Assembly (NCBI RefSeq): GCF_025252405.1
Contig: NZ_CP104307.1
Span: 3,906,001-3,970,000, forward strand
DNA from: Flavobacterium sp. TR2
GTDB taxonomy: Bacteria > Bacteroidota > Bacteroidia > Flavobacteriales > Flavobacteriaceae
DNA length: 64,000 nucleotides
Reading direction: 5' to 3'
How positions within the stretch are numbered: the first letter of the stretch is position 1; the number at the start of each line of letters is the position of its first letter. The translations under genes and the position numbers were made by a program. The notes beneath the pieces were generated by a model. It saw only the letters and a list, made by a program, of their open reading frames with translations, was not told the DNA's origin and made no database searches. Of the stretch, positions 1 through 64,000 are shown one piece after another.

Positions 1-3000
1 ACAGTTCTATTGGTTTCCAAAAACTGATCGGCATTGACCGCTGATGGATATGGGTTTCCGATGAGATATGATTTACCTGCCTCTATCCCTTCAGTCGTTA
101 TGGTTCCGTTGTTCGGAATACCTCTAAAATGGATTGGATAACTATAAATGTTTTCTTTATTAAAACCTGTCGGACTGCCAATGCTGTATCCTTTAGAAAT
201 TTTCATATGTTCCGTCGGTTTTTCCTCTTTCCAATTATTAGCGTTAGCATCAAATGAGAAAAATTTATCAGAAGGAGTATTAGGAGATGCTATTCCCAGC
301 TGCTGAGATTCTACTGGGGAGGACCAATAGACATAATCGGATTGCAATACAGGAGTTGTAAATCGGCTGTAAATAATTTTTCCAATATTAGCCACTTCAT
401 TTTTCTGAATTAAACTAGATGTGTTGGCAAAACTAAAGGTTGCTCCGTCCAATACTTCAAGTTCATTGGCCAATGCCATTGTAATGCCTTCAGAGACATC
501 GATAAAACCCGTAATTGCCTGACATTTGCACATTTCCGTATCAATGCTGAAAGTATAATTACCCTTCATATAAATGTACTTGTCTATGCTAGGCAGACCG
601 TTTGTCCATTTTGCTCCTGTCCAAGCTGTAGATTCTAATGGTTTTAAAAGTACATTGGGCGTAGCTTTAGATAAACAGCTTCCGTCAAAAACCCTATAGC
701 TGTAGGTTCCTATTTTGAGATTTGAAATTGTAGCAGTGCTTCCCGAACCCAGTATTGTTTCGGTTGAAGTGCCGCTTTGGTAAAGTGTCCAGCTGCCAGC
801 AGGAAGTCCTTCTAACAAAATGCTTCCGTTTGTGCTGCAAGTAGGCTGAATAATGTTTTTTATGATTGGGGGATTTACAAATAATGGCTTTTTAATTTCC
901 ACAAGTGTTGGATCTGAAATACAGGAACCCACGGTAATGGAACGACAGCTGAATTGATGGGTTCCTGAGGGAATATTAGAAAAAGTTGCCGAAGCCTGAT
1001 ACAAACCTCCGTCAATATTGTATTCAAAACCAGTTCCTTCAGCAGGAATGCTTATAACAACAGTACCCGTGTTTACAATACAGTCTGGCTGTATTATAGA
1101 ACCAACTGTAGGAGCATTTGGAACGCTCGGTTGTGCATATAAAACAACTTGAGATGATGGCATTGAAATACAGCCGTCAGCGTTAGTAACGGTAATTGTA
1201 TAAGTGCCTGGAACAGTATTTCCACTTAAAATTGCTGTTGTTCCCATGCCCGTCAAAGTTCTGCCTCCTGAAGATGTTAGAGTCCAGCTTCCAGTGGGTA
1301 ATCCGCTTAGGCCGACACTGCCTGAATTAGATTCGCAGGTTGCTTGGGTCACAAAATCAATTATGGGAGGAGTCGGCATAATTGGCTGCGAATTGATTGT
1401 AACCATTTCTGACGGGACTGAACTGCAATTTCCCAGCGTAGCAGATACAGTATAATTTCCAGCTGGTGCCGTGATTAGGTTTCCAGAAATGACAACTCCT
1501 GTGTTTGGAACAACAGTATAGCTGTTATCTGCATCATAATTTGTTATGCTAAAATTTCCCGTGCTTACTGTACAGGTTGGCTGCGCAACTGAGCTTAGCA
1601 CAGGTTTGTCAGGGGTAACGGGTTGAGAATTAATAGTAAAAAGAATGGATTTTTCAGAAATGCATCCTTCTGAATTTTTTACTGTTAATGTATAGCTTCC
1701 CGGAGGCATACTGCTGAAAAATGCAGTTGGCCCTACCCCTTCCTGTCCTGGGTTTCCAACTACTATTTCGGGAGAAGCGTAGAGTGTCCATGCCCCAGAA
1801 GGCAAACCGCTCACTTCTACACTTCCTCTATTTGAATCACAATTTGGATGGACTATGTTCCCTATAATTGGAGGAGACGGAGTCATGGGCTGTTCCAAAA
1901 TCTCGACCTCAGCTGATATTCCTGAAGTACAGTTTCCTAATGTCGCTGTCACAGTGTAATTGCCTTTTGGGGCCGTAACATTATTTCCTGAGAGTGTAAC
2001 TCCAGTATTCGGATGTATAGCATAAGTATAATTTGAATTGTAATTGGTAATGGTGAAGCTTCCTGTAGCCACTGTACAGCTAGGCTGAATAGGAACACTT
2101 AACACAGGAACTTCTGGAGTTGTCGGTTGATCATTTAAAGTAAACGGTAAAGAAGAAGAAGAGCTACAGCCATCAGATTTTTTTACCGTAAGGGTATATG
2201 TGCCTGCAAGAGCGCCTGTAAGAATTGCTGTAGTACCAGAACCGTTTAGTCCTGTTCCGTTCCCAATTGCGGGCGATGCAAAAAGTGTCCATGAACCAAC
2301 TGGCAAACCGCTTAATTCGATACTGCTAATATTGGATTCACAAGTAGGCTGTGTTACCCTGACAATTACTGGAGCGCTTGGTGTTTCAGGCTGTTTGTTT
2401 ATGACTGCAACGGCCGATGCGTTCGAAGTGCAATCCGCCAGAGTAGCTGTAACTGTGTAATTTCCTCTTGGAGCAGTTATGGTATTGCCAGAAATTGTTA
2501 CTCCGCTATTTGGGCTCACCACATAAATGCTGCTGGAATCATAATTTGTAATGGTAAAACTTCCTGTGGCTACTGTACAAGTTGGCTGTATAGGAATGCT
2601 TAACAATGGAATTGCTGGAGAAATAGGTTGCGGATTGAGTGTAACTGGCAATGAAGATGCAGACAGACAATCATCATCGTTTTTTACCGTAATGGTATAG
2701 GTTCCCACAAGAACTCCAGTTAAAATCGCCGTTGTTCCCGAACCGCTTAATCCCGTTCCGTCTCCAATGGAAGGCGTGGCATAAATAGTCCAAGAACCCG
2801 AAGGCAAATCGCTCAATTCAATGCTTCCGCTATTGGAATTACAGGTTGACTGTGTGACTTTTACGATTGTCGGAGCTGCTGGCACTATCTTAGCTTTCTC
2901 AATGGCTACCGTTACAGAAGCTTCTGAACTGCAAGTGCCAGAAATTCCGGAAACAGTAAAACTATAAGATCCTTCTGCCAAAGATGAAACAGTAAAAGAA

Positions 3001-6000
3001 GTTCCTGAACCTGAATATGAAGCATTAGCCGTACCACTTTGATTGAGTGTCCAAGTTCCTGATGCAGGCAATCCATTTATAACAACGCTTCCCGTTGGAG
3101 TACCGCAAATGGGTTGTGTTATTGTGCCGATAGCAGGTGTAGCCAGTGGCAATGGCTGCGCGATAATGGTAAATGAAGTACTTGCTTCCGAATTACACCC
3201 CTGTTCATTGGTAACACCAAGAGTATAATTGCCCGGTACGAATGTGCCAACTATGCTATAACTTGTTCCTGTTCCCGTAATCGTTTCTATTAATGACGAA
3301 GTGCTGTCAAACACATTAAGCGACCAATTTCCTGAAGGCAGATTGCTAATTAAAATAGATGTTTCACTATCACTACAAGAAGGATTTGATGTAATCGTTG
3401 CCGTTGGCGCCAATGGTGTCGACGGTTGAGCATTGATTGTAACATTGCCATCTTGCGCTAAACATATTGTGCCGCTGTCCAATACAAAATTATAGACTCC
3501 TGCCGTTAATGCTGATGCAATGTAAGTAGTGGGACTTGGCGATGGTTCTGTTATTGTGGCGTTAATTGGTCCCGTTTGGGTAATGGTCCATCCAGTTGCT
3601 GGCAAATTGTTGATAGTGACGCTTCCAGTTGAAACTGTACAGGTTGGATGAATTACTGTGCCCAACGTAGCTCCCGAAGAAATAGCATTCATAACCACAT
3701 CAGCCGTCGTGGCCGAAACGCAGCCTGCATCTGAAACCACTTTAAATTGATAGGTTCCAGGCAACAATCCAGAAACTGTTGTGCTGCTCCCCGATCCTGT
3801 TATTTGGTTATCGCTTGTTCCGCTTTGCCGTAAAGTCCAAGTTCCTGTTGCGGGTAAATCATTCAAAACGACAGATCCTCCAGTAGCGCAAGTAGGCTGA
3901 GTGATAGCACCAATTGCGGGTACAGATGGTGTAGGCGGTTGAGGTGTGATTACCACATCAGCAGTAGCGGCAGAAATACATCCAGTTTCTGTCACGGTTA
4001 CTGTAAAATAATACGTTGCAGGACTAAAATTGCTCATGGAAATGCTGCTTCCTGAACCCGGTATAGATAAGAATCTTAAGTTATTTCGGTAAACGGTTAC
4101 TGTCCAATTTCCCAAAGGCAGACCGTTTAAAATTATTTTTCCTGAAGGGATCATACAGCTGGGCTGGTATCCAATTACAGGTATCGGAGTAGCAGGCAAT
4201 TCATTGTCAACGGTTACCGTCACACTATCCTTAGTTTCGCAGCCGCTTACAGTATTGGTTGCCGTAAGTGTATATGTAGTGGTTACTGTTGGAGATGCAA
4301 TTGGGCTGGAGATTGACGCATCCGATAATCCAGTGGATGGACTCCAGCTATAAGCAGTTTCTGCTTCGGCAATAGAACCAATACTAGCCGTCAGGACATT
4401 GCAATTTATAGTTTTGTCAATTCCTGCAGCTCCTGAACTTTGAGAGGTGTTGTTGACTGTTACCACAATTTCGTCAGTCGCCGAGCATCCATTGATTCCT
4501 GTTACTGTTAAAGTATAAACTGTAGTTGCAGTCGGATTGGCTATTGGATTGGAAATACTAGCACTCGATAACCCTGCCACCGGACTCCAACTGTAGGTGT
4601 TTCCTACCACAGGAGAAACTCCTATAGTTTTGCCAGAAACATTGGACGTGCAGGTTTTGGTAAAATCAATTCCTGCATCTGCAATAGGATTATCTGTATC
4701 GACTGTAACTAAAACAGTATCTGAATTTGTACAGCCATTGATTGTAGATGTCGTGGTAAGTGTATAAATGGTTGACACATTAGGATTTGCTGTCGGATTT
4801 GAAATTGTTGGATCAGATAGACCTGTCGAAGGACTCCAATTATATAGCACTCCAGTTATTGGCGCAGCTCCAATTAAAGCTCCTGTTGGGTTTATCGTAC
4901 AGGATTTTGTAAAATCTAAACCAGCGTTTGCTTCAGGTGCTGCGGTATCGACGGTTACAATTACTTGGTCTGTAGCCGTACAGCCGCTTTCCAAATTGGT
5001 TGCAGTAAGCGTGTAAAGAGTCGTTTCTGTCGGATTGGCTATTGGGCTAGAAATATTAGCATTTGATAAACCTGCCAATGGACTCCAGCTATAGACAGTT
5101 CCCGCTAAGGCATCAGTCCCGATAATTCTCCCAGAACTATTGGCAATACACGATTTGGTAAAATCAGTTCCTGCATCTGCAATTGGAATTGCCGAATATA
5201 CGCTTACCGTAACATCATCCGTAGCAATACAGCCAGTTCTGCTATTTGTTGCTTTTACCGTATAAGTTGTGGTAGCAGCAGGATTTGCTATAGGATTGGA
5301 TATTGTTGTGCTTGATAACCCCTCAGACGGACTCCAACTATAAACTGTTTCGGGTTCTGGCTGTGAACCAATTTCTTTACCGCTGCTAAATTGCGTACAG
5401 GTTTTGGCAAAAGGCGTTCCTGCATTTGCAATAGGCGCTGTTAGATCTACCGTTACCAAAACGGTGTCGGTAGCTTTACAGCCATTTGTCATATTGATGG
5501 CTTCTAATGTGTAAACAGTGGTAACTGACGGATTGGCTATTGGGTTGGCTATATCAGCAGCTGAAAGTCCTGTTACTGGGCTCCATACATATTGCGTGTC
5601 GGGCATGGCTTGTTCTCCAATAGCTTTTCCATTTTGGTTCGCCGAACAGGTTTTAGTAAAATCAATGCCAGCATTGGCAATAGGTTTTTCAGTATTTACG
5701 GTTACCAAAACAGCATCGGTTACAGCACATCCTGTTGCTGTGTTTACTGCCGTCAACGTATAAGTTGTGGTGATGTCAGGATTGGCAATTGGGTCTGAAA
5801 TGGTACTGTCGGATAATCCCGCGCTTGGAGTCCAACTATAACTAATTCCAAGTTCTGAGGCAGAACCAATTTTATTTCCATTTGCGAAGGAAGTGCAGCT
5901 TTTTGTAAAATCATTTCCAGCAATAGCATTTGGAGGAGTAATGGCAACGGTAGCTACAACAGTATCTGTAGCCGTACATCCTCCAACAATTTGAGTAGCT

Positions 6001-7574
6001 GTCAGAGTATAAGTGGTTGTAGCTGTCGGGTTAGCAATTGGATTAGCAACTGTAGCATCAGATAGACCTAATGTTGGACTCCAGCTATACGTTACTCCGT
6101 CAACTGGAACTGCCCCAATCTGTTTCCCTGAAGGGTTAGAATTGCACGTTTTTGTAAAATCAGTTCCTGCATCTGCAATTGGTATTTGGAGAGATTCGTT
6201 TATAGTAGCCGTTGCCGGATCTGAAACACATGACTCCTGACCTAAAAACCGAACAGTAAATACATGATTTCCCGGTTTCAATCCCGTAAACACATTAGAG
6301 CTTTGATACGCTCCGCCGTCTGCATTGTATTCATAACGGCTATCTCCCAAGTAAGAAGAGTTTAAAGTCACAGTTCCTGTAGGCACGCTGCAAGTAGGCT
6401 GAGCTGTAACTGTTGCAGATAACCCGTTGGGAGTTGTTAATGTAGCATAATTTATAGTGTTCGATCTTGGACTTAAAACATTGTCGTTTTGGGCATAAAC
6501 ACGATAATAATAAGTGGTTCCATTCGTAAGGCCCGTAACTTTTTTTGATAACACATTTCCAACATCCAAATTATCATAACCCGCTACAAAATTGGTGAAA
6601 TTAATGTCTGTAGCCACATCCAGATAATATTTTGTCGCACTGGCTGAAGCCTCCCAATTGGCGGTTATTTCACTACAAGTGGCACCTGTTCCTGCAATCG
6701 CTGTTGGCGCATCCGGTGATTGGCCTCTACTTACAGTTACTTCTATAGTCTTAGAATGTTTGTAATCAATATCACGAAATTGTCCTCTGTAGATGGTAAA
6801 AGCGGTAAATTTAAGTGTATAAACCCCTGGCAATGCATTTGGAATTAAAAAATTTTGAATGTTTGCAGTAGCAACATCACCCAGAGGATCAGTTATACTC
6901 CATTGAAAACTGAGATCATCTCCGGGAGCACCAGTATATTCTCCATTCAAAAAAATGGTTTCCCCCACGAATACAGTAGGATTGGCTGTAGGGATCGCTG
7001 TTAGAGAACCTCCTGTATTCATTAAATCTAAAAAGTTTAACCCTGTAGGACTATCGTCATTTATATAATCGCAGATGGCATATTTTATAGAGTCAATAAA
7101 CAGTGCCTGATCTGTAACGCAATTTCCCGTTAATCCTACTTTGTCAACTTGAAGACTGCTGTTTTGAGGAAGCCTTAAACTTGCCTGATTAATAAATTCA
7201 ATGTGGGCTTTGGGCTGAAGATTTTTGGTTACTATTATTTCGCTGGCATTAATGGCAAAGGAAGGATTGGCATTTGATCCGTTTAAGATTAAAGCACCAT
7301 CAATGAGTAATTGGTTGAAAGGTTTCGTTGTAATGCCTGCACTTGAAATATCAATGTTTTTACTAAATTGAATGTGAACATTATGAGTGCCATCAAACTC
7401 ACCAGGATATCCCTGCGGAGCTTTTCCTGAAGGTATCACCCATTGGCTCCCATCATAATACTCCCAAGTGATAAGCGCTTGCCAGTCTCCCGAATTTACC
7501 GATCTGTAATCACCGACTGTCTGTCCAAAAGCAAAAGTTGTGCAGAGCAGCATTATAAGTAGAATTTTTTTCAT
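1..7574 (-). CDS. Giant repetitive secreted adhesin-like protein, C-terminus beyond left edge
   Basis: An open frame of 2524 codons starts at the ATG at 7574 and is still open at base 1; I checked the frame at the start, in the middle and at the left edge. The first 18 residues (MKKILLIMLLCTTFAFGQ) are a typical signal peptide. Then come a PKD-like Ig domain (about residues 185-285), a fibronectin type III-like domain (about 285-380), one spacer module, eight PKD-like modules of about 83 residues carrying YSWSP and TTTYTLT motifs (about 465-1125), and about fourteen SprB-like modules of 79-91 residues with a GLPxGxWTL core (about 1125-2250). The last part in view contains GNPYPSA (bases 41-59), a motif common in large flavobacterial secreted proteins. 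This architecture is typical of T9SS-exported surface adhesins, but the sorting domain itself would lie outside the window, so secretion by T9SS is an inference. No enzymatic domain was seen. Confidence 0.85.
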   Translation of the reverse strand, partial: MKKILLIMLLCTTFAFGQTVGDYRSVNSGDWQALITWEYYDGSQWVIPSGKAPQGYPGEFDGTHNVHIQFSKNIDISSAGITTKPFNQLLIDGALILNGSNANPSFAINASEIIVTKNLQPKAHIEFINQASLRLPQNSSLQVDKVGLTGNCVTDQALFIDSIKYAICDYINDDSPTGLNFLDLMNTGGSLTAIPTANPTVFVGETIFLNGEYTGAPGDDLSFQWSITDPLGDVATANIQNFLIPNALPGVYTLKFTAFTIYRGQFRDIDYKHSKTIEVTVSRGQSPDAPTAIAGTGATCSEITANWEASASATKYYLDVATDINFTNFVAGYDNLDVGNVLSKKVTGLTNGTTYYYRVYAQNDNVLSPRSNTINYATLTTPNGLSATVTAQPTCSVPTGTVTLNSSYLGDSRYEYNADGGAYQSSNVFTGLKPGNHVFTVRFLGQESCVSDPATATINESLQIPIADAGTDFTKTCNSNPSGKQIGAVPVDGVTYSWSPTLGLSDATVANPIANPTATTTYTLTATQIVGGCTATDTVVATVAITPPNAIAGNDFTKSCTSFANGNKIGSASELGISYSWTPSAGLSDSTISDPIANPDITTTYTLTAVNTATGCAVTDAVLVTVNTEKPIANAGIDFTKTCSANQNGKAIGEQAMPDTQYVWSPVTGLSAADIANPIANPSVTTVYTLEAINMTNGCKATDTVLVTVDLTAPIANAGTPFAKTCTQFSSGKEIGSQPEPETVYSWSPSEGLSSTTISNPIANPAATTTYTVKATNSRTGCIATDDVTVSVYSAIPIADAGTDFTKSCIANSSGRIIGTDALAGTVYSWSPLAGLSNANISSPIANPTETTLYTLTATNLESGCTATDQVIVTVDTAAPEANAGLDFTKSCTINPTGALIGAAPITGVLYNWSPSTGLSDPTISNPTANPNVSTIYTLTTTSTINGCTNSDTVLVTVDTDNPIADAGIDFTKTCTSNVSGKTIGVSPVVGNTYSWSPVAGLSSASISNPIANPTATTVYTLTVTGINGCSATDEIVVTVNNTSQSSGAAGIDKTINCNVLTASIGSIAEAETAYSWSPSTGLSDASISSPIASPTVTTTYTLTATNTVSGCETKDSVTVTVDNELPATPIPVIGYQPSCMIPSGKIILNGLPLGNWTVTVYRNNLRFLSIPGSGSSISMSNFSPATYYFTVTVTETGCISAATADVVITPQPPTPSVPAIGAITQPTCATGGSVVLNDLPATGTWTLRQSGTSDNQITGSGSSTTVSGLLPGTYQFKVVSDAGCVSATTADVVMNAISSGATLGTVIHPTCTVSTGSVTINNLPATGWTITQTGPINATITEPSPSPTTYIASALTAGVYNFVLDSGTICLAQDGNVTINAQPSTPLAPTATITSNPSCSDSETSILISNLPSGNWSLNVFDSTSSLIETITGTGTSYSIVGTFVPGNYTLGVTNEQGCNSEASTSFTIIAQPLPLATPAIGTITQPICGTPTGSVVINGLPASGTWTLNQSGTANASYSGSGTSFTVSSLAEGSYSFTVSGISGTCSSEASVTVAIEKAKIVPAAPTIVKVTQSTCNSNSGSIELSDLPSGSWTIYATPSIGDGTGLSGSGTTAILTGVLVGTYTITVKNDDDCLSASSLPVTLNPQPISPAIPLLSIPIQPTCTVATGSFTITNYDSSSIYVVSPNSGVTISGNTITAPRGNYTVTATLADCTSNASAVAVINKQPETPSAPVIVRVTQPTCESNISSIELSGLPVGSWTLFASPAIGNGTGLNGSGTTAILTGALAGTYTLTVKKSDGCSSSSSLPFTLNDQPTTPEVPVLSVPIQPSCTVATGSFTITNYNSNYTYAIHPNTGVTLSGNNVTAPKGNYTVTATLGNCTSGISAEVEILEQPMTPSPPIIGNIVHPNCDSNRGSVEVSGLPSGAWTLYASPEIVVGNPGQEGVGPTAFFSSMPPGSYTLTVKNSEGCISEKSILFTINSQPVTPDKPVLSSVAQPTCTVSTGNFSITNYDADNSYTVVPNTGVVISGNLITAPAGNYTVSATLGNCSSVPSEMVTINSQPIMPTPPIIDFVTQATCESNSGSVGLSGLPTGSWTLTSSGGRTLTGMGTTAILSGNTVPGTYTITVTNADGCISMPSSQVVLYAQPSVPNAPTVGSIIQPDCIVNTGTVVISIPAEGTGFEYNIDGGLYQASATFSNIPSGTHQFSCRSITVGSCISDPTLVEIKKPLFVNPPIIKNIIQPTCSTNGSILLEGLPAGSWTLYQSGTSTETILGSGSTATISNLKIGTYSYRVFDGSCLSKATPNVLLKPLESTAWTGAKWTNGLPSIDKYIYMKGNYTFSIDTEMCKCQAITGFIDVSEGITMALANELEVLDGATFSFANTSSLIQKNEVANIGKIIYSRFTTPVLQSDYVYWSSPVESQQLGIASPNTPSDKFFSFDANANNWKEEKPTEHMKISKGYSIGSPTGFNKENIYSYPIHFRGIPNNGTITTEGIEAGKSYLIGNPYPSAVNADQFLETNRT
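850..4200 (-). repeat. About fourteen SprB-like modules, 235-272 bp each
   Basis: The conserved QPTC-type segment (plus-strand cag/caa + gtaggctg variants) recurs at about 838, 1081, 1336, 1571, 1842, 2078, 2341, 2578, 2841, 3106, 3378, 3642, 3889 and 4148. Between about 1570 and 2840 two module types alternate (a GLPxGxWTL type and a TGVTxSGNxxTAPxGxYTVTAT type), giving a higher-order period near 500 bp. Confidence 0.7.
4200..6190 (-). repeat. Eight tandem PKD-like modules, period about 248 bp
   Basis: The coding repeat is marked by the recurring plus-strand string ggactccaactata and variants at about 4334, 4580, 4829, 5077, 5326, 5575, 5824 and 6073. Each unit encodes a DAGTDFTKTC-like start, a YSWSP core, and a TTTYTLT...GC..TD end. 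Units are clearly diverged at the DNA level, so this is old duplication rather than a recent expansion. Confidence 0.8.
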
Positions 7575-7961
7575 ACGAAATCCATTTATAAATTTGATCT
7601 GGGTGCATCACTGAATTAATTTATTGGCTCGTTTTGACTACTTAAACAATGTAAAGCTCCTACATACACCTAAGTATCTAAATATCAACAACTAATATAG
7701 CAAAAAATTTTAACAAATAATCGTTTTGAAAATGTAAAAAACAAGTTTGTTCTATTACTTAAAAATGACTATCGTTTAGTCAAAACATTTACTTTTTTAC
7801 CTCGATACATGATCTGAAAGATCTGTTGAATTGATTTCAATGTTTTCTCGAAAGAAAAAAATGCTAATTTTATATCAAAAGCTTTTCAGTAAAACTAACC
7901 TTCTGAATCTAAGCGATATGATTGCTAATATCTTATTAAAACAACTTCTAGACATTCTATA
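7575..7961. other. AT-rich divergent intergenic region
   Basis: This gap separates the divergent adhesin and CBM6 genes and must hold promoters for both. I saw no clean TAnnTTTG element on either strand and no hairpin or repeat worth naming. Confidence 0.5.
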
Positions 7962-8672
7962 ATGGAAAAAATCAAAGATGCAAATAAGAACCGTTTCCAC
8001 TGCTTCACAAGCCTTGTGTATCAAAAACTAAATGCTCCAAAAAAAGGGCTGTTAATGCTAAGCGTTTATGTTTTTTTAGGTAGCCAGACAGCCAGAGAAT
8101 CCCATGCATACGCAGCTCAGGAAATACCCGGAAAAATAGAATGCGAATTCTATGATCTGGGCGGTCAAGGTATAGCTTACTCTGATTTGGACAGTGTCAA
8201 TAATGGAAGCGGAAAACTAAATCCTGTAAATGGAAATCCTCTGAATGAATTCCGAATCAATGAAGGAGTTGATATTTCGTATACCAAATCGGACAGCATC
8301 GACAATAGCTCCTACAGCAAAATCCCAGTAAAACTAGAACAGCTTTATGTAGGCTGGACACAACCTGCAGAATGGCTCAAATACACTGTTGAGGTAAAAA
8401 AAGCAGGCAGGTATAAAATAGGTCTTCTCTACACTGCTAATGGAGACGGCGCCATCTCTATTGATGCCAATGGAAAGGACGCCACTGGAAAGATGAAAAT
8501 AATTTCTACACATGATGATAGCGATCCCGTGCCTTGGCGACAGTGGCACCATTGGAGCAGCTCTGACAATATAGGAAGCATAACCCTTAAAAAAGGCCAA
8601 CAAACACTCACACTTCATATCATAGAAAACGGTAATATGAATTTAGACTATTTGACTTTTACAGCTTACTAA
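7962..8672 (+). CDS. Exported protein with a carbohydrate-binding module family 6-like domain
   Basis: A 236-aa protein. Residues from about 55 to the end resemble a CBM6 beta-sandwich: it begins IPGKIECEFYD, contains GWTQPAEWLKYTVEVKKAGRY in the middle, and ends with LHIIENGNMNLDYLTFTAY, the usual closing strand with an aromatic and N/D pair for sugar and calcium binding. There is no catalytic domain. The N-terminus is odd: about 28 polar residues precede KKGLLMLSVYVFLG, a signal-peptide-like core that ends near HAYA-AQ. An in-frame ATG at residue 32 (8055) is an alternative start. CBM6 modules are normally attached to glycoside hydrolases, so a stand-alone copy may be a binding protein or a surface accessory factor. 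It stands alone between the adhesin and the dehydrogenase/AraC pair. Confidence 0.75.
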   Translation: MEKIKDANKNRFHCFTSLVYQKLNAPKKGLLMLSVYVFLGSQTARESHAYAAQEIPGKIECEFYDLGGQGIAYSDLDSVNNGSGKLNPVNGNPLNEFRINEGVDISYTKSDSIDNSSYSKIPVKLEQLYVGWTQPAEWLKYTVEVKKAGRYKIGLLYTANGDGAISIDANGKDATGKMKIISTHDDSDPVPWRQWHHWSSSDNIGSITLKKGQQTLTLHIIENGNMNLDYLTFTAY

Positions 8673-8724
8673 TGTTTTTCTGTTAATTTTAAATAGAACT
8701 AAGATATACAAACAGCTCAAATCT

Positions 8725-8764
8725 GGACTTTTAAACAAAATATATTCGGACGTTTAAACAAAAT
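8725..8764 (+). promoter_or_regulatory. Direct repeat, candidate AraC-type operator
   Basis: Two 17-bp copies, GGACTTTTAAACAAAAT (8725-8741) and GGACGTTTAAACAAAAT (8748-8764), differ at one base and are spaced 23 bp start to start, so they lie on about the same face of the helix. They sit just upstream of a TAnnTTTG element and of the dehydrogenase gene, whose downstream neighbour encodes an AraC-family protein. AraC-family proteins commonly bind such direct repeats. The assignment is inference. Confidence 0.6.
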
Positions 8765-8783
8765 GAGCACAGGCGGCATAAGC

Positions 8784-8791
8784 TAACTTTG
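8784..8791 (+). promoter_or_regulatory. Candidate Bacteroidota -7 element (TAACTTTG)
   Basis: It matches the TAnnTTTG consensus 31 bp before the dehydrogenase ATG. No good TTG element lies at the expected upstream distance; the direct repeat occupies that position, as expected for an activator-dependent promoter. Confidence 0.5.
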
Positions 8792-8822
8792 TCCATTATA
8801 AAATTTAAAAAACAAATTTAAA

Positions 8823-9818
8823 ATGGAACACAGTAATTATTATGGTGCACTTCAAAAAGCCATAGGCTCAGGATTTAATGCTTCATCAACAGCACAGGAA
8901 GTAATTAGAGGGATTGATCTTCAGGGAAAAACCGCTATTGTAACAGGAGGAAATACAGGGATCGGACTGCAGACTGTCAAAACGCTTTGCCAAGCAGGCG
9001 CTCAAGTTGTCGTGCCTGCAAGAGACATAAAAAAAGCCGCAAGAAATCTCGTTGGGATACCTAATGTAACGATTGAAGAAATGGATCTTATGAACCCCCA
9101 CTCCATAGATGCTTTTGCTGAAAAGTTTCTCCTTACAGGCAAACCACTGCATTTGCTGATAAACAATGCAGGAATTATGTGGGTGCCTTTAAGAAGAGAC
9201 CGCCGCGGATACGAATCGCAGCTTGCAACCAATTATCTTGCAGTCTTTCAGCTTACAGCCAGACTTTGGGAAGCACTCAAAAAAGCGGAGGGAGCCCGAG
9301 TGGTGAATGTTTCTTCGAGTGGCCATCAATTTTCAGATTTTGATTTCCTAGACCCCAATTTCCTAAACAGAGAATATGAGACTTTAAAGGCATACGGACA
9401 ATCCAAAACAGCTGTAAACCTTTTTTCAATAGAACTCGACAAAAGGGCAGAACATCATAACGTGCGTGTCTATGCCTTATGTCCGGGAGCTGTGGGCGAA
9501 ACAGAATTAGCAAGAGAAGCTCCTGCTGATCTATTTCACAAACTGGGATTCAGTGATGCGCAGGGAAACATCCTGCAAGAAGTTGCCTCATCCTTAAAAA
9601 CCATTCAGCAAGGCGCAGCTACAACCGTATGGGCAGCTACCAGCAAACTTCTTGACAACATTGGCGGGGTATATTGTGAAAATGCAGACATCGCAGATTT
9701 AAGTTCTGACACGTCTATAATCGGCGGCATAAAACCGTATTCTCTGGATAAGGCAAATGCAGAAAAATTATGGACTTTAAGTGAAGAAATGACGGGCCTA
9801 ACATTTAATATCAGCTAA
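8823..9818 (+). CDS. Short-chain dehydrogenase/reductase (SDR)
   Basis: 331 aa. The Rossmann signature TGGNTGIG is at residues 41-48, NNAG at 114-117, a VNVSSSG catalytic-serine segment near 161-167, and the YxxxK pair at Y191 and K195. All catalytic positions of a classical SDR are present. The overall pattern resembles the retinol dehydrogenase/protochlorophyllide reductase-like branch often annotated simply as SDR oxidoreductase. The substrate cannot be read from sequence. It is followed after 29 bp by an AraC-type regulator gene in the same direction, and the two probably form one transcript under the operator-like direct repeat upstream. Confidence 0.9.
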   Translation: MEHSNYYGALQKAIGSGFNASSTAQEVIRGIDLQGKTAIVTGGNTGIGLQTVKTLCQAGAQVVVPARDIKKAARNLVGIPNVTIEEMDLMNPHSIDAFAEKFLLTGKPLHLLINNAGIMWVPLRRDRRGYESQLATNYLAVFQLTARLWEALKKAEGARVVNVSSSGHQFSDFDFLDPNFLNREYETLKAYGQSKTAVNLFSIELDKRAEHHNVRVYALCPGAVGETELAREAPADLFHKLGFSDAQGNILQEVASSLKTIQQGAATTVWAATSKLLDNIGGVYCENADIADLSSDTSIIGGIKPYSLDKANAEKLWTLSEEMTGLTFNIS

Positions 9819-9847
9819 AATTGGTATCTTTAAACCATAGAGTCATT

Positions 9848-10654
9848 ATGGATTATCAGGTAAATTATATCACAAGGGAAATAAAACTTTCTAATTATAC
9901 AGGCAGACTCTTTAAAACAGAGGCTGCCTTTGATGACCATCTACTTGTGTGGCTAATCTCAGGGGAAACAAAAATCATCCAAACAGATCAAAGCTTTATA
10001 TTTGGCGCGGGCAGCACTTTTCTGCTGCCACGAAACCAGCTGGCCACCATAATCAATATTCCTAAAGACGGTCTACCGCACAAGGCAGTTGCCATGCATC
10101 TGTCTACTCAAAGACTTAGAGATTTTTACAGCCATGCAGATTCAGCACCCAAGACCTCCAAATCACACATCTTAGACTTTGGAAGTCATCCTCTGCTTTC
10201 AAGCTGTATGGCTTCGCTCATTCCTTATTTTGAAATGCAGGACAATTTTCCCGAAAACATAGCTTCATTGAAAATCACTGAAGCCATTTCGATCCTCAGA
10301 ACCATCAACGCAGATATTGACTCCATTCTGACAGACTTTGCAGTGCCAGGCAAGATTGACTTAGCCGCTTTTATGGAAAAAAATTTTATGTTTAATATGC
10401 CTTTGGAAAAATTTGGCTATCTAACCGGCAGAAGCTTAACTACCTTTAAACGCGATTTCTACAAAGCCTTTAGTCTTACACCTCAGCGTTGGCTTACTAA
10501 GAAAAGATTGGACGCCGCATACTATCAGCTAACTGAAAAAAACAGGAAGCCCTCTGATGTCTATTATGAAATAGGATTTGAGAATCTATCCCATTTTTCA
10601 TTTGCCTTCAAAAAACAGTTTGGCTGCTCCCCTACTGAGCTGAAAAAAGTATAA
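9848..10654 (+). CDS. AraC-family transcriptional regulator
   Basis: 268 aa from the ATG at 9848; a TTG nine codons upstream would also keep the frame, but the ATG is preferred. Residues about 20-110 form a cupin-like sensing half (HLLVWLISGETKII). The C-terminal hundred residues are an AraC DNA-binding domain with two helix-turn-helix motifs: PLEKFGYLTGRSLTTFKRDFYKAF, followed by PQRWLTKKRLDAAYYQL and the second helix pair ending NLSHFSFAFKKQFGCSPTE. It lies directly downstream of the dehydrogenase and most likely controls it and itself. A strong hairpin terminator follows. Confidence 0.9.
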   Translation: MDYQVNYITREIKLSNYTGRLFKTEAAFDDHLLVWLISGETKIIQTDQSFIFGAGSTFLLPRNQLATIINIPKDGLPHKAVAMHLSTQRLRDFYSHADSAPKTSKSHILDFGSHPLLSSCMASLIPYFEMQDNFPENIASLKITEAISILRTINADIDSILTDFAVPGKIDLAAFMEKNFMFNMPLEKFGYLTGRSLTTFKRDFYKAFSLTPQRWLTKKRLDAAYYQLTEKNRKPSDVYYEIGFENLSHFSFAFKKQFGCSPTELKKV

Positions 10655-10721
10655 GTCTCAATATTATATACAGGTATTCATTAAAAAGATCTCTGCAATC
10701 TCATTCTATACGATTTTAAAC

Positions 10722-10754
10722 AAAAAAAGCAGGAAATGATTCCTGCTTTTTTTT
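10722..10754. terminator. Bidirectional rho-independent terminator
   Basis: An 11-bp stem AAAAAGCAGGA / TCCTGCTTTTT (10724-10734 and 10741-10751) with a 6-base loop, flanked by A and T runs. It separates the AraC gene from the convergent OmpA-family gene. Confidence 0.85.
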
Positions 10755-10843
10755 ATATCTGCCCTCTTTAGAGCATATTTTTGCAATAGTACTATCTTTT
10801 CTATAATGATGCAGACACCTAAATTACATTATCGTTGATGCCA

Positions 10844-12805
10844 TTACATAGAAGAAATCAAAAATTCGCTTCTACGGTTTTTAAGATGCTCCTGCTCCGA
10901 ACATTTAACCCCATCCTTGCATCTGTTAAGAAGCCTGCTCTCACCATACCCTTTTCCTTTAAGGCGATCAGCGGCAATGCCTTTTGTTTTGAACCATGCC
11001 ATAATAGATTTTGCTCTTTTGTCTGATAAAACCATATTAGATTGGGCAGAAGAACGGCTGTCAGTATGCGAGCGTATATCGATTTTCATATTTGGATATT
11101 CTTGCATAACTGCCAAGATTTTTTCCAGTTCAATGGCTGCCTGATCTGTGATATTCCATTTTCCTAAATCAAAATAAATCATAGAGATGTTCAGTGTTTT
11201 AGCAAGATCCGTTCCTACTTTAACCGTCTTTATCTCTGGAATCGCTATAGCTGCAATCTGTTCTTTTTCTAGGGTAAAATCTAATCTATTGTCTAGTGCA
11301 GTGCCAATTGCAATAACGTTCTCTTTTCGAGGATACATTTTTCGCACCACTGTCACAAAATACTTTTTACTGCAGTTTACTTTAAAGCTGTAGTTTCCGT
11401 CTTTTCCTGTTTCTGCTGTTTCAAGTGCCTGATTGTTCTGGTCAAGGAGCGTAACCGTTGCTCCTTCAATAGGCATTTGTGACTTGCTGTCAAAAATAGT
11501 ACCGATCAGAGTTCTCTCGCAAACGAGTTTTCTGGTTTCTGTAAAACTGTAAATATCATCACTTCCCATGCTTCCTTTTCTATTTGAAGAGAAATATCCT
11601 TTACGGTTAGTACTATTTATAATAAAAGCAAAATCATCAAACTTTGTATTTATTGGTTCTCCAATATTTTGAACTTGGTCAAAACTTCCGTTTTCAAGAA
11701 TTTTTGAAACCACTACATCAAGTCCCCCAAGCCCCGGACGCCCATCAGTCGCAAAATAAAGTTCATTGTCATCTGAAATGAATGGAAAGGTTTCTCTGCC
11801 CTCTGTGTTGATCTGAGGGCCGAGGTTCTCCGGCTTGCCATATGATCCGTCTGGTCTGATCAGGACGCAAAACAAATCCGACTGGCCTAGAGTCCCCGGC
11901 ATATCAGATGCAAAATATAGCTTTTTATCATCTAGACTTAGGGCTGGGTGCGCTGTGCTATATTTGTCGCTATTGAAAGGAAGTTCCACTATATTGGTCC
12001 ATTTCCCATCGATTAAACTTGCTTTATACAATTTTAGGAGCGTAATATTTTTATCGTCCTTACCTCGTTTTCCGTCCAGATAATTGTTTCTCGTAAAATA
12101 CATCGTCTTTCCGTCTTTTGTAAATACAGGAGTCGATTCGTTAAACTTAGAATTAATTTCTTTAATTAACAGAATCGGACTGCCTGTACTCGCGTCAGGA
12201 TTGATTGGGGCAATATATAAATTGGTAAAATTCTTATTGGTCCACTTAAATGTTTTTCCGTCCTTACTATCAATCTGTCTTGCAGAACTGAATACTAGAT
12301 TATTTCCTAAAAAGGCGCTTCCAAAGTCTGAACTCTCTGAGTTTACCGACGCAGGAGAAATTTCAAACCGTCCAGAGCTCATCTGTATCTGTTCCAGATA
12401 ATTTCTATTGTTTTCAAAGAGAATTCCTCTACTATCCGTTGCATTCTTCTTATTGAACTGCTCCAAAATTTTGTCGGCCTTTGCATAATCGGCAGCTGAT
12501 TTGAGGCACTGTGCATAACGGTATAGGTATTCTGGCTCCTGATTTGGGTTTAGGGCAAAAAGTCTGTCGTACCACAGAGCTGCTTTAGGCAATTCTGCAT
12601 TAAAATAATAAGCATTTCCTAATCTTTGGAACATCTTTTCATCTTCAACTCCTTTTGCTGCCAGCTTTTCATAAATGTTTATAGCATCAGCATAGGCATA
12701 ATTATTATATTCTTTTTCTGCCTTCTCTAATAGTGCTTTCTGCGCTGTAGCGCTCAAAAAGCAAAAAGACAGCATAATCGTGTACAGTATTTTTTTAAAG
12801 TCCAT
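10844..12805 (-). CDS. OmpA-family outer-membrane protein with TPR and PD40 propeller
   Basis: 653 aa with a signal peptide (ends at about residue 21). Domains in order: TPR-like repeats (about 20-120), a WD40-like PD40 beta-propeller (about 150-430, repeats such as LYFASDMPG, LYFATDGRPGLGGLDV and GYFSSNRKGSMGSDD), a carboxypeptidase-regulatory-like beta-sandwich (about 440-515), and a C-terminal OmpA peptidoglycan-binding domain (about 540-653) with the SDKRA and NRRSEF motifs that hold diaminopimelate. It is the last gene of the adhesin operon; only 2 bp separate it from the PorP/SprF-like gene. Proteins of this layout commonly sit beside PorP/SprF homologues and are thought to anchor or energise T9SS-linked surface machinery; the exact role here is inferred. 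Confidence 0.88.
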   Translation of the reverse strand: MDFKKILYTIMLSFCFLSATAQKALLEKAEKEYNNYAYADAINIYEKLAAKGVEDEKMFQRLGNAYYFNAELPKAALWYDRLFALNPNQEPEYLYRYAQCLKSAADYAKADKILEQFNKKNATDSRGILFENNRNYLEQIQMSSGRFEISPASVNSESSDFGSAFLGNNLVFSSARQIDSKDGKTFKWTNKNFTNLYIAPINPDASTGSPILLIKEINSKFNESTPVFTKDGKTMYFTRNNYLDGKRGKDDKNITLLKLYKASLIDGKWTNIVELPFNSDKYSTAHPALSLDDKKLYFASDMPGTLGQSDLFCVLIRPDGSYGKPENLGPQINTEGRETFPFISDDNELYFATDGRPGLGGLDVVVSKILENGSFDQVQNIGEPINTKFDDFAFIINSTNRKGYFSSNRKGSMGSDDIYSFTETRKLVCERTLIGTIFDSKSQMPIEGATVTLLDQNNQALETAETGKDGNYSFKVNCSKKYFVTVVRKMYPRKENVIAIGTALDNRLDFTLEKEQIAAIAIPEIKTVKVGTDLAKTLNISMIYFDLGKWNITDQAAIELEKILAVMQEYPNMKIDIRSHTDSRSSAQSNMVLSDKRAKSIMAWFKTKGIAADRLKGKGYGESRLLNRCKDGVKCSEQEHLKNRRSEFLISSM

Positions 12806-12807
12806 AA

Positions 12808-13719
12808 TTAGAAAAATCTTGGTGATGTGATTCGGTTATAGCCCTTCATGAACTCAAAGCGCAGAAAGATCTCGTGAGAGCCTGAATTATAATGCCTCAG
12901 CTGGGTAGTTTCATGGTCATAAGCATATCCAACGTACAAACTTTTACTGATCTGAAATCCAGCCATGGCACTTAAAGCTGCACTCCATCTATAAGACAAA
13001 CCTGCTGCAAACTTGTCGTTGAATAAAAAGTTTGCGGAAACATCCAACTGGAGCGGCGACCCATCGACCATTTTAAGAAGTGCTGCAGGTTTGAACTTAA
13101 TCTCTTCGTAACGGTCCAGATTAAATACATATCCAGCTATTAAATAATAATTGATGCGTTCTTTGTAAATGGCATAATCATTATCATTGTAACGGTTTGT
13201 CTGAATAAAATTCGGAACTGACAAGCCTACATATCCTTTGTCAGAATGATAGTAAACCCCTGCTCCAATGTTAGGAGTAAACTTATTTTTAAAATTCGAA
13301 AACTGCTGATCGCCTTGGTTTTCCATGGTCAGCTTGTTTGGATCCAGATTGAAAACATTAGCTGATCCTTTGATACCAAAAGATAATTTAGCTTCAGCCG
13401 ATGTCTGGATAGAATAGGAAATGTCCGCTGAAAAGTTAGTTTCGTTTGTGGGGCCGATCTTATCATTAACCAAAGAGAAGCCCAATCCTAAACCGCTGCT
13501 GTTAATTGGCGCATTTAACGACAAAGTACTTGTTTCAGGAGCTCCATCGAGTCCTACCCATTGGGTACGGTAAAGCCCGAAAATACTCATAACGCCCCTA
13601 GAACCCGCATAAGCAGGATTAATGCTAATTGTGTTATGCATATATTGGGTGTACTGCGCATCCTGCTGCGCAAAACCAACTGCTGAACAAAACAATAATA
13701 GTAAAGTTATTTTTTTCAT
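12808..13719 (-). CDS. PorP/SprF-family type IX secretion outer-membrane protein
   Basis: 303 aa with a clear signal peptide (MKKITLLLLFCSAVGFAQQ). The beginning DAQYTQYMHNTISINPAYAGSRG is the family signature, followed by alternating beta-strands of an outer-membrane barrel and a C-terminal aromatic residue. SprF of Flavobacterium johnsoniae is required for secretion of the adhesin SprB, and PorP/SprF homologues are typically encoded beside proteins with type B sorting domains. The gene order here fits a dedicated pair: this protein should help export or attach the 2066-aa adhesin encoded just upstream. Confidence 0.92.
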   Translation of the reverse strand: MKKITLLLLFCSAVGFAQQDAQYTQYMHNTISINPAYAGSRGVMSIFGLYRTQWVGLDGAPETSTLSLNAPINSSGLGLGFSLVNDKIGPTNETNFSADISYSIQTSAEAKLSFGIKGSANVFNLDPNKLTMENQGDQQFSNFKNKFTPNIGAGVYYHSDKGYVGLSVPNFIQTNRYNDNDYAIYKERINYYLIAGYVFNLDRYEEIKFKPAALLKMVDGSPLQLDVSANFLFNDKFAAGLSYRWSAALSAMAGFQISKSLYVGYAYDHETTQLRHYNSGSHEIFLRFEFMKGYNRITSPRFF

Positions 13720-13736
13720 TTATATATTTTTAAAAC

Positions 13737-13762
13737 AATGGCTCAGACATGGCCGAGCCATT
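13737..13762 (-). terminator. Intercistronic hairpin between adhesin and PorP/SprF genes
   Basis: An 8-bp perfect stem AATGGCTC (13737-13744) / GAGCCATT (13755-13762) lies in the 61-bp gap. On the transcribed minus strand a short GTTTT follows. It could lower readthrough into the two downstream genes or stabilise the upstream message. Confidence 0.5.
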
Positions 13763-13780
13763 TTTGTTTATATGGAAATA

Positions 13781-16700
13781 TTATTTAGCCAGATAAAGAT
13801 ATCCTGCTTCCTGCTTTGGTTTAGAAGCGCTGTCTTTATACTTCAGAATGTAATAATAAGTTCCTTCAGGCAGTCCTTCTGATCCTTTTACAGTTGTTCT
13901 TCCTTCTGAATAGCCTTTAAATACAATATCATTATTGTTGTAATGATCTCTATCAAATACCAGAACTCCCCATCTGTTGTAAATCTGGACTGTATTGTCT
14001 GGATAGCACTCAATTCCTTTGATGTAGAATCTCTCATTCATACCATCGCCATTTAAAGAAACAGCATTATAAATTTTTATGCTACAGCCATTCAGCTCTA
14101 TAACTGTCGGATTATCTCCGTTTATGTTCTCAGAATCAGACTGGTCTGTCGCAACAATGCCACTCTGCGTGCTTCCTGAAACTGTTGCTTGATTGCTTAA
14201 GTGACCAGCATTTATATCTGCCTGAGTTAAAGTATATGTTCCAGTAAATGTCAAGCTATCACTCTGCCCTACACCTAATGATATTGGACCTCCCGTAATC
14301 GTAATTCCTGGAAGAATATCAGAAATTAGCACATTATTTAGAGTAGCATTTCCTGTATTTGTAACTGTGAAAGTATAAGTCAGAGTTTCGCCTGCTTCAA
14401 CATTTCCGTTTCCGTTTTCATCGTTGAGTTTCACTTTCATAACAAGAGATACTGAAGGTTTTTCAACAAAAATGCGGACAGTTGCTGAACTGCAGTTACC
14501 TGGATTTGCTTTCTCACAGATTTGATATGTCAAAATATAATCGCCGCCTTTTGTTCCTGGAGCAACGTCAATAGTTCCGTCCTGATTCAGGGTAATTCCT
14601 TGCGGGAACTTGTCTGCTGTTAGAATAACATCCACAGGATTTACCGGAAGACCATTTAATTTATCATTCTTTAAAACATTGATAGCTTCTAATGAGCCAT
14701 TAATTCCATCGGCAGTTGTAAAATCGTCATCATTTCCTGCATTAATTCCGAAATGAGGTTTAGCAGTACAGCCTGATGTAGCCGAAGGATAATTTACAGT
14801 TACTGACTGTGTAGGATTCAAGCTAAATTGCATTGTCACGGCAGGTCTTGTCAATTCAAATCCGTCATTGCCTTCAATCCATTGTCCGTTAGCCAATATC
14901 CATCCTGGCCAATCGGTTGGCAAATTGTTCCCATCTACTGCTGTACCCGGCCACAATACATTACCATTTAAAGGCATTCCTGTCTGTGTCGCTACAACGC
15001 GGTTCGAAGAATCAACCCAATTGATTGTCAGTAAACCAGAAGGCGTGAAATTATCTGCTTTTACACTATAAGATACATATGCTGCATTATTAAAACAGTA
15101 GCTCTCTGCTTTGATTGTCATGGTTGGCGCTACGACTGTAACTGTCACTGAAGCTGATGCACAGTTCCCAGAATTTGCTTTTTCGCAGATTTCATAAGTC
15201 AAAGTATACGTTCCTGCAGGAGCATTTGGAACTAACTCAACAGTTCCGTCTGGCTTTAATGTCAATACTTGATCAGGATCTGGAGTTAATACCTTCAGCT
15301 CAACATCAGCAGGCGCTAATGGATTGCTGTCTAATTTATCATTGTCTAAAACATTGATAACTTTAACTATTTCATTAATACCTGTAATAGGTCCTGCTTC
15401 ATCCTTAATAGCTGCAATTATTCTTTTTTCAACAGGAATTGTAATTACTGCAGGTGTTGCATCTACTGCTCCACTATTGTCTGTTGCTGTGAAGGTAAAT
15501 GAATCGTTTCCTGAAAAAGAACCGCTTGGATCGTAAGTCAGCATCCCTGCTTCCGTTGGTGTTAAAATTTGACCAACAGCTACTGGCGAACCATTTAAAG
15601 CTAATGTACCGTTTGATGGCAAACTCAGTATAATGTAATTTGCAACTGTTCCATCTGTATCCGTTGCTGATAAAGCTTTAATAGCTGTTGCACCAGCACT
15701 AGACGGAATTGCCGTATTTGTATCATCGTTTGCGACAGGAGCATTATTGCCAACAGGAATAGTGATCGTTCCTGGCAGTAATGCTTTTAATCCTAAATCG
15801 TCTGTAACCGTAAAATCAAAAGTTACATTTCCTGAGAAGGTTCCGCTCGGAGTATAGAATACCATTGCCGCTTCTGCTGGTGTTAAAATCTGATTCACTG
15901 TAATCGGGTTGCCTGCCAACGTTAAAATACCGTCTGTCGGCAAGCTCAGAATTGTATAACTGGCAATTGTCCCGTCAATATCGCTTCCTGTCAAAGCATT
16001 GATTCTTACTGCTCCTGCTGTTGATGCGATTGCATTATTTGTATCATCATTTGCAATCGGAGCATCATTCACTGCCGTAACAGTGATTTCGATATTGGCT
16101 GTTGAAGTCAAGCTGCCGTCAGTAATCACATATGGGAAGCTGATTGGCGTCGTCGAATTGAAATTAGCCGCAGGCGTAAAAGTGATCGCTCCCGATGCCG
16201 AAATATTTACCGTTCCGTTCGGAACCGAAATGGTCTGAACCCCGCCTGTAAGCGCCGTTCCGTTGATGGAAGCGATTGAAAGCGCGTCTCCATCCGCATC
16301 CGTATCGTTCGCAAGAGGCGTCAGGGCAATTGCATTATCTTCTGCAGCCGTATAGGTGTCATTTACCGCAATTGGAGCATCATTCACTGCCGTTACGGTG
16401 ATTTCGATATTGGCTGTCGAAGTCAGGCTGCCGTCAGTAACCACATAAGGGAAGCTGATTGGCGTCGTCGAATTAAAATTGGCCGCAGGCGTGAAAGTGA
16501 TCGCTCCCGATGCCGAAATATTTACCGTTCCGTTTGGAACCGAAATGGTCTGAACCCCGCCTGTAAGCGCCGTTCCGTTGATGGAAGCGATTGAAAGCGC
16601 GTCTCCATCCGCATCCGTATCGTTCGCAAGAGGCGTCAGGGCAATTGCATTATCTTCTGCAGCCGTATAGGTGTCTTTTACCGCAATTGGGGCGTCATTT

Positions 16701-19700
16701 ACTGCCGTTACGGTGATTTCGATATTGGCTGTCGAAGTCAGGCTGCCGTCAGTAACCACATAAGGGAAGCTGATTGGCGTCGTCGAATTAAAATTGGCCG
16801 CAGGCGTGAAAGTGATCGCTCCCGATGCCGAAATATTTACCGTTCCGTTCGGAACCGAAATGGTCTGAACCCCGCCTGTAAGCGCCGTTCCGTTGATGGA
16901 AGCGATTGAAAGCGCGTCTCCATCCGCATCCGTATCGTTCGCAAGAGGCGTCAGGGCAATTGCATTATCTTCTGCAGCCGTATAGGTGTCATTTACCGCA
17001 ATTGGAGCATCATTCACTGCCGTTACGGTGATTTCGATATTGGCTGTCGAAGTCAGGCTGCCGTCAGTAATAACGTATGGGAAGCTGATCGGCGTCGTCG
17101 AATTAAAATTGGCCGCAGGCGTGAAAGTGATCGCTCCCGATGCCGAAATATTTACCGTTCCGTTTGGAACCGAAATGGTCTGAACCCCGCCTGTAAGCGC
17201 CGTTCCGTTGATGGAAGCGATTGAAAGCGCATCTGCGTCAGCATCCGTATCGTTCGCAAGAGGCGTCAAAGGAATCGTGTTGTCTTCTGCAGCCGTATAG
17301 GTGTCTTTTACCGCAATTGGGGCGTCATTCACTGCCGTAACGGTGATTTCGATATTGGCTGTCGAAGTCAGGCTGCCGTCAGTAACCACATAAGGGAAGC
17401 TGATTGGCGTCGTCGAATTAAAATTGGCCGCAGGCGTGAAAGTGATCGCTCCCGATGCCGAAATATTCACCGTTCCGTTTGGAACCGAAATGGTCTGAAC
17501 CCCGCCTGTAAGCGCCGTTCCGTTGATAGAAGCGATTGAAAGCGCGTCTCCATCCGCATCCGTATCGTTGGCAAGAGGCGTCAAAGGAATCGTATTGTCT
17601 TCTGCAGCCGTATAGGTGTCTTTTACCGCAATTGGAAAATGTTTCACATCTGGTGTAACGGTTCCTGAATTATCTCCTCCAGTCGGATCATTCTGTTCTC
17701 CAGATATAGAAGCTGTATTGGCATAAGAACCTGAAGCATTTACTGTAGCCTGCATGGTAAGAGTAGCACTGGCACCGTTTGCAAGATTATTAATAGTCCA
17801 ATCTGGCGCAGACCATGTTCCAACTGAAGGCGAAGCGCTTACAAAAGTATATCCCGAAGGAAGAACATCTGTAACTTTCACTCCTGTTGCTGCACTAGGT
17901 CCCGCATTGGAAGCTGTAATTGTAAACGTAACAGTGCTTCCAACATTTGGTGAAGTATTATTAACTGATTTGGTTACAGAAAGATTTGACTGAACCAAAG
18001 GTGTGGCAGTGGCCGAATTATTTCCGTTAGTCCCATCAGGATTATTCCCTGAAATGCTGGCAGTATTGCCATATGATCCTGTTGAATTTACAGTTGCCGT
18101 AACTGTTAAAGAAGCACTTGCTCCGTTAGCAAGAGAGCCAACTGTCCAGTTTGGTGCTAACCACGTTCCTATTGAAGGTACTGCACTAACAAAAGTATAT
18201 CCTGAAGGAAGCACATCACTGACTGCTATCCCTGTAGCTTTGTATGGCCCTTTATTTTTAGCTGTTATGGTAAATACCACGTTGTTTCCTACACTTGGCG
18301 ATAAATTATCTGCAGTTTTCGTAATCTCTAAATCTGCAGGACATAGTGCCGCATCGAAATTTCTTGTTGTCACTGAAGTTCCCCCACATGAAGTGGTAAC
18401 TGAGTATTTCACTGAAACTGTACCTTCTCCAGTAAAACTTAAAGTATTTCCGGCTAATGTTCCGGGACCGCTCATGATGCTTAATGTTCCGCCAGCTGGA
18501 GTCGGATTCAAAATAACGGGATCATCAACGCAATATTTTGAATCTGGCCCGCCGCCAGTAGAAATTGGCTGGATGGCTGGATTGGATTCTGCACCACAGA
18601 TCTGCACATCTGCAGTTGCAAAAGTATAGCTCGTTTCATTTGTAGTGTTATTGGTTCCATCACCCATGCTTCCGCTGATTCGATGGCCCACATATCCGAA
18701 CTTAGCTTCACAACTCTTTACAAGCATAGAAGTGTGTCCTCCCGTTTCAATTGCCAGAATATTATCAGAAGCACCAAGTCCGCCAGGAATTGTCGGATTA
18801 TTAGAAGTCGCTGATCCAACGCCTAACAGGGAACCATTGCTGTTTCCAAATGCATAAATTTTATTTGCGTTTGTAAGCACGTTGATAGCCGCATAGCGTG
18901 CATCATGCTCTTGAGGGCTGAACCATTTTATATCATTCATAAACGGACCAGAAGCAGAAGTATATCTAGGCTGAATCCATGCAAGCCTTTCAGTGGCAGA
19001 AGTCCAATCTCCTAACTGTCTGTTGCTATTGTTTCCTAGAGCATATAAACTCCCATTTGTAGCTAAAATGTAATGAGATTGTAATGTTCCTGTGCCTGTT
19101 GACCCAATCATTTTTGGCGTAATTCCAGCAGGAAGTGTCATGGCACTAGCATAATTTTGATTTGCAGCAGCACTGTTGTTTCCTAAAAACACATTAACAC
19201 CCCATATATATACAGTCCCATCAGATTTTAATGCCATAAGCGCATCATTATTTCCTCTGCAGGCTACTACATCTGTCAAAAATGGATTATTATTTTCAGA
19301 AGTTCTCACTCTGTACCATGTTGTACTATTGCCAGACGCTCCATTAGCCCTTACAGCAGCTGTTTGTGAAATTACCCAGACATCTCCACTGCAGGTTGTA
19401 ATAGCAAGCGTTTTAAAGGTTCCAAACATCATTTTAACATCGCCTGGAGCTACCCCGCTTGGAAGTCCATTGGCATTGCCGCCTATGGTCAGTTTTTGAA
19501 AAACAGCGCTGCTTGTAAGCGACGCGTCCAAAACTGCACCAACTTTAGACCAGGCATAGAGACCATCTGTGGCTAAAAGTATCCCTTGCACATTGTCTGA
19601 AGAACTGCTTCCCAGAGCTGCTTTCAAAGGAACTGCGCCAGCAGATAAAGCTGGAAAATTGGCCTTGTTAATGGTAATGGGCGATAACTGGTTGGTTCCT

Positions 19701-19981
19701 GTACTAGAAATTGTTTCGCCCCAAGTCTGGAATGAACCGTCTGAAGTTCTTACCACAGTGGTGTGCCAGCTCGAAACAAAGTTATCGTACTCAATTGTGG
19801 CGGCATTGCTGTTTGAAGCGGCGCCAAAATTGGACAAATCCGTATTGGAACAGCCCATAATCGGAGTGGCGCATTGTGCATCTGCTGCCTGACTAAATAT
19901 AAAAAACACAAAAAACAGAGCAATTGTCTTTTGCAAATTCAGTCCGTTATTTAAATTAAAGTAGTTTTTTATCATACTCAT
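13781..19981 (-). CDS. Giant surface adhesin with type B T9SS sorting domain
   Basis: 2066 aa with an N-terminal signal peptide ending near ADAQC (residue 36). Domains in order: an RCC1-like propeller (about 60-440, repeats such as SDGTVYIWGVN and TNGSLYALGNNSNRQLG), two DUF11 repeats (about 550-790), five nearly identical 105-residue cadherin-like repeats (about 780-1305), two related ANDDTN repeats (about 1305-1500), two Ig-like segments ending in CEKANxGNCxSAxV, a third DUF11-type repeat (about 1850-1960), and a C-terminal gliding-motility-associated (type B) sorting domain with SLNGDGMNERFYIKG and IYNRWGVLVFDRD. The type B domain predicts T9SS export with a SprF-like partner, and that partner is the next gene. 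The upstream 230-aa gene ends 7 bp before this one. Its role in adhesion or gliding is inferred from architecture. Confidence 0.92.
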   Translation of the reverse strand: MSMIKNYFNLNNGLNLQKTIALFFVFFIFSQAADAQCATPIMGCSNTDLSNFGAASNSNAATIEYDNFVSSWHTTVVRTSDGSFQTWGETISSTGTNQLSPITINKANFPALSAGAVPLKAALGSSSSDNVQGILLATDGLYAWSKVGAVLDASLTSSAVFQKLTIGGNANGLPSGVAPGDVKMMFGTFKTLAITTCSGDVWVISQTAAVRANGASGNSTTWYRVRTSENNNPFLTDVVACRGNNDALMALKSDGTVYIWGVNVFLGNNSAAANQNYASAMTLPAGITPKMIGSTGTGTLQSHYILATNGSLYALGNNSNRQLGDWTSATERLAWIQPRYTSASGPFMNDIKWFSPQEHDARYAAINVLTNANKIYAFGNSNGSLLGVGSATSNNPTIPGGLGASDNILAIETGGHTSMLVKSCEAKFGYVGHRISGSMGDGTNNTTNETSYTFATADVQICGAESNPAIQPISTGGGPDSKYCVDDPVILNPTPAGGTLSIMSGPGTLAGNTLSFTGEGTVSVKYSVTTSCGGTSVTTRNFDAALCPADLEITKTADNLSPSVGNNVVFTITAKNKGPYKATGIAVSDVLPSGYTFVSAVPSIGTWLAPNWTVGSLANGASASLTVTATVNSTGSYGNTASISGNNPDGTNGNNSATATPLVQSNLSVTKSVNNTSPNVGSTVTFTITASNAGPSAATGVKVTDVLPSGYTFVSASPSVGTWSAPDWTINNLANGASATLTMQATVNASGSYANTASISGEQNDPTGGDNSGTVTPDVKHFPIAVKDTYTAAEDNTIPLTPLANDTDADGDALSIASINGTALTGGVQTISVPNGTVNISASGAITFTPAANFNSTTPISFPYVVTDGSLTSTANIEITVTAVNDAPIAVKDTYTAAEDNTIPLTPLANDTDADADALSIASINGTALTGGVQTISVPNGTVNISASGAITFTPAANFNSTTPISFPYVITDGSLTSTANIEITVTAVNDAPIAVNDTYTAAEDNAIALTPLANDTDADGDALSIASINGTALTGGVQTISVPNGTVNISASGAITFTPAANFNSTTPISFPYVVTDGSLTSTANIEITVTAVNDAPIAVKDTYTAAEDNAIALTPLANDTDADGDALSIASINGTALTGGVQTISVPNGTVNISASGAITFTPAANFNSTTPISFPYVVTDGSLTSTANIEITVTAVNDAPIAVNDTYTAAEDNAIALTPLANDTDADGDALSIASINGTALTGGVQTISVPNGTVNISASGAITFTPAANFNSTTPISFPYVITDGSLTSTANIEITVTAVNDAPIANDDTNNAIASTAGAVRINALTGSDIDGTIASYTILSLPTDGILTLAGNPITVNQILTPAEAAMVFYTPSGTFSGNVTFDFTVTDDLGLKALLPGTITIPVGNNAPVANDDTNTAIPSSAGATAIKALSATDTDGTVANYIILSLPSNGTLALNGSPVAVGQILTPTEAGMLTYDPSGSFSGNDSFTFTATDNSGAVDATPAVITIPVEKRIIAAIKDEAGPITGINEIVKVINVLDNDKLDSNPLAPADVELKVLTPDPDQVLTLKPDGTVELVPNAPAGTYTLTYEICEKANSGNCASASVTVTVVAPTMTIKAESYCFNNAAYVSYSVKADNFTPSGLLTINWVDSSNRVVATQTGMPLNGNVLWPGTAVDGNNLPTDWPGWILANGQWIEGNDGFELTRPAVTMQFSLNPTQSVTVNYPSATSGCTAKPHFGINAGNDDDFTTADGINGSLEAINVLKNDKLNGLPVNPVDVILTADKFPQGITLNQDGTIDVAPGTKGGDYILTYQICEKANPGNCSSATVRIFVEKPSVSLVMKVKLNDENGNGNVEAGETLTYTFTVTNTGNATLNNVLISDILPGITITGGPISLGVGQSDSLTFTGTYTLTQADINAGHLSNQATVSGSTQSGIVATDQSDSENINGDNPTVIELNGCSIKIYNAVSLNGDGMNERFYIKGIECYPDNTVQIYNRWGVLVFDRDHYNNNDIVFKGYSEGRTTVKGSEGLPEGTYYYILKYKDSASKPKQEAGYLYLAK
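16066..17640 (-). repeat. Five tandem 315-bp near-identical repeats
   Basis: The plus-strand string cattcactgccgt (or cattt variant) recurs at 16066, 16381, 16696, 17011 and 17326, exactly 315 bp apart. Units differ at only a few positions, including synonymous ones, for example AVKD/AVND, NTIP/NAIA and DGDALS/DADALS. Each unit encodes a 105-residue cadherin-like domain of the adhesin. High DNA identity indicates recent duplication or gene conversion. Confidence 0.95.
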
Positions 19982-19988
19982 CGGTTCG

Positions 19989-20681
19989 TTATTTTATTAT
20001 CTGAGGAAGGCTATAAGTTTGTACCTGTCTGCTGAAATCATAAAAATCAAACATCAGATAGGTATCTTTATCAGCTGTTCCCGAAATTCTGTACTTCAGT
20101 AGCTGATTTTTACCATTCAAAGCAATTTCCTTATCTAAAGGTTCAGCTGTCATTGAGACTCCCACTCCCACAATTGACATTTCAGGAGTTGGTAGCTTTG
20201 CAACAGAACTTCCTTTCACAGCAATTTTTACCGGAACAGTAAGAATCAGATCCGAATAGTTTTTTCCTTTTACTATTTTTTCTGAGAAACTAATTTTTGA
20301 GAAATCAAAAGATATTTTAACAGATTCCACTTTAATCTTAAATTTTTCGGGAAACTGCTGGTGATCACATTCCCCATCATGTTTCTTAGTTTCATGAAAA
20401 TTAATTTCGTACTCTCCAGGTTCCTGAAATATGTAATTTTTGATTTCATTGCCACGCAGAGTAACGAAGACATTATTTTTTGAACTGCTGACTGTCCAAG
20501 TCACAGACTCATCAATAGATCCAAAGTCGATTTTTTCGCCAAATGAAATTGTTTTGAAAAATTGCGCTGATGGCTCCTCGTAAATGTTTTGTGCTGCTGA
20601 TCTGTAAGAATAAAATAAACTGTACAGCAGCAGATAGAGTAACAGTTTTTCTTTTCTGAAAGATTTCAGGTAATTGGTCAT
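19989..20681 (-). CDS. Exported protein of unknown function, first gene of adhesin operon
   Basis: 230 aa. A positively charged start followed by LLLYLLLYSLFYSYRSAAQ is a probable signal peptide. The rest looks all-beta: alternating strands such as ESVTWTVSSSKNNVFVTLRG, EPGEYEINFHE and LLKYRISGTADKDTYLMFDFYDF. I recognise no family. It stops 7 bp before the 2066-aa adhesin gene starts, so the two are almost surely cotranscribed, and it may be an envelope accessory factor for the adhesin. SprC/SprD-like genes precede sprB in Flavobacterium johnsoniae, which gives a precedent for small accessory genes here, but I see no basis to claim homology. Confidence 0.75.
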   Translation of the reverse strand: MTNYLKSFRKEKLLLYLLLYSLFYSYRSAAQNIYEEPSAQFFKTISFGEKIDFGSIDESVTWTVSSSKNNVFVTLRGNEIKNYIFQEPGEYEINFHETKKHDGECDHQQFPEKFKIKVESVKISFDFSKISFSEKIVKGKNYSDLILTVPVKIAVKGSSVAKLPTPEMSIVGVGVSMTAEPLDKEIALNGKNQLLKYRISGTADKDTYLMFDFYDFSRQVQTYSLPQIIK

Positions 20682-21128
20682 GATTATAAAAGTTTAATTA
20701 ATTGAGCTGTTTGCTAATTGGCTGCGAAAATACCATTTCGAAAGGGCGGCAAGAAGCTTTATACTTTCACTATAGCGCAAAAATGAAAGCTTTTCTTTCC
20801 TACAAAAAACGTAACACACTAAACAACAACCAATTAAAAAAATACTTACGCCGCAGTCTTAAATCCAGACAATTAAGCATCCAATCCGATATTTCAGTAA
20901 AATTTGGATAAAGTAAGAATGCTTGTAAGGAAAAAACACAATGCTTTTGCCATCCTTTGCTTCTGACTGTCTGCGGCGCAGCGAATTAATCACATTTCAA
21001 AATCAAGAATTTGCAATAATTTCCAATAATTTTAATATTTTAGCCGCCCATTAATATTACCACACCAAAGCGCCACACTGCTTTGGATTTTTATTTCCAA
21101 TTTCCATTAACATTTTACCATTAGTTAC
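20682..21128. other. Divergent intergenic region, no gene supported
   Basis: This 447-bp gap drives the adhesin operon to the left and the TPR-HTH regulator gene to the right. A 69-codon open frame at 20702-20911 has no recognisable features and is not supported. I saw no clear -7 element or strong hairpin. Confidence 0.5.
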
Positions 21129-22658
21129 ATGTACTTAAGATCCATTCTTTTATTATTATTCATTTTTATTTTCTGCCGGCCCAGCTACTCGCAAAACTCC
21201 CAGTACGATAAAGTATTTGCCGAAACCGCTCAGGTTTTATTAAGCTCAAATCCTAAAAAAGCATTAAGCAACACCGATTATCTTTATAAAATAGCGCAGA
21301 ACAACAACGAACGTATTAAAGCCGGAATGCTTAAAGCAACGCTGCTCCGACAATACGGTTTACGCAATGAAGCGATTGCTGCCCTCAAAAAAGCCGATAG
21401 TATCGCTTCATCCGATCAGAACTACACGCAAATGGCCAGAATTAACGGCTTTCTTTCTACGCTTCACAGAGAAAATGAAATCTATAGTCTAGGGAAGATA
21501 TATCTCAATAAAGCGGTACAAGCAAGCAGAAATATTGAAAACAAAGCAGAGATGTATAAGTTTCAAGGGAACCTTTCCCAAGAAATCGCTTATTATGAAA
21601 TGAATTCATTCAACTACTCTAAGGCAATCGAAAAGCTTAAAGATGGAAATATTCTCTTTAAAAAAGCAGGTCCAGAGATAGACGTCAATTTCAATACCGC
21701 AGTAAATGACGAGCTTATCGCCAAAAATTATCTTTCATTAAACAAAGCAGATTCAGCGTTATTCTATTATGCAAAGGCTACAAAAGAACTACAAGAATCA
21801 CAATCTTCAGAAAGTCCTCTGAAAGGTTTTATTCTAAACGGCTTAGGAAACGTTTACCGTGAAAAGGGAGACTCAAATAAAGCGCTTCAAAACTATAATA
21901 AGGCTGAACAGATAGCCAATCAGTCAAATTTTTTCATCCTTAAGCAGGAAGTATATAATGCAATGATGGCTTTTTACAAGAATAGCGACAGCAGGAAATA
22001 CATTGCTTATAATGAATTGAATCTGAAACTGCATAAAGATGAGGAAGAAAGCAGAAAAATTATTGCCGATGATCTGATCAAAACTCTGCGTAAAAATCAT
22101 ATCAACAGCCAATCGCAGTATAAAAAAAGTACTGTGGTTATGGCGTCTGTATTCAGTTCAGCCGTATTGCTTACCATTGTTTTTTTCTCCTATAGAAGAA
22201 GACAGGATTTCAAAAACTTCAATAGCATTATCAGTAAAGCCACTTTCAAAAAAGATTCTTCGCAGCGCAGAGACAACGGCAAAGAGTATATGTCTGAAGC
22301 TACAGAAAATAGTATTTTAAACAGTCTGAAAGAATCTGAAAAAGCGCAGTTTTATCTCAATAGCGAAGTATCTCTAACTACTCTAGCGGCAGAACTTGGC
22401 ATTAACCACCGCTATCTTTCCTATGTCATCAACAAGAATACCGAAAAAGATTTTGCTGGCTATATCAATGAATTACGGATTAATTATATCGTCGATCGTC
22501 TGCGTAACAACCCTAGCTATTTGAAATATAAAATAAGCTATCTTGCAGATCTTTCCGGATTTTCCTCCCACAGCAGATTTACCACCACTTTCAAAAAAGT
22601 TACTGGGCAATCACCTGTTGACTTTATAAGACAGCTCGAGAATGAAAACAACAGCTGA
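21129..22658 (+). CDS. Membrane-anchored TPR protein with AraC-type DNA-binding domain
   Basis: 509 aa. The signal peptide (MYLRSILLLLFIFIFCRPSYSQ) is followed by TPR repeats to about residue 330 (for example GLGNVYREKGDSNKALQNYNKAEQIA). A single transmembrane segment, VVMASVFSSAVLLTIVFF, lies near 338-355 and is followed by a basic RRRQ stop-transfer. The C-terminal part (about 405-505) is an AraC-type helix-turn-helix domain: LTTLAAELGINHRYLSYVINK and ISYLADLSGFSSHSRFTTTFKKVTGQSP. The predicted topology puts the TPR sensor in the periplasm and the DNA-binding domain in the cytoplasm, a layout frequent in Flavobacteria. It is divergent from the adhesin operon, which it may control; that is inference from position only. 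Confidence 0.88.
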   Translation: MYLRSILLLLFIFIFCRPSYSQNSQYDKVFAETAQVLLSSNPKKALSNTDYLYKIAQNNNERIKAGMLKATLLRQYGLRNEAIAALKKADSIASSDQNYTQMARINGFLSTLHRENEIYSLGKIYLNKAVQASRNIENKAEMYKFQGNLSQEIAYYEMNSFNYSKAIEKLKDGNILFKKAGPEIDVNFNTAVNDELIAKNYLSLNKADSALFYYAKATKELQESQSSESPLKGFILNGLGNVYREKGDSNKALQNYNKAEQIANQSNFFILKQEVYNAMMAFYKNSDSRKYIAYNELNLKLHKDEEESRKIIADDLIKTLRKNHINSQSQYKKSTVVMASVFSSAVLLTIVFFSYRRRQDFKNFNSIISKATFKKDSSQRRDNGKEYMSEATENSILNSLKESEKAQFYLNSEVSLTTLAAELGINHRYLSYVINKNTEKDFAGYINELRINYIVDRLRNNPSYLKYKISYLADLSGFSSHSRFTTTFKKVTGQSPVDFIRQLENENNS

Positions 22659-22728
22659 TTTGCATTACGAAAAACATTAAAATAGCCAAGTCAAAATATT
22701 GTTTACATAAATTACGTTGGTGATACAT

Positions 22729-22759
22729 AAAAAGCAGGGAAAATTCGTTTCTGCTTTTT
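22729..22759 (+). terminator. Rho-independent terminator after TPR-HTH gene
   Basis: 9-bp stem AAAAAGCAG (22729-22737) / CTGCTTTTT (22751-22759), about 70 bp after the stop codon. Confidence 0.7.
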
Positions 22760-22836
22760 AACGGCCGTTACACTTCTCAACACATTAATATGCAGATTTG
22801 AACAAAATATTTGCTGGTGAGAAACAATCCAAGAAA

Positions 22837-22875
22837 AAAGGGCTAAAACATTACTTATTAACATTTTAGCCCTTT
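22837..22875. terminator. Bidirectional terminator between TPR-HTH gene and mnmE
   Basis: 12-bp perfect stem AAAGGGCTAAAA (22837-22848) / TTTTAGCCCTTT (22864-22875), with T-rich flanks on both strands. It is well placed to end mnmE transcription from the minus strand. Confidence 0.85.
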
Positions 22876-22905
22876 ATTTTTTTTGCTTTTATCTATTTAC
22901 GCCCT

Positions 22906-24306
22906 CTATTTTCCGATGCAGAAATTAGCAAATATATTGCCCAACAGCTCATCATTAGAAACTTGCCCTGTAATCAGCCCGAATTGGTATAAAGCCTCGC
23001 GGATATCAAGCGCCATAAGATCGCTTGAAAGGTCTGATTCTAAACCAAATTTTACTTTTTGAATTTCATCCAAAGCTTTCAATAAAGAATCGTAGTGTCT
23101 TGTGTTGGTAACAATCGTTTCGTTATTGCGAAGTGCTCCTGTATTTACAAAAGACAGCAATTCATTTTTTAAATCCTCTACTCCTATTTTTTCTTTTGCA
23201 GAAATTAATAATAGTTTCGCATTTAGATTTTCTAACTGACTGGTAATATTGGCTACTTCATCAGCAGATAAAATATCTTTTTTATTCACCACAATAATTA
23301 GCGGTTTTAGCGGATATTTATTCTTAATCTGCTCAATTTCATTTACAAATTCAGAACTTGAAGTTTGGAATTTCAATCCGTCAAATAAATAAATTACCAC
23401 TTGAGCCTGGTCAATTTTCTCGAAGGTTTTCTTGATTCCGATGCTTTCGACAACATCTTTGGTATCACGAATTCCGGCAGTGTCAATAAATCTAAATCCG
23501 ATTCCTCCTATTACCAGTTCGTCTTCAATGGTGTCACGCGTAGTTCCGGCAATATCAGAAACAATGGCTCTTTCTTCGTTTAACAAAGCATTCAGCAGGG
23601 TCGATTTCCCAACATTCGGTTCGCCCACAATCGCAACTGGAATTCCGTTTTTAATGACATTCCCAACCGCAAACGAATCAATCAAACGCTTTAAAACAAA
23701 TTCAATTCGGTTCAGCAATTCATGAAACTGCGTTCTATCGGCAAACTCAACATCTTCTTCTGCAAAATCCAATTCCAATTCGATTAAAGAAGCGAAATTC
23801 AAAAGCTCCTCTCTAAGTTTAGCAATTTCATTACTGAATCCGCCGCGCATTTGCTGCATCGCAATTTGGTGCGAAGCTTCATTATCTGACGAAATCAAAT
23901 CGGCAACTGCTTCTGCCTGCGACAAATCTAACTTTCCATTCAAGAAAGCCCTCAACGTAAACTCACCCGCATCGGCCATTCGGCAGCCATTTCGCAACAA
24001 TAGTTGAATAATCTGCTGCTGGATATAAGTCGATCCGTGACAAGAAATTTCGATCGTATCTTCTCCCGTATAGGAATTTGGGCCTTTAAATACCGAAACT
24101 AAAACTTCATCTAAAGTTTTACTCCCATCAACAATATGCCCCAAGTGAAGTGTATGCGTTTTCTGCTTGGTTAAATCTTTGTTTTTAATCGATTTAAAAA
24201 CCGAATTGCCAATGGTAATGGCATCGGCTCCAGAAATACGAATTATGGCAATAGCTCCAGCTCCCGAAGGCGTAGCCAAAGCAACTATAGAATCTTGATT
24301 TATCAT
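22906..24306 (-). CDS. mnmE: tRNA uridine-5-carboxymethylaminomethyl modification GTPase
   Basis: 466 aa from MINQDSIVALATPSGAGAIAIIRISG, the normal MnmE start; an upstream in-frame ATG at 24333 would add nine unusual residues ahead of a likely promoter. The N-terminal tetrahydrofolate-binding domain (about 1-120) is followed by a helical domain with an embedded G domain: GEPNVGKSTLLNALL (G1), AGTTRDT (G2 region), DTAGIRDT (G3) and NKKD (G4). The C-terminus CIGK is the conserved catalytic C-x-GK ending. With MnmG it installs the cmnm5 group on wobble U34 of tRNAs. It is a monocistronic housekeeping gene here. Confidence 0.98.
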   Translation of the reverse strand: MINQDSIVALATPSGAGAIAIIRISGADAITIGNSVFKSIKNKDLTKQKTHTLHLGHIVDGSKTLDEVLVSVFKGPNSYTGEDTIEISCHGSTYIQQQIIQLLLRNGCRMADAGEFTLRAFLNGKLDLSQAEAVADLISSDNEASHQIAMQQMRGGFSNEIAKLREELLNFASLIELELDFAEEDVEFADRTQFHELLNRIEFVLKRLIDSFAVGNVIKNGIPVAIVGEPNVGKSTLLNALLNEERAIVSDIAGTTRDTIEDELVIGGIGFRFIDTAGIRDTKDVVESIGIKKTFEKIDQAQVVIYLFDGLKFQTSSSEFVNEIEQIKNKYPLKPLIIVVNKKDILSADEVANITSQLENLNAKLLLISAKEKIGVEDLKNELLSFVNTGALRNNETIVTNTRHYDSLLKALDEIQKVKFGLESDLSSDLMALDIREALYQFGLITGQVSNDELLGNIFANFCIGK

Positions 24307-24310
24307 GCTG

Positions 24311-24318
24311 CAAAGGTA
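24311..24318 (-). promoter_or_regulatory. Candidate -7 element for mnmE, possibly leaderless message
   Basis: The minus strand reads TACCTTTG, a match to TAnnTTTG, ending 5 bp before the chosen ATG. Transcription would begin at or next to the start codon. This also argues against the upstream start at 24333. The -33 side is weak. Confidence 0.45.
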
Positions 24319-24432
24319 TAAAAAAACGCTCAATTTCTTTTCTGGGTTAATTTTGCTCCATATCTACCCGAAATCTTCAAATTAATTAAGATTAATAAAT
24401 CATTAAGTGTTAAAATACTGATAAATGTCAGG

Positions 24433-24461
24433 TTGTTTTCTTCGCAGAATGAGTAAATTTG
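24433..24461 (+). promoter_or_regulatory. Candidate promoter of universal stress protein gene
   Basis: TTG (24433-24435), an 18-bp spacer, then TAAATTTG (24454-24461), matching the Bacteroidota TTG-N19-TAnnTTTG pattern. It lies 26 bp before the ATG at 24488 and rules out the longer frame starting at 24425. Confidence 0.7.
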
Positions 24462-24487
24462 AGAGACAAACTTTAATCTTAAATACT

Positions 24488-25321
24488 ATGAAAAAGATAT
24501 TATTTCCAACCGATTTCTCTGACGCTGCCACCAATGCATTTGTTCATGCTTTAGAATTTGCTAAAGTTGTAAACGCCGAATTAATCTTACTTCATACATT
24601 CGAGATTCCTGTTTACGACAGCCAATTCTTTCCAGAGAATTATGCTTCCATATACAGTTCAATCGAGCTTGCAAAATTTGAAATGTTTAAGGATGAAATT
24701 CCGAAACTAAGAACTATCGCTGCTGAACGCAATTTAGAAGACATTGCGATCAAACACCGTTTAATGGATGGCGATCTTATTTATAATCTCAAAAATGCGG
24801 TCGAAGAAGACAACATCGATTTTGTCATTATGGGTACAAACAGCGTATCTGACTGGACGAAATTCTTTACAGGTTCTAATACCGAATCTGTAATTTCGGG
24901 AGTTGAAGTGCCTGTTTTATGTGTTCCTATCGATGCAAAATTCAAAAAAGTAAAAACAATCGGTTTTACTACACGCTATCGAGAGAAAGACAAAAAAGAG
25001 CTGAAAAAAATCTTGAAAATCGCCAAAAAAACTGATGCGAAAGTTAAAAGTTTATATGTAAAAACGTCTAATTCTGATGTTACAGAGGAAATCAGAAAAG
25101 AATTTGAGAAAGAATTTGCAGGAGAAAATGTTGAATTTTTAGTGCTGCCAAGCGATGACGTAAAAGAAACCATCCTTGATTTTGTGCTTTACAAAGACAT
25201 TGATATTCTGACCACAATTACGCACAAACGTTCTTTCTTTGAAAGTCTTTTTGATTCTAGTTTCAGCAAAAAAATATCAAAAGAAGTGCATATTCCTATT
25301 TTGGTAATGCACGAAGATTAA
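24488..25321 (+). CDS. Tandem universal stress protein (UspA family)
   Basis: 277 aa from MKKILFPTDFSDAATNAF, the standard family opening. Two UspA-type alpha/beta domains follow each other: residues about 1-145, closing with GVEVPVLCVP, and about 155-277, closing with SKEVHIPILVMHED. The first domain has an IMGTNSVSDWTKFFTGSNTE segment close to the ATP-binding G-2x-G-9x-G(S/T) signature, while the second is degenerate. Such tandem proteins act in the cytoplasm in stress and starvation responses. The single gene has its own promoter. Confidence 0.93.
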   Translation: MKKILFPTDFSDAATNAFVHALEFAKVVNAELILLHTFEIPVYDSQFFPENYASIYSSIELAKFEMFKDEIPKLRTIAAERNLEDIAIKHRLMDGDLIYNLKNAVEEDNIDFVIMGTNSVSDWTKFFTGSNTESVISGVEVPVLCVPIDAKFKKVKTIGFTTRYREKDKKELKKILKIAKKTDAKVKSLYVKTSNSDVTEEIRKEFEKEFAGENVEFLVLPSDDVKETILDFVLYKDIDILTTITHKRSFFESLFDSSFSKKISKEVHIPILVMHED

Positions 25322-25330
25322 ATGACAATA

Positions 25331-25362
25331 TTGATGATTTTGTGACTTAAAAGCTATATTTG
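25331..25362 (+). promoter_or_regulatory. Candidate promoter of MutS-like gene
   Basis: TTG (25331-25333), a 21-bp spacer, then TATATTTG (25355-25362), 21 bp before the ATG at 25384. Confidence 0.65.
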
Positions 25363-25383
25363 TATTTCAAGCAAAATAATAGA

Positions 25384-27156
25384 ATGAAAGCATATCCAGA
25401 CAACGTTGCAAAATACTCAGAGCTCTATAATAAAACCAACAAAAAATACAACAGTATAAGCCTTTTGAGGCTATTAAGCATTGGTCTTTTCTTGTTTTTT
25501 ATGTTTTACTACATCAAAACAGACCAAATGTTTTATGTGATCCTGGCTGTTTTATCTTTTGCTGGTTTTATTGTTTTAATGAAAATACATTCGCGATTGT
25601 CATTTCAAAAATTACTGGCAGAAACGCTTCTAAAAATCAATCAGAATGAAATTGCTTTCTTAAAAAGAGAAAAAACACCTTTTGAAAATGGAGCCGAGTT
25701 CATCGATTTTCATCATCCGTACGCTTACGATCTGGATATTTTTGGAGAACATTCTTTATTTCAAAATCTCAACCGAACGGCTTCTTTTATCGGAAAAAAA
25801 ACACTAGCAGAACTATTGCTCCATACGCTCCCGCAAAGTGAGATTTTAGAAAATCAGGAAGCCGTAAATGAATTAAAAAACAAAATCGATTGGAGACAAG
25901 AATTTCAGGCATTGGCAATAATTAGTCAAGATTCCAAACAATCATATGAGGCTATAAAACATTGGATTTCATTTACAAACAATTCATTACCTAAAGTTTT
26001 AGTAGCATTATCATTTATTCTTCCTGTAACATTTTTTGGGTTTCTGGCTGCTTATTTTATTACTTCAAAAACCATTATCCTTTCTTATTTAACTTATGTC
26101 TTTATCGCTAATTTAATTGTTCTGGGAAGAGCTGTAAAAAGAATCCAATCGGAAATTGCAAAAGCAGACAATGTCGACAGCATTATAAAACAATACAGCT
26201 TGTTGATTGAAAAAATTGAGACTGAATCATTCCAATCTAAAAAACTAAAGAATCTTCAAGCACAGCTTAATTTTAAAAATGCAAAAGCAAGCCAGCATCT
26301 GAAACAGCTTTCTGAGCTATTTTCTAGAATGAATACGATAAGCAATTTTGTTACAGCAACTTTATTCAACGGAACATTCTTATTCAATCTGCACGTTTTA
26401 AGAGCATTGTTAAAATGGAAAGAAGATTATGCTTCAGAAATGAATCATTGGATTGCTATAATTGGCGAAATTGAAGCACTAAACAGTCTGGCAAATTTGG
26501 CGTATAACAATGACGATTTCGTTTTTCCTGAAATCAATTCAGACTATCAAATTGAGTTTAAAAACCTAAGCCATCCGCTGCTAAATCCTGCGACAAGAAT
26601 TGGCAACGACACGCAATTTTACCCTCAATCTTTTGTGATTTTGACAGGTTCTAATATGTCAGGTAAAAGTACGTTTTTAAGAAGTTTAGGCATTAATATG
26701 GTGCTTAGCGGAATTGGTTCAGTAGTTTGTGCATCAGAAGCTAAAGTTCATCCACTTCCAGTATTGGTTTCAATGAGATTGTCCGATTCTTTATCGGATA
26801 GCGAATCTTACTTTTTTGCTGAAATTAAACGTTTAAAACAAATCATGGATGCGCTTGAAAATCAGCCTGCTTTTGTTTTACTAGATGAGATTTTAAGAGG
26901 CACAAATTCCGATGACAAAAGAAACGGAACAATTGAAGTGGTGAAGAAAATAATTTCTAAAAAAGCAATCGGAGCCATAGCTACTCACGATATCGAAGTT
27001 TGCCTAACTACCAATGAATACCCCGAAATTTTAACCAATCAATGTTTTGAAGTTGGGATTCAAAACAACGATCTGCATTTCGATTACAAACTTAGAAACG
27101 GAATATGCAAAAATAAAAGCGCGACATTCTTAATGCAGAAAATGAACGTAATTTAA
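25384..27156 (+). CDS. Membrane-anchored MutS-family ATPase
   Basis: 590 aa from the ATG at 25384. Two hydrophobic segments at about 27-43 and 49-66 and two more at about 204-226 and 228-252 look like transmembrane helices. The middle is a MutS lever/core-like helical region. The C-terminal part is a MutS ABC ATPase with Walker A LTGSNMSGKSTFLR (about 419-432), a Walker B/D-loop segment FVLLDEILRGTNSDD, and the switch GAIATHDIEV. The N-terminal mismatch-recognition domain of true MutS is absent, so a role in classical mismatch repair is unlikely. Homologues are widespread in Bacteroidota but uncharacterised as far as I know. The gene stands alone between a stress protein and a convergent antiporter. 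Confidence 0.88.
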   Translation: MKAYPDNVAKYSELYNKTNKKYNSISLLRLLSIGLFLFFMFYYIKTDQMFYVILAVLSFAGFIVLMKIHSRLSFQKLLAETLLKINQNEIAFLKREKTPFENGAEFIDFHHPYAYDLDIFGEHSLFQNLNRTASFIGKKTLAELLLHTLPQSEILENQEAVNELKNKIDWRQEFQALAIISQDSKQSYEAIKHWISFTNNSLPKVLVALSFILPVTFFGFLAAYFITSKTIILSYLTYVFIANLIVLGRAVKRIQSEIAKADNVDSIIKQYSLLIEKIETESFQSKKLKNLQAQLNFKNAKASQHLKQLSELFSRMNTISNFVTATLFNGTFLFNLHVLRALLKWKEDYASEMNHWIAIIGEIEALNSLANLAYNNDDFVFPEINSDYQIEFKNLSHPLLNPATRIGNDTQFYPQSFVILTGSNMSGKSTFLRSLGINMVLSGIGSVVCASEAKVHPLPVLVSMRLSDSLSDSESYFFAEIKRLKQIMDALENQPAFVLLDEILRGTNSDDKRNGTIEVVKKIISKKAIGAIATHDIEVCLTTNEYPEILTNQCFEVGIQNNDLHFDYKLRNGICKNKSATFLMQKMNVI

Positions 27157-27161
27157 TTGTG

Positions 27162-27325
27162 AATTGTTAATGGTGAATTGTAAATGATTTTATTGGTCGA
27201 GATTTTTTTTTAAAATTCTAAAAGGAGGACTATTTCTAACTTTAACTTTGTCAAAGTTCAAAACTTTGACAAAGTTTTTTTATAGCCATAAGCCATTAAC
27301 AATTTACAATTCACCATTAACAATT
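27162..27325. terminator. Nested inverted repeats between convergent genes
   Basis: The outer arms are a 24-bp perfect inverted repeat (27162-27185 and 27302-27325; AATTGTTAATGGTGAATTG start). Inside lies a second palindrome, AACTTTGTCAAAGTT (27244-27258) / AACTTTGACAAAGTT (27261-27275), followed by TTTTTT. The inner element is one copy of a family also seen at 36398, 60428 and 63034. The structure can end transcription from both sides. The right outer arm reaches the antiporter stop codon. Confidence 0.75.
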
Positions 27326-28928
27326 AATTTTCCTCATACATTTCCATCCACAGACGGGTTTCTTCAAGATCTAATTCTTTTTCTATTTTACGGAAAATTT
27401 CTTCGTTTACAGAACCCAATTTATGCATGGATTCTAATTTTGCCCGTTCTACATTTAGCAGATCAATTTGGATTTTAGTGAAATCATTAAAAATTTCTCC
27501 ACCAAGGAGTTTCCCGTTTCCAAAGAAATTAGCGGGAAGTTCTGTCTTTTGAAGACGATTAAATTTTACTTCGTATTTGCTTTTAATATTATGGAGCAAT
27601 TCGTCATTCAGCAATGAAAAATTATCTTCTATATGCGCGATAGTTTCTGAAACAATTACATTCCTAATGTTGTATTCCTCTGCAAGTATCGAATAACGTT
27701 CAATTTTCAATTTCTTGATCAGCCACGGAAGCGTAAGTCCCTGTATGACTAAAGTTGAAAGTATAACACAGAAAACTAAGTAGATAATTAAATTTCGAAG
27801 CGGAAATTCTTCGGTTTTATTCAGCATTAATGGAAGTGCCAAAGCCGCTGCCATAGAAACAACGCCTCGCATTCCTGACCAGCCAAAAATAATCATATTT
27901 CGATAGTCAAAAGCTTCCTTTTCACGAATCCTTTTACTGATTATTCTCGGAATCAACGTTGCTGGAACAACCCATAAAAAGCGCACTAAAATAACTACGA
28001 TACTGATAACTGCTCCCCAGATAAATAACGAATTTCCAGAGTAATTGCTGATTCCTGCAATAATCTGCCTCAACTGAAGTCCGATCAAGATAAAAATCAA
28101 ACCATTCAAAATGTTGTTTAAAACATCCCAAATCGTATTCGTCATAATTCGGCTTTCATGAGAAAAAATTGTCCCTGATCTAGCCGCTAGAAAAAGACCT
28201 GTCGTTACCACAGCCAAAACTCCAGAACCTTCAAAATGCTCTGCAAGCAGATAAGAAGCAAATGGCGTCAGCAAAGTAAGCGTCACCTCTATAATATCAT
28301 CGCAAACAAATCTTTTATGGATATAGAACATTATGTAACCAACAACCAAACCAATTGCAATGCCTAAAACCGACATTAGCACAAAATTTAACCCTGCCTG
28401 CCATAGAACAAAATTCCCTGCTGTAATTGCTGTAAGGGCATATTTGTATGCAACAAGACCACTGGCATCGTTAACCAAACTTTCTCCTTCCAGAATAGCA
28501 ATCAATCTAGGATTAAGCCCTAAACCTTTTGTAATGGCTGTTGCAGAAACCGCATCGGGGGGCGAAACAATTGCGCCAAGCAGAAAAGCTAACGGCCAAG
28601 ACATATCATCTATTAGCCAATGCGCAAAAACAGCAACTAATCCTGTCGTAAAAAAAACCAAGCCTACAGCGGCAAAAGTTATCGGACGAATTGACTGCTT
28701 GAAATCGGACCAGCTAGTGTGCCATGCCGCGTGATACAAAAGTGGCGGCAAAAATATAATAAACACAATTTCTGGACTCAAAGCAATCACAGGAAGTCCT
28801 GGCACAGCACTGATTACAACACCGCATAAAACCAAAACAATCGGAATCGGGAAATTATATCTTTTACTAACAAGACTAAGAAAAGCTACACCGAAAAGCA
28901 GCATAATGATTACGGTAATATTCTCCAT
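27324..28928 (-). CDS. Na+/H+ antiporter, CPA1 family
   Basis: 534 aa with 11-12 hydrophobic segments in the first 410 residues and a soluble C-terminal tail. The transport core has PPDAVSATAI and GESLVNDASGLVAYK, whose N-D pair is the cation/proton site of CPA1 exchangers. The later helix WSGMRGVVSMAAALALP is another family signature. It should exchange Na+ (possibly K+) for protons across the inner membrane, serving pH and salt homeostasis. The C-terminal 120 residues are hydrophilic and helical. The gene is divergent from ribB. Confidence 0.92.
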   Translation of the reverse strand: MENITVIIMLLFGVAFLSLVSKRYNFPIPIVLVLCGVVISAVPGLPVIALSPEIVFIIFLPPLLYHAAWHTSWSDFKQSIRPITFAAVGLVFFTTGLVAVFAHWLIDDMSWPLAFLLGAIVSPPDAVSATAITKGLGLNPRLIAILEGESLVNDASGLVAYKYALTAITAGNFVLWQAGLNFVLMSVLGIAIGLVVGYIMFYIHKRFVCDDIIEVTLTLLTPFASYLLAEHFEGSGVLAVVTTGLFLAARSGTIFSHESRIMTNTIWDVLNNILNGLIFILIGLQLRQIIAGISNYSGNSLFIWGAVISIVVILVRFLWVVPATLIPRIISKRIREKEAFDYRNMIIFGWSGMRGVVSMAAALALPLMLNKTEEFPLRNLIIYLVFCVILSTLVIQGLTLPWLIKKLKIERYSILAEEYNIRNVIVSETIAHIEDNFSLLNDELLHNIKSKYEVKFNRLQKTELPANFFGNGKLLGGEIFNDFTKIQIDLLNVERAKLESMHKLGSVNEEIFRKIEKELDLEETRLWMEMYEEN

Positions 28929-29068
28929 TTATTGGCGGTATTTATTGATTTAGGATTATGGAATTTGGGTACTAAATTAAGATTTTATGACAACTAAATT
29001 GGTTAGCATTAAAAAAATAGAATATCAATTTATTGACTTATATCAAACTTTTTGGTTGTAAACAGCTT

Positions 29069-29076
29069 TAGATTTG
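29069..29076 (+). promoter_or_regulatory. Candidate -7 element upstream of ribB
   Basis: TAGATTTG fits TAnnTTTG, 26 bp before the ribB ATG. A TTTG at 29051 is only 14 bp upstream of it, so the -33 match is poor. No FMN riboswitch-like structure precedes the gene. Confidence 0.45.
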
Positions 29077-29102
29077 CTTCAAATTATTTCTAAAAAGTTT
29101 TT

Positions 29103-29765
29103 ATGATAAGTACAGAATTAAGTCCGTTAGCGCAATTTGGAATTTCGAGTAAAGAACGTATCGAAAATGCTTTGGAACAGCTTAAAAGCGGAAAAGGTGT
29201 TTTGGTAACCGACGATGAAAACCGTGAAAATGAAGGCGATCTTATATTTTCTGCACAGCACATGAACGTTTGCGATATGGCCTTAATGATTCGTGAATGC
29301 AGCGGCATTGTCTGCCTTTGCCTAACAAATGAAAAGGCAGATCAATTGGAGCTTCCGTACATGGTAAAAGAAAATACGAGCAGTTTTCAAACTCCTTTTA
29401 CGATTACAATTGAAGCAAAAAATGGAGTAACAACCGGAGTTTCGGCACAAGATCGAATTACCACTATAAAAACAGCCGTAGCAGCAAATGCAAAATCGGA
29501 AGATTTAGCAAGACCTGGCCATATTTTTCCGCTTAGAGCGAACGATCATGGCGTTTTAGGAAGAAATGGCCATACCGAAGGAAGTGTCGATTTGATGAAA
29601 TTGGCTGGCTTACAACCCGAAGCTGTGCTTTGCGAATTGATGAACGAAGACGGCAGCATGGCTAAACTCGACAAAATCATTAGCTTTGCACAAGAACATG
29701 ATTTGGTAGTTTTATCTATTGAAGATATTATTTATTACCGCAAATTCGTTAGAGATTATAAATAA
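29103..29765 (+). CDS. ribB: 3,4-dihydroxy-2-butanone 4-phosphate synthase
   Basis: 220 aa, the length of the stand-alone RibB enzyme rather than the RibBA fusion. It has [13 protein letters not shown] (metal and substrate acidic loop), [19 protein letters not shown] and [15 protein letters not shown], all hallmark motifs. The enzyme converts ribulose 5-phosphate to the four-carbon precursor of riboflavin in the cytoplasm. No other riboflavin genes lie beside it. Flavin supply would matter for the FMN-dependent locus at 34-44 kb, but there is no evidence of coregulation. Confidence 0.97.
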
Positions 29766-29899
29766 TCCGTTTGCCGAAATTGTTTTTTAACACATTAAAA
29801 AACAGCTTTTAGAAGTTTACAAAAGACGTTTTAATTCGAATAATACATATAGAGCTATTTCTATGTGTTAAAACTAAATTTTGGGCATTTTAAATAAAT

Positions 29900-30472
29900 A
29901 TGATATACCAACAGCTTGGCAATTCCATTCGAAAAAGCATAAACGTTTCTGATGAAGATTTAGAAACCATTCTCTCCTATTTTAAACTTGTTAAAAAAGA
30001 AAAAAATGAAATTCTGCTTGCTCAAGGCCAAATCAGTCAAGAAACTTTTTTTGTTGCTAAAGGCTGTCTGCGCATCTTTTTTATCAATGAAGAAGGAAAA
30101 GACGCCACCCGATATATTGCTTTCGAAAATCAGTTTGCGACGGCACTGGTTAGTTTTATCACTAAAATGCCAGCTCTTGAAAATATTCAGGTTGTAGAGA
30201 AATCAGAATTGCTGACCATTTCTCATGAAGATTTTAATCATTTGATGGAAATAATTCCGCAATGGCGCGAATTTTACAGCAATTATCTGGAAAAAGCATA
30301 TGTGAATAATGCCAATCGATTAATGTCTTTTACCACAATGGATGCTTTAGAAAGATACAACCAGCTTTTGAAAATAAATCCTGCTATTGTAAAGCGGCTG
30401 CCTAATAAAATTGTGGCTTCTTACATTAATATTTCTCAAGAAACTTTGAGTCGGTTGAAGTCTAAGGTTTAG
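29900..30472 (+). CDS. Crp/Fnr-family transcriptional regulator
   Basis: 190 aa. Residues about 1-125 form a cyclic-nucleotide-binding-type beta-roll (EILLAQGQISQETFFVAKGCLRIFFINEEGKD). The helical linker is followed by a short C-terminal winged-helix, LPNKIVASYINISQETLSRLKSK, with the recognition helix present. Bacteroidota proteins of this size rarely keep the arginine needed for cAMP and usually answer other signals. A short tttctatgtgttaaaa repeat fragment (29858-29873) lies just upstream. The gene appears to be monocistronic. Confidence 0.88.
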   Translation: MIYQQLGNSIRKSINVSDEDLETILSYFKLVKKEKNEILLAQGQISQETFFVAKGCLRIFFINEEGKDATRYIAFENQFATALVSFITKMPALENIQVVEKSELLTISHEDFNHLMEIIPQWREFYSNYLEKAYVNNANRLMSFTTMDALERYNQLLKINPAIVKRLPNKIVASYINISQETLSRLKSKV

Positions 30473-30579
30473 CGTTATTTTTTTTTTGCCACTAAGACGC
30501 TAAGTTTTTTTTTTTAAACCACGACCCAAACGATAGCTAACAGGCGAAGCAATTCTCGAATTCAATTATTTTTCTTTGT

Positions 30580-30701
30580 ATGAATTGCCTCCAGCTTTAG
30601 CTGTTTTTTTTTAATGTAAAAGGCTTTAGCCAAACTTTGAATTTGGCTAAAGCCTTCTTGCTTTCCTTTTTTACCTCCAGCTAAAGCGGGAGGCAATTCA
30701 T
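30580..30701. repeat. Dispersed palindromic element, family B, copy 1
   Basis: Outer arms ATGAATTGCCTCCAGCTTTA and its near-complement ending GGGAGGCAATTCAT flank an inner hairpin AAGGCTTTAGCCAAA / TTTGGCTAAAGCCTT. The same design occurs at 39843-39976. It lies in the 325-bp gap between the Crp-like gene and nrdA. To its left, around 30489-30575, is more low-complexity, repeat-like DNA without a gene. Confidence 0.8.
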
Positions 30702-30761
30702 ATCTTAATCAGTTTAAATCTTGTAAAATCTGCATGAAACCTTTCGACACATTCCAAATAA

Positions 30762-30792
30762 AAAAACCGAATCTAATTTAAGATCCGGTTTT
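30762..30792 (-). terminator. Terminator after nrdA
   Basis: AAACCG-ATCT pairs with AGAT-CCGGTTT, with one bulge, directly after the nrdA stop codon, and a T run follows on the minus strand. Confidence 0.7.
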
Positions 30793-30797
30793 CACTT

Positions 30798-32495
30798 TTA
30801 TGATTCACAGCTGCTGCAAGAAACAAGACTTGTTACTAATTCTTTAGAAACGCTTTGGCTTCTTTGGTAATACAAACTTTTGATTCCTAACTGCCAAGCT
30901 TCAATCATTAAGCGGTTTACCTCTTTTATTGGAAGTTCGGCTGGAATATTAAGATTTAAACTCTGACCTTGATCCACAAACTTCTGGCGAATTGCCGCCT
31001 GCTGTACAATCTCCAACTGGCTTATTTCTTTGAAGGTTTTAAACACATCTTTTTCAGTTTGAGAAAGCTGCGATATATGCTGCACGCTTCCGCCATTCAG
31101 CATAATTCCTCTCCAGATTTCTTCGTTATCCAAACCTTTTTCTTCAAGCAGTTTTTTCAGATATTTATTTTTACGCATAAAATTACCTTTGCTCAATCCT
31201 GCTTTGTAATAATTGCTGCTAAAAGGTTCAATTCCTGGCGAAGTCTGTCCTAAAATTGCAGAAGAAGAGGTTGTTGGCGCAATTGCCATTGTGGTTGTAT
31301 TACGTCTTCCGTAGCCTTTTAGCAATTCTGGTTCGCCATAAATTCTAGCCAATTCCTGCGTTGCTTTATCTGCCTTGTCACTAATATGCTTGAAAATTTC
31401 TGTGGTTTTCATTTTAGCTTCCATTCCTTCAAACGGAATCATATTTTTCTGCAGATACGAATGCCACCCTAAAACTCCTAAACCAAGCGCACGGTGTCTT
31501 TTGGCAAATTTATTGGCTGCAGCAAGATAATAGTTGCCTTCGGTTTTTTCGATAAACTCTTGTAAAACGGCGTCTAAGAAAAAGATCGCCAATTTAACTG
31601 CTTCAGTATCTTTCCATTCGTCATACAATTCCAAATTCATAGATGAAAGACAGCAGATAAATGATTCATCTTGAGTTGACGGAAGCATAATCTCGCTGCA
31701 CAAATTACTGGCGTTAATGCGAAGATTTTGATCTTTATAAACTTGCGGTTTGCTTTTATTTACATTATCGCTAAAAAAGATATAAGGCAATCCTTTTTGC
31801 TGACGACTTTCTAATACTTTTGCCCAAACTTGTCTTTTCTCCGTATCGCCATCAATCATTTCCTGCATCCAATAATCTGGCACACAAATTCCGGTAAATA
31901 AGTTCTGAATTGGGTTTCCAATGCTTTTAATTTTCAAAAACTCTTCAATATCTGGATGGTCAACGTCCAAATAAGCTGCAAATGCACCACGACGAACGCC
32001 TCCTTGCGAAATGGTATCCATTGCGGTATCAAAAAGCTTCATGAAACTAACCGCCCCACTGCTCTTTCCGTTATCGGTTACAGCGCTTCCGCGCTCGCGT
32101 AATTCACCAAAATAACCAGAAGTTCCTCCCCCAATTTTGGTCTGCATAATTACTTCTCCCAATTTATGAGTGATACCTTCGATTTTATCTGGAACGTGCA
32201 CATTGAAGCAAGAAATCGGAAGACCTCTCTCTGTACCCATATTGGCCCAAACTGGCGAACTAATACTCATCCAGCCTCTTTCGATCATTTCAACAAAAGA
32301 TTCTTTCAATTCTGGTTTGTAAAGCCTTCTAGCGGCAGCCGCACAAATTCTATCAATTGCTCCTTCTACGGTTTCTCCTTTTAAAAGATAGCCGCGGTTT
32401 AAAATCTGCTCGCTTTCAGAATTTTTCCACCACATTTTAGTGCCGTTTTGCGGTTCAAAATTGTTATTTTCAGGGTTTATGTCTGTTGTATTCAT
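30798..32495 (-). CDS. nrdA: Class I (Id-type) ribonucleotide reductase, large subunit
   Basis: 565 aa, shorter than most NrdA proteins because there is no N-terminal ATP-cone. The active-site residues are visible: the first cysteine in LPISCFNVH, NLCSE with the catalytic cysteine and acceptor Asn/Glu, the second redox cysteine in FICCLSSMNLEL, and the tyrosine pair in SLYYQRSQS. The C-terminal tail ends CSSCES, a CxxC pair for re-reduction by thioredoxin or glutaredoxin. It reduces ribonucleoside diphosphates together with NrdB, encoded 19 bp upstream on the same transcript. Without an ATP-cone, the usual dATP overall inhibition is not expected. Confidence 0.95.
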   Translation of the reverse strand: MNTTDINPENNNFEPQNGTKMWWKNSESEQILNRGYLLKGETVEGAIDRICAAAARRLYKPELKESFVEMIERGWMSISSPVWANMGTERGLPISCFNVHVPDKIEGITHKLGEVIMQTKIGGGTSGYFGELRERGSAVTDNGKSSGAVSFMKLFDTAMDTISQGGVRRGAFAAYLDVDHPDIEEFLKIKSIGNPIQNLFTGICVPDYWMQEMIDGDTEKRQVWAKVLESRQQKGLPYIFFSDNVNKSKPQVYKDQNLRINASNLCSEIMLPSTQDESFICCLSSMNLELYDEWKDTEAVKLAIFFLDAVLQEFIEKTEGNYYLAAANKFAKRHRALGLGVLGWHSYLQKNMIPFEGMEAKMKTTEIFKHISDKADKATQELARIYGEPELLKGYGRRNTTTMAIAPTTSSSAILGQTSPGIEPFSSNYYKAGLSKGNFMRKNKYLKKLLEEKGLDNEEIWRGIMLNGGSVQHISQLSQTEKDVFKTFKEISQLEIVQQAAIRQKFVDQGQSLNLNIPAELPIKEVNRLMIEAWQLGIKSLYYQRSQSVSKELVTSLVSCSSCES

Positions 32496-32514
32496 AATGT
32501 ATTATAGGCTTGTA

Positions 32515-33489
32515 TTAGAAAAGATCGTTTGCAGTGATACTTTTATCGTGTTTTGTATATTCTACAGGACGTTTTGCAAAGAAATCATCTAGACTGTTTG
32601 CAAAAACCTCTTCTTCAAACCAAGTCATTTTTGAATACTCTTCTGGAGAAACATTAAAAATGGTTTCGATATTGATTTGTTTTAAACTTTCGTCAATTCT
32701 AAATTTCATGAAGTTTACCAAATCTTCTTTGTTTATGGTTTCAACTGGTCCATTTTCAAAAATCCAGTCTAAAATATCAGCTTCAACACCAATTGATTCT
32801 TTAACTGTTTCTCTTACCAATTCTAAAGTTTCAGCATCAAAATATTCTGGGAATTCTTCTCTGATTTTATTAATGATGTAAATTCCGCCATTGGCATGAA
32901 TCTGCTCGTCAATAGAAGTCCATGCAATAATGTTGCTCACGTTCTTCATATATCCTTTGAATCTTGTAAATGACAGCAAAATGGCAAACTGGCTGAACAA
33001 TGAAACGTTTTCTATTAAAATGCTAAACAGAATCAGTGAAACCATATATTTTCTGTTGTCCTGAGATTTAGTGTCTTTCAGCACGTTCGAAAGATAATCT
33101 ACACGTCTGCGCACTACAGGAACATCCAATAATCTTTCAAATTCGTCATTATAGCCTAAAACTTCCAACAAACGAGAATAAGCTTCTGAATGTCTGAATT
33201 CGCATTCTGCAAAAGTAGTCCCCAACCCATTGAATTCTGGTTTTGGAAAATGCTCGTATATATTGCCCCAAAAACTTTTTACGGCTACCTCAATCTGTGC
33301 AATTGCCAATAAACTATTTTTAATTGCCGTTTTTTCAGCCAGATTTAAATGCGCGTGAAAGTCTTGCGTATCGGCAGTAAAATCTACTTCGGTGTGTACC
33401 CAGTAAGCTTTATTAATTGCTTCGGTAAATTGCAGAACCTCAGGATATTCAAAAGGTTTATAATTGATTCTTTTATCGAAAATTGACAT
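32515..33489 (-). CDS. nrdB: Class Id-type ribonucleotide reductase, radical-generating small subunit
   Basis: 324 aa. The metal ligands can be counted as E67, E97, H100, E160, E195 and H198, with a tyrosine at 104. A lysine (K71) stands at the place of the first aspartate ligand in the E. coli alignment. This combination matches the Flavobacterium johnsoniae class Id subunit, which uses a superoxide-activated dimanganese cofactor directly and does not form a tyrosyl radical on its Tyr 104. No nrdI-like flavodoxin gene is adjacent, also as in class Id. There is no ATP-cone. It is the first gene of the nrdB-nrdA operon. Confidence 0.95.
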   Translation of the reverse strand: MSIFDKRINYKPFEYPEVLQFTEAINKAYWVHTEVDFTADTQDFHAHLNLAEKTAIKNSLLAIAQIEVAVKSFWGNIYEHFPKPEFNGLGTTFAECEFRHSEAYSRLLEVLGYNDEFERLLDVPVVRRRVDYLSNVLKDTKSQDNRKYMVSLILFSILIENVSLFSQFAILLSFTRFKGYMKNVSNIIAWTSIDEQIHANGGIYIINKIREEFPEYFDAETLELVRETVKESIGVEADILDWIFENGPVETINKEDLVNFMKFRIDESLKQINIETIFNVSPEEYSKMTWFEEEVFANSLDDFFAKRPVEYTKHDKSITANDLF

Positions 33490-33575
33490 ACTATATAGAG
33501 TTTTAAGTGACTATTTTGAAATAGAAATACGAGCGCTTAAGTTGGGGGGTGGTATCAGCGTGATTTCTATAAATA

Positions 33576-33583
33576 CAAATTTA
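33576..33583 (-). promoter_or_regulatory. Candidate -7 element of nrdB-nrdA operon
   Basis: The minus strand reads TAAATTTG, a full match to TAnnTTTG, about 87 bp before the nrdB start. It lies immediately next to the nonamer cluster at 33633-33866. The -33 element is not obvious. Confidence 0.5.
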
Positions 33584-33632
33584 GCCCACAGTTATTCTTT
33601 TGTCTAGTTTTAGATGTTAAAAATCTGTCCAA

Positions 33633-33866
33633 TTATCAACAGTTTTAAAACTCCAAAAAACCGTGATTGTAGAAATCTTATCAACAGGAAAATATTTTCT
33701 TGTAATTCGCAATGAACTAGCATTTTCACTAAAATTAAAGTCAAGTTATCAACATGAAAAAATGAGCATTTTCGGGTCAGAAGCAAAAGCAGTTATCAAC
33801 ATTCGGCTTTTGAAATTGGAAATTCGGAAAGCATTTTCAATTGAAAAAAAACGCTTCTTATCAATA
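33633..33866 (+). promoter_or_regulatory. Cluster of DnaA-box-like nonamers upstream of nrdB
   Basis: TTATCAACA occurs at 33633, 33678, 33746 and 33795, and TTATCAATA at 33858, all in the same orientation. Each differs from the consensus DnaA box TTATCCACA by one base (two for the last). Four exact copies in 171 bp is far above expectation even in AT-rich DNA. The gap (33490-34256) otherwise holds only AT-rich sequence; a weak 87-codon frame across the cluster is not supported. DnaA control of nrd genes is known in Escherichia coli, so that role is a reasonable inference. Confidence 0.6.
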
Positions 33867-34139
33867 ATTATTCTAAATAATTTTGCATTACCCAAAAGTA
33901 TAACTTCCTTTATAACAATTATTTAAAATCAAGCCTTCTATAAGAAACTTAGAAAACATTACAAAATCAGCATATAATGGCGTAAATATTCACGAAATCA
34001 ATTTCAAAGCTCATTAAAAAAATATTTCTAAAAAAAACTTTCAATACACCTCTAATTAGAACAAAATTAAAATTGACTTAAGCAATTCTTAATTTTCCGC
34101 AAAACTGAACCCAAAATTCCTTTTTACAGCAAATTATTC

Positions 34140-34169
34140 TTGGTTTAAGATTATTAATTTTTACATTTG
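34140..34169 (+). promoter_or_regulatory. Promoter of ankyrin-led iron/redox locus
   Basis: TTG (34140-34142), a 19-bp spacer, then TACATTTG (34162-34169): an excellent match to the Bacteroidota consensus. It predicts a leader of about 80 bases before the ATG at 34257. Confidence 0.7.
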
Positions 34170-34256
34170 CTTTTATTTTTATTTATTCTAAATAGAATAG
34201 ATTTTCCAAAGAATAAATTAATCTTGTACAACTCAATAACCATAAATTATCGAAAT

Positions 34257-35747
34257 ATGAAAAAGAATCTTTTTGTTTCTTTTGCATTTGCTGCGACTTT
34301 GTTTGTAAGTGCTCAGCAAAAAAACTCGCTATTGGATGCCGCTTTTTGGAAAAGTGCTCCAACTGTTGAAACGGTTCAGGCGGAAATAGCTAAAGGAAAT
34401 AATCCAGCTGAAGCGAATGCCAATGCGTTTGATGTTACGACTTTAGCTATTAATAATGATGCTCCTTTTGCAACAATCAAATTTTTAGCCGAGCAGCCTG
34501 GAAATTCAATCGCAAAATTGACTCATGATAATCGTATTTACTTGCACTGGGCGGCTTATAGAGGCAACACCGAATTGGTGCAGTATTTAATAGATAAAGG
34601 TTCTGACGTAAACTTTGAAGACAGCCACGGAACAGCTCCTGCTGATTTTGCCGCTTCAAACGGACAATCAAATCCAGCAATGTACGATGCCTTCTTTAAA
34701 GCTGGCCTTAATCCGACAAAAAAATATGCAAACGGTGCCAACCTTTTGCTTTTGGCAATTGCATCTGACAAAGATTTAAAAGCTGCTGAATATTTTTCTA
34801 CAAAAGGAATGTCTTTAAAAGATGTTGACAGTGACGGTAACACTGCTTTTACTTATGCTGCTAGGTCTGGAAATATTGCTCTTTTGAAAAAACTTTTGGA
34901 AAAAGGAATTAAACCGACTGATGCTGCTCTTCTATTTGCTGCGCAAGGAAGCCGAAGAGAAACCAATACTCTTGAAACTTATAAATATTTGGTTGAAGAA
35001 GTAAAAATTAAAGCAGCTGCCCAAAACAAAGCAGGACAAAATGTGCTGCATATTTTGGCAGGAAAACCAAATCAGACAGAAATTATTCAATATTTCTTAG
35101 CGAAAGGAGTTGATGTAAACAAAGCCGATAAAGAAGGAAATACGCCAATAATGGCTGCTGCATCTGCAAAAGAAGCGGGAGTTTTAGAACTTTTCCTTCC
35201 AAAACTTAAAAACATCAATGCTCAAAATCTTAAAGGAGAATCGGCTTTGACATTTGCTGTACGAAACGGATCTCCAGAAGCTGTAAATTTACTTTTGGCT
35301 AAAGGTGCCGACGTAAATGTAAAAGATAAAGACGGAAATAATTTAGGCGTTTATCTAGTACAGTCTTATCGTCCTGCGGGAAGAGAAAAAGCGGCAACCG
35401 ATCCTTTTGATGCAAAAGCAAAAGCACTTCAAGACAAAGGATTAAACTTAGCCGCTCCTCAAAAAGATGGAAACACTTTGTATCATTTAGCCATTACTAA
35501 AAACGATGTTTCGCTTCTTAAAAAAATTACCGATTTAAAAGTAGACATCAACGCAAAAAATAAAGATGGCTTAACGGCTTTGCACAGAGCGGCGATGACT
35601 TCTAAAGATGATGCAATTTTAAAATATTTAGTTGCTGCAGGAGCTAAAAAAGACATCAGCACAGAGTTTGATGAAACGGCTTATGCTCTGGCTAAAGAAA
35701 ATGAACTGCTTACCAAAAATAATATCTCCGTTGAGTTTTTAAAATAA
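34257..35747 (+). CDS. Exported ankyrin-repeat protein
   Basis: 496 aa from the ATG at 34257; a longer frame from 34167 would begin inside the promoter. The signal peptide (MKKNLFVSFAFAATLFVSAQQ) sends it to the periplasm or beyond. At least nine ankyrin repeats follow, with units such as IYLHWAAYRGNTELVQYLIDKG, NTPIMAAASAKEAGVLELFL and SALTFAVRNGSPEAVNLLLAKG. Ankyrin repeats are protein-binding scaffolds. It is the first gene of a same-strand series with DUF2271, PepSY-reductase, ApbE, TonB receptor and DUF4374 genes; it could hold partners of that pathway together. The ankyrin assignment is firm, the role is inference. Confidence 0.9.
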   Translation: MKKNLFVSFAFAATLFVSAQQKNSLLDAAFWKSAPTVETVQAEIAKGNNPAEANANAFDVTTLAINNDAPFATIKFLAEQPGNSIAKLTHDNRIYLHWAAYRGNTELVQYLIDKGSDVNFEDSHGTAPADFAASNGQSNPAMYDAFFKAGLNPTKKYANGANLLLLAIASDKDLKAAEYFSTKGMSLKDVDSDGNTAFTYAARSGNIALLKKLLEKGIKPTDAALLFAAQGSRRETNTLETYKYLVEEVKIKAAAQNKAGQNVLHILAGKPNQTEIIQYFLAKGVDVNKADKEGNTPIMAAASAKEAGVLELFLPKLKNINAQNLKGESALTFAVRNGSPEAVNLLLAKGADVNVKDKDGNNLGVYLVQSYRPAGREKAATDPFDAKAKALQDKGLNLAAPQKDGNTLYHLAITKNDVSLLKKITDLKVDINAKNKDGLTALHRAAMTSKDDAILKYLVAAGAKKDISTEFDETAYALAKENELLTKNNISVEFLK

Positions 35748-35756
35748 CTTTTACTA

Positions 35757-35830
35757 GTTATGAGTTTTGAGTTATGAGTTAAAAATGAAGCTCATAAATA
35801 ATTCAAAACTCATAACTCATAATTATAATT
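35757..35830. repeat. AT-rich inverted repeat (ATGAGTT units)
   Basis: The left arm has repeated TTATGAGTTTTGAG units and the right arm AAAACTCATAACTCAT. It fills most of the gap between the ankyrin and DUF2271 genes and would fold into a long hairpin in the transcript. The same ATGAGTT/ATGAATT unit recurs in tandem at 39793-39848. Confidence 0.65.
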
Positions 35831-35844
35831 TATAACTAAATTTC

Positions 35845-36327
35845 ATGAAATCAATATTAAAAATTGCTCTTACAAGTGCTTTTATCTTTCTAATTTCTTT
35901 CCAATCTCAGGCACAATCGAGCAAATATAAAATCATGCTTCAAATGAATAACTATATGGGAGAAGGTGCTTATATCGTTGTTTCTTTGATTAATGCAAAT
36001 GGAGAATACGAAAAAACGCTTTATGTAATGGGCGATGACAAAAAATGGTACAAATCATTGAAAGAATGGAATAAATTCCACTCAAAGAAAAATGAAGATA
36101 TCAGCGCTAAAACTGGTGCTTCTGTAACTGGAGGGGACCGCAGTGTAACGACAATCGAAATTGAAAATTCTAAAATCAACAAAGGATACAAACTTCGTTT
36201 TGAGTCGGCTGTTGAAGATCAGAAATACTATGTAAGCGATCTTGAAGTTCCGCTTACAACAGAAGGTTTGGCTGAAAAAACAGATGGTAAAGGCTACATC
36301 AAATATGTAAGATTAAACAAAATATAA
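35845..36327 (+). CDS. Periplasmic DUF2271 protein, likely flavinylated
   Basis: 160 aa with a signal peptide (about 1-23). The body is the small beta-rich DUF2271 fold with the KKWYKSLKEWNKFH segment typical of the family. A T90-G91-A92-S93 sequence follows, resembling the [ST]GA[TS] motif to which ApbE attaches FMN through phosphoester linkage; family members often have DxxSGAT there, whereas here the aspartate is five residues before the threonine. The next gene but one encodes ApbE. The protein is therefore a candidate FMN-carrying periplasmic electron shuttle that works with the PepSY-reductase encoded next. The flavinylation is inference from motif and context. Confidence 0.8.
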   Translation: MKSILKIALTSAFIFLISFQSQAQSSKYKIMLQMNNYMGEGAYIVVSLINANGEYEKTLYVMGDDKKWYKSLKEWNKFHSKKNEDISAKTGASVTGGDRSVTTIEIENSKINKGYKLRFESAVEDQKYYVSDLEVPLTTEGLAEKTDGKGYIKYVRLNKI

Positions 36328-36397
36328 TCTTAAGCACATTATTTTTTAACCTTATAATGAGTACAAATTTTATTTTTGTGCTTAGAATTAAAATCTG

Positions 36398-36430
36398 AGC
36401 TTTGTCATCGTTTTAGACTTTGACAAAGCT
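36398..36430. repeat. TTTGTCA/TGACAAA palindrome, family A, copy 2
   Basis: AGCTTTGTCA (36398-36407) pairs with TGACAAAGCT (36421-36430) in the gap before the PepSY-reductase gene. It is a diverged copy of the hairpin at 27244, 60428 and 63034. Just upstream, TATTTTTG (36371-36378) could be a -7 element for the PepSY gene. Confidence 0.6.
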
Positions 36431-36458
36431 TTAAACGTTTTATAATAGAATACACTCA

Positions 36459-38642
36459 ATGACTCTTTCTTTCTGGCGTTACGCACACTTGGCTCTAGCC
36501 TTATTTTCTTCTATTTTTTTGCTTTTGGCTTCGGTAACCGGAATTATTCTGGCAGTCGATGCAGTTCAGGAAAAAACACTTCCGTACAAAGCTGAAAATT
36601 TTAATGAAATAACGCTAGGCGAAACGCTATCAATTTTAAAGAAAGAGTATTCTGAAATTACAGAATTGAGTGTAGATTATAATCAGTTTGTAACGCTTCA
36701 AGCCATTGATGCAGACGGAAACGACATTAAAGCATACATTGATCCAAAAACGGGAAAAGCATTAGGAACTCCAGCAAAGAAAACCGAATTTATAAACTGG
36801 ATTACAAGTTTGCACCGCTCGCTGTTTCTTCATGAAACAGGACGTTTTTTTGTTGGTGTTATCTCTTTTTGTTTATTGCTAATATCCATTTCTGGTTTTG
36901 TATTGGTTTTAAAGAGACAGCGCGGCATCCGAAATTTCTTTTCTAAAATAATCAAAGAATATTTTGCCCAATATTATCATGTGCTTTTAGGAAGATTGGC
37001 TTTAATTCCGATTCTTATTATTGCACTAACAGGAACTTATTTATCGCTGGAAAGATTCAACTTTTTTATGGGTGAAGAAAAAGCAAAACCTGTAAAAACA
37101 GAATTTTCAGAAAAAGCCAAGGCTGCCTCAATTTTCAATGCCACTCTATTGTCTGATGTAAAGAAAATAGAATTTCCTTTTACAGATGATCCAGAAGAAT
37201 ATTACATCATTGAACTAAAAGACCGAGAAGTTGAAGTAAATCAGGTTACAGGAGCTGTAATTTCTGAAAAACGTTCGCCAATGACAGCTCAATTTGCGGC
37301 ATTAAGTCTTGATCTTCACACAGGAAGAATTAACGGAATCTGGGCTGTTATTTTGGCCATTGCCTGCATCAATATTTTGTTCTTTATCTATTCTGGTTTT
37401 GCCATTACTTTAAAAAGAAGGTCAAGCCGAATAAAAAATAAATTTAAAGCAAACGAAAGCACTTTTATACTTTTGGTTGGTTCCGAAAATGGAAGCACTT
37501 TCCGATTTGCCAATGCCATCCAAAAACAATTAATAGATCAAGGTCAGAAAGTTTTTGTCAGCGAATTGAACAAATTTTCTGCCTATCCTAAAGCTGAACA
37601 CATTGTCGTATTTACGTCAACTCACGGTTTGGGAGACGCGCCTTCAAACGGAACGCAATTCAAAGCATTAATTGAAAAACAGAATCAGGAACAGAACATT
37701 AACTTTTCTGTGGTTGGTTTTGGTTCAAAATCATATCCCGATTTTTGCCAGTTTGCTATCGAAATAGATCAGCTTTTAGGAAAACAAAAATGGGCAGATC
37801 GTTATTTAGATCTGAAAACTGTAAATGACAAATCGGCTGTTGAATTTGTAGAATGGGTAAGATTATGGAGTGAAAAAACTGGAATTCCGTTGGCGACCAC
37901 TCCATCTTTATACAACCACGTTCCAAAAGGCCTGCAAAAATTTATGGTTCTCGATAAAACGCCAATTTCTGAAACCGAACATACTTTTATTCTGACTTTA
38001 AAATCTAATGCCAGAACTAAATTTAGCTCTGGCGATTTACTTGCCATTTATCCTGCCAACGATTCTAGAGAACGCCTCTACTCTATCGGAAATCATTCCG
38101 GAAATATTCAGCTGGTTGTAAAATTGCATCCAAACGGATTGGGTTCTGGTTTTTTGAACGCTTTAGAACCTGGGAATGTAATAAAAGCGCAGATTGTTAA
38201 AAATCCTGCTTTTCATCTGCCTAAAAAAGCTCCAAAAGTGGCTTTTGTTTCTAACGGAACAGGAATTGCTCCTTTCTTAGGAATGATCGAACAGAATAAA
38301 ACAAAACAAGAGCTTCATCTCTATAGCGGATTTAGGATGGTGACGCCAACGTTAATGGCTTACAGAAAATTTGCTGACATTATGATCCAGAAAGAGCATC
38401 TGGATAATTTTCATGTGGCGCTATCCCGTGAAGCAGAACATATTTATGTAATGGATTTGATTAAAAGAGATGCTAATTTCTTCGTGAATTTATTGAAAAA
38501 AGATGGTGTCATTATGATTTGCGGTTCACTTGCGATGCAGAAAGATGTAGAGAACATTTTGAGCGAATTGTGCACAGCAAAAGGTTTAAAAACGCTTTCT
38601 GAATATAAAGCCAATAAACAATTTTTAACGGACTGTTATTGA
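36459..38642 (+). CDS. PepSY transmembrane protein fused to flavodoxin and NADPH-flavin reductase
   Basis: 727 aa. Residues about 1-320 are a PepSY-associated membrane region: a first helix (ALALFSSIFLLLASVTGIILAV), a periplasmic PepSY domain, helices near 140, 180 and 300, and conserved histidines in LHRSLFLHETGRF, YYHVLLGRL and LDLHTGR, likely haem ligands. Residues about 330-470 are a flavodoxin domain (LLVGSENGSTFRFA, STHGLGDAPSNG). The rest is a ferredoxin-NADP reductase-type module with ERLYSIGN for FAD and NGTGIAPFLGMI for NADPH. The layout implies electrons move from cytoplasmic NADPH through FAD, FMN and haem to periplasmic acceptors. PepSY proteins are linked to siderophore-iron reduction in other bacteria. 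Partners here are DUF2271, ApbE and a TonB receptor. Confidence 0.9.
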   Translation: MTLSFWRYAHLALALFSSIFLLLASVTGIILAVDAVQEKTLPYKAENFNEITLGETLSILKKEYSEITELSVDYNQFVTLQAIDADGNDIKAYIDPKTGKALGTPAKKTEFINWITSLHRSLFLHETGRFFVGVISFCLLLISISGFVLVLKRQRGIRNFFSKIIKEYFAQYYHVLLGRLALIPILIIALTGTYLSLERFNFFMGEEKAKPVKTEFSEKAKAASIFNATLLSDVKKIEFPFTDDPEEYYIIELKDREVEVNQVTGAVISEKRSPMTAQFAALSLDLHTGRINGIWAVILAIACINILFFIYSGFAITLKRRSSRIKNKFKANESTFILLVGSENGSTFRFANAIQKQLIDQGQKVFVSELNKFSAYPKAEHIVVFTSTHGLGDAPSNGTQFKALIEKQNQEQNINFSVVGFGSKSYPDFCQFAIEIDQLLGKQKWADRYLDLKTVNDKSAVEFVEWVRLWSEKTGIPLATTPSLYNHVPKGLQKFMVLDKTPISETEHTFILTLKSNARTKFSSGDLLAIYPANDSRERLYSIGNHSGNIQLVVKLHPNGLGSGFLNALEPGNVIKAQIVKNPAFHLPKKAPKVAFVSNGTGIAPFLGMIEQNKTKQELHLYSGFRMVTPTLMAYRKFADIMIQKEHLDNFHVALSREAEHIYVMDLIKRDANFFVNLLKKDGVIMICGSLAMQKDVENILSELCTAKGLKTLSEYKANKQFLTDCY

Positions 38643-38699
38643 TTTTGAATTTTAGATTGTTGATTTTAGATTTTGGATTGTGGATTTTGGATTGTCGAT

Positions 38700-38790
38700 T
38701 TATATTTCGGACAAATCCCAGAGGGATGGCATATTTATAGATCAAATTTAATTCAACGCAGCTAAAGCCCCAGCGGGGCGACATAAATGT
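38700..38790. repeat. Dispersed element with GGGATGGCAT and GCCCCAGCGGGGC hairpins, family C
   Basis: Two small palindromes, TCCCAGAGGGA and GCCCCAGCGGGGC, are linked by a GCATATTTATAG segment. The combination looks like a REP-type intergenic repeat. The bases just to the left (38643-38700) are a GATTTTGGATT simple-sequence run. Only one copy is in the window. Confidence 0.5.
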
Positions 38791-38804
38791 TCTAAAAATA
38801 TAAT

Positions 38805-39797
38805 ATGCATAAATTCTTATCCTATAAAATTTCATTGTTTTTTGTAACTGTTTGTTGCTTATCTGCACATTCGCAGGTGCTACGAAAAAGAACCACGCTT
38901 CTAATGGGCGGGCGTTTTGATATTTCGATTGTAGATAAAGATTCGATTTCAGCAGAGCATAATATTAATGAAGTAATTGCAGAAATCACTCGAATTGAAA
39001 ACTTAATCTCCGATTGGAAACCAACTTCTCAGGTTTCTGAAGTCAATCAAAATGCTGGAGTAAAACCAATAAAAGTAGATCGTGAAGTGTTTGAATTGAC
39101 CAAAAGAGCCATTAAACTTTCTGAAATAACAAATGGCGGTTTTGACATTAGCTTTGCGGCAATGGACCGAATCTGGAAATTTGACGGCTCGATGACCGAA
39201 ATGCCTTCGGCAGAAGCCATAAAAAAATCGGTGGAGAAAGTAGGCTATAAAAACATTATTCTAGACAGCACAGAATCGACAATTTTTTTGAAGCTGAAAG
39301 GAATGAAAATTGGTTTTGGCGCTTTAGGAGAAGGCTACGCAACAGATAAATGCCGTGCCATGATGATTGAAAAAGGGGTTCAGGCTGGAATTATAAACGG
39401 TTCTGGAGACATGAGCACTTGGGGAAAACAGCCAAACGGAAAAGACTGGAAAATCGGAATTACAAATCCGTTTAAGCCTGAAAAGATTTTAGCCGCAATT
39501 CCTTTAAAAGAAGGCGCTGTCACGACGTCTGGCAGTTATGAAAAGTTTGTTGTTTTTAACGGAAAACGTTATTCGCATATTATAAATCCTGCAACAGGTT
39601 ATCCTGCCACTGGATTATGCAGCGTAACTGTATTTGGCCCAAATGCAGAAACCGCAAACGGATTAAGCACTTCGATGATGGTTTTAGGCCAGAAAGAAGG
39701 CTTGCTTCTACTTCAGAAATTTCCCGATTACAATTGTGTTCTGATTACTGATAAAGGGAAAATTGTTAAGTCTAAAAACTTTCCTTATAAGTTATGA
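38805..39797 (+). CDS. apbE: FAD:protein FMN transferase (ApbE)
   Basis: 330 aa with a signal peptide-like start (ISLFFVTVCCLSAHSQ). Family motifs: MGGRFDISI near the start, GGFDISFAAMDRIWKF, GFGALGEGYATDK, an NGSGDMSTWG segment, AVTTSGSYEKF and HIINPATGYPATG. ApbE uses FAD to attach FMN to Thr/Ser in [ST]GA[TS] motifs of extracytoplasmic proteins. The likely client is the DUF2271 protein encoded two genes upstream; the PepSY-reductase lies between them. A 480-bp gap full of repeats follows before the TonB receptor gene, so the two halves of the locus may be separately transcribed. Confidence 0.93.
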   Translation: MHKFLSYKISLFFVTVCCLSAHSQVLRKRTTLLMGGRFDISIVDKDSISAEHNINEVIAEITRIENLISDWKPTSQVSEVNQNAGVKPIKVDREVFELTKRAIKLSEITNGGFDISFAAMDRIWKFDGSMTEMPSAEAIKKSVEKVGYKNIILDSTESTIFLKLKGMKIGFGALGEGYATDKCRAMMIEKGVQAGIINGSGDMSTWGKQPNGKDWKIGITNPFKPEKILAAIPLKEGAVTTSGSYEKFVVFNGKRYSHIINPATGYPATGLCSVTVFGPNAETANGLSTSMMVLGQKEGLLLLQKFPDYNCVLITDKGKIVKSKNFPYKL

Positions 39798-39848
39798 ATT
39801 ATGAATTATGAGTTATGAATTATGAGTTATGAATTATGAGTTATGAAT
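39793..39848. repeat. Tandem GAATTATGAGTTAT simple repeat
   Basis: Four to five imperfect copies of a 14-bp unit directly follow apbE. A related AT-rich run of TTCACAATTCA-type units closes the same gap (about 40090-40157). Between them, at 39977-40085, lies further repeat-like DNA (CCCGAAACTTCGGGATCGCTCAGGA) without a gene. Confidence 0.7.
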
Positions 39849-39976
39849 TGCCTCCAGCTTTAGCTGGAGGGATGAAAAAATCTACATATACAGGGCTTTA
39901 GCCAAACTTACTTTCGGCTAAAGCCTTTTCATTTCCTCCAAAAAATAACCTCCAGCTAAAGCTGGAGACAATTCAT
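39843..39976. repeat. Dispersed palindromic element, family B, copy 2
   Basis: Outer arms ATGAATTGCCTCCAGCTTTA...GCTGGAGACAATTCAT flank an inner hairpin GGCTTTAGCCAAA / CGGCTAAAGCC. The left arm itself holds the palindrome CCTCCAGCTTTAGCTGGAGG. The design and most bases match the element at 30580-30701. Confidence 0.8.
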
Positions 39977-40243
39977 AAATAAGATTTGAGGCATTGCTCC
40001 CGATAGCTATAGACATTGCGAGGTTAAACATATTCACTTTCCGCATATCCCTCTCCCGAAACTTCGGGATCGCTCAGGAAGACAAAGTACAAATTCACAA
40101 TTTGCATTTCACAACTCACAACTCACATTTCACAATTCAAAATTCACAATTCAAAAAATCAATATTAAAATAACATTAGAATGCTTCCTGAAATTCTAAT
40201 AATCTTCTAACTCCTTTATTTAGATTAAATTTAAATTATCGTA

Positions 40244-40251
40244 TAAGTTTG
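40244..40251 (+). promoter_or_regulatory. Candidate -7 element of TonB receptor gene
   Basis: TAAGTTTG matches TAnnTTTG, 26 bp before the ATG at 40278. No clear TTG element lies upstream. It suggests the receptor and DUF4374 genes have their own promoter. Confidence 0.55.
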
Positions 40252-40277
40252 CAATCCGATAAATAGTAAACTTACAC

Positions 40278-42677
40278 ATGAGAATTCTTTACGCTCTCTT
40301 TTTTATGATGACTTTTTCTGGCTGGTCTCAAACCGGAAAAATTACCGGAAAAGTCTATTTTACCAATAATGAAACTGCTTTTGGGGCGTCGGTTCAAATT
40401 ACGGGAACAAAAAAATTTGTTGTCGTTGACAATGACGGTCATTTTGAAATAAAAGGTTTGGCTTACGGAAGTTACGATTTGGAAATTTCTTCGATGGAAG
40501 CAAAACCAAAAACAGTAAACATAGCTGTTAATCGTCCGTTGCATCAAATTAATATTGCATTAGAAAAAGTAACAGACCCAAAAGCGCTTAAAGAGGTTAA
40601 AATCCATAAAAAAAGCTTTAAAAAAGATATTATCGAAAAAGGCTTTGCAGTAAATGTGATTGATACGGAAGAAGCTGCAAAAAGAAATCTTCAGACCAAT
40701 GATTTATTGGATCGTTCTGGCGGAGTAAGAATCAGGCAAAATGGAGGTTTGGGTTCTGCCGTAACGTATAATATCAATGGAATGTCTGGAAATGCGATTC
40801 GAATTTTCATTGATGGAGTTCCAATTCAGACTTATGGCGCTTCTTTTAGTTTAAATAGTATTCCGCCAGCGTTAATTGAAAGAATTGAAGTTTTTAAAGG
40901 AGTTGTTCCGGCTTATTTAGCTGATGATTCGCTTGGGGGCGCTATTAATGTGGTTTTGAAAAAAGGAGCAAAAAACAGTTTGAATGCTTCTGTTTCTTAT
41001 GGTTCTTTTAATACTGTCCAATCAAATGTTAATGCTTCTTTTAGAGATAAAAATGGTTTTACTGTAAAAGCAAATGCATTTCAGAATTACTCTGATAATG
41101 ATTATGAAGTTTGGGGAAAATGGGTTTACAATATTGCTCCAAACGGACGTTACGAATACATTCGCGCAAAAAGATTTGAAAGTATGTATCGATCTTTTGG
41201 AGGACGTTTAGAAACTGGTTTCACCAATGTTGATTGGGCAGACAATTTACTTATCAGCTACAACGGCTCGCAAGACTATAATCAGATTCAGCACGGACAA
41301 TATATGACAAAACCTTATAAAGGGCGTTTTAGCGAATCGGCAGCTAATGTTTTTAGTCTGAATTACAGCAAAAAAGACTTTTTAGTTAAAAATCTTGACT
41401 TCTCACTTATTTCGGTTTACAGCCACAGAAACGATGTGATTAACGATACTGTAAAATGGAACTACAACTGGAATGGCGAAAAGGCGCTTGGTCTGTATGG
41501 CCAGCCTATTTTAACCAATACTGGAGCGCAACAAGGCGCACCAACGATCAATCATATGAAGTCGGATATTTTTAATACTCGTGCCGGCTTAAATTATACG
41601 ATTAATGAAAATCATAAGGTTTTGGTGAACGTAATGACTTACATACTTGATCGAAATGATTATGATGAGATGCAGCCAGAAATTACCCGAAACTTTATCA
41701 TTACCCGAGATTTAGCCAAAACAGTTTCTTCCTTTGCTTATGAAATGACGGCATTTCAATCCCGATTGAGAGCCAATCTTTTTGTAAAAAATTACAATTT
41801 GAAAAATGAGCAGAGAGATCCTCAGATTGTAACTGAAAATGGGCAAAAGGTAGTAAAAGAGGTAATTACATCTAAAAGAACAAATTACAATGGATACGGA
41901 ATGGCAGCCTCCTACTCTATTCTTCCAAAAGTAATGGTTATGGCTTCTGGAGAAAAGGCGATCAGACTTCCTTCTGAAAATGAAATATTTGGCAATCCTG
42001 GAGAAAACATCATCAGCAATTCTGGCCTAAAACCTGAGCAGAGCAATAATTTTAATGCCGGCTTGCGTTTTGGTCCGTACGATATCAATCACCACAAATT
42101 TACGGTTTCGGGTAATGCTTTCTGGAGAAATACAGAAGATAAAATTGTCCGCCAAATTAGCGATCGCGTAAATGAAGCCATCCAAGCTTCGCCATTTGTG
42201 AACTTAGGCAAAGCGCAATCGGTTGGTTTTGAAGCTTCATTTCAGTATTCCTACCACAATCGTTTTTTTGCTGGTATGAACCTTTCAAAATTCAATTCGC
42301 TTTTTAAAGACAAATACGATAAAAACGGAAATGTACTTCCGAACTATAACAAACAGCTTCCGAATGAACCTTTCTTTAATTTGAACGCCAATCTTCAGTA
42401 CAATTTCAAAAACGTGATTCAGAGCAAATCAGAACTTAATCTGTATTACTACTGCGGTTATGTAGCGCCATTTTACACTTCGTGGCTCGAAACGGACAGA
42501 ACTACAGCCCAGTTTCCTCAAGATTTAGGCTTGAGCTATATTTTTCCGAATAAACAGTTTACGGTAAGTTTTGACGCCAGAAATGTATTTGACGAACAGG
42601 TTTATGACAATTTTGCGGCCCAAAAACCGGGAAGAGCTTTTTATTTAAAACTCAACTATACCTTAAATAAATTTTAA
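40278..42677 (+). CDS. TonB-dependent outer-membrane receptor, siderophore type
   Basis: 799 aa with a signal peptide ending near WSQ. A carboxypeptidase-regulatory-like domain (about 20-95) precedes the plug (about 120-225, with DLLDRSGGVRIRQNGGLGS and IERIEVFKGVVPAYLADDSLGGAINVV). The barrel fills the rest and ends YLKLNYTLNKF with a terminal aromatic. The size is close to siderophore receptors and lacks the length of SusC. It is followed 37 bp later by a DUF4374 lipoprotein gene. That pair, plus a PepSY protein, corresponds to the XusA-XusB-XusC xenosiderophore system of Bacteroides thetaiotaomicron, so iron-siderophore import is the likely role. Confidence 0.9.
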   Translation: MRILYALFFMMTFSGWSQTGKITGKVYFTNNETAFGASVQITGTKKFVVVDNDGHFEIKGLAYGSYDLEISSMEAKPKTVNIAVNRPLHQINIALEKVTDPKALKEVKIHKKSFKKDIIEKGFAVNVIDTEEAAKRNLQTNDLLDRSGGVRIRQNGGLGSAVTYNINGMSGNAIRIFIDGVPIQTYGASFSLNSIPPALIERIEVFKGVVPAYLADDSLGGAINVVLKKGAKNSLNASVSYGSFNTVQSNVNASFRDKNGFTVKANAFQNYSDNDYEVWGKWVYNIAPNGRYEYIRAKRFESMYRSFGGRLETGFTNVDWADNLLISYNGSQDYNQIQHGQYMTKPYKGRFSESAANVFSLNYSKKDFLVKNLDFSLISVYSHRNDVINDTVKWNYNWNGEKALGLYGQPILTNTGAQQGAPTINHMKSDIFNTRAGLNYTINENHKVLVNVMTYILDRNDYDEMQPEITRNFIITRDLAKTVSSFAYEMTAFQSRLRANLFVKNYNLKNEQRDPQIVTENGQKVVKEVITSKRTNYNGYGMAASYSILPKVMVMASGEKAIRLPSENEIFGNPGENIISNSGLKPEQSNNFNAGLRFGPYDINHHKFTVSGNAFWRNTEDKIVRQISDRVNEAIQASPFVNLGKAQSVGFEASFQYSYHNRFFAGMNLSKFNSLFKDKYDKNGNVLPNYNKQLPNEPFFNLNANLQYNFKNVIQSKSELNLYYYCGYVAPFYTSWLETDRTTAQFPQDLGLSYIFPNKQFTVSFDARNVFDEQVYDNFAAQKPGRAFYLKLNYTLNKF

Positions 42678-42714
42678 TCATTCAATAAATAACTAATTTT
42701 TAAATGCAATAGAG

Positions 42715-44046
42715 ATGAAAAAAAACACATTTAAATTATTTACATCTAGCTTGCTAATGGGTGCGTTTGCACTGACTACAGCTTGCAGCAGCGACGATAA
42801 TAAAAGTGCAGAACCTGTTAACCCAGAAACAGACGGCCGTTGGATTACCGTAGCGGGCGCAGTAATGCAGACAGAACCGGGTGACGGAAATGGCGGAACC
42901 AAAATTTATGCTATAAGCAAAGAAAACGCTATCAATCCTAACTTTTCTGTAAACGTTTACGATCAAGGTTCGCCAGTTCAATCTAGCAGAACAGCTCGTT
43001 TGCAGTCTTCTGTTGATGGAAATACGCTTTTTAACATTACTTACAATGGTGCAAATGGTGGGGAGTTTATGACTTATAAAGTTAACGGAGCCAATAATTT
43101 TGTAGAATCAACTGCAAAAGTTAACATTTCGCAATATGCGGGTGTAACTCCGAGATGGGTAAAACTTTTTGACGGAGATAAAACTGGTATCGCTGTAAAT
43201 GTTACTGCTCCTGTTGTGAATGTAAACGAGGATAAAAGCTATAAATATACGAGAGGAAAAGCAACTGTATTGTCTTTAGACATGAAGAACACTTTGATTT
43301 CTGCTTACAAGCAATACGATATTCCGTTATCTGCTGAAGAAGAAGCGCAAGGACACCACATTTTCCGTTTGGATGCTCCAACATTAAACAAAGCAGGAAA
43401 CAAATTGATTATTGGAACTTGGATGCGTAAAACCAATCTTGCTGATCCGTCAAAAAACGAAAGTTCGTTTACGCGTTTAGGATCTAAATCTGTTGTGGTT
43501 GATTATCCTTCTTTAGAAAATCCTGTGGTAATCACTTCAAAAGTTGCTTTTGGCGATACGAGCGGATACAGAAGTTTCAACAGTTTTGTTGCCACAGACG
43601 GAAACATTTACCAAGCAACGCAAAGAGATGCTCAGAAAGGTTCTTACATTTTAAGAATCAATCAGAACAATCAGTACGATGATAACTATGTATTTAGTTT
43701 AGATACAGCTTTAGGCGTTAAAGGAAGTTATATCGACGCTTGGAGATATGTTGGAAACGGAATTGCTTATGCAGTTTATACTTTTGACGGCACAAACCAA
43801 GGCTATTTGGCAAGATTAGATTTAAATGCAAGAACTGCTCAAAAAGTGGAAGGCATTGATTATGATGCTGATTTAGATTTTGGTCAATATCAAGGTTTTG
43901 TAGTTGATGGAAACAACTTCTACATTGCTGTAACTCCAGTTGGAAAAGACGGTAACATTTATGTAATTGATATTCCTTCTGGAAAAGTTACTAAAGGAGC
44001 AAAATTATTAAACAAGCCTGGAAACCACTACATCGGGGTATTCTAA
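42715..44046 (+). CDS. DUF4374 lipoprotein, XusB-like siderophore-binding candidate
   Basis: 443 aa. The N-terminus has a lipobox ending LTTAC followed by SSDD, so it should be a lipoprotein, with the acidic residues after the cysteine favouring surface export in Bacteroidota. The mature part resembles a beta-propeller of repeated strands (GRWITVAGAVMQ, NTLFNITYNGANGGEF, NIYQATQRDAQKGSYILRI, NIYVIDIPSGKVTKGA), as in the DUF4374 family. XusB of Bacteroides thetaiotaomicron belongs to this family and binds ferric enterobactin beside its TonB receptor. It is cotranscribed with the receptor gene and followed by a strong terminator. Confidence 0.88.
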   Translation: MKKNTFKLFTSSLLMGAFALTTACSSDDNKSAEPVNPETDGRWITVAGAVMQTEPGDGNGGTKIYAISKENAINPNFSVNVYDQGSPVQSSRTARLQSSVDGNTLFNITYNGANGGEFMTYKVNGANNFVESTAKVNISQYAGVTPRWVKLFDGDKTGIAVNVTAPVVNVNEDKSYKYTRGKATVLSLDMKNTLISAYKQYDIPLSAEEEAQGHHIFRLDAPTLNKAGNKLIIGTWMRKTNLADPSKNESSFTRLGSKSVVVDYPSLENPVVITSKVAFGDTSGYRSFNSFVATDGNIYQATQRDAQKGSYILRINQNNQYDDNYVFSLDTALGVKGSYIDAWRYVGNGIAYAVYTFDGTNQGYLARLDLNARTAQKVEGIDYDADLDFGQYQGFVVDGNNFYIAVTPVGKDGNIYVIDIPSGKVTKGAKLLNKPGNHYIGVF

Positions 44047-44106
44047 AAATATACGGCTGCGAAAACAGTCTGTGAAAGATTCATCACTTGAGTTTTTTTT
44101 TAATCG

Positions 44107-44147
44107 AACATTCCGCTTCTATTTTATAGCAAGCGGAATGTTTTTTT
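44107..44147. terminator. Strong terminator after DUF4374 gene
   Basis: 12-bp stem AACATTCCGCTT (44107-44118) / AAGCGGAATGTT (44131-44142), followed by a T run. It ends the iron/redox locus ahead of the convergent M28 peptidase gene. Confidence 0.88.
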
Positions 44148-44266
44148 ATACATTGTGAACAGCTGGAATGTATCTTGTTTAAACACATAGAAACATATTA
44201 ACCAACAGTTTTTATAATTAGAATTCTGAAACCACTTAATTTATCAGTATAGAATAACGCTTTGTT

Positions 44267-45220
44267 TTAATTCTGTTTAATAAAAACCAAAGCTTCTTCG
44301 TAGTTGGCAATTTGTGTGAGGGCATTATAGATATATTTTGAAACCAATGCTCCTCCATCTGAATTAATCAGGTCAATATCGTCGTCTGGTGTGTGGTATT
44401 GCGGATGTCCGCCTGTATGAAAACCAACTGCCGAAATAGACTCTTTGTAGAAGGAGACATGATCTGAACCGCCGACATCTCCCGCGTGAATGACAGGATT
44501 TAATCCGGAATTCTCCTGTAGTTTTTTCATTAGTTCTACTCCGTTCGGGAAAGTTCCTGCACCTCCCATATAAAGCTCTTTTTTATCGTTCAGCCTACCG
44601 ACCATATCCATATTGAGCATTACTTTTACCGCTTCTTTTGGAACTGGCAAATGATGGACAAAATATTTTGAGCCTAGCAATCCTTCTTCTTCTCCGCTAA
44701 ACGAAATAAAAATGATGCTTCGCTTTGGTTTTACTTTTTGTTTTGAGATTTCTTCTAAAATGCAAAGCAAAGCCGAAACTCCAGACGCGTTGTCATCTGC
44801 ACCGTTATGAATGGCAAAAGCCTCTTTCTTTTTACTTCCAGAACCTTGTCCGCCCCAGCCCCAGTGATCATAATGGGCGCCAATTACAATGTATTCGTTT
44901 TTCAAAGTGGGGTCAGAACCCTCGATATAGCCTACCACATTTTGAGTAGCCACACTATCCGATTTCATTTTGTTGATTCCTTCTTTTACAAATACTTTAA
45001 AAGGCTGATAATATGCGCCATTGAATTGCTTCAAACCATATTTCATAAAATATTTTTTGATGTAAGCAGCAGCATCGTTATTTCCTTTGGTTCCCACAAA
45101 ACGGCCTTCTAATCGATCTGAAGAAAGATATTTGTCGTGTTTGTAAAAAGTTTTAGCCTTTTGCGCATTCGCGAAAGCGCAGCAAAAAAATGCGGTTGTA
45201 AAAAGAAGTTTTAATTTCAT
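44267..45220 (-). CDS. Secreted M28-family zinc aminopeptidase
   Basis: 317 aa with a signal peptide ending FANAQ. The zinc and catalytic segments of M28 peptidases are in order: VIGAHYDH, NGADDNASG, ISFSGEEEGLLGS, LNMDMVGR and GGSDHVSFYK, giving the His-Asp-Glu-Asp-His ligand set and the general-base glutamate. It should release amino acids from peptides outside the cytoplasm. It is at the left end of the glycan-degradation region and could work on deglycosylated peptides, but it is separated by 326 bp and a repeat element from the sialidase gene, so membership of that locus is not proven. Confidence 0.9.
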   Translation of the reverse strand: MKLKLLFTTAFFCCAFANAQKAKTFYKHDKYLSSDRLEGRFVGTKGNNDAAAYIKKYFMKYGLKQFNGAYYQPFKVFVKEGINKMKSDSVATQNVVGYIEGSDPTLKNEYIVIGAHYDHWGWGGQGSGSKKKEAFAIHNGADDNASGVSALLCILEEISKQKVKPKRSIIFISFSGEEEGLLGSKYFVHHLPVPKEAVKVMLNMDMVGRLNDKKELYMGGAGTFPNGVELMKKLQENSGLNPVIHAGDVGGSDHVSFYKESISAVGFHTGGHPQYHTPDDDIDLINSDGGALVSKYIYNALTQIANYEEALVFIKQN

Positions 45221-45300
45221 AATTGTTTTCTATAGATTGGACGCGAATGAAACGGATTCGCTTTTGCGAAGACGCGAATTTTTACTGATTTATTTTTTTA

Positions 45301-45434
45301 AACGCATAAAAACATAGCTTACATAAACTTTAAAAAGGCGTTTCACTAATTTAAAAATACATAGCTATGTGTCAAAGCTAGCTTTTTCTATTTCTTTTTT
45401 CTGGAGCAATAAAAATCTATGTTTCTATGTGTTA
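45301..45434. repeat. Dispersed ACACATAG palindromic element, family D, copy 1
   Basis: The outer arms are AACGCATAAAAACATAG and CTATGTTTCTATGTGTT, with a central ACATAGCTATGTGT palindrome and an inner segment AAAGGCGTTTCACTAATT. It fills much of the 326-bp gap upstream of the M28 gene. Left of it (45241-45280) are GACGCGAAT-type short repeats. Confidence 0.75.
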
Positions 45435-45546
45435 AATTAAACTCTTATTCCATTTCACCAAACGGTTCATTCATTAATAGGTTTATGACATCTATGTTAA
45501 TCGGTGTTTTCAAGAAGTGAATCCGTTTTATCAGCGTTCTATTATC

Positions 45547-46593
45547 TTATAAATCAAAAGAGGTATGCTTAATATATTTTCTGTCATAAGTATATAGCAC
45601 GTGTATCTTTTTATCGGTGGTTTGGATTATGGCTGGATAGCTGAATTCTCCTTTTTCCTGTTTTTCAAGATCGAATAATTTGGTCCATTTTAAACCATCT
45701 GCAGAATATTCAACATCCAGAATATTCCGTCCGTTAAACCAGTCTTTGCCAATCGGAAGCGGATTGTTTACCAATAAAAACAGATTTTTATTAACTGTTA
45801 AGGCATCAATGCCCGAATTCGAATTGATCACATTTATCGTATTGGTTCTAATCCAGCTTTTGCCATTGTCTCCCGACCAGCTCGATACCACTTTATTGTG
45901 CTTGCTGCGTGACAGCATCTGAATATCAGTAGCATTATGAATTAGAAATGTTGGCTGGATAATGTCAAAATTTTGATTGTTTTCTACTGCAATTTTCTTC
46001 CAAGAATCAGCTACTTCTGTGTACTCTTCAATATGTACGCGCCATTCGTCTGTGTTTACGCTTTCTGTGCTGCTTCCGCACAAAATTATGCCTGGAGTGG
46101 TTTCGATTGGCTTGTTTCGAATTGGCCCTAAAATTCCGTCAGGAAGATATTTGGGTTCTCCCCAAGTTGTTCCGTTGTCTTTTGAGACCATCATGGCTCC
46201 AAACCATTCTCTAGGATTTTTTCCAATTTTATAAAACAAATATAAATTTTGACTTTTGCTTTTAAACAGAACCGGATTCCAGCATGGCAATGTATCGCCG
46301 TTTTTGATTAATGGCTGAATCAGTTCTTTTGGCGCAGACCATTTTTTGTCTTTGTAAGCCGAAATATAAATCCCGACATCTTTTGCGCCTTCATATTTTC
46401 CGCCAAACCAAGCCGCTAAAATTTCGTTTGGTTTGTATTCGACCAAAGTTGAGGCATGACTATTTGTTGTAGCTGGCGGATCTGCAATATAACTGCTTTC
46501 AATGTTAACCGCTTTTATTTGAGCCTTTATTCCGTTAGAAAAAAGAAATAAAACCAATAGCGCCACAACAGTATATTTTGTCTTTAAAATCAT
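45547..46593 (-). CDS. Sialidase-family (BNR-repeat) glycosidase
   Basis: 348 aa with a signal peptide ending NGIKAQ. Six-bladed sialidase-type propeller motifs are visible, including two Asp-boxes, SKDNGTTWG and SGDNGKSW, plus STLVEYKPNEILAAWFGGKYEGAKDVGIYIS and LGPIRNKPIE, which contains a conserved arginine. The family includes exo-alpha-sialidases and relatives of other specificity, so release of terminal sialic acid or a similar sugar is likely but not certain. It lies downstream of the SusC/SusD genes on the same strand, behind a terminator, so it probably has its own promoter. Confidence 0.8.
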   Translation of the reverse strand: MILKTKYTVVALLVLFLFSNGIKAQIKAVNIESSYIADPPATTNSHASTLVEYKPNEILAAWFGGKYEGAKDVGIYISAYKDKKWSAPKELIQPLIKNGDTLPCWNPVLFKSKSQNLYLFYKIGKNPREWFGAMMVSKDNGTTWGEPKYLPDGILGPIRNKPIETTPGIILCGSSTESVNTDEWRVHIEEYTEVADSWKKIAVENNQNFDIIQPTFLIHNATDIQMLSRSKHNKVVSSWSGDNGKSWIRTNTINVINSNSGIDALTVNKNLFLLVNNPLPIGKDWFNGRNILDVEYSADGLKWTKLFDLEKQEKGEFSYPAIIQTTDKKIHVLYTYDRKYIKHTSFDL

Positions 46594-46610
46594 TTTATTT
46601 TGAAATTATT

Positions 46611-46753
46611 AAACACATAGAAACATAGATTTTTTGTTTTTACGAAAAAGAATAAAGAAAGAAACTAGTTTCTAACACATAGCTATGTGAAAGAAATATT
46701 TTTCTCTTTGCTTTTCTTTTTAGACACAGAACCTATGTTTCTATGTGTTAAAA
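46611..46753. repeat. Dispersed ACACATAG palindromic element, family D, copy 2
   Basis: Outer arms AACACATAGAAACATAG (46612 onward) and CTATGTTTCTATGTGTT (ending 46750) with a central AACACATAGCTATGTG. It lies directly upstream of the sialidase start, inside the 312-bp gap to the SusD gene. The remainder of the gap holds the susD terminator. Confidence 0.85.
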
Positions 46754-46840
46754 TTAAACTTGCTCACTTTCACACAAAGGGAAATTGCTAATTATGAATT
46801 AAAGTTGGGGCAAAAATTCACTGGTCTTTATATAAAACAA

Positions 46841-46860
46841 AAGGAGAGTTGCCTCTCCTT
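46841..46860 (-). terminator. Terminator after susD-like gene
   Basis: 8-bp stem AAGGAGAG / CTCTCCTT with a 4-base loop, followed on the minus strand by TTGTTTTAT. Confidence 0.8.
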
Positions 46861-46905
46861 CTGCTCAAGCAACAAATCGATTGATTTTTTGCTTTACCAA
46901 ATTAA

Positions 46906-48507
46906 TTATTTTGTGTCCCACCAAAGTCTTGTTCCGCCAGAATCTGGGCCTCCTAATTTAGAAACTCCGTCTTCTACAGCCGCTTTGTTTGATGAGTACT
47001 CGTTTGTCGTGTAAATAATTCTTTTCATCAAAGATTTTCCAACTCCAGCATCTGGATTATCAGTGTTTAAGACAGGATAGATTACTTTCGCATCGCTTCT
47101 TCTTAAGTCTGCCCAAGCTTCCCAAGATTCTGGGAAAATTGCCAAGTATTTCTGAACTGCAATCTGCGTTCTTTGATCAGCGGTAGATGCAGACCATGCC
47201 ACAGGCAATTTAACTGGAATATCTTGCAAATCTAAAGTTGGATATAAAGTCAAAATGTTTGGCAATGTTGGCAATGATGTTCCGTTAATGTAATCGTTAA
47301 CGGCATCAACATTAGTAATTCCCCATTGTGCAAGAGATAATCTAATACCTGTTTCATACAAAGTTTTAGCGTCTCCGCCCATGTTCCATCCATTTAAGGC
47401 TCCTTCTGCTCTGCTCAAGTAGTTTTCAGAAGCCATAAAAATTTCAATGTTTTTAGTTTCACTAAGATTATTAGCCGCTCCATTTCCTAAAACATCATTG
47501 TTAAAAGCAGAGAATTTAGTCGTTCCAAATTGATCTTCTAAACCTCCAACAGGATTACCTCTATACACTTTTACAGCAGCATTTGCATCAAGCGGGGCAA
47601 ACCATTTTGATAAACGCGGATCGTTGTAACCTACCAAGATGCTTTCCATAGAAGCGGTCATTACATACCCCCAGCTGTTTACAATCATGTTTAAGTTGTT
47701 TGGCGTAATGTTGCTTGCTTTAAAGAATGCGCTTTGATCGTTTGTCTGCATTACACCAGCAGCAACCGCAGCTTCAGCTTGCGTTTTTGCATTTGCAGGA
47801 TCTTTATCAGAGATTCTTAAAGCCAAACGCAATCTCATACTGTTTCCAAAGATTCTCCATTTGTCAACATTTCCTCCATAAACTCTATCATTTGGGGCAA
47901 GAGAAGCAACAGAAGTTGCAGAAGTAGAAGTCAATGTTGCATTTGCTTCGTCTAATAATTTAAAGAAGTCTGCATAGATAAATTCTACGCTATCGTAAGG
48001 AACTTTGTCTTTTCCGTTACCGGCTTCAGTATACGGAATTGGTCCGTAAGCGTCAACCATTTGGTTGTACATAAAAACTTTCCAGATTTTTAAGATTGCC
48101 AATGCTTCTTCATTTCCTTTAGAAGCTTTAACAGCATTTGATAGAGCTGGAGCCGCAACGGTGTAAAATCTTGTCCATCCTCTGCCTTCGTATCCGTTAA
48201 CGAAAGCATTTCTTTCTGTTCCGTATCCACAGTTTAAATAGTGAATGAAAGTTGAAGACAAAATACCTGTAGCAATACCCCATGTACCTTGATCATCGAT
48301 ACCGCCTGGAGATGAGTAAGAACCGTTGTGGATACCTGCATACAATGCTGAAGCAAATGCAGGCCCTGCTAAAGTAGCATCTAACTGATCTTCGGTTAAT
48401 GAATTAGGATCTTTGTTTATCTCATCAAAGTCACCAGCGCAGCTTGATAAAATCGAAACTGCCATTAATGCAACTCCTAATGTTTTTATTTTAAAACTAT
48501 ATTTCAT
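46906..48507 (-). CDS. SusD/RagB-family surface glycan-binding lipoprotein
   Basis: 533 aa. The lipobox ILSSC near residue 23 is followed by AGDFDEINKDPN, the characteristic opening of the SusD-like_2 group. The helical TPR scaffold of SusD follows, with a C-terminal RLWWDTK end. SusD-like proteins sit on the cell surface as a lid over their SusC partner and capture oligosaccharides or peptides. The susC-like gene ends 16 bp upstream, so the two are one operon. Cargo is likely an N-glycan fragment or glycopeptide given the surrounding enzymes, but the sequence alone does not show the ligand. Confidence 0.95.
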   Translation of the reverse strand: MKYSFKIKTLGVALMAVSILSSCAGDFDEINKDPNSLTEDQLDATLAGPAFASALYAGIHNGSYSSPGGIDDQGTWGIATGILSSTFIHYLNCGYGTERNAFVNGYEGRGWTRFYTVAAPALSNAVKASKGNEEALAILKIWKVFMYNQMVDAYGPIPYTEAGNGKDKVPYDSVEFIYADFFKLLDEANATLTSTSATSVASLAPNDRVYGGNVDKWRIFGNSMRLRLALRISDKDPANAKTQAEAAVAAGVMQTNDQSAFFKASNITPNNLNMIVNSWGYVMTASMESILVGYNDPRLSKWFAPLDANAAVKVYRGNPVGGLEDQFGTTKFSAFNNDVLGNGAANNLSETKNIEIFMASENYLSRAEGALNGWNMGGDAKTLYETGIRLSLAQWGITNVDAVNDYINGTSLPTLPNILTLYPTLDLQDIPVKLPVAWSASTADQRTQIAVQKYLAIFPESWEAWADLRRSDAKVIYPVLNTDNPDAGVGKSLMKRIIYTTNEYSSNKAAVEDGVSKLGGPDSGGTRLWWDTK

Positions 48508-48523
48508 GATATCTCTTTTTTAA

Positions 48524-51500
48524 TTAAAATCCGAATTTAACATTCACTCCATAATCTCTCGTTGATGGAATGTTGAAAGATTCTATACCTTGCAAGTTAC
48601 CTGTCCCTGCTCCTGCTTCTGGATCAAAGTATTTTGCTTTGTTTAAGAAGAAGAACAAGTTTCTGCCTACTAATGAGAAATCGATGCTTGAAAATCCTGA
48701 GTTGCCTAATAAACGTTTTGGCATTGAGTAGCCAAAAACAAGCTCTCTTAATCTGATGTTTGTAGCATCGTAAATAAATGGTTCTGCAATAGGAGTTCTT
48801 TGCCCGATTGCTGTCCAGTATTGCTCTGCGTTGATGCTTGTCGTGTTTTGAGTGTAAGTTCCGTTTCCGTTATCTACAACACCATCTACGATAATTCCGC
48901 CATTTCTTCCTGCAAGAGTGATATCGCTCACCCCTAAACCAGCTTGTCTTGCTTGAGTGTACGAAATAACTTCACCGCCAATTCTGAAATCAACCAAGAA
49001 GCTTAAAGAGAAATCTTTGTATTTAAAGTTGTTTTTGAAACCTGCTGTCCAATCTGGGTTAAAGTTACCGGCCCGAACATCAAAACCATTTGTTGCCAAT
49101 GGAATACCTGCGCTATTGACAAGAATCTGCCCAGCATCATTTCTTTGGAAACCTTTGATGTATAAATCACCATATTCGCCTCCAACAACTACTTTACTTC
49201 TCACTAAACGTCCTTCTCCAAGAACCAGCTCATCTCTTCCTTCAAAAATAGATTTTACTTTTGACTTGTAAGAAGCGTAGTTTGCTGTAATGTCCCAAGT
49301 AAAGTTTGCTGTCTGGATTGGAGTTGCCGTAAGCGTAAGCTCCATACCTTTATTTTCAATATCTCCACCATTTACGATTGCTCTAGAATATCCAGAAGGC
49401 TCAGGCGTATTGATGTAGAAAATTTGATTGTTAGTCAATGTTTTAAAGTAGGTAAAATCTAACCCTAAACGGTTGTTGAAAAATCTAACATCTGCACCAA
49501 ACTCTGTAGAAGAAGAGATCTCAGGTTTTAAGTTTGGATTCGCTTTTGTGCTTTGTCCATATAGCATACCTCCGTTTCCTCCAATGTAAGAGAATCTTTG
49601 CTGTGTCTGATAAGGATCTGTATCGTTACCCACTTCTGCGTAAGAAGCTCTTAATTTTGCAAAACTAATTACTTCTGGCAATGTAACCATATCAGAAATA
49701 ACAGCTGAGAGTCCGAAAGATGGATAGAAATAATCTTGCGGCAAAGTAGAAGACCAGTCATTTCTAGCTGTTAAATCTAAGAATAAGTAGTTTCTGAAAC
49801 CAATCTGGCCAAATCCGTAAATAGAGTTAATTCTTTTTTCTGACGCTGTAGAAGTAGATGTAGGCGTTTGAACATTTGATAATGCGAAGAAATTTCTTTT
49901 GCTTAAAACACCTCCTGAACTTAACGCTGAACTATTTTGCTGCAATGAACTTGCTCCTGCATTAAGTCCAACAGAAAAATCTCCGAATTTCTCATTGTAC
50001 GAAAGCAATGCATCAATGTTTAGCTCACTAACCGTTTCATAAGATTCTCTATACGAACCTAAATTGCTATTAAAAGCATTTGTTGCATACCCGTTTCTAA
50101 CGTTTTTATTTGTCATTTGGTCTAAACCAGCTCTACCTTGCAAGCTTAACGTTTTTGTAAACTCATATTTAAGAGAAGCTAAACCAATAAATCTGTTTCT
50201 TTTATCTGTACGAGCATCATCGCGTAAAGCAGACCAGAATGGGTTACCGCCTGGAGCACCAGTTTCGTCAAGGAAATAATTTACTTGTCTTTGTCCTGCA
50301 GCATCAAAAAATTCGAAATCTCTATAATCGTTGTAAGCGATACTACGAGGAAGCAAATATGCAGATGTTCCGATAGACTCCTCACCTGTTCTTAGCAAGT
50401 TATCGATATCCTGAACGATGTAGTTTGTTTTTACATCCAAAGATAATTTATCTGTAATCTTGCTTGTCAATCTCAAGTTAAGATTGTGTCTGTCCAATTG
50501 GTTTCCTCCAACAATACCTTCAGCACGTGTGTTCGTGTAAGAGAAATAACCTTGCGCTTTTTCGTTACCCGCAGTTACTGTCAAAGTGTTTGCCAAATTG
50601 TAACCTGTTTTGTAGAAATCAATAACGTTGTTTGGCTGCGGAGAATAGCTTTGTGTCGCTGGTCCAGCATAACTTGGGTTACGAACCAGCTGCCATGCAG
50701 GCACCTGACGCCCGTCTAAAGGCGCTCCCCAGCTTGAGCTTGAGTTAGAAACATAATTTCCGTTTGTACCTTGACCGTACTCGTTTTGCAAGTTCATCAA
50801 ATTATAAGCAGAAGAAGCCATAAAGTTTGATGATAACGAAACCGAAGTTTTTCCAGACTTACCAGATTTAGTTGTAATTACGATTACACCATTTGATGCT
50901 CTAGAACCGTAAAGAGCCGCTGCAGATGGTCCTTTTAAAACTGTCATCGAAGCAATGTCTTCTGGGTTAATGTTAGAAATACCATCTGGCTGTGTTGTCC
51001 CTCCTGTATCGATATCAGGGTTAGTTGTAGTTGTTCCGTTACTAATTGGCACACCATCAACTACATAAAGAGGCTGGTTGTTTCCGTTAAGAGATCTGTT
51101 ACCTCTTAAAGTAATTCTAGAAGAAGAACCAACACCGTTTGAAGTAGTAGAGAAGTTAAGACCTGCAACTTTACCAGAAAGTGAGTTGGCAACGTTTAAT
51201 GATCTTGCTTCAGAAAGCTCATCTACAGAAACATTCTGTGCAGAATACGTAATGGCTTTTTTCTCTCTCTTAATTCCAAGAGCGGTAACCACTACCTCTC
51301 CTAGCTGCTGTGTATCTGGACCTAAAGATACATTAATTGTAGATTGCGATCCCACAGCAACTTCCTTTGTAGCAGATCCTACATAGGTAAAAACTAAAAC
51401 TGCTGATTGATTAGGAACGCTAATGCTGTATTTACCATCAAAATCTGATGAAGCACTTGTTTTGGTTCCTTTAACAATAATATTTGCCCCCGGAATCGGA

Positions 51501-51610
51501 ATCCCGCTTTGAGCATCTGTTATCGTTCCTTTTACTGTGGTCTGCGCTTGTAGGCTTTGGAAACCGAAAAGGCATATGACCAACAGTAATTTTAGTACGT
51601 TTTTAATCAT
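48524..51610 (-). CDS. SusC/RagA-family TonB-linked outer-membrane transporter
   Basis: 1028 aa with a signal peptide ending SLQAQ. A carboxypeptidase-regulatory-like domain (about 25-110, GTITDAQSGIPIPGANIIVKGT) precedes the SusC signature plug (LGEVVVTALGIKREKKAITYSAQ, then VLKGPSAAALYGSRASNGVIVITTKSG). The long barrel ends in GVNVKFGF. It imports oligomers too large for diffusion, using TonB energy. No N-terminal secretin/TonB short domain for anti-sigma signalling is visible, so regulation is probably not through a classical ECF/anti-sigma pair. Its own promoter should lie in 51611-51772, where a palindrome is found. Confidence 0.97.
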   Translation of the reverse strand: MIKNVLKLLLVICLFGFQSLQAQTTVKGTITDAQSGIPIPGANIIVKGTKTSASSDFDGKYSISVPNQSAVLVFTYVGSATKEVAVGSQSTINVSLGPDTQQLGEVVVTALGIKREKKAITYSAQNVSVDELSEARSLNVANSLSGKVAGLNFSTTSNGVGSSSRITLRGNRSLNGNNQPLYVVDGVPISNGTTTTNPDIDTGGTTQPDGISNINPEDIASMTVLKGPSAAALYGSRASNGVIVITTKSGKSGKTSVSLSSNFMASSAYNLMNLQNEYGQGTNGNYVSNSSSSWGAPLDGRQVPAWQLVRNPSYAGPATQSYSPQPNNVIDFYKTGYNLANTLTVTAGNEKAQGYFSYTNTRAEGIVGGNQLDRHNLNLRLTSKITDKLSLDVKTNYIVQDIDNLLRTGEESIGTSAYLLPRSIAYNDYRDFEFFDAAGQRQVNYFLDETGAPGGNPFWSALRDDARTDKRNRFIGLASLKYEFTKTLSLQGRAGLDQMTNKNVRNGYATNAFNSNLGSYRESYETVSELNIDALLSYNEKFGDFSVGLNAGASSLQQNSSALSSGGVLSKRNFFALSNVQTPTSTSTASEKRINSIYGFGQIGFRNYLFLDLTARNDWSSTLPQDYFYPSFGLSAVISDMVTLPEVISFAKLRASYAEVGNDTDPYQTQQRFSYIGGNGGMLYGQSTKANPNLKPEISSSTEFGADVRFFNNRLGLDFTYFKTLTNNQIFYINTPEPSGYSRAIVNGGDIENKGMELTLTATPIQTANFTWDITANYASYKSKVKSIFEGRDELVLGEGRLVRSKVVVGGEYGDLYIKGFQRNDAGQILVNSAGIPLATNGFDVRAGNFNPDWTAGFKNNFKYKDFSLSFLVDFRIGGEVISYTQARQAGLGVSDITLAGRNGGIIVDGVVDNGNGTYTQNTTSINAEQYWTAIGQRTPIAEPFIYDATNIRLRELVFGYSMPKRLLGNSGFSSIDFSLVGRNLFFFLNKAKYFDPEAGAGTGNLQGIESFNIPSTRDYGVNVKFGF

Positions 51611-51733
51611 ATTAGTTGTTTTTTTAGAGTTAATAACATGTTAAACTTAAGAATACATTTTGTTAACAAAATATTATTTCGACAAATGACAATTTTGAAA
51701 AGGTGTTGGTAAATCTTTAGTGTTTTATTGAAA

Positions 51734-51745
51734 GAAAACGTTTTC
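51734..51745. promoter_or_regulatory. Perfect palindrome upstream of susC-like gene, possible operator
   Basis: GAAAACGTTTTC is a 12-bp perfect palindrome, about 125 bp upstream of the SusC start. A central CG with A/T flanks is the look of LacI-family operators. No regulator gene lies nearby in the window. Confidence 0.35.
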
Positions 51746-51772
51746 ATTTGTAATCCAACTCTGCCTTAAATG

Positions 51773-51815
51773 AAAAGGCCAAAACTCTATTTTTCAATAG
51801 ATTTTGGCCTTTTTT
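51773..51815 (-). terminator. Terminator after GH3 gene
   Basis: Stem AAAAGGCCAAAA (51773-51784) / TTTTGGCCTTTT (51802-51813) with a further TCTAT/ATAGA pairing near the loop and T runs on both sides. It separates the GH3-GH92-GH29 unit from the SusC/D unit. Confidence 0.85.
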
Positions 51816-51873
51816 AATTGTATTCATTTTTTTAGTGCAGAAACACCTAAAAATATTCTGTGTTTTGTCAATT

Positions 51874-54534
51874 TTAGTTCAAAACCTTGAATTTAGTTTT
51901 AAGCAAATCTGTCGAATTTCCGCCTACCATCACTTCAAAATCTCCGGGCTCTACCACACGCTTCATTTCTCTGTTCCAAAGAGATAGCTCGTCTGGTATA
52001 AGTGTAAACTCAACATTTTTTATTTCACCTTTCTTGATGTTCAATCTTTTGAATCCTTTTAATGTCTTTTCTGGTGTTGTGGTACTGCTGTAAACATCGT
52101 TGATGTATAATTGAACCACTTCGTCTCCGTCTCTTTCTCCAATGTTTTTAACATCAACAGAAACTTTTACTTCTCCGTTTGGTTTAATTTCAGTGGTATT
52201 CAGTTTTAAATTAGAATATTCAAACTTCGTATAGCTCAATCCGTAACCGAATGTATATAACGGATGTTCGCTCTCTGCTACATATTTATGAATCGCAGAT
52301 GGTTTTTGGTTATAATATATAGGTAACTGCCCCACCGATTTTGGAACTGTAATTGGCAGTCTTCCACCCGGATTGTAATCTCCAAACAAAACATGGGCTA
52401 CAGCTCTACCGCCTAATTCGCCTGGAAACCATCCTTCTAAAACTGCAGGAATATTTTCAGCAATCCAATTTGTAGAAAGCGGACGGCCGTTTAATAACAC
52501 GCAAACCACTGGAGTTCCTGTTTTGTGAATTTCTTCTATCAATTGCTGCTGGATTCCAAATAAATCCAAAGACGCGACATCTCTGTTTTCTTCTACCAAT
52601 TCGTTAGATTCTCCTAAAACGACAATCGCAACATCAGCTTTTTTAGCGGCTTCGATTGAAGGCTGCAAGTTTACTTTTTCTAAATTCCAACGGAAATGAG
52701 CTCTGGCTCCCCAGCCACCTTCCCACATTTCAATGCGGACTTTGTATTTTTTACCTTTTTCAATAATTTTTGGAGTCGTCACCATGCTTGTCGCTCCTTT
52801 TGTCCAGTTGTCAATTACCAACTGGTCGTCGATATACATTCTGATTCCGTCATCAGAACTTAAACCCAACCATCCATCAAGAGCCTGATCTGACTTTAAG
52901 AATCCAGTCCATCTGATCGAAAAGTCGTCCACATTCACGCCATCACCAGGCGCCCAAGGCCAGTCAAATTCTAACTGACTGTCAATGCGAGTCAATGCTG
53001 GAGTTCCCTCTAGATTTCTATTATTAAAATATTCTCCCTTTAATCCGTTTTGAGATTCGTCTGGAGTAAATAAATATTTAGATGGAATGATCTGTCCTTT
53101 TACAATCAAAGGAACACCTTCTTCATAAACTACATTTGCAGTTTTTCCAACCAATTCCTTAACGCCTTCGTAAACCGTCATTCCGACACTGTTCTTTGGA
53201 GCATAACCACCCAATCTTGAGGCATTTGCATTGGGTCCGATAACTGCAATATTTTTTAAGCTTTTGCTTAAAGGCAAAGTATTGTTATCATTTTTCAATA
53301 AAACCATTGATTTCTGCGCCGCTTCTAAAGCAACAGCTTGGTTTTCTGGAGTATGAAAACGCTCTTTAATCAGGTTTTTATCTGTGTACGGATTTTCAAA
53401 TAATCCTAACAAAAACTTCAAACGTAAAACTGCTCCTGCTGCACGGTCAATGTTTTCCATTGTCAGTTTCTTTTCATTTACCAATTCAATGACTGTGCTT
53501 TGCCAAAATTCGTTCGAAAAATCATAAAACTGCATATCAACACCAGCCGAAACCGCTTCTCTAATGGCATCTTTTGGAGAATCAGCAACCTTGTGAGTGG
53601 TCTGAATGTATTTAATAGCTCCTAAATCTGAGACTACCAATCCTTTAAAACCCCATTCGTTTCTCAAGACATCCGTCAACAGCCAGTGATTGGCCGCGCA
53701 AGGAATTCCGTCTAACTCAGAGTAAGCGCACATCGTTCCTAAAGCACCGCCTTTTCTAAAAGCTTTCTCGAAAGATGGCAAATGATCTTCTCTCGCAGAA
53801 CGTTCTCCAACCAAAATCGGAGAAGAATTTCCTCCCGCCTGCGGAATACCGTGAACCGCAAAATGTTTAGGTTCTGCAATAATCGAACGATCCGATTTCA
53901 AATCATCGCCTTGCATTCCTTTTATGAAGGCCAAACCAATTTCGCTATTTAAGAAAGCATCTTCACCAAAAGTTTCAGCAACACGTCCCCACCTTGGCTC
54001 GCGTCCTAAATCTAAGTTGGGTCCAAAACCAAAATGAACGCCGTGCGCTCTGGCTTCCATACCGATTACTTTACCCACTTTATCCATCGTAGCCACGTCC
54101 CAAGTTGCTCCAAGACCAATATTCATAGGGAAAGCGGTGCTTCCTTCGTCTAAATATCCGTGAAGCATTTCGCACATAATCAGCGCGGGAATTCCCCAAC
54201 GGTTTCCTTTAATTACATTGGTTTGCAAATCATTGATCATTTTTGCCGAGCGCGGATAAAGGTCATGAATCGCTCCAATTCCTAATTTCCCGATTTTCTC
54301 AGCCGATTTACCTTTAGCAAAGTCTTCTTTATCTTTAAAAAAATCTCCTCTGTACATATCCATCTGACGCACTTTTTCTTCAAGCGTCATACGGCCTAAC
54401 AAGTCTTTTACTCTGTCTTCAACAGGCGCTTTAGCATCTTGGTACAGATACTTTTTTTGGGCGTGGGTTTGATTAAAAAAACCAACAGCCATTACAAAAA
54501 TAATGGCCGTTTTTCTCATTCTTAATTGTAACAT
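51874..54534 (-). CDS. Glycoside hydrolase family 3 enzyme with PA14 domain
   Basis: 886 aa; the secretion signal MRKTAIIFVMAVGFFNQTHAQ starts at the sixth codon, an alternative ATG. The GH3 (alpha/beta)8 barrel contains EPKHFAVHG and the nucleophile in KGLVVSDLGAI (about residue 305). An alpha/beta sandwich domain follows, with a PA14 domain inserted (about 480-620; GLKGEYFNNRNLEG, DDGIRMYIDDQLVIDNW) and a fibronectin III-like C-terminus. GH3 enzymes release beta-linked glucose, xylose, GlcNAc or mannose-related sugars; PA14 insertion is common in beta-glucosidases. In this locus it may remove a beta-linked residue of the glycan core. It is 12 bp after the GH92 gene. Confidence 0.93.
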   Translation of the reverse strand: MLQLRMRKTAIIFVMAVGFFNQTHAQKKYLYQDAKAPVEDRVKDLLGRMTLEEKVRQMDMYRGDFFKDKEDFAKGKSAEKIGKLGIGAIHDLYPRSAKMINDLQTNVIKGNRWGIPALIMCEMLHGYLDEGSTAFPMNIGLGATWDVATMDKVGKVIGMEARAHGVHFGFGPNLDLGREPRWGRVAETFGEDAFLNSEIGLAFIKGMQGDDLKSDRSIIAEPKHFAVHGIPQAGGNSSPILVGERSAREDHLPSFEKAFRKGGALGTMCAYSELDGIPCAANHWLLTDVLRNEWGFKGLVVSDLGAIKYIQTTHKVADSPKDAIREAVSAGVDMQFYDFSNEFWQSTVIELVNEKKLTMENIDRAAGAVLRLKFLLGLFENPYTDKNLIKERFHTPENQAVALEAAQKSMVLLKNDNNTLPLSKSLKNIAVIGPNANASRLGGYAPKNSVGMTVYEGVKELVGKTANVVYEEGVPLIVKGQIIPSKYLFTPDESQNGLKGEYFNNRNLEGTPALTRIDSQLEFDWPWAPGDGVNVDDFSIRWTGFLKSDQALDGWLGLSSDDGIRMYIDDQLVIDNWTKGATSMVTTPKIIEKGKKYKVRIEMWEGGWGARAHFRWNLEKVNLQPSIEAAKKADVAIVVLGESNELVEENRDVASLDLFGIQQQLIEEIHKTGTPVVCVLLNGRPLSTNWIAENIPAVLEGWFPGELGGRAVAHVLFGDYNPGGRLPITVPKSVGQLPIYYNQKPSAIHKYVAESEHPLYTFGYGLSYTKFEYSNLKLNTTEIKPNGEVKVSVDVKNIGERDGDEVVQLYINDVYSSTTTPEKTLKGFKRLNIKKGEIKNVEFTLIPDELSLWNREMKRVVEPGDFEVMVGGNSTDLLKTKFKVLN

Positions 54535-54546
54535 AGTTGTGTGTGT

Positions 54547-56799
54547 TTAATTTTGAATCACTTTAAGCTTCGTTCCATTCACAAAATCATCGTGCGAAAT
54601 AAAAAAGCTGTTAAGTGATTTTCCGTTTAGCTCAATCGAATTGATTTTCCCACCGTTATTTTCTTGTCTTTCAATTACGATGCTTTCTTTTTTATAATAT
54701 CTTGGATCTAATTTGATGGTCACTCTATGAAACATTGGCGCTGTAATGGTGTAAATTGGATCTCCTGGAGAGATTGGATAAATTCCCATCATGGAATAAA
54801 CCAACCAAGCTGACATGGTTCCTGTATCATCATTTCCTGGCAGACCTTTGGGTTCATTTTTGAAATATTCGCGAACCAATTTCTTTACCATTTCCTGAGT
54901 TTTATATTCTTCGCCTTTCACATAATTAAACAAATACGGATTGGCAATGTCTGGCTCATTGGCCATATCAAATTGTTTGGTATCGAAGATTTTCTGCAAT
55001 TGCGCTGAAAATGCTATATCACCGCCCATTAACTTTTTCAATCCGATAATATCATGCGGAACCATAAATGCATACTGCCAAGCATTTCCTTCGATAAAAC
55101 CAACATTTTCTTCAAAATTAGCTCCTGAATTTGGGTCAAAAGGTTCGTACCAATCTCCGTTTGCCAATCTTGGACGAAGCAAATTCAGGTTTTTATCAAA
55201 TAATTTTCTGTAAGATAACGAACGGTTTTTAAAACGTTTTACATTGTCTTTGTCTCCAAATTCGTTGGCCATAAGCGAAATAGAATAATCTGAAATATTG
55301 TATTCTTGAGTCGTTGAAACTGGCCCTTTATTGTCGGTTGTCAAATACCCTTTTTTGATATAATCTTTCAATCCCGGACGAAGCGGATTATTTTCAATAT
55401 TATCTGCGCCTTTCAACATCGCATAATAAGCTTTATTAATATCATAATCACGAACTCCTCTCATATAAGTATCTGTAATTACAATGCTTGCCGGGTCTCC
55501 AACCATGGTAAAAGTTTCAGTCGAATTCAGTTCCCATTTGGGTAACCAGCCGTTTTCATCAAACATATTCAACATACTTTTTATCATATCCGATTGCTGT
55601 TTTGGATAAACCAAAGACATCAATGGATGTACATTTCGGTACGTATCCCATAAAGAAAATACGGTATAACGGGTGTCATCGGTTTTAGCAATTTTACTTC
55701 TTTTGATTACGGGATATTGTCCGTTAATATCATTTAAAATATTGGGATGAATTAAAGTGTGATACAAAGCGGTGTAGAAAATCGTGTTTTCATCTTTTGT
55801 ACCGCCTTCAACCAAAATTTTAGACAATTCTTCGTTCCATTCGTTGTAGGTTTCTTTATAAATTGCATCAAAAGATCTGTTCCCAACTTCTTTTGCTAAG
55901 TTTTCACGGGCATTTTCGATACTTACGTACGAAATTCCAATCTTTACTTCAACCGTTTCTTGTTTTTCGAATTTATACGTAAAATAACTTCCAATACTAT
56001 CACCTACTACGGTTTTGATTGTATTATCCATTATTCTCGCTTTTCCGTTGTAGCCCATCCATTGCGCTTCAACGCCGTTGTATTTTGCAGGCTTTTTCCA
56101 AACTCCAAACTTATCGGCAGGTTTAGAAAATTGAGCCACAAAATAAACCGGATAAGCATCTTCTGGACTGTTATAGCAAAACGAACCTACAGAGCGCATT
56201 CCTTCAATTTCTGTCGAAGAAACCACTTTTATCATCGCGCCTTCTTCATTGGTTAGTCCCAATCCAAGATTTAATAAAATGTTGGATTGCCCTTTCGGGA
56301 AAGTGAATCGGCTCACTCCTACTCGTTTTGAAGCTGTAAATTCGCCTTTAACTTTATACTTATCGATATTTACGCTATAATATCCAGCTTTCGCCACTTC
56401 ATTAGAATAAGTCGAACCGTATTTCAAATGATCGATTTCTACTTCGCCAGTCGTTGGCATTAATAAAATCACACCCAATTCTGGACAGCCAACTCCGCTT
56501 AAATTTACCTGACTAAATCCCGTCAAAAAAGTATTCTCCTTCACATACGGATTCGAAAGCCATTGACTGTCTTTTTCCATCGGAGTATTTTTTACTCCTG
56601 CAACATTAAACGGGCTGATGCTCGCCATCCCACGTGGTGCAATCGGTCCTGGATAAGCCGCACCATAATTGGAAGTTCCAATAAACGGATTCACAAAATC
56701 GGCAGGTTCCTGCGCAAAAATAGCAATGCTAAAAAACAGCATATACAAAATATATGCTGCCTTCAATTTATTTTTAGTTTTTAAAACCATAGGCTTCAT
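54547..56799 (-). CDS. Glycoside hydrolase family 92 alpha-mannosidase
   Basis: 750 aa from the ATG at 56799, which leaves 2 bp after the GH29 stop; an upstream ATG at 56835 would overlap that gene by 34 bp. A signal peptide ends near IAIFAQ. Family motifs: FVNPFIGTSNYG at the mature start, FTGFSQVNLSG-like segments, LWDTYRNVHPL, MANEPDIANPYLFNY and GNDDTGTMSAWLVYSMMGIYP, including the catalytic-base acids and calcium site. GH92 enzymes are exo-acting, calcium-dependent alpha-mannosidases that trim high-mannose or phosphomannosyl N-glycans, which fits the neighbouring activities. Confidence 0.94.
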   Translation of the reverse strand: MKPMVLKTKNKLKAAYILYMLFFSIAIFAQEPADFVNPFIGTSNYGAAYPGPIAPRGMASISPFNVAGVKNTPMEKDSQWLSNPYVKENTFLTGFSQVNLSGVGCPELGVILLMPTTGEVEIDHLKYGSTYSNEVAKAGYYSVNIDKYKVKGEFTASKRVGVSRFTFPKGQSNILLNLGLGLTNEEGAMIKVVSSTEIEGMRSVGSFCYNSPEDAYPVYFVAQFSKPADKFGVWKKPAKYNGVEAQWMGYNGKARIMDNTIKTVVGDSIGSYFTYKFEKQETVEVKIGISYVSIENARENLAKEVGNRSFDAIYKETYNEWNEELSKILVEGGTKDENTIFYTALYHTLIHPNILNDINGQYPVIKRSKIAKTDDTRYTVFSLWDTYRNVHPLMSLVYPKQQSDMIKSMLNMFDENGWLPKWELNSTETFTMVGDPASIVITDTYMRGVRDYDINKAYYAMLKGADNIENNPLRPGLKDYIKKGYLTTDNKGPVSTTQEYNISDYSISLMANEFGDKDNVKRFKNRSLSYRKLFDKNLNLLRPRLANGDWYEPFDPNSGANFEENVGFIEGNAWQYAFMVPHDIIGLKKLMGGDIAFSAQLQKIFDTKQFDMANEPDIANPYLFNYVKGEEYKTQEMVKKLVREYFKNEPKGLPGNDDTGTMSAWLVYSMMGIYPISPGDPIYTITAPMFHRVTIKLDPRYYKKESIVIERQENNGGKINSIELNGKSLNSFFISHDDFVNGTKLKVIQN

Positions 56800-56801
56800 T
56801 T

Positions 56802-58286
56802 TTATCTGTTGATCGCTTCGATTTTTAAAGTCCAAGCTTCTTTTGCTGGAAGATTGTTTCTTAAGCTTTCAGGAATTATTACTTTAAATCCGTTTCCTTC
56901 TTTGGTCCATTTTAAAGAAGTTTTAGAACCTAACATCGTAATTTTTGTTCCTTTTTTAGGACTGATGGCTTTTACTGTAACTTCAGCAGGAATTTTATCT
57001 TCTCCGTCTTTTGCCAAATAGAATGCAAATACATTTCCTGCTTTATTTTGCGTAAAACAGATGTTTTCTTCTTTATAAGGTTCGATTGGTTTTGTATTGT
57101 AAATCGCTGTGCTGTTTACTTTCATCCAGTCTCCGTAAGCTTGCAATAAATCGTAAGCGCCTTTGTCCCATTCGCCTTCTGGACTTGGAGCCACGTTCAA
57201 TAATAAGTTTCCGCCTTTAGCCACAATATCAATCAACAAATGAATGCCTTGTCTTCCTGTCATGTATTGCGCACCTGGAGAGTACGACCATCCTCCGCCT
57301 GACGGAATGCAAGATTCCCAAGGATAAGGCAGCGTTTTAGCAGGAACACGCCCTTCTGGGGTCAAGTAGTTTTGGTTTTTACCGTGAACCGCTCTGTCAA
57401 CTACAATTAAACCCGGCTGTTTTTGACGTGCTTTTACAACCAATTCATCCATTTTCGGGTCTTGATCTACCACTCTGTGTTTGATGAAACCGTTTTTAGA
57501 TTCGTTTTCTGTAAATTTCTCGTCGTAGTTTTCTTTGATGTTTACTTGGTCTCTTTTTCTAACCCATCCTCCATCTAACCATAAAATATCAACTTTACCG
57601 TAGTTAGAAAGAATTTCTAAAATTTGATTGTGCGTGAAATCAACATATTTCTGCCATTTTTCTGGGTATAAAGACGGATCGTAGTTTACGTTTCTATCGA
57701 ACGGAGGAAAATACGGATCCCAGTAATTTTCGTTATGCCAGTCTGGTTTAGAGAAATAAGCTCCTGTCGAGATGCCTTCTCCTCTAAAAGAGTTGAAAAT
57801 TTCTTTTAAAACATCAGCTTTAGGATTGGTATGAAAAGGAACATCGTTACTAGTAATCTTGTAATCAGAATATTTAGTATCGTACATATTGAATCCGTCA
57901 TGGTGTTTTGTAGTGAAGACCATGTATTTCATTCCTGCATATTTAGCCGCTTTGGCCCATTTTGCAGGATCAAATTTTACAGGATTAAATGTTTTTCTTA
58001 ATCCTTCATAATCTTTTATATAATCATTATAATTAGAGGGATTGCTGCCTTTTTTACGTTCACACCATCCGTAATCTTCAGGACAGATAGACCAAGATTC
58101 TACAATTCCCCATTGGCTGTAAGTTCCCCAGTGCATGAGAAGGCCAAATTTTTTGCCTTGCCACTCTTCTAAGTTTTTCAATACCAACGGATCTGTTTCT
58201 GGTACGTATCTTTCATCTTCATAAATCGCCTGAGCGAATATCTGAGCTGAAAATAAAAGGGCGATCATGAATATTCCTTTTTTCAT
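56802..58286 (-). CDS. Alpha-L-fucosidase, glycoside hydrolase family 29
   Basis: 494 aa with a signal peptide (MKKGIFMIALLFSAQIFAQ). GH29 motifs: KFGLLMHWGTYSQWG, AKYAGMKYMVFTTKHHDGF and the nucleophile aspartate in VDILWLDGGWV (near residue 230). A C-terminal beta-sandwich follows. It removes terminal alpha-linked fucose; exact linkage is unknown. It is the first gene of the GH29-GH92-GH3 run, with essentially no gap to GH92, and a family D palindromic element lies upstream, where its promoter is expected. Confidence 0.95.
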   Translation of the reverse strand: MKKGIFMIALLFSAQIFAQAIYEDERYVPETDPLVLKNLEEWQGKKFGLLMHWGTYSQWGIVESWSICPEDYGWCERKKGSNPSNYNDYIKDYEGLRKTFNPVKFDPAKWAKAAKYAGMKYMVFTTKHHDGFNMYDTKYSDYKITSNDVPFHTNPKADVLKEIFNSFRGEGISTGAYFSKPDWHNENYWDPYFPPFDRNVNYDPSLYPEKWQKYVDFTHNQILEILSNYGKVDILWLDGGWVRKRDQVNIKENYDEKFTENESKNGFIKHRVVDQDPKMDELVVKARQKQPGLIVVDRAVHGKNQNYLTPEGRVPAKTLPYPWESCIPSGGGWSYSPGAQYMTGRQGIHLLIDIVAKGGNLLLNVAPSPEGEWDKGAYDLLQAYGDWMKVNSTAIYNTKPIEPYKEENICFTQNKAGNVFAFYLAKDGEDKIPAEVTVKAISPKKGTKITMLGSKTSLKWTKEGNGFKVIIPESLRNNLPAKEAWTLKIEAINR

Positions 58287-58366
58287 CTTTACTCTAATTT
58301 ATAATTTATTATTCTTTGTTTTTCTGGTTTAATAGGCAATCTAACTCGTTGGATGAAATTATTTTC

Positions 58367-58506
58367 AACACATAGAAACATCGTTTAACTAAACTTAAAC
58401 AAAGCGTTTCACTAGTTCAAATGCACATAGTTTAACTATATGTGGAAACTTGTTTCTTCCATTTTCTTTTTTTGACACAAGAAACTATGTCTCTATGTGT
58501 TAAAAT
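58367..58506. repeat. Dispersed ACACATAG palindromic element, family D, copy 3
   Basis: Outer arms AACACATAGAAACATCG and CTATGTCTCTATGTGTT, with an inner GCACATAGTTTAACTATATGTG palindrome; the internal segment AAAGCGTTTCACTAGTT closely matches copy 1. It lies upstream of the GH29 gene. Confidence 0.82.
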
Positions 58507-58542
58507 ACTTTTATTTTTTTTATTACCCCCAACGGGTTAATC

Positions 58543-60393
58543 TTAATTTAATTTTTCAAGTATCGGCTGATCTGTAAAAGTTAGTTCTTTTTGGGTGTTT
58601 TCATTAAGCTGCTCCAATACAACAAACTTATTCTCGCCTGCTTTCAGCCAACAGCCCGGCACGTAAAGCGTCTGTTGTGGCCCTACTTTCCAGTAGCGGC
58701 CCAGATTGTGACCGTTAACAAATACAATTCCCTTTCCCCAAGCGGACATATCAAGAAAAGTATCGGCTGGTTTGTTTATGTTCACAATAGATTCATATAA
58801 AACTGGGCGTCCTGGCTTTATCGTTTCATTTTTAATAACTGGCATTTCATTCATCGGCATTTTATACATTTCCCATCCGCCAGTAATTTCATATTCATTA
58901 ATAAAAACTGGAGAAATAATTCCTTTAGTATTATGCACTATTTCGGCTCCGTAATTAATACGTCCCATATTTTCAACCAGAATTTCTAAAATACCGTTAA
59001 AAGGAATAGAAACCGTCAGCTCGTAATTTTTAAAAACTCTATTCAACTCGCCAACCTTAACTCCGTTTACGTAAACTGTAGCAAAGTCTCTCAATCCATC
59101 AATTTTCAATTTGCCAGAAATTGGCTGAGTAAATCGTTTACGGTACAAAACATATCCATTTCCCTGACCCAATTTTTCAAATGTTAATGGCTGATCATTT
59201 ACGACAGCTTTATCTTTTTTGATCCAACTTAAAACATCCATGCTAGATTTGACAGGCTGATTAGGGTATTTTGCAACTGGTATCTTCTCTGGAATCGATG
59301 CTAATTTTGTTTTAGAATACTTTTGCATTACTTCGCGTATAGCCATAAATTTTGGTGTTGCCCAACCTGCTTCGCTAATTGGAGCATCATAATCATAACT
59401 TGTAATATCTGGCTGAATATCGCTTTCCTCATTATAATTTGCTCCAGAGGTAAATCCAAAATTAGTACCGCCGTGTGCCATATAATAATTAAAAGAAACA
59501 CCTGCATCAAGGTACTTTTTAGTCTGACTTGCAATCTCCTCAGATCCAATTTTAATAAATGGTTCTGCCCAATGATCCAGCCAGCCAGAATAAAACTCTG
59601 CTACCATGTAAGGTCCTTGCCCATTATGGTATTTATCAACCTGCTTTTTTAAATTCTCTATATTTGATTCTCCATTTGCTGTTGGCAGCGCACCTTCTAC
59701 CATGCCGCCTTCAAACAACCAAGAACCATCAGAAGTAAAAAATGGTTCTGGAAAATCCGTTTCTTTAAGTATATTGTAAATTGCAGTTTTGTATGCTTTA
59801 TGATCTTCGGCTTTAATATCGGTTCTTTGAGAAACATAAGAGCCAAATTCATTTTCAGCCTGAACCATAATAATAGGTCCTCCTTGATTAGCAAAAAGTC
59901 CTTTTACCTCTGCATACAAATGTTCTAAATATGTTTTACAAGCTTCTAAAAATGCTTTGTTATTGGTACGAATTACTAAATCTGGATTATTTTGCAGCCA
60001 CCAAGGATATCCTCCAAATTCCCATTCACCACAAGCATACGGACCTGGTCTAAGAATTACATACAATCCTTCGCTTTTAGCAGTACGCACAAACTCTGCT
60101 AAATCTCTATTTCCTGTTTTAAAATCCCAGACACCAGGCGTTATTTCGTGATAATTCCAAAACACATAAGTGGCTACGGTATTCATTCCCATAGCTTTGA
60201 GCATTTGAAGCCTATGTCTCCAATATTCTTTTGGAATACGCTCATAGTGCATTTCTCCCGAATGTATTTTGATAATTTTACCGTCTTGCTGAAATTCTCC
60301 ATTCGATATAGAAAATCCCTTGGTTTGTGCCCTACTCAAAAAGGGCATCAAGCAAATCAATAATATCCCGAGCTTAAATAGTATCTTATTCAT
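58543..60393 (-). CDS. Beta-galactosidase, glycoside hydrolase family 35
   Basis: 616 aa with a signal peptide ending LSRAQ. GH35 signatures: HSGEMHYERIPKEYWRHRL, GMNTVATYVFWNYHE, the acid/base glutamate in VQAENEFGSY, and the nucleophile in YMVAEFYSGW. Two C-terminal jelly-roll domains bind the galactose-binding-like region (ending AWGKGIVFVNGHNLGRYWKVGPQQTLYVPG). It removes terminal beta-galactose, as found on complex N-glycan antennae. Its neighbour is the GH20 gene, 143 bp upstream, with a family A hairpin in between. Confidence 0.95.
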   Translation of the reverse strand: MNKILFKLGILLICLMPFLSRAQTKGFSISNGEFQQDGKIIKIHSGEMHYERIPKEYWRHRLQMLKAMGMNTVATYVFWNYHEITPGVWDFKTGNRDLAEFVRTAKSEGLYVILRPGPYACGEWEFGGYPWWLQNNPDLVIRTNNKAFLEACKTYLEHLYAEVKGLFANQGGPIIMVQAENEFGSYVSQRTDIKAEDHKAYKTAIYNILKETDFPEPFFTSDGSWLFEGGMVEGALPTANGESNIENLKKQVDKYHNGQGPYMVAEFYSGWLDHWAEPFIKIGSEEIASQTKKYLDAGVSFNYYMAHGGTNFGFTSGANYNEESDIQPDITSYDYDAPISEAGWATPKFMAIREVMQKYSKTKLASIPEKIPVAKYPNQPVKSSMDVLSWIKKDKAVVNDQPLTFEKLGQGNGYVLYRKRFTQPISGKLKIDGLRDFATVYVNGVKVGELNRVFKNYELTVSIPFNGILEILVENMGRINYGAEIVHNTKGIISPVFINEYEITGGWEMYKMPMNEMPVIKNETIKPGRPVLYESIVNINKPADTFLDMSAWGKGIVFVNGHNLGRYWKVGPQQTLYVPGCWLKAGENKFVVLEQLNENTQKELTFTDQPILEKLN

Positions 60394-60427
60394 TTTTTTT
60401 CAGATTATACATTTATGTCTTTAAAGT

Positions 60428-60454
60428 TTTGTCAAAGTTTGAAACTTTGACAAA
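60428..60454. repeat. TTTGTCAAAGTTT palindrome, family A, copy 3
   Basis: TTTGTCAAAGTTT (60428-60440) and AAACTTTGACAAA (60442-60454) form a near-continuous 13-bp inverted repeat between the GH20 and GH35 genes. Nearly the same sequence lies at 63034-63067. Confidence 0.85.
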
Positions 60455-60536
60455 GCGGTCACAAGCATTTCACGTTAAGCTATTTCTTTTACCAAGTTTC
60501 AATCCCGAGGCTTCAGGACTATATGTTTAAAAATAT

Positions 60537-62849
60537 TTAATTCACCAAAATTTCATCTACAAACAACCAAGAGCTTTCTCCTTTCGGACTTTTCTTTAGG
60601 TTGCCTCCAATCACTTTTACAAAACGTGCATTTTGCTTTTGGAAATTGATTTTGAAATCTTTCAATTCTGGAACTGGATTTACAGTATACGGACGCATTA
60701 TTTTACCCACTTGCGTGTATTTAATTCCGTCTGTAGAAATCAATACTTTAACTTGAATTGGGAAATTAACTCCTGCGCCTTGGCTTTCTAAAGCTCCAAC
60801 TGATACTTGCTCGATGCTTTCTATTTTTTCAAGATCAATTACCAATTCCATATCGTTAACCAGCCAAGCTTGCCATTGTCCATCATGGAAATTTTTGCTT
60901 CCGCGAATGGTGTTGACCATCGTATTGGCATCTCCTTTATAATTGTCATTGTAAGGCGTTAAGTATTTCACTTTTTTCGCAAATCCTTTGTGGAAAACAA
61001 TAGTATCTGTAAATGTTTTTCCAACGGGTTTTTCATCCTGAAATAAAGATGCTTTTAATACCGTTGTTTCTTTAATTTCAATTGGACTTGTGTATTTTAT
61101 CGCTTGATGCTCAATGCTTTGATTTCCTAAAACATAGCGGATATCTGGGTTTGGAAATTCATTTTTCAATTCCACTTTCACTTGTTTATTGGCCAAATCT
61201 GCTGTTGAAGCAGCTGTTACCAAGTATGCGCTTTTTGCATAATTTACTCCCTGATAATCGTAACGTTTGAACATTGAAAACAATCTCGCTGTAAAATCGT
61301 TCCAATTGCGTTTTTCTTTCGGACTCCATAAGGTTTCTGATAACGCCGCTAATCTTGGAAAAATCATATACTCAGAATCTCGCGGTCCTGCAATATGTTC
61401 TGCCCATAAATTGGCCTGTCCGCCCAAAACATGAGCGGCTTCTTGTGGTGTCATGGTTGAAACTACAGGATCAAATTTGTACACTTCGCTTAACGGGTTG
61501 TAAGCATCAAAAGCAAGAGGTTCTTCGTTTTGCGGACCTTGATAGAAATTAAAATAACAAGGCGTTTCTGGTGTCATGATCACATCGTGACCTTGATCTG
61601 CCGCTTCGATGCCGCCTTTCATTCCTCTCCAGCTCATTACCGTTGCATCTGGAGCTAAACCGCCTTCTAAAATTTCATCCCAACCGATCACTTTTTTACC
61701 TTTTGAGTTGATGTATTTCTCCATACGTTTTACAAAATAGCTTTGCAATTCGTTTACATTTTTCAGATGTTCATCTTTGATTCTTTTTTGGCAGTTCGGA
61801 CATTTTGCCCAATTGGTTTTGGTCGCTTCATCGCCACCAATATGAATGTATTTTGAAGGGAAAATAGTAATTACTTCATCTATCACATTCTGTAAAAACT
61901 CAAACGTAGTTTCTTTTCCTGCACAGTAAATATCAGTCAAAGGCCAAACTCCGCCAGACGGAACGCCAATTCTCTGATTGAAGCAAGCCAGTTCTGGATA
62001 CGCTGCAATCGCACTGCTTACGTGAGCCGGCATTTCGATTTCTGGAATAACTTCAATTCCTTTTGCAGCTGCGTATTTTACGATTTCTTTTAATTCGTCT
62101 TGAGTGAAAAATCCGCCGTAAGTTCCTTTTTCATCAGGATTTGTCGTTAATCTGGCATTCCAAGAAACATTTTCCTGATCTACCCTCCAAGCGCCAACTT
62201 CTGTCAGTTTTGGATATTTTTTTATTTCGATTCTCCAGCCTTGATCGTCAACTAAATGCATATGCAAAACGTTCATTTTATGCGCTGCCAAACGATCGAT
62301 TGTGGCTAAAACATAGTTTTTATCAAAGAAATGACGTGAAAAATCAAGCATTAAACCTCTCCATTTAAAACGAGGTTCATCAGTAATGGTCAAACTTGGA
62401 ATCTGCCATTTTGCAGAAGTAATCGCAAATTTACTTTCGATGGCTTCAGGAAGCAATTGTCTAATGCTTTCTAAAGCGTATAAAAAACCATTATTTCCTT
62501 TAGCAGAAATGACAATATTAGTTGGGTTAACATCCAAAACGTAAGCTTCATTCTTTAAGTTTGGATCTGTTTTTAATACAACATAATTACTCAAAGGAGC
62601 TTTTGCGGTAACTTCTGGTTTCCATCCTGCAGCAGTTTCAAATTTTGATGCCAAAGCATTTGCGGCATCTTTTTGAAAATCGCCATTAACGACAAATTTG
62701 GTATCTTTTGTAAATTCAAAAACACCCGTTTTTATCAGCGTTTGAGTCGGTTTTGGAATGATACGAATATCACTTTCTGTGTAAACTTTCTGCGCATTAA
62801 CCGAGAAAATTGAAGTGAATACGGTTAATAGGAATAGTAATTTTTTCAT
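60537..62849 (-). CDS. Beta-N-acetylhexosaminidase, glycoside hydrolase family 20
   Basis: 770 aa with a signal peptide (MKKLLFLLTVFTSIFSVNAQ). A GH20b-type N-terminal domain (about 25-155) precedes the catalytic barrel with GLMLDFSRHFF, HMHLVDDQGWRIEI and the catalytic Asp-Glu pair in YIHIGGDEATKTNW. A C-terminal chitobiase-like segment and a discoidin-like domain (about 625-770) complete it. It removes terminal beta-linked GlcNAc or GalNAc, exposing the mannose core of N-glycans or antenna GlcNAc. The glycosylasparaginase gene lies 309 bp upstream on the same strand. Confidence 0.95.
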   Translation of the reverse strand: MKKLLFLLTVFTSIFSVNAQKVYTESDIRIIPKPTQTLIKTGVFEFTKDTKFVVNGDFQKDAANALASKFETAAGWKPEVTAKAPLSNYVVLKTDPNLKNEAYVLDVNPTNIVISAKGNNGFLYALESIRQLLPEAIESKFAITSAKWQIPSLTITDEPRFKWRGLMLDFSRHFFDKNYVLATIDRLAAHKMNVLHMHLVDDQGWRIEIKKYPKLTEVGAWRVDQENVSWNARLTTNPDEKGTYGGFFTQDELKEIVKYAAAKGIEVIPEIEMPAHVSSAIAAYPELACFNQRIGVPSGGVWPLTDIYCAGKETTFEFLQNVIDEVITIFPSKYIHIGGDEATKTNWAKCPNCQKRIKDEHLKNVNELQSYFVKRMEKYINSKGKKVIGWDEILEGGLAPDATVMSWRGMKGGIEAADQGHDVIMTPETPCYFNFYQGPQNEEPLAFDAYNPLSEVYKFDPVVSTMTPQEAAHVLGGQANLWAEHIAGPRDSEYMIFPRLAALSETLWSPKEKRNWNDFTARLFSMFKRYDYQGVNYAKSAYLVTAASTADLANKQVKVELKNEFPNPDIRYVLGNQSIEHQAIKYTSPIEIKETTVLKASLFQDEKPVGKTFTDTIVFHKGFAKKVKYLTPYNDNYKGDANTMVNTIRGSKNFHDGQWQAWLVNDMELVIDLEKIESIEQVSVGALESQGAGVNFPIQVKVLISTDGIKYTQVGKIMRPYTVNPVPELKDFKINFQKQNARFVKVIGGNLKKSPKGESSWLFVDEILVN

Positions 62850-62928
62850 TATTTATTTTTTGGTTTCTCTAACAGTTACTTATAAAGCGACTTTTAGAGA
62901 TGTAGTTTTTAGTTTTTGTTTGCCATCG

Positions 62929-63012
62929 TGAGGAACGAAGGATCACACTAGGAATTCCTCAAAGCAACTCGCCAATCTTTCGCGAGCTACTTGTGTGATC
63001 CTTCGTTCCTCA
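62929..63012. repeat. Long inverted repeat, family E, in GH20 upstream gap
   Basis: TGAGGAACGAAGGATCACAC (62929-62948) and its perfect complement (62993-63012) form a 20-bp stem with a 44-bp loop that itself has a GCGAGTTGC-like weak pairing. Imperfect pairing extends outward (TTTGCCATC / GATGACAAA). Related half-sites occur at 40055-40085. No gene fits here. Confidence 0.85.
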
Positions 63013-63033
63013 GGATGACAAAACTGTGTCGTT

Positions 63034-63067
63034 AAACTTTGTCAAAGTTTGAAACTTTGACAAAGTT
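63034..63067. repeat. TTTGTCAAAGTTT palindrome, family A, copy 4
   Basis: AAACTTTGTCAAAGTTT (63034-63050) and AAACTTTGACAAAGTT (63052-63067) make a 16-bp stem. It is between the glycosylasparaginase and GH20 genes. A half copy of the family D outer arm (CTATGTTTCTATGTGTTT, 63122-63139) follows. Confidence 0.85.
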
Positions 63068-63158
63068 CCCATCAAGCTATGTTATTTATTAAGAGTGAAA
63101 CGACTTTAAACACAATAAATTCTATGTTTCTATGTGTTTAAAAATTTCACGTCTAGTT

Positions 63159-64000
63159 TTATTTTTCCCAAGACATTTTAAATTTCGCGTCTTCCATTCT
63201 GTGGCCTTTCACATCATCAGAAACGGCGTAATTAAATCCTGATCTTAAGCTGTAACCTGCATATTCACCGTTTTTGTTCAAAGCAATAAAACCAACTTGC
63301 AGGTATTCCATGTCTTTGTGGTTTTTGTGTTTGTTATAAATGCGCTCTGTGATTTCTTTACAAGCATCAAAAGGAGATTTTCCTTGACGCATTAATTCGA
63401 CCACCATCGCGCTTCCAGCCGTTCTAATGACTGCCTCTCCCAAGCCTGTTGCAGCAGCAGCTCCCACTTCGTTGTCCAAGAAAAGACCCGCGCCGATTAT
63501 TGGGGAGTCACCGACGCGTCCGTGCATTTTCCAAGCCGCACCGCTCGTGGTACATCCGCCCGAAAGATTGCCCTCTTGGTCTAACATTAGCATGCTTATG
63601 GTATCGTGATTTTCTATATTAATAACTGGTTTGTATTTAGAATCTTCCAGCCATTTTTTCCAGTCTTTTTCAGATTCGGGAGTCAGTAAATTTTCTACTT
63701 TAAATCCTTCTGACAAAGCAAACTGCAATGCGCCTTGTCCCGCTAACATAACGTGAGGCGTATTTTGCAGCACTCTTTTTGCAACAGAAATAGGGTGCAT
63801 AATTCCTTCTAAGAAACAAACAGACCCACAATTGCTATTGTGATCCATGATGCAGGCATCAAGAGTCACTTTTCCTTCGCGATCTGGATATCCTCCATAA
63901 CCCACGCTTCGCACATTCGGATCGGCTTCAGGAATTTTCATTCCCGCTTCGATTGCGTCAAGAGCTGATTTTCCTTCTTTTAAGTTTTTCCACGATTCTT
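63159..64000 (-). CDS. N(4)-(beta-N-acetylglucosaminyl)-L-asparaginase (glycosylasparaginase), N-terminus beyond right edge
   Basis: The frame is open to base 64000 and reads ESWKNLKEGKSALDAIEAGMKIPEADP upstream of the first internal ATG, so the real start lies outside. Family motifs: SVGYGGYPDREGKVTLDACIMD, then the autoprocessing site NHDTISMLMLD, where the threonine after HD becomes the N-terminal nucleophile, then GGCTTSGAAWKMHGRVGDSPIIGAGLF and GAAAATGLGEAVIR. The enzyme cleaves the bond between GlcNAc and asparagine, the last step of N-glycoprotein breakdown. Its place next to GH20, GH35, GH29 and GH92 genes argues strongly for an N-glycan degradation locus. Confidence 0.93.
   Translation of the reverse strand, partial: ESWKNLKEGKSALDAIEAGMKIPEADPNVRSVGYGGYPDREGKVTLDACIMDHNSNCGSVCFLEGIMHPISVAKRVLQNTPHVMLAGQGALQFALSEGFKVENLLTPESEKDWKKWLEDSKYKPVINIENHDTISMLMLDQEGNLSGGCTTSGAAWKMHGRVGDSPIIGAGLFLDNEVGAAAATGLGEAVIRTAGSAMVVELMRQGKSPFDACKEITERIYNKHKNHKDMEYLQVGFIALNKNGEYAGYSLRSGFNYAVSDDVKGHRMEDAKFKMSWEK

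Follow-up and report, generated by a model that had tools for sequence, protein, structure and literature searches.

Four adjacent genes of Flavobacterium sp. TR2, which we call the core, probably encode an iron-repressed periplasmic ferric reductase that is fed from cytoplasmic NADPH and reduces the iron of TonB-imported ligands, with an ankyrin-repeat protein, ANK, as scaffold. We infer the electron path, the flavinylation, the role of ANK, the ligand and the iron repression from gene content, conservation, motifs, predicted folds and the sites described below. It also seems quite possible, if short of probable, that ANK is a dedicated, receptor-independent subunit of the Bacteroidota form of this flavin-based reductase, in the slot that PepSY_2 (or DUF4198) fills in Pseudomonadota, holding the FMN-bearing carrier in place between the haems in the membrane and the ligand as it arrives, such that one reductase serves exchangeable siderophore and haem receptors.

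The window, meaning the whole 64,000-nucleotide stretch analyzed (GCF_025252405.1, NZ_CP104307.1, positions 3,906,001-3,970,000), carries the locus at 34257-44046. Open reading frame calling recovered six frames there, all on the plus strand, with ends exactly as the first-pass annotation gave them, and its ankyrin, DUF2271, PepSY-flavodoxin-reductase, ApbE, and TonB labels were each matched by Pfam. ANK (34257..35747) is a 496-residue protein of about 13 repeats, predicted to be secreted and assigned from Pfam, AlphaFold and its neighbors in relatives; the ATG at 34257 is the favored start, and a TTG upstream at 34167 is less likely. It is followed by a 160-residue DUF2271 protein (35845..36327; PF10029, 130.3 bits), a predicted periplasmic FMN carrier, and by a 727-residue fusion (36459..38642), predicted to be a transmembrane electron conduit, in which Pfam finds PepSY_TM, Flavodoxin_1, FAD_binding_6 and NAD_binding_1 domains. 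The core ends with ApbE (38805..39797; 330 residues, 267 bits in Pfam), an FAD:protein FMN transferase that is probably secreted; the signal peptides of ANK and ApbE were judged by eye. A 480-bp gap (39798..40277), which contains an imperfect inverted repeat of 39 nt as well as short tandem repeats, separates the core from a receptor unit, which consists of a XusA-like TonB-dependent receptor (40278..42677; 799 residues) and a XusB-like beta-propeller lipoprotein (42715..44046; 443 residues, Cys24-SSDDN) that is probably surface exposed.

Gene content supports a complete flavin electron chain, in agreement with the earlier suggestion that these genes suffice to carry electrons from NADPH to a flavinylated periplasmic protein. 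The locus has the marks of PepSY-like flavinylation, namely PF03929 (130 bits in the fusion against a cut-off of 28.8), a DUF2271 with a single [ST]GA[ST] site, ApbE, and haem histidines. Exactly one [ST]GA[ST] site is present in all 98 DUF2271 homologues compared; in the window it is TGAS, at codons 90-93 (36112..36123, plus strand), the predicted FMN attachment site by alignment and by the motif given in PMC8238504. Histidines H10, H119, H174 and H287 of the fusion are invariant in 93/93 full-length homologues, and a Pseudomonas PepSY protein is reported to have two haem sites of two histidines each. The structure of a PepSY siderophore reductase has been reported. The reductase half of the fusion resembles cytochrome P450 reductase and CysJ, and ApbE matches ApbE entries of the PDB at E values down to 3e-46.

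In the mechanism that we propose, ApbE would link FMN to the TGAS motif of DUF2271. Electrons from NADPH would pass through FAD to FMN within the cytoplasmic half of the fusion, cross the inner membrane via two haems held by the four histidines, and reduce the FMN-DUF2271, which in turn would reduce the iron of the ligand brought in by the TonB receptor; the freed Fe(II) could then enter through FeoB. ANK, as a secreted solenoid, would bind DUF2271, and perhaps also the periplasmic part of the PepSY protein, positioning the carrier. The core stands beside the XusAB-like unit in TR2 and beside haem-type or other receptors in relatives.

Reductive iron release, the reading favored in the first-pass annotation, is consistent with the gene content and the Fur-box-like sites, but the idea has already been proposed for PepSY, DUF2271 and ApbE. 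An eLife 2021 study (PMC8238504) ties such clusters to iron and proposes iron assimilation, and genetic support comes from Caulobacter, in which CCNA_03155-03159, a PepSY/DUF2271 operon under Fur control, is required for fitness in the presence of EDTA (PMC12004947). A DUF2271-type cluster of Alteromonas is expressed under iron limitation. The clusters of PMC8238504 resemble the TR2 locus in PepSY_TM (partly with a fused NAD-binding domain), an [ST]GA[ST] DUF2271, ApbE and sometimes a TonB gene. Their frequent extra secreted gene, however, is DUF4198, and ankyrin is absent from the main text of that report, whereas the constant partner in TR2-type loci is ANK, with no DUF4198 among the six genes. 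The Caulobacter operon also contains DUF4198, with ankyrin again absent from the main text (PMC12004947). A literature search found no paper tying an ankyrin to PepSY/DUF2271/ApbE or Xus-type systems, in line with the earlier remark that the combination had not been described as one system.

The neighborhood of ANK is not a chance one. DUF2271 and then PepSY directly follow full-length ANK in 18/18 relatives of the family, and each relative examined with room for them agrees. In a set of 80 loci, DUF2271 comes after ANK in 79/79, PepSY follows in 77/77 and a same-strand ApbE is next in 71/74 of those with room, counts that are not independent, given the kinship among the loci. Of the 18 family relatives, none was found to have ApbE next to the core (the contig of L037 ends inside PepSY). 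Across 247 genomes, full-length ANK, the ANK-type DUF2271 and the PepSY fusion occur in the same 17. ANK matches numbered 18, with G244 left out as a partial ankyrin match of 91 bits. The notion that every DUF2271 in Bacteroidota comes with an ANK did not hold when checked with the independent Pfam model: 19 of the 247 genomes pass its cut-off, and two of these, G208 and G247, have ApbE-DUF2271 fusions without ANK. Another genome, G001, has a second stand-alone DUF2271 in a haem-type locus without ANK. Weak DUF2271 matches below the cut-off occur in 13 further genomes, and G139 was left out as a 49-bit DUF2271 fragment around which no core genes were found. In a set of 60 genomes, ANK at an E value of 0.001 gave matches in 38; we kept 20 places of at least 239 bits, including TR2 itself and a truncated copy in G015, and left out the remaining matches, at most 51 bits, as other ankyrins. 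Two loci (L085 and L103) contain a second ANK.

What ANK does is approached through its fold and surface. Five ankyrin models score above the Pfam cut-off (best 152.6 bits), and the AlphaFold model (mean pLDDT 91.6) is a plain solenoid resembling ankyrin-1 and DARPins. Ankyrin solenoids are a class whose partners are mostly proteins, and we propose ANK as a docking scaffold for the flavin carrier. A generally conserved target-facing side was unsupported overall (difference 0.17; 1103 of 10000 shuffles were as large), with only repeats 2 (T89, H90, D91, R93) and 13 (T469, F471, E473, E481, N482) standing out. ANK might instead be a periplasmic ligand-binding protein that takes the ferric compound from the receptor and hands it to the reductase. 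In line with this, ANK lies directly behind the receptor pair in the receptor-first loci (5/80, and also L042, L043 and L046-L048) and occupies the position of the small PepSY_2 protein in Pseudomonadota. There, Defluviimonas and Rhizobium plasmids and Marinobacter have the same gene order and the same fusion architecture (732-739 residues), with ApbE in the Defluviimonas and Rhizobium plasmids and none listed for Marinobacter; PepSY_2 (92-126 residues) sits upstream of DUF2271 where Bacteroidota have ANK, directly so in Marinobacter and Defluviimonas and one gene further in Rhizobium. Yet ANK is retained while its receptors switch among XusAB-like, haem-type and other kinds, and the plain solenoid has no conserved cysteine (71 of 98 sequences have none, and no column reaches more than 9/98), so that we regard ligand binding as unlikely and favor the protein scaffold.

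The first-pass annotation had treated the six genes as one system, and a single co-evolved operon for one xenosiderophore would account for their adjacency on one strand in TR2 and for the same order in 15/80 loci. We find this quite improbable. A XusAB-like pair is beside the core in 26/99 loci, as one of several receptor partners, and the fixed part is only ANK-DUF2271-PepSY-ApbE. The pair changes sides (15 downstream and 5 upstream among the 80 loci), it is missing from the corresponding place in the very close relative L050, whose ANK is 95% identical, and the lipoprotein lies away from the core or occurs without it in 5/11 genomes. The pair is also probably a separate transcript in TR2, since it stands 480 bp away with its own promoter-like and Fur-box-like sequence.

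Of the proposed match to XusA/B/C, the XusAB-like pair holds. The receptor has Plug and TonB barrel domains in Pfam and aligns with B. theta XusA (9GBC, chain A) over residues 6-793 (E 2.4e-90), also resembling the MxcH model at a score far below cut-off. The lipoprotein had been labeled DUF4374; none of six members of its family matched PF14298 even at an E value of 10, and a sequence search of the PDB found no XusB, only one weak quinoprotein match (E 0.015). Profile-profile similarity is nevertheless clear and fold comparison yields a XusB-like propeller, so we call it a distant DUF4374 relative rather than a member, as it falls short of the Pfam gathering score. The DUF4374 Pfam match belongs to another protein of the TR2 genome, in which a conventional XusABC-type locus (TonB-DUF4374-PepSY_TM) lies some 130 kb from the locus described here. 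The PepSY protein of that locus has about 470 residues and no flavodoxin or reductase part, whereas the PepSY_TM of the window is fused to a reductase and encoded in the unit neighboring the XusAB-like pair. By architecture, the fusion does not appear to be a XusC. XusABC of Bacteroides (PMC13142918) is alike in encoding a XusA-like receptor together with a XusB-fold lipoprotein, with a PepSY membrane protein nearby; ankyrin is absent from the main text of that paper. The XusAB-like unit probably imports a ferric siderophore in TR2.

Iron repression of the core is suggested by Fur-box-like palindromes. Upstream of ANK, a putative -7 element (TACATTTG, 34162..34169, plus strand) was read directly as TAnnTTTG, which we take to be the Bacteroidota-type promoter consensus. 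Palindromes follow at 34175..34193 (ATTTTTATTTATTCTAAAT), where most relatives have the same kind of site before ANK, and before the TonB receptor at 40218..40236 (ATTTAGATTAAATTTAAAT), with similar sites before its homologues; they fit the palindrome used at 15/18 and 17/18 letters, respectively. The receptor-side copy is the sole match with one mismatch in the whole TR2 genome. Allowing up to two mismatches yields 6 places there and 4 with the reversed control, which is no clear enrichment; the case rests on position before genes rather than on number. Such sites precede the first gene of a unit and were found nowhere inside the units of the window locus and its relatives; among loci in which neither the receptor pair nor DUF6607 immediately precedes ANK, 71/85 have a site of at least 14/19 ahead of it. 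Similar sites lie near TR2 FeoB, a ferritin and two further receptors. The scan was repeated with an independent published box, and the ANK site is similar to a Fur box published for Riemerella (PMC5609570). In 42/99 loci the genes examined, up to three upstream and two downstream, include no receptor, so that the core may act for receptors encoded elsewhere or on unliganded iron; that it instead feeds a non-iron target, such as a periplasmic disulfide or repair enzyme, with the receptors incidental, would suit those loci and the many redox tasks ascribed to flavinylated proteins in PMC8238504, but is very unlikely given the sites before ANK, the recurrence of iron receptors of several types next to the core, and the published iron links of DUF2271 in Alteromonas and in Caulobacter (PMC12004947).

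In Gram-negative bacteria, the periplasmic removal of iron from imported siderophores, and the route of the electrons for it, are understood only in part. Should ANK prove to be a working part of the reductase, it would provide a periplasmic ankyrin whose partner is concrete and testable, and would mark a receptor-independent reductase recognizable in numerous genomes of Flavobacterium, Pedobacter and their relatives. The arrangement suggests that receptors and reductase are exchanged as modules independently of each other, so that the ligand of a receptor should not be inferred from the reductase that adjoins it.

The locus lies in a 5.1-Mb genome, and its nearest named relatives, among the matches listed by the ANK scan, are Flavobacterium species. 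Frame reading of the window places six genes on one strand, at the positions claimed by the first-pass annotation: those for ANK (34257-35747), a secreted ankyrin-repeat protein of 496 aa, DUF2271 (35845-36327), the PepSY fusion (36459-38642), ApbE (38805-39797), a XusA-like TonB receptor (40278-42677), and a XusB-like lipoprotein (42715-44046). From the frame coordinates, the gaps are, in gene order, 97, 131, 162, 480, and 37 bp. Pfam bears out the labels of the first five, matching ankyrin repeats, DUF2271, a PepSY_TM-flavodoxin-reductase fusion, ApbE, and a TonB receptor; the sixth, which has a lipoprotein-type start with Cys24 as judged by eye, was assigned neither a Pfam nor an NCBIfam family. 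Between 39832 and 39987, the ApbE-receptor gap holds 14-nt tandem repeats followed closely by an imperfect inverted repeat of 39 nt (87%), which may be a mobile palindromic element. Before the locus, repeated TTATCAACA words (33627-33763), which resemble DnaA boxes, lie upstream of a divergent gene (32515-33489) that by eye looks like a ribonucleotide reductase small subunit.

A conserved neighborhood had been proposed as a check on the first-pass reading, and one is present. We sampled 60 genomes of the same family, the window's own among them. A complete ANK is carried by 18 relatives, with DUF2271 and then PepSY directly behind it in 18/18; one further copy (genome G015) is truncated where its contig ends. 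Scanning named genomes gave at least 476 confirmed relatives, and in the best 80 of these, counting from the first ANK per locus (in L103, the second), DUF2271 comes next after ANK in 79/79 loci with room, PepSY next after DUF2271 in 77/77, and a same-strand ApbE next after PepSY in 71/74, although such loci are kin by descent and the counts are not independent trials. As for the three exceptions, ApbE is nearby on the opposite strand in L101 and L128, and L117 has none. Genera within this best 80 include Flavobacterium, Pedobacter, Adhaeribacter, Chryseosolibacter, Larkinella, Terrimonas, Algoriella, and Paenimyroides. Second ankyrin copies of the same family occur in L085 (18755-19486, behind a XusB-like gene and cut by the stretch end) and, in tandem, in L103 (1126-2640).

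Across 247 Bacteroidota genomes with a completeness of 90% or more, the same 17 carry full-length ANK, DUF2271 (by the core's own profile), and the PepSY fusion, adjoining by coordinates; G244, with a partial ankyrin match of 91 bits, was dropped as an ANK carrier. As a control against circularity, the Pfam DUF2271 model was applied to the same 247 genomes and exceeded its cut-off in 19. The two extra genomes encode ApbE-DUF2271 fusion proteins of ~505 aa, with ANK absent from the 15 kb examined, and G001 carries, besides its ANK unit, a separate stand-alone DUF2271 that has DUF6607, a receptor, and HmuY as neighbors but no ANK. ANK is therefore not tied to every DUF2271; it accompanies the stand-alone form paired with the PepSY fusion. 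Locus L130 shows a second DUF2271 (8588-10312) that lacks both ANK and the PepSY fusion; it adjoins DUF6607 and is opposite a receptor and HmuY.

The receptors behave differently from this fixed core. We surveyed the flanks of the core, as far as three genes upstream and two genes downstream, in 99 loci: that of the window, those of the 18 family relatives, and the best 80 of at least 476 named. A XusA/XusB-like pair adjoins the core in 26/99, DUF6607 with or without HmuY and a receptor in 10/99, and another TonB-type gene in 11/99; no receptor lies among the surveyed genes in 42/99, and 10/99 could not be judged as the sequence ended. Three of the 42 (L066, L073, and L079) have a XusA-like receptor further out, at the stretch edge. 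Within the best 80 of at least 476 named relatives, the pair takes either side, with 15 loci carrying it downstream of the core and 5 carrying it upstream of ANK. When 98 ANK proteins (L085 omitted) are placed on a tree, built by a quick method and with several long branches, the receptor labels require 17 changes, versus a minimum of 3 and an average of 40 for shuffled labels, and thus cluster yet have switched repeatedly. L050, with an ANK 95% identical to the window's, nonetheless lacks the receptor pair at this site. The receptor-lipoprotein pair itself holds together, since a close homologue of the receptor (E of at most 5.3e-169), found in 10 of the 247 genomes, adjoins the lipoprotein gene in 10/10. 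The lipoprotein family occurs in 11/247 genomes: coordinates place it near the core in 6, 2 others have the core but carry the family elsewhere, and 3 lack the core. The receptor is the swappable part, and the fixed reductase is clearly separate from the exchangeable receptors.

Several receptor arrangements recur. DUF6607, of unknown function, stands beside the ANK core in L031, L032, L033, L035, L036, L038, L039, L040, L044, and L045, most of which also carry HmuY and a receptor (Pfam for L031; the others by similarity). HmuY matches exceed the Pfam cut-off, and the receptors are only probably haem-type, because matches to the haem-receptor model TIGR01785 fall below its cut-off. In L081, L083, L084, L104, and L107 (Pfam for L081), ANK is immediately preceded by a receptor and a single PepSY_TM protein, so that these loci have two PepSY proteins each. 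The window's own genome has a further locus, of XusABC type, at a distance of ~130 kb (L149, 5350-10484), with a TonB receptor, a DUF4374 protein, and a single PepSY_TM, an AraC-like gene being divergent. It also has a DUF4198 gene between two TonB receptors (L138, 7261-13056), with Fur-box-like sites nearby; DUF4198 is a frequent DUF2271 partner in the clusters described in PMC8238504.

Receptors change around a retained ANK, which favors a partner inside the core. ANK is predicted with confidence (pLDDT 91.6) to fold as an ankyrin solenoid, closest to ankyrin-1 and DARPins. The homologue alignment contains no conserved Cys, the usual binding face is not singled out overall by surface conservation, and invariant residues concentrate in repeats 2 and 13. 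ANK may act as a scaffold on which DUF2271 docks. The Marinobacter, Defluviimonas, and Rhizobium plasmid loci instead have a small PepSY_2 protein (Pfam) upstream of DUF2271, directly so in Marinobacter and Defluviimonas, and no ankyrin annotation lies within 6 kb in four annotated Pseudomonadota loci, whose plasmid gene tables are incomplete; a Cupriavidus record without gene annotation falls outside this count. On a plasmid of Spirosoma, a member of the Bacteroidota, ANK takes the place that PepSY_2 has in the Pseudomonadota loci.

By gene content, the core holds the parts of an electron chain. The cytoplasmic half of the PepSY fusion is similar to cytochrome P450 reductase and CysJ, both NADPH users, and by analogy the fusion would use NADPH. 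In 93/93 full-length homologues, its PepSY part keeps four histidines, the number reported for the two haem sites of a Pseudomonas PepSY protein. The fusion ends in Asp-Cys-Tyr (38631-38639), with the Asp-Cys pair kept in 93/93 full-length relatives. DUF2271 has exactly one [ST]GA[ST] site in 98/98 homologues, and flavinylation of a DUF2271 bearing this motif, with its cognate ApbE, has been demonstrated (eLife, PMC8238504). Export signals, judged by eye, are present at the N termini of ANK, DUF2271, and ApbE. Codon 285 of ApbE (39657-39659) is Asn, as in 74/74 relatives, whereas three aligned PDB ApbE proteins have Asp; in known ApbE proteins this Asp coordinates a metal.

Iron control was approached through promoter motifs. 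An initial motif was read off the promoter of the window's receptor, and many of the loci almost copy one another; the sites were retested with the published 19-letter box ATTTAGAATTATTCTAAAT of Riemerella, also of the Flavobacteriales, for which PMC5609570 gives gel shifts for some promoters. In the 150 bp ahead of gene starts, 15 or more of the 19 letters match for 67/101 ANK, 17/29 receptors, 8/10 DUF6607, and 5/7 haem-type receptors, versus 0/96 PepSY, 0/98 DUF2271, 0/74 ApbE, 1/26 lipoproteins, and 24/751 other genes; permuted motifs reach this level in 0 to 3.5%. The Fur-box-like site tends to mark what would be the unit start, because at 14/19 an ANK site is found in 71/85 cases when ANK is not directly behind a receptor pair or DUF6607 and in 2/16 when it is. 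The window's receptor site is the sole one-mismatch palindrome match in the whole genome. Allowing two mismatches adds five places, near FeoB, a ferritin, two receptors, and a multihaem cytochrome, the first four of which fit iron control, with 6 places genome-wide versus 4 for a reversed-pattern control, little above it.

The first-pass annotation had read the six genes as siderophore uptake joined to a flavinylated electron chain with an ankyrin protein. That observation was right and the general reading sound; most of the mechanism had already been proposed in print, as PMC8238504 describes PepSY-DUF2271-ApbE clusters, links them to TonB genes, and suggests that they may serve to free iron from siderophores. 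Other reports add iron-limited expression of Alteromonas DUF2271 and PepSY genes (PMC7190382), a Caulobacter PepSY/DUF2271 operon under Fur control and required under EDTA (PMC12004947), and the XusABC system (PMC13142918). No link of ankyrin to PepSY/siderophore, ApbE/flavinylation, or DUF2271 was found in a search mostly outside subscription papers and bioRxiv, and matches for ankyrin, Flavobacterium, siderophore, and iron were judged unrelated. What is new is the constant ankyrin partner, together with the clear split of a fixed reductase from exchangeable receptors.
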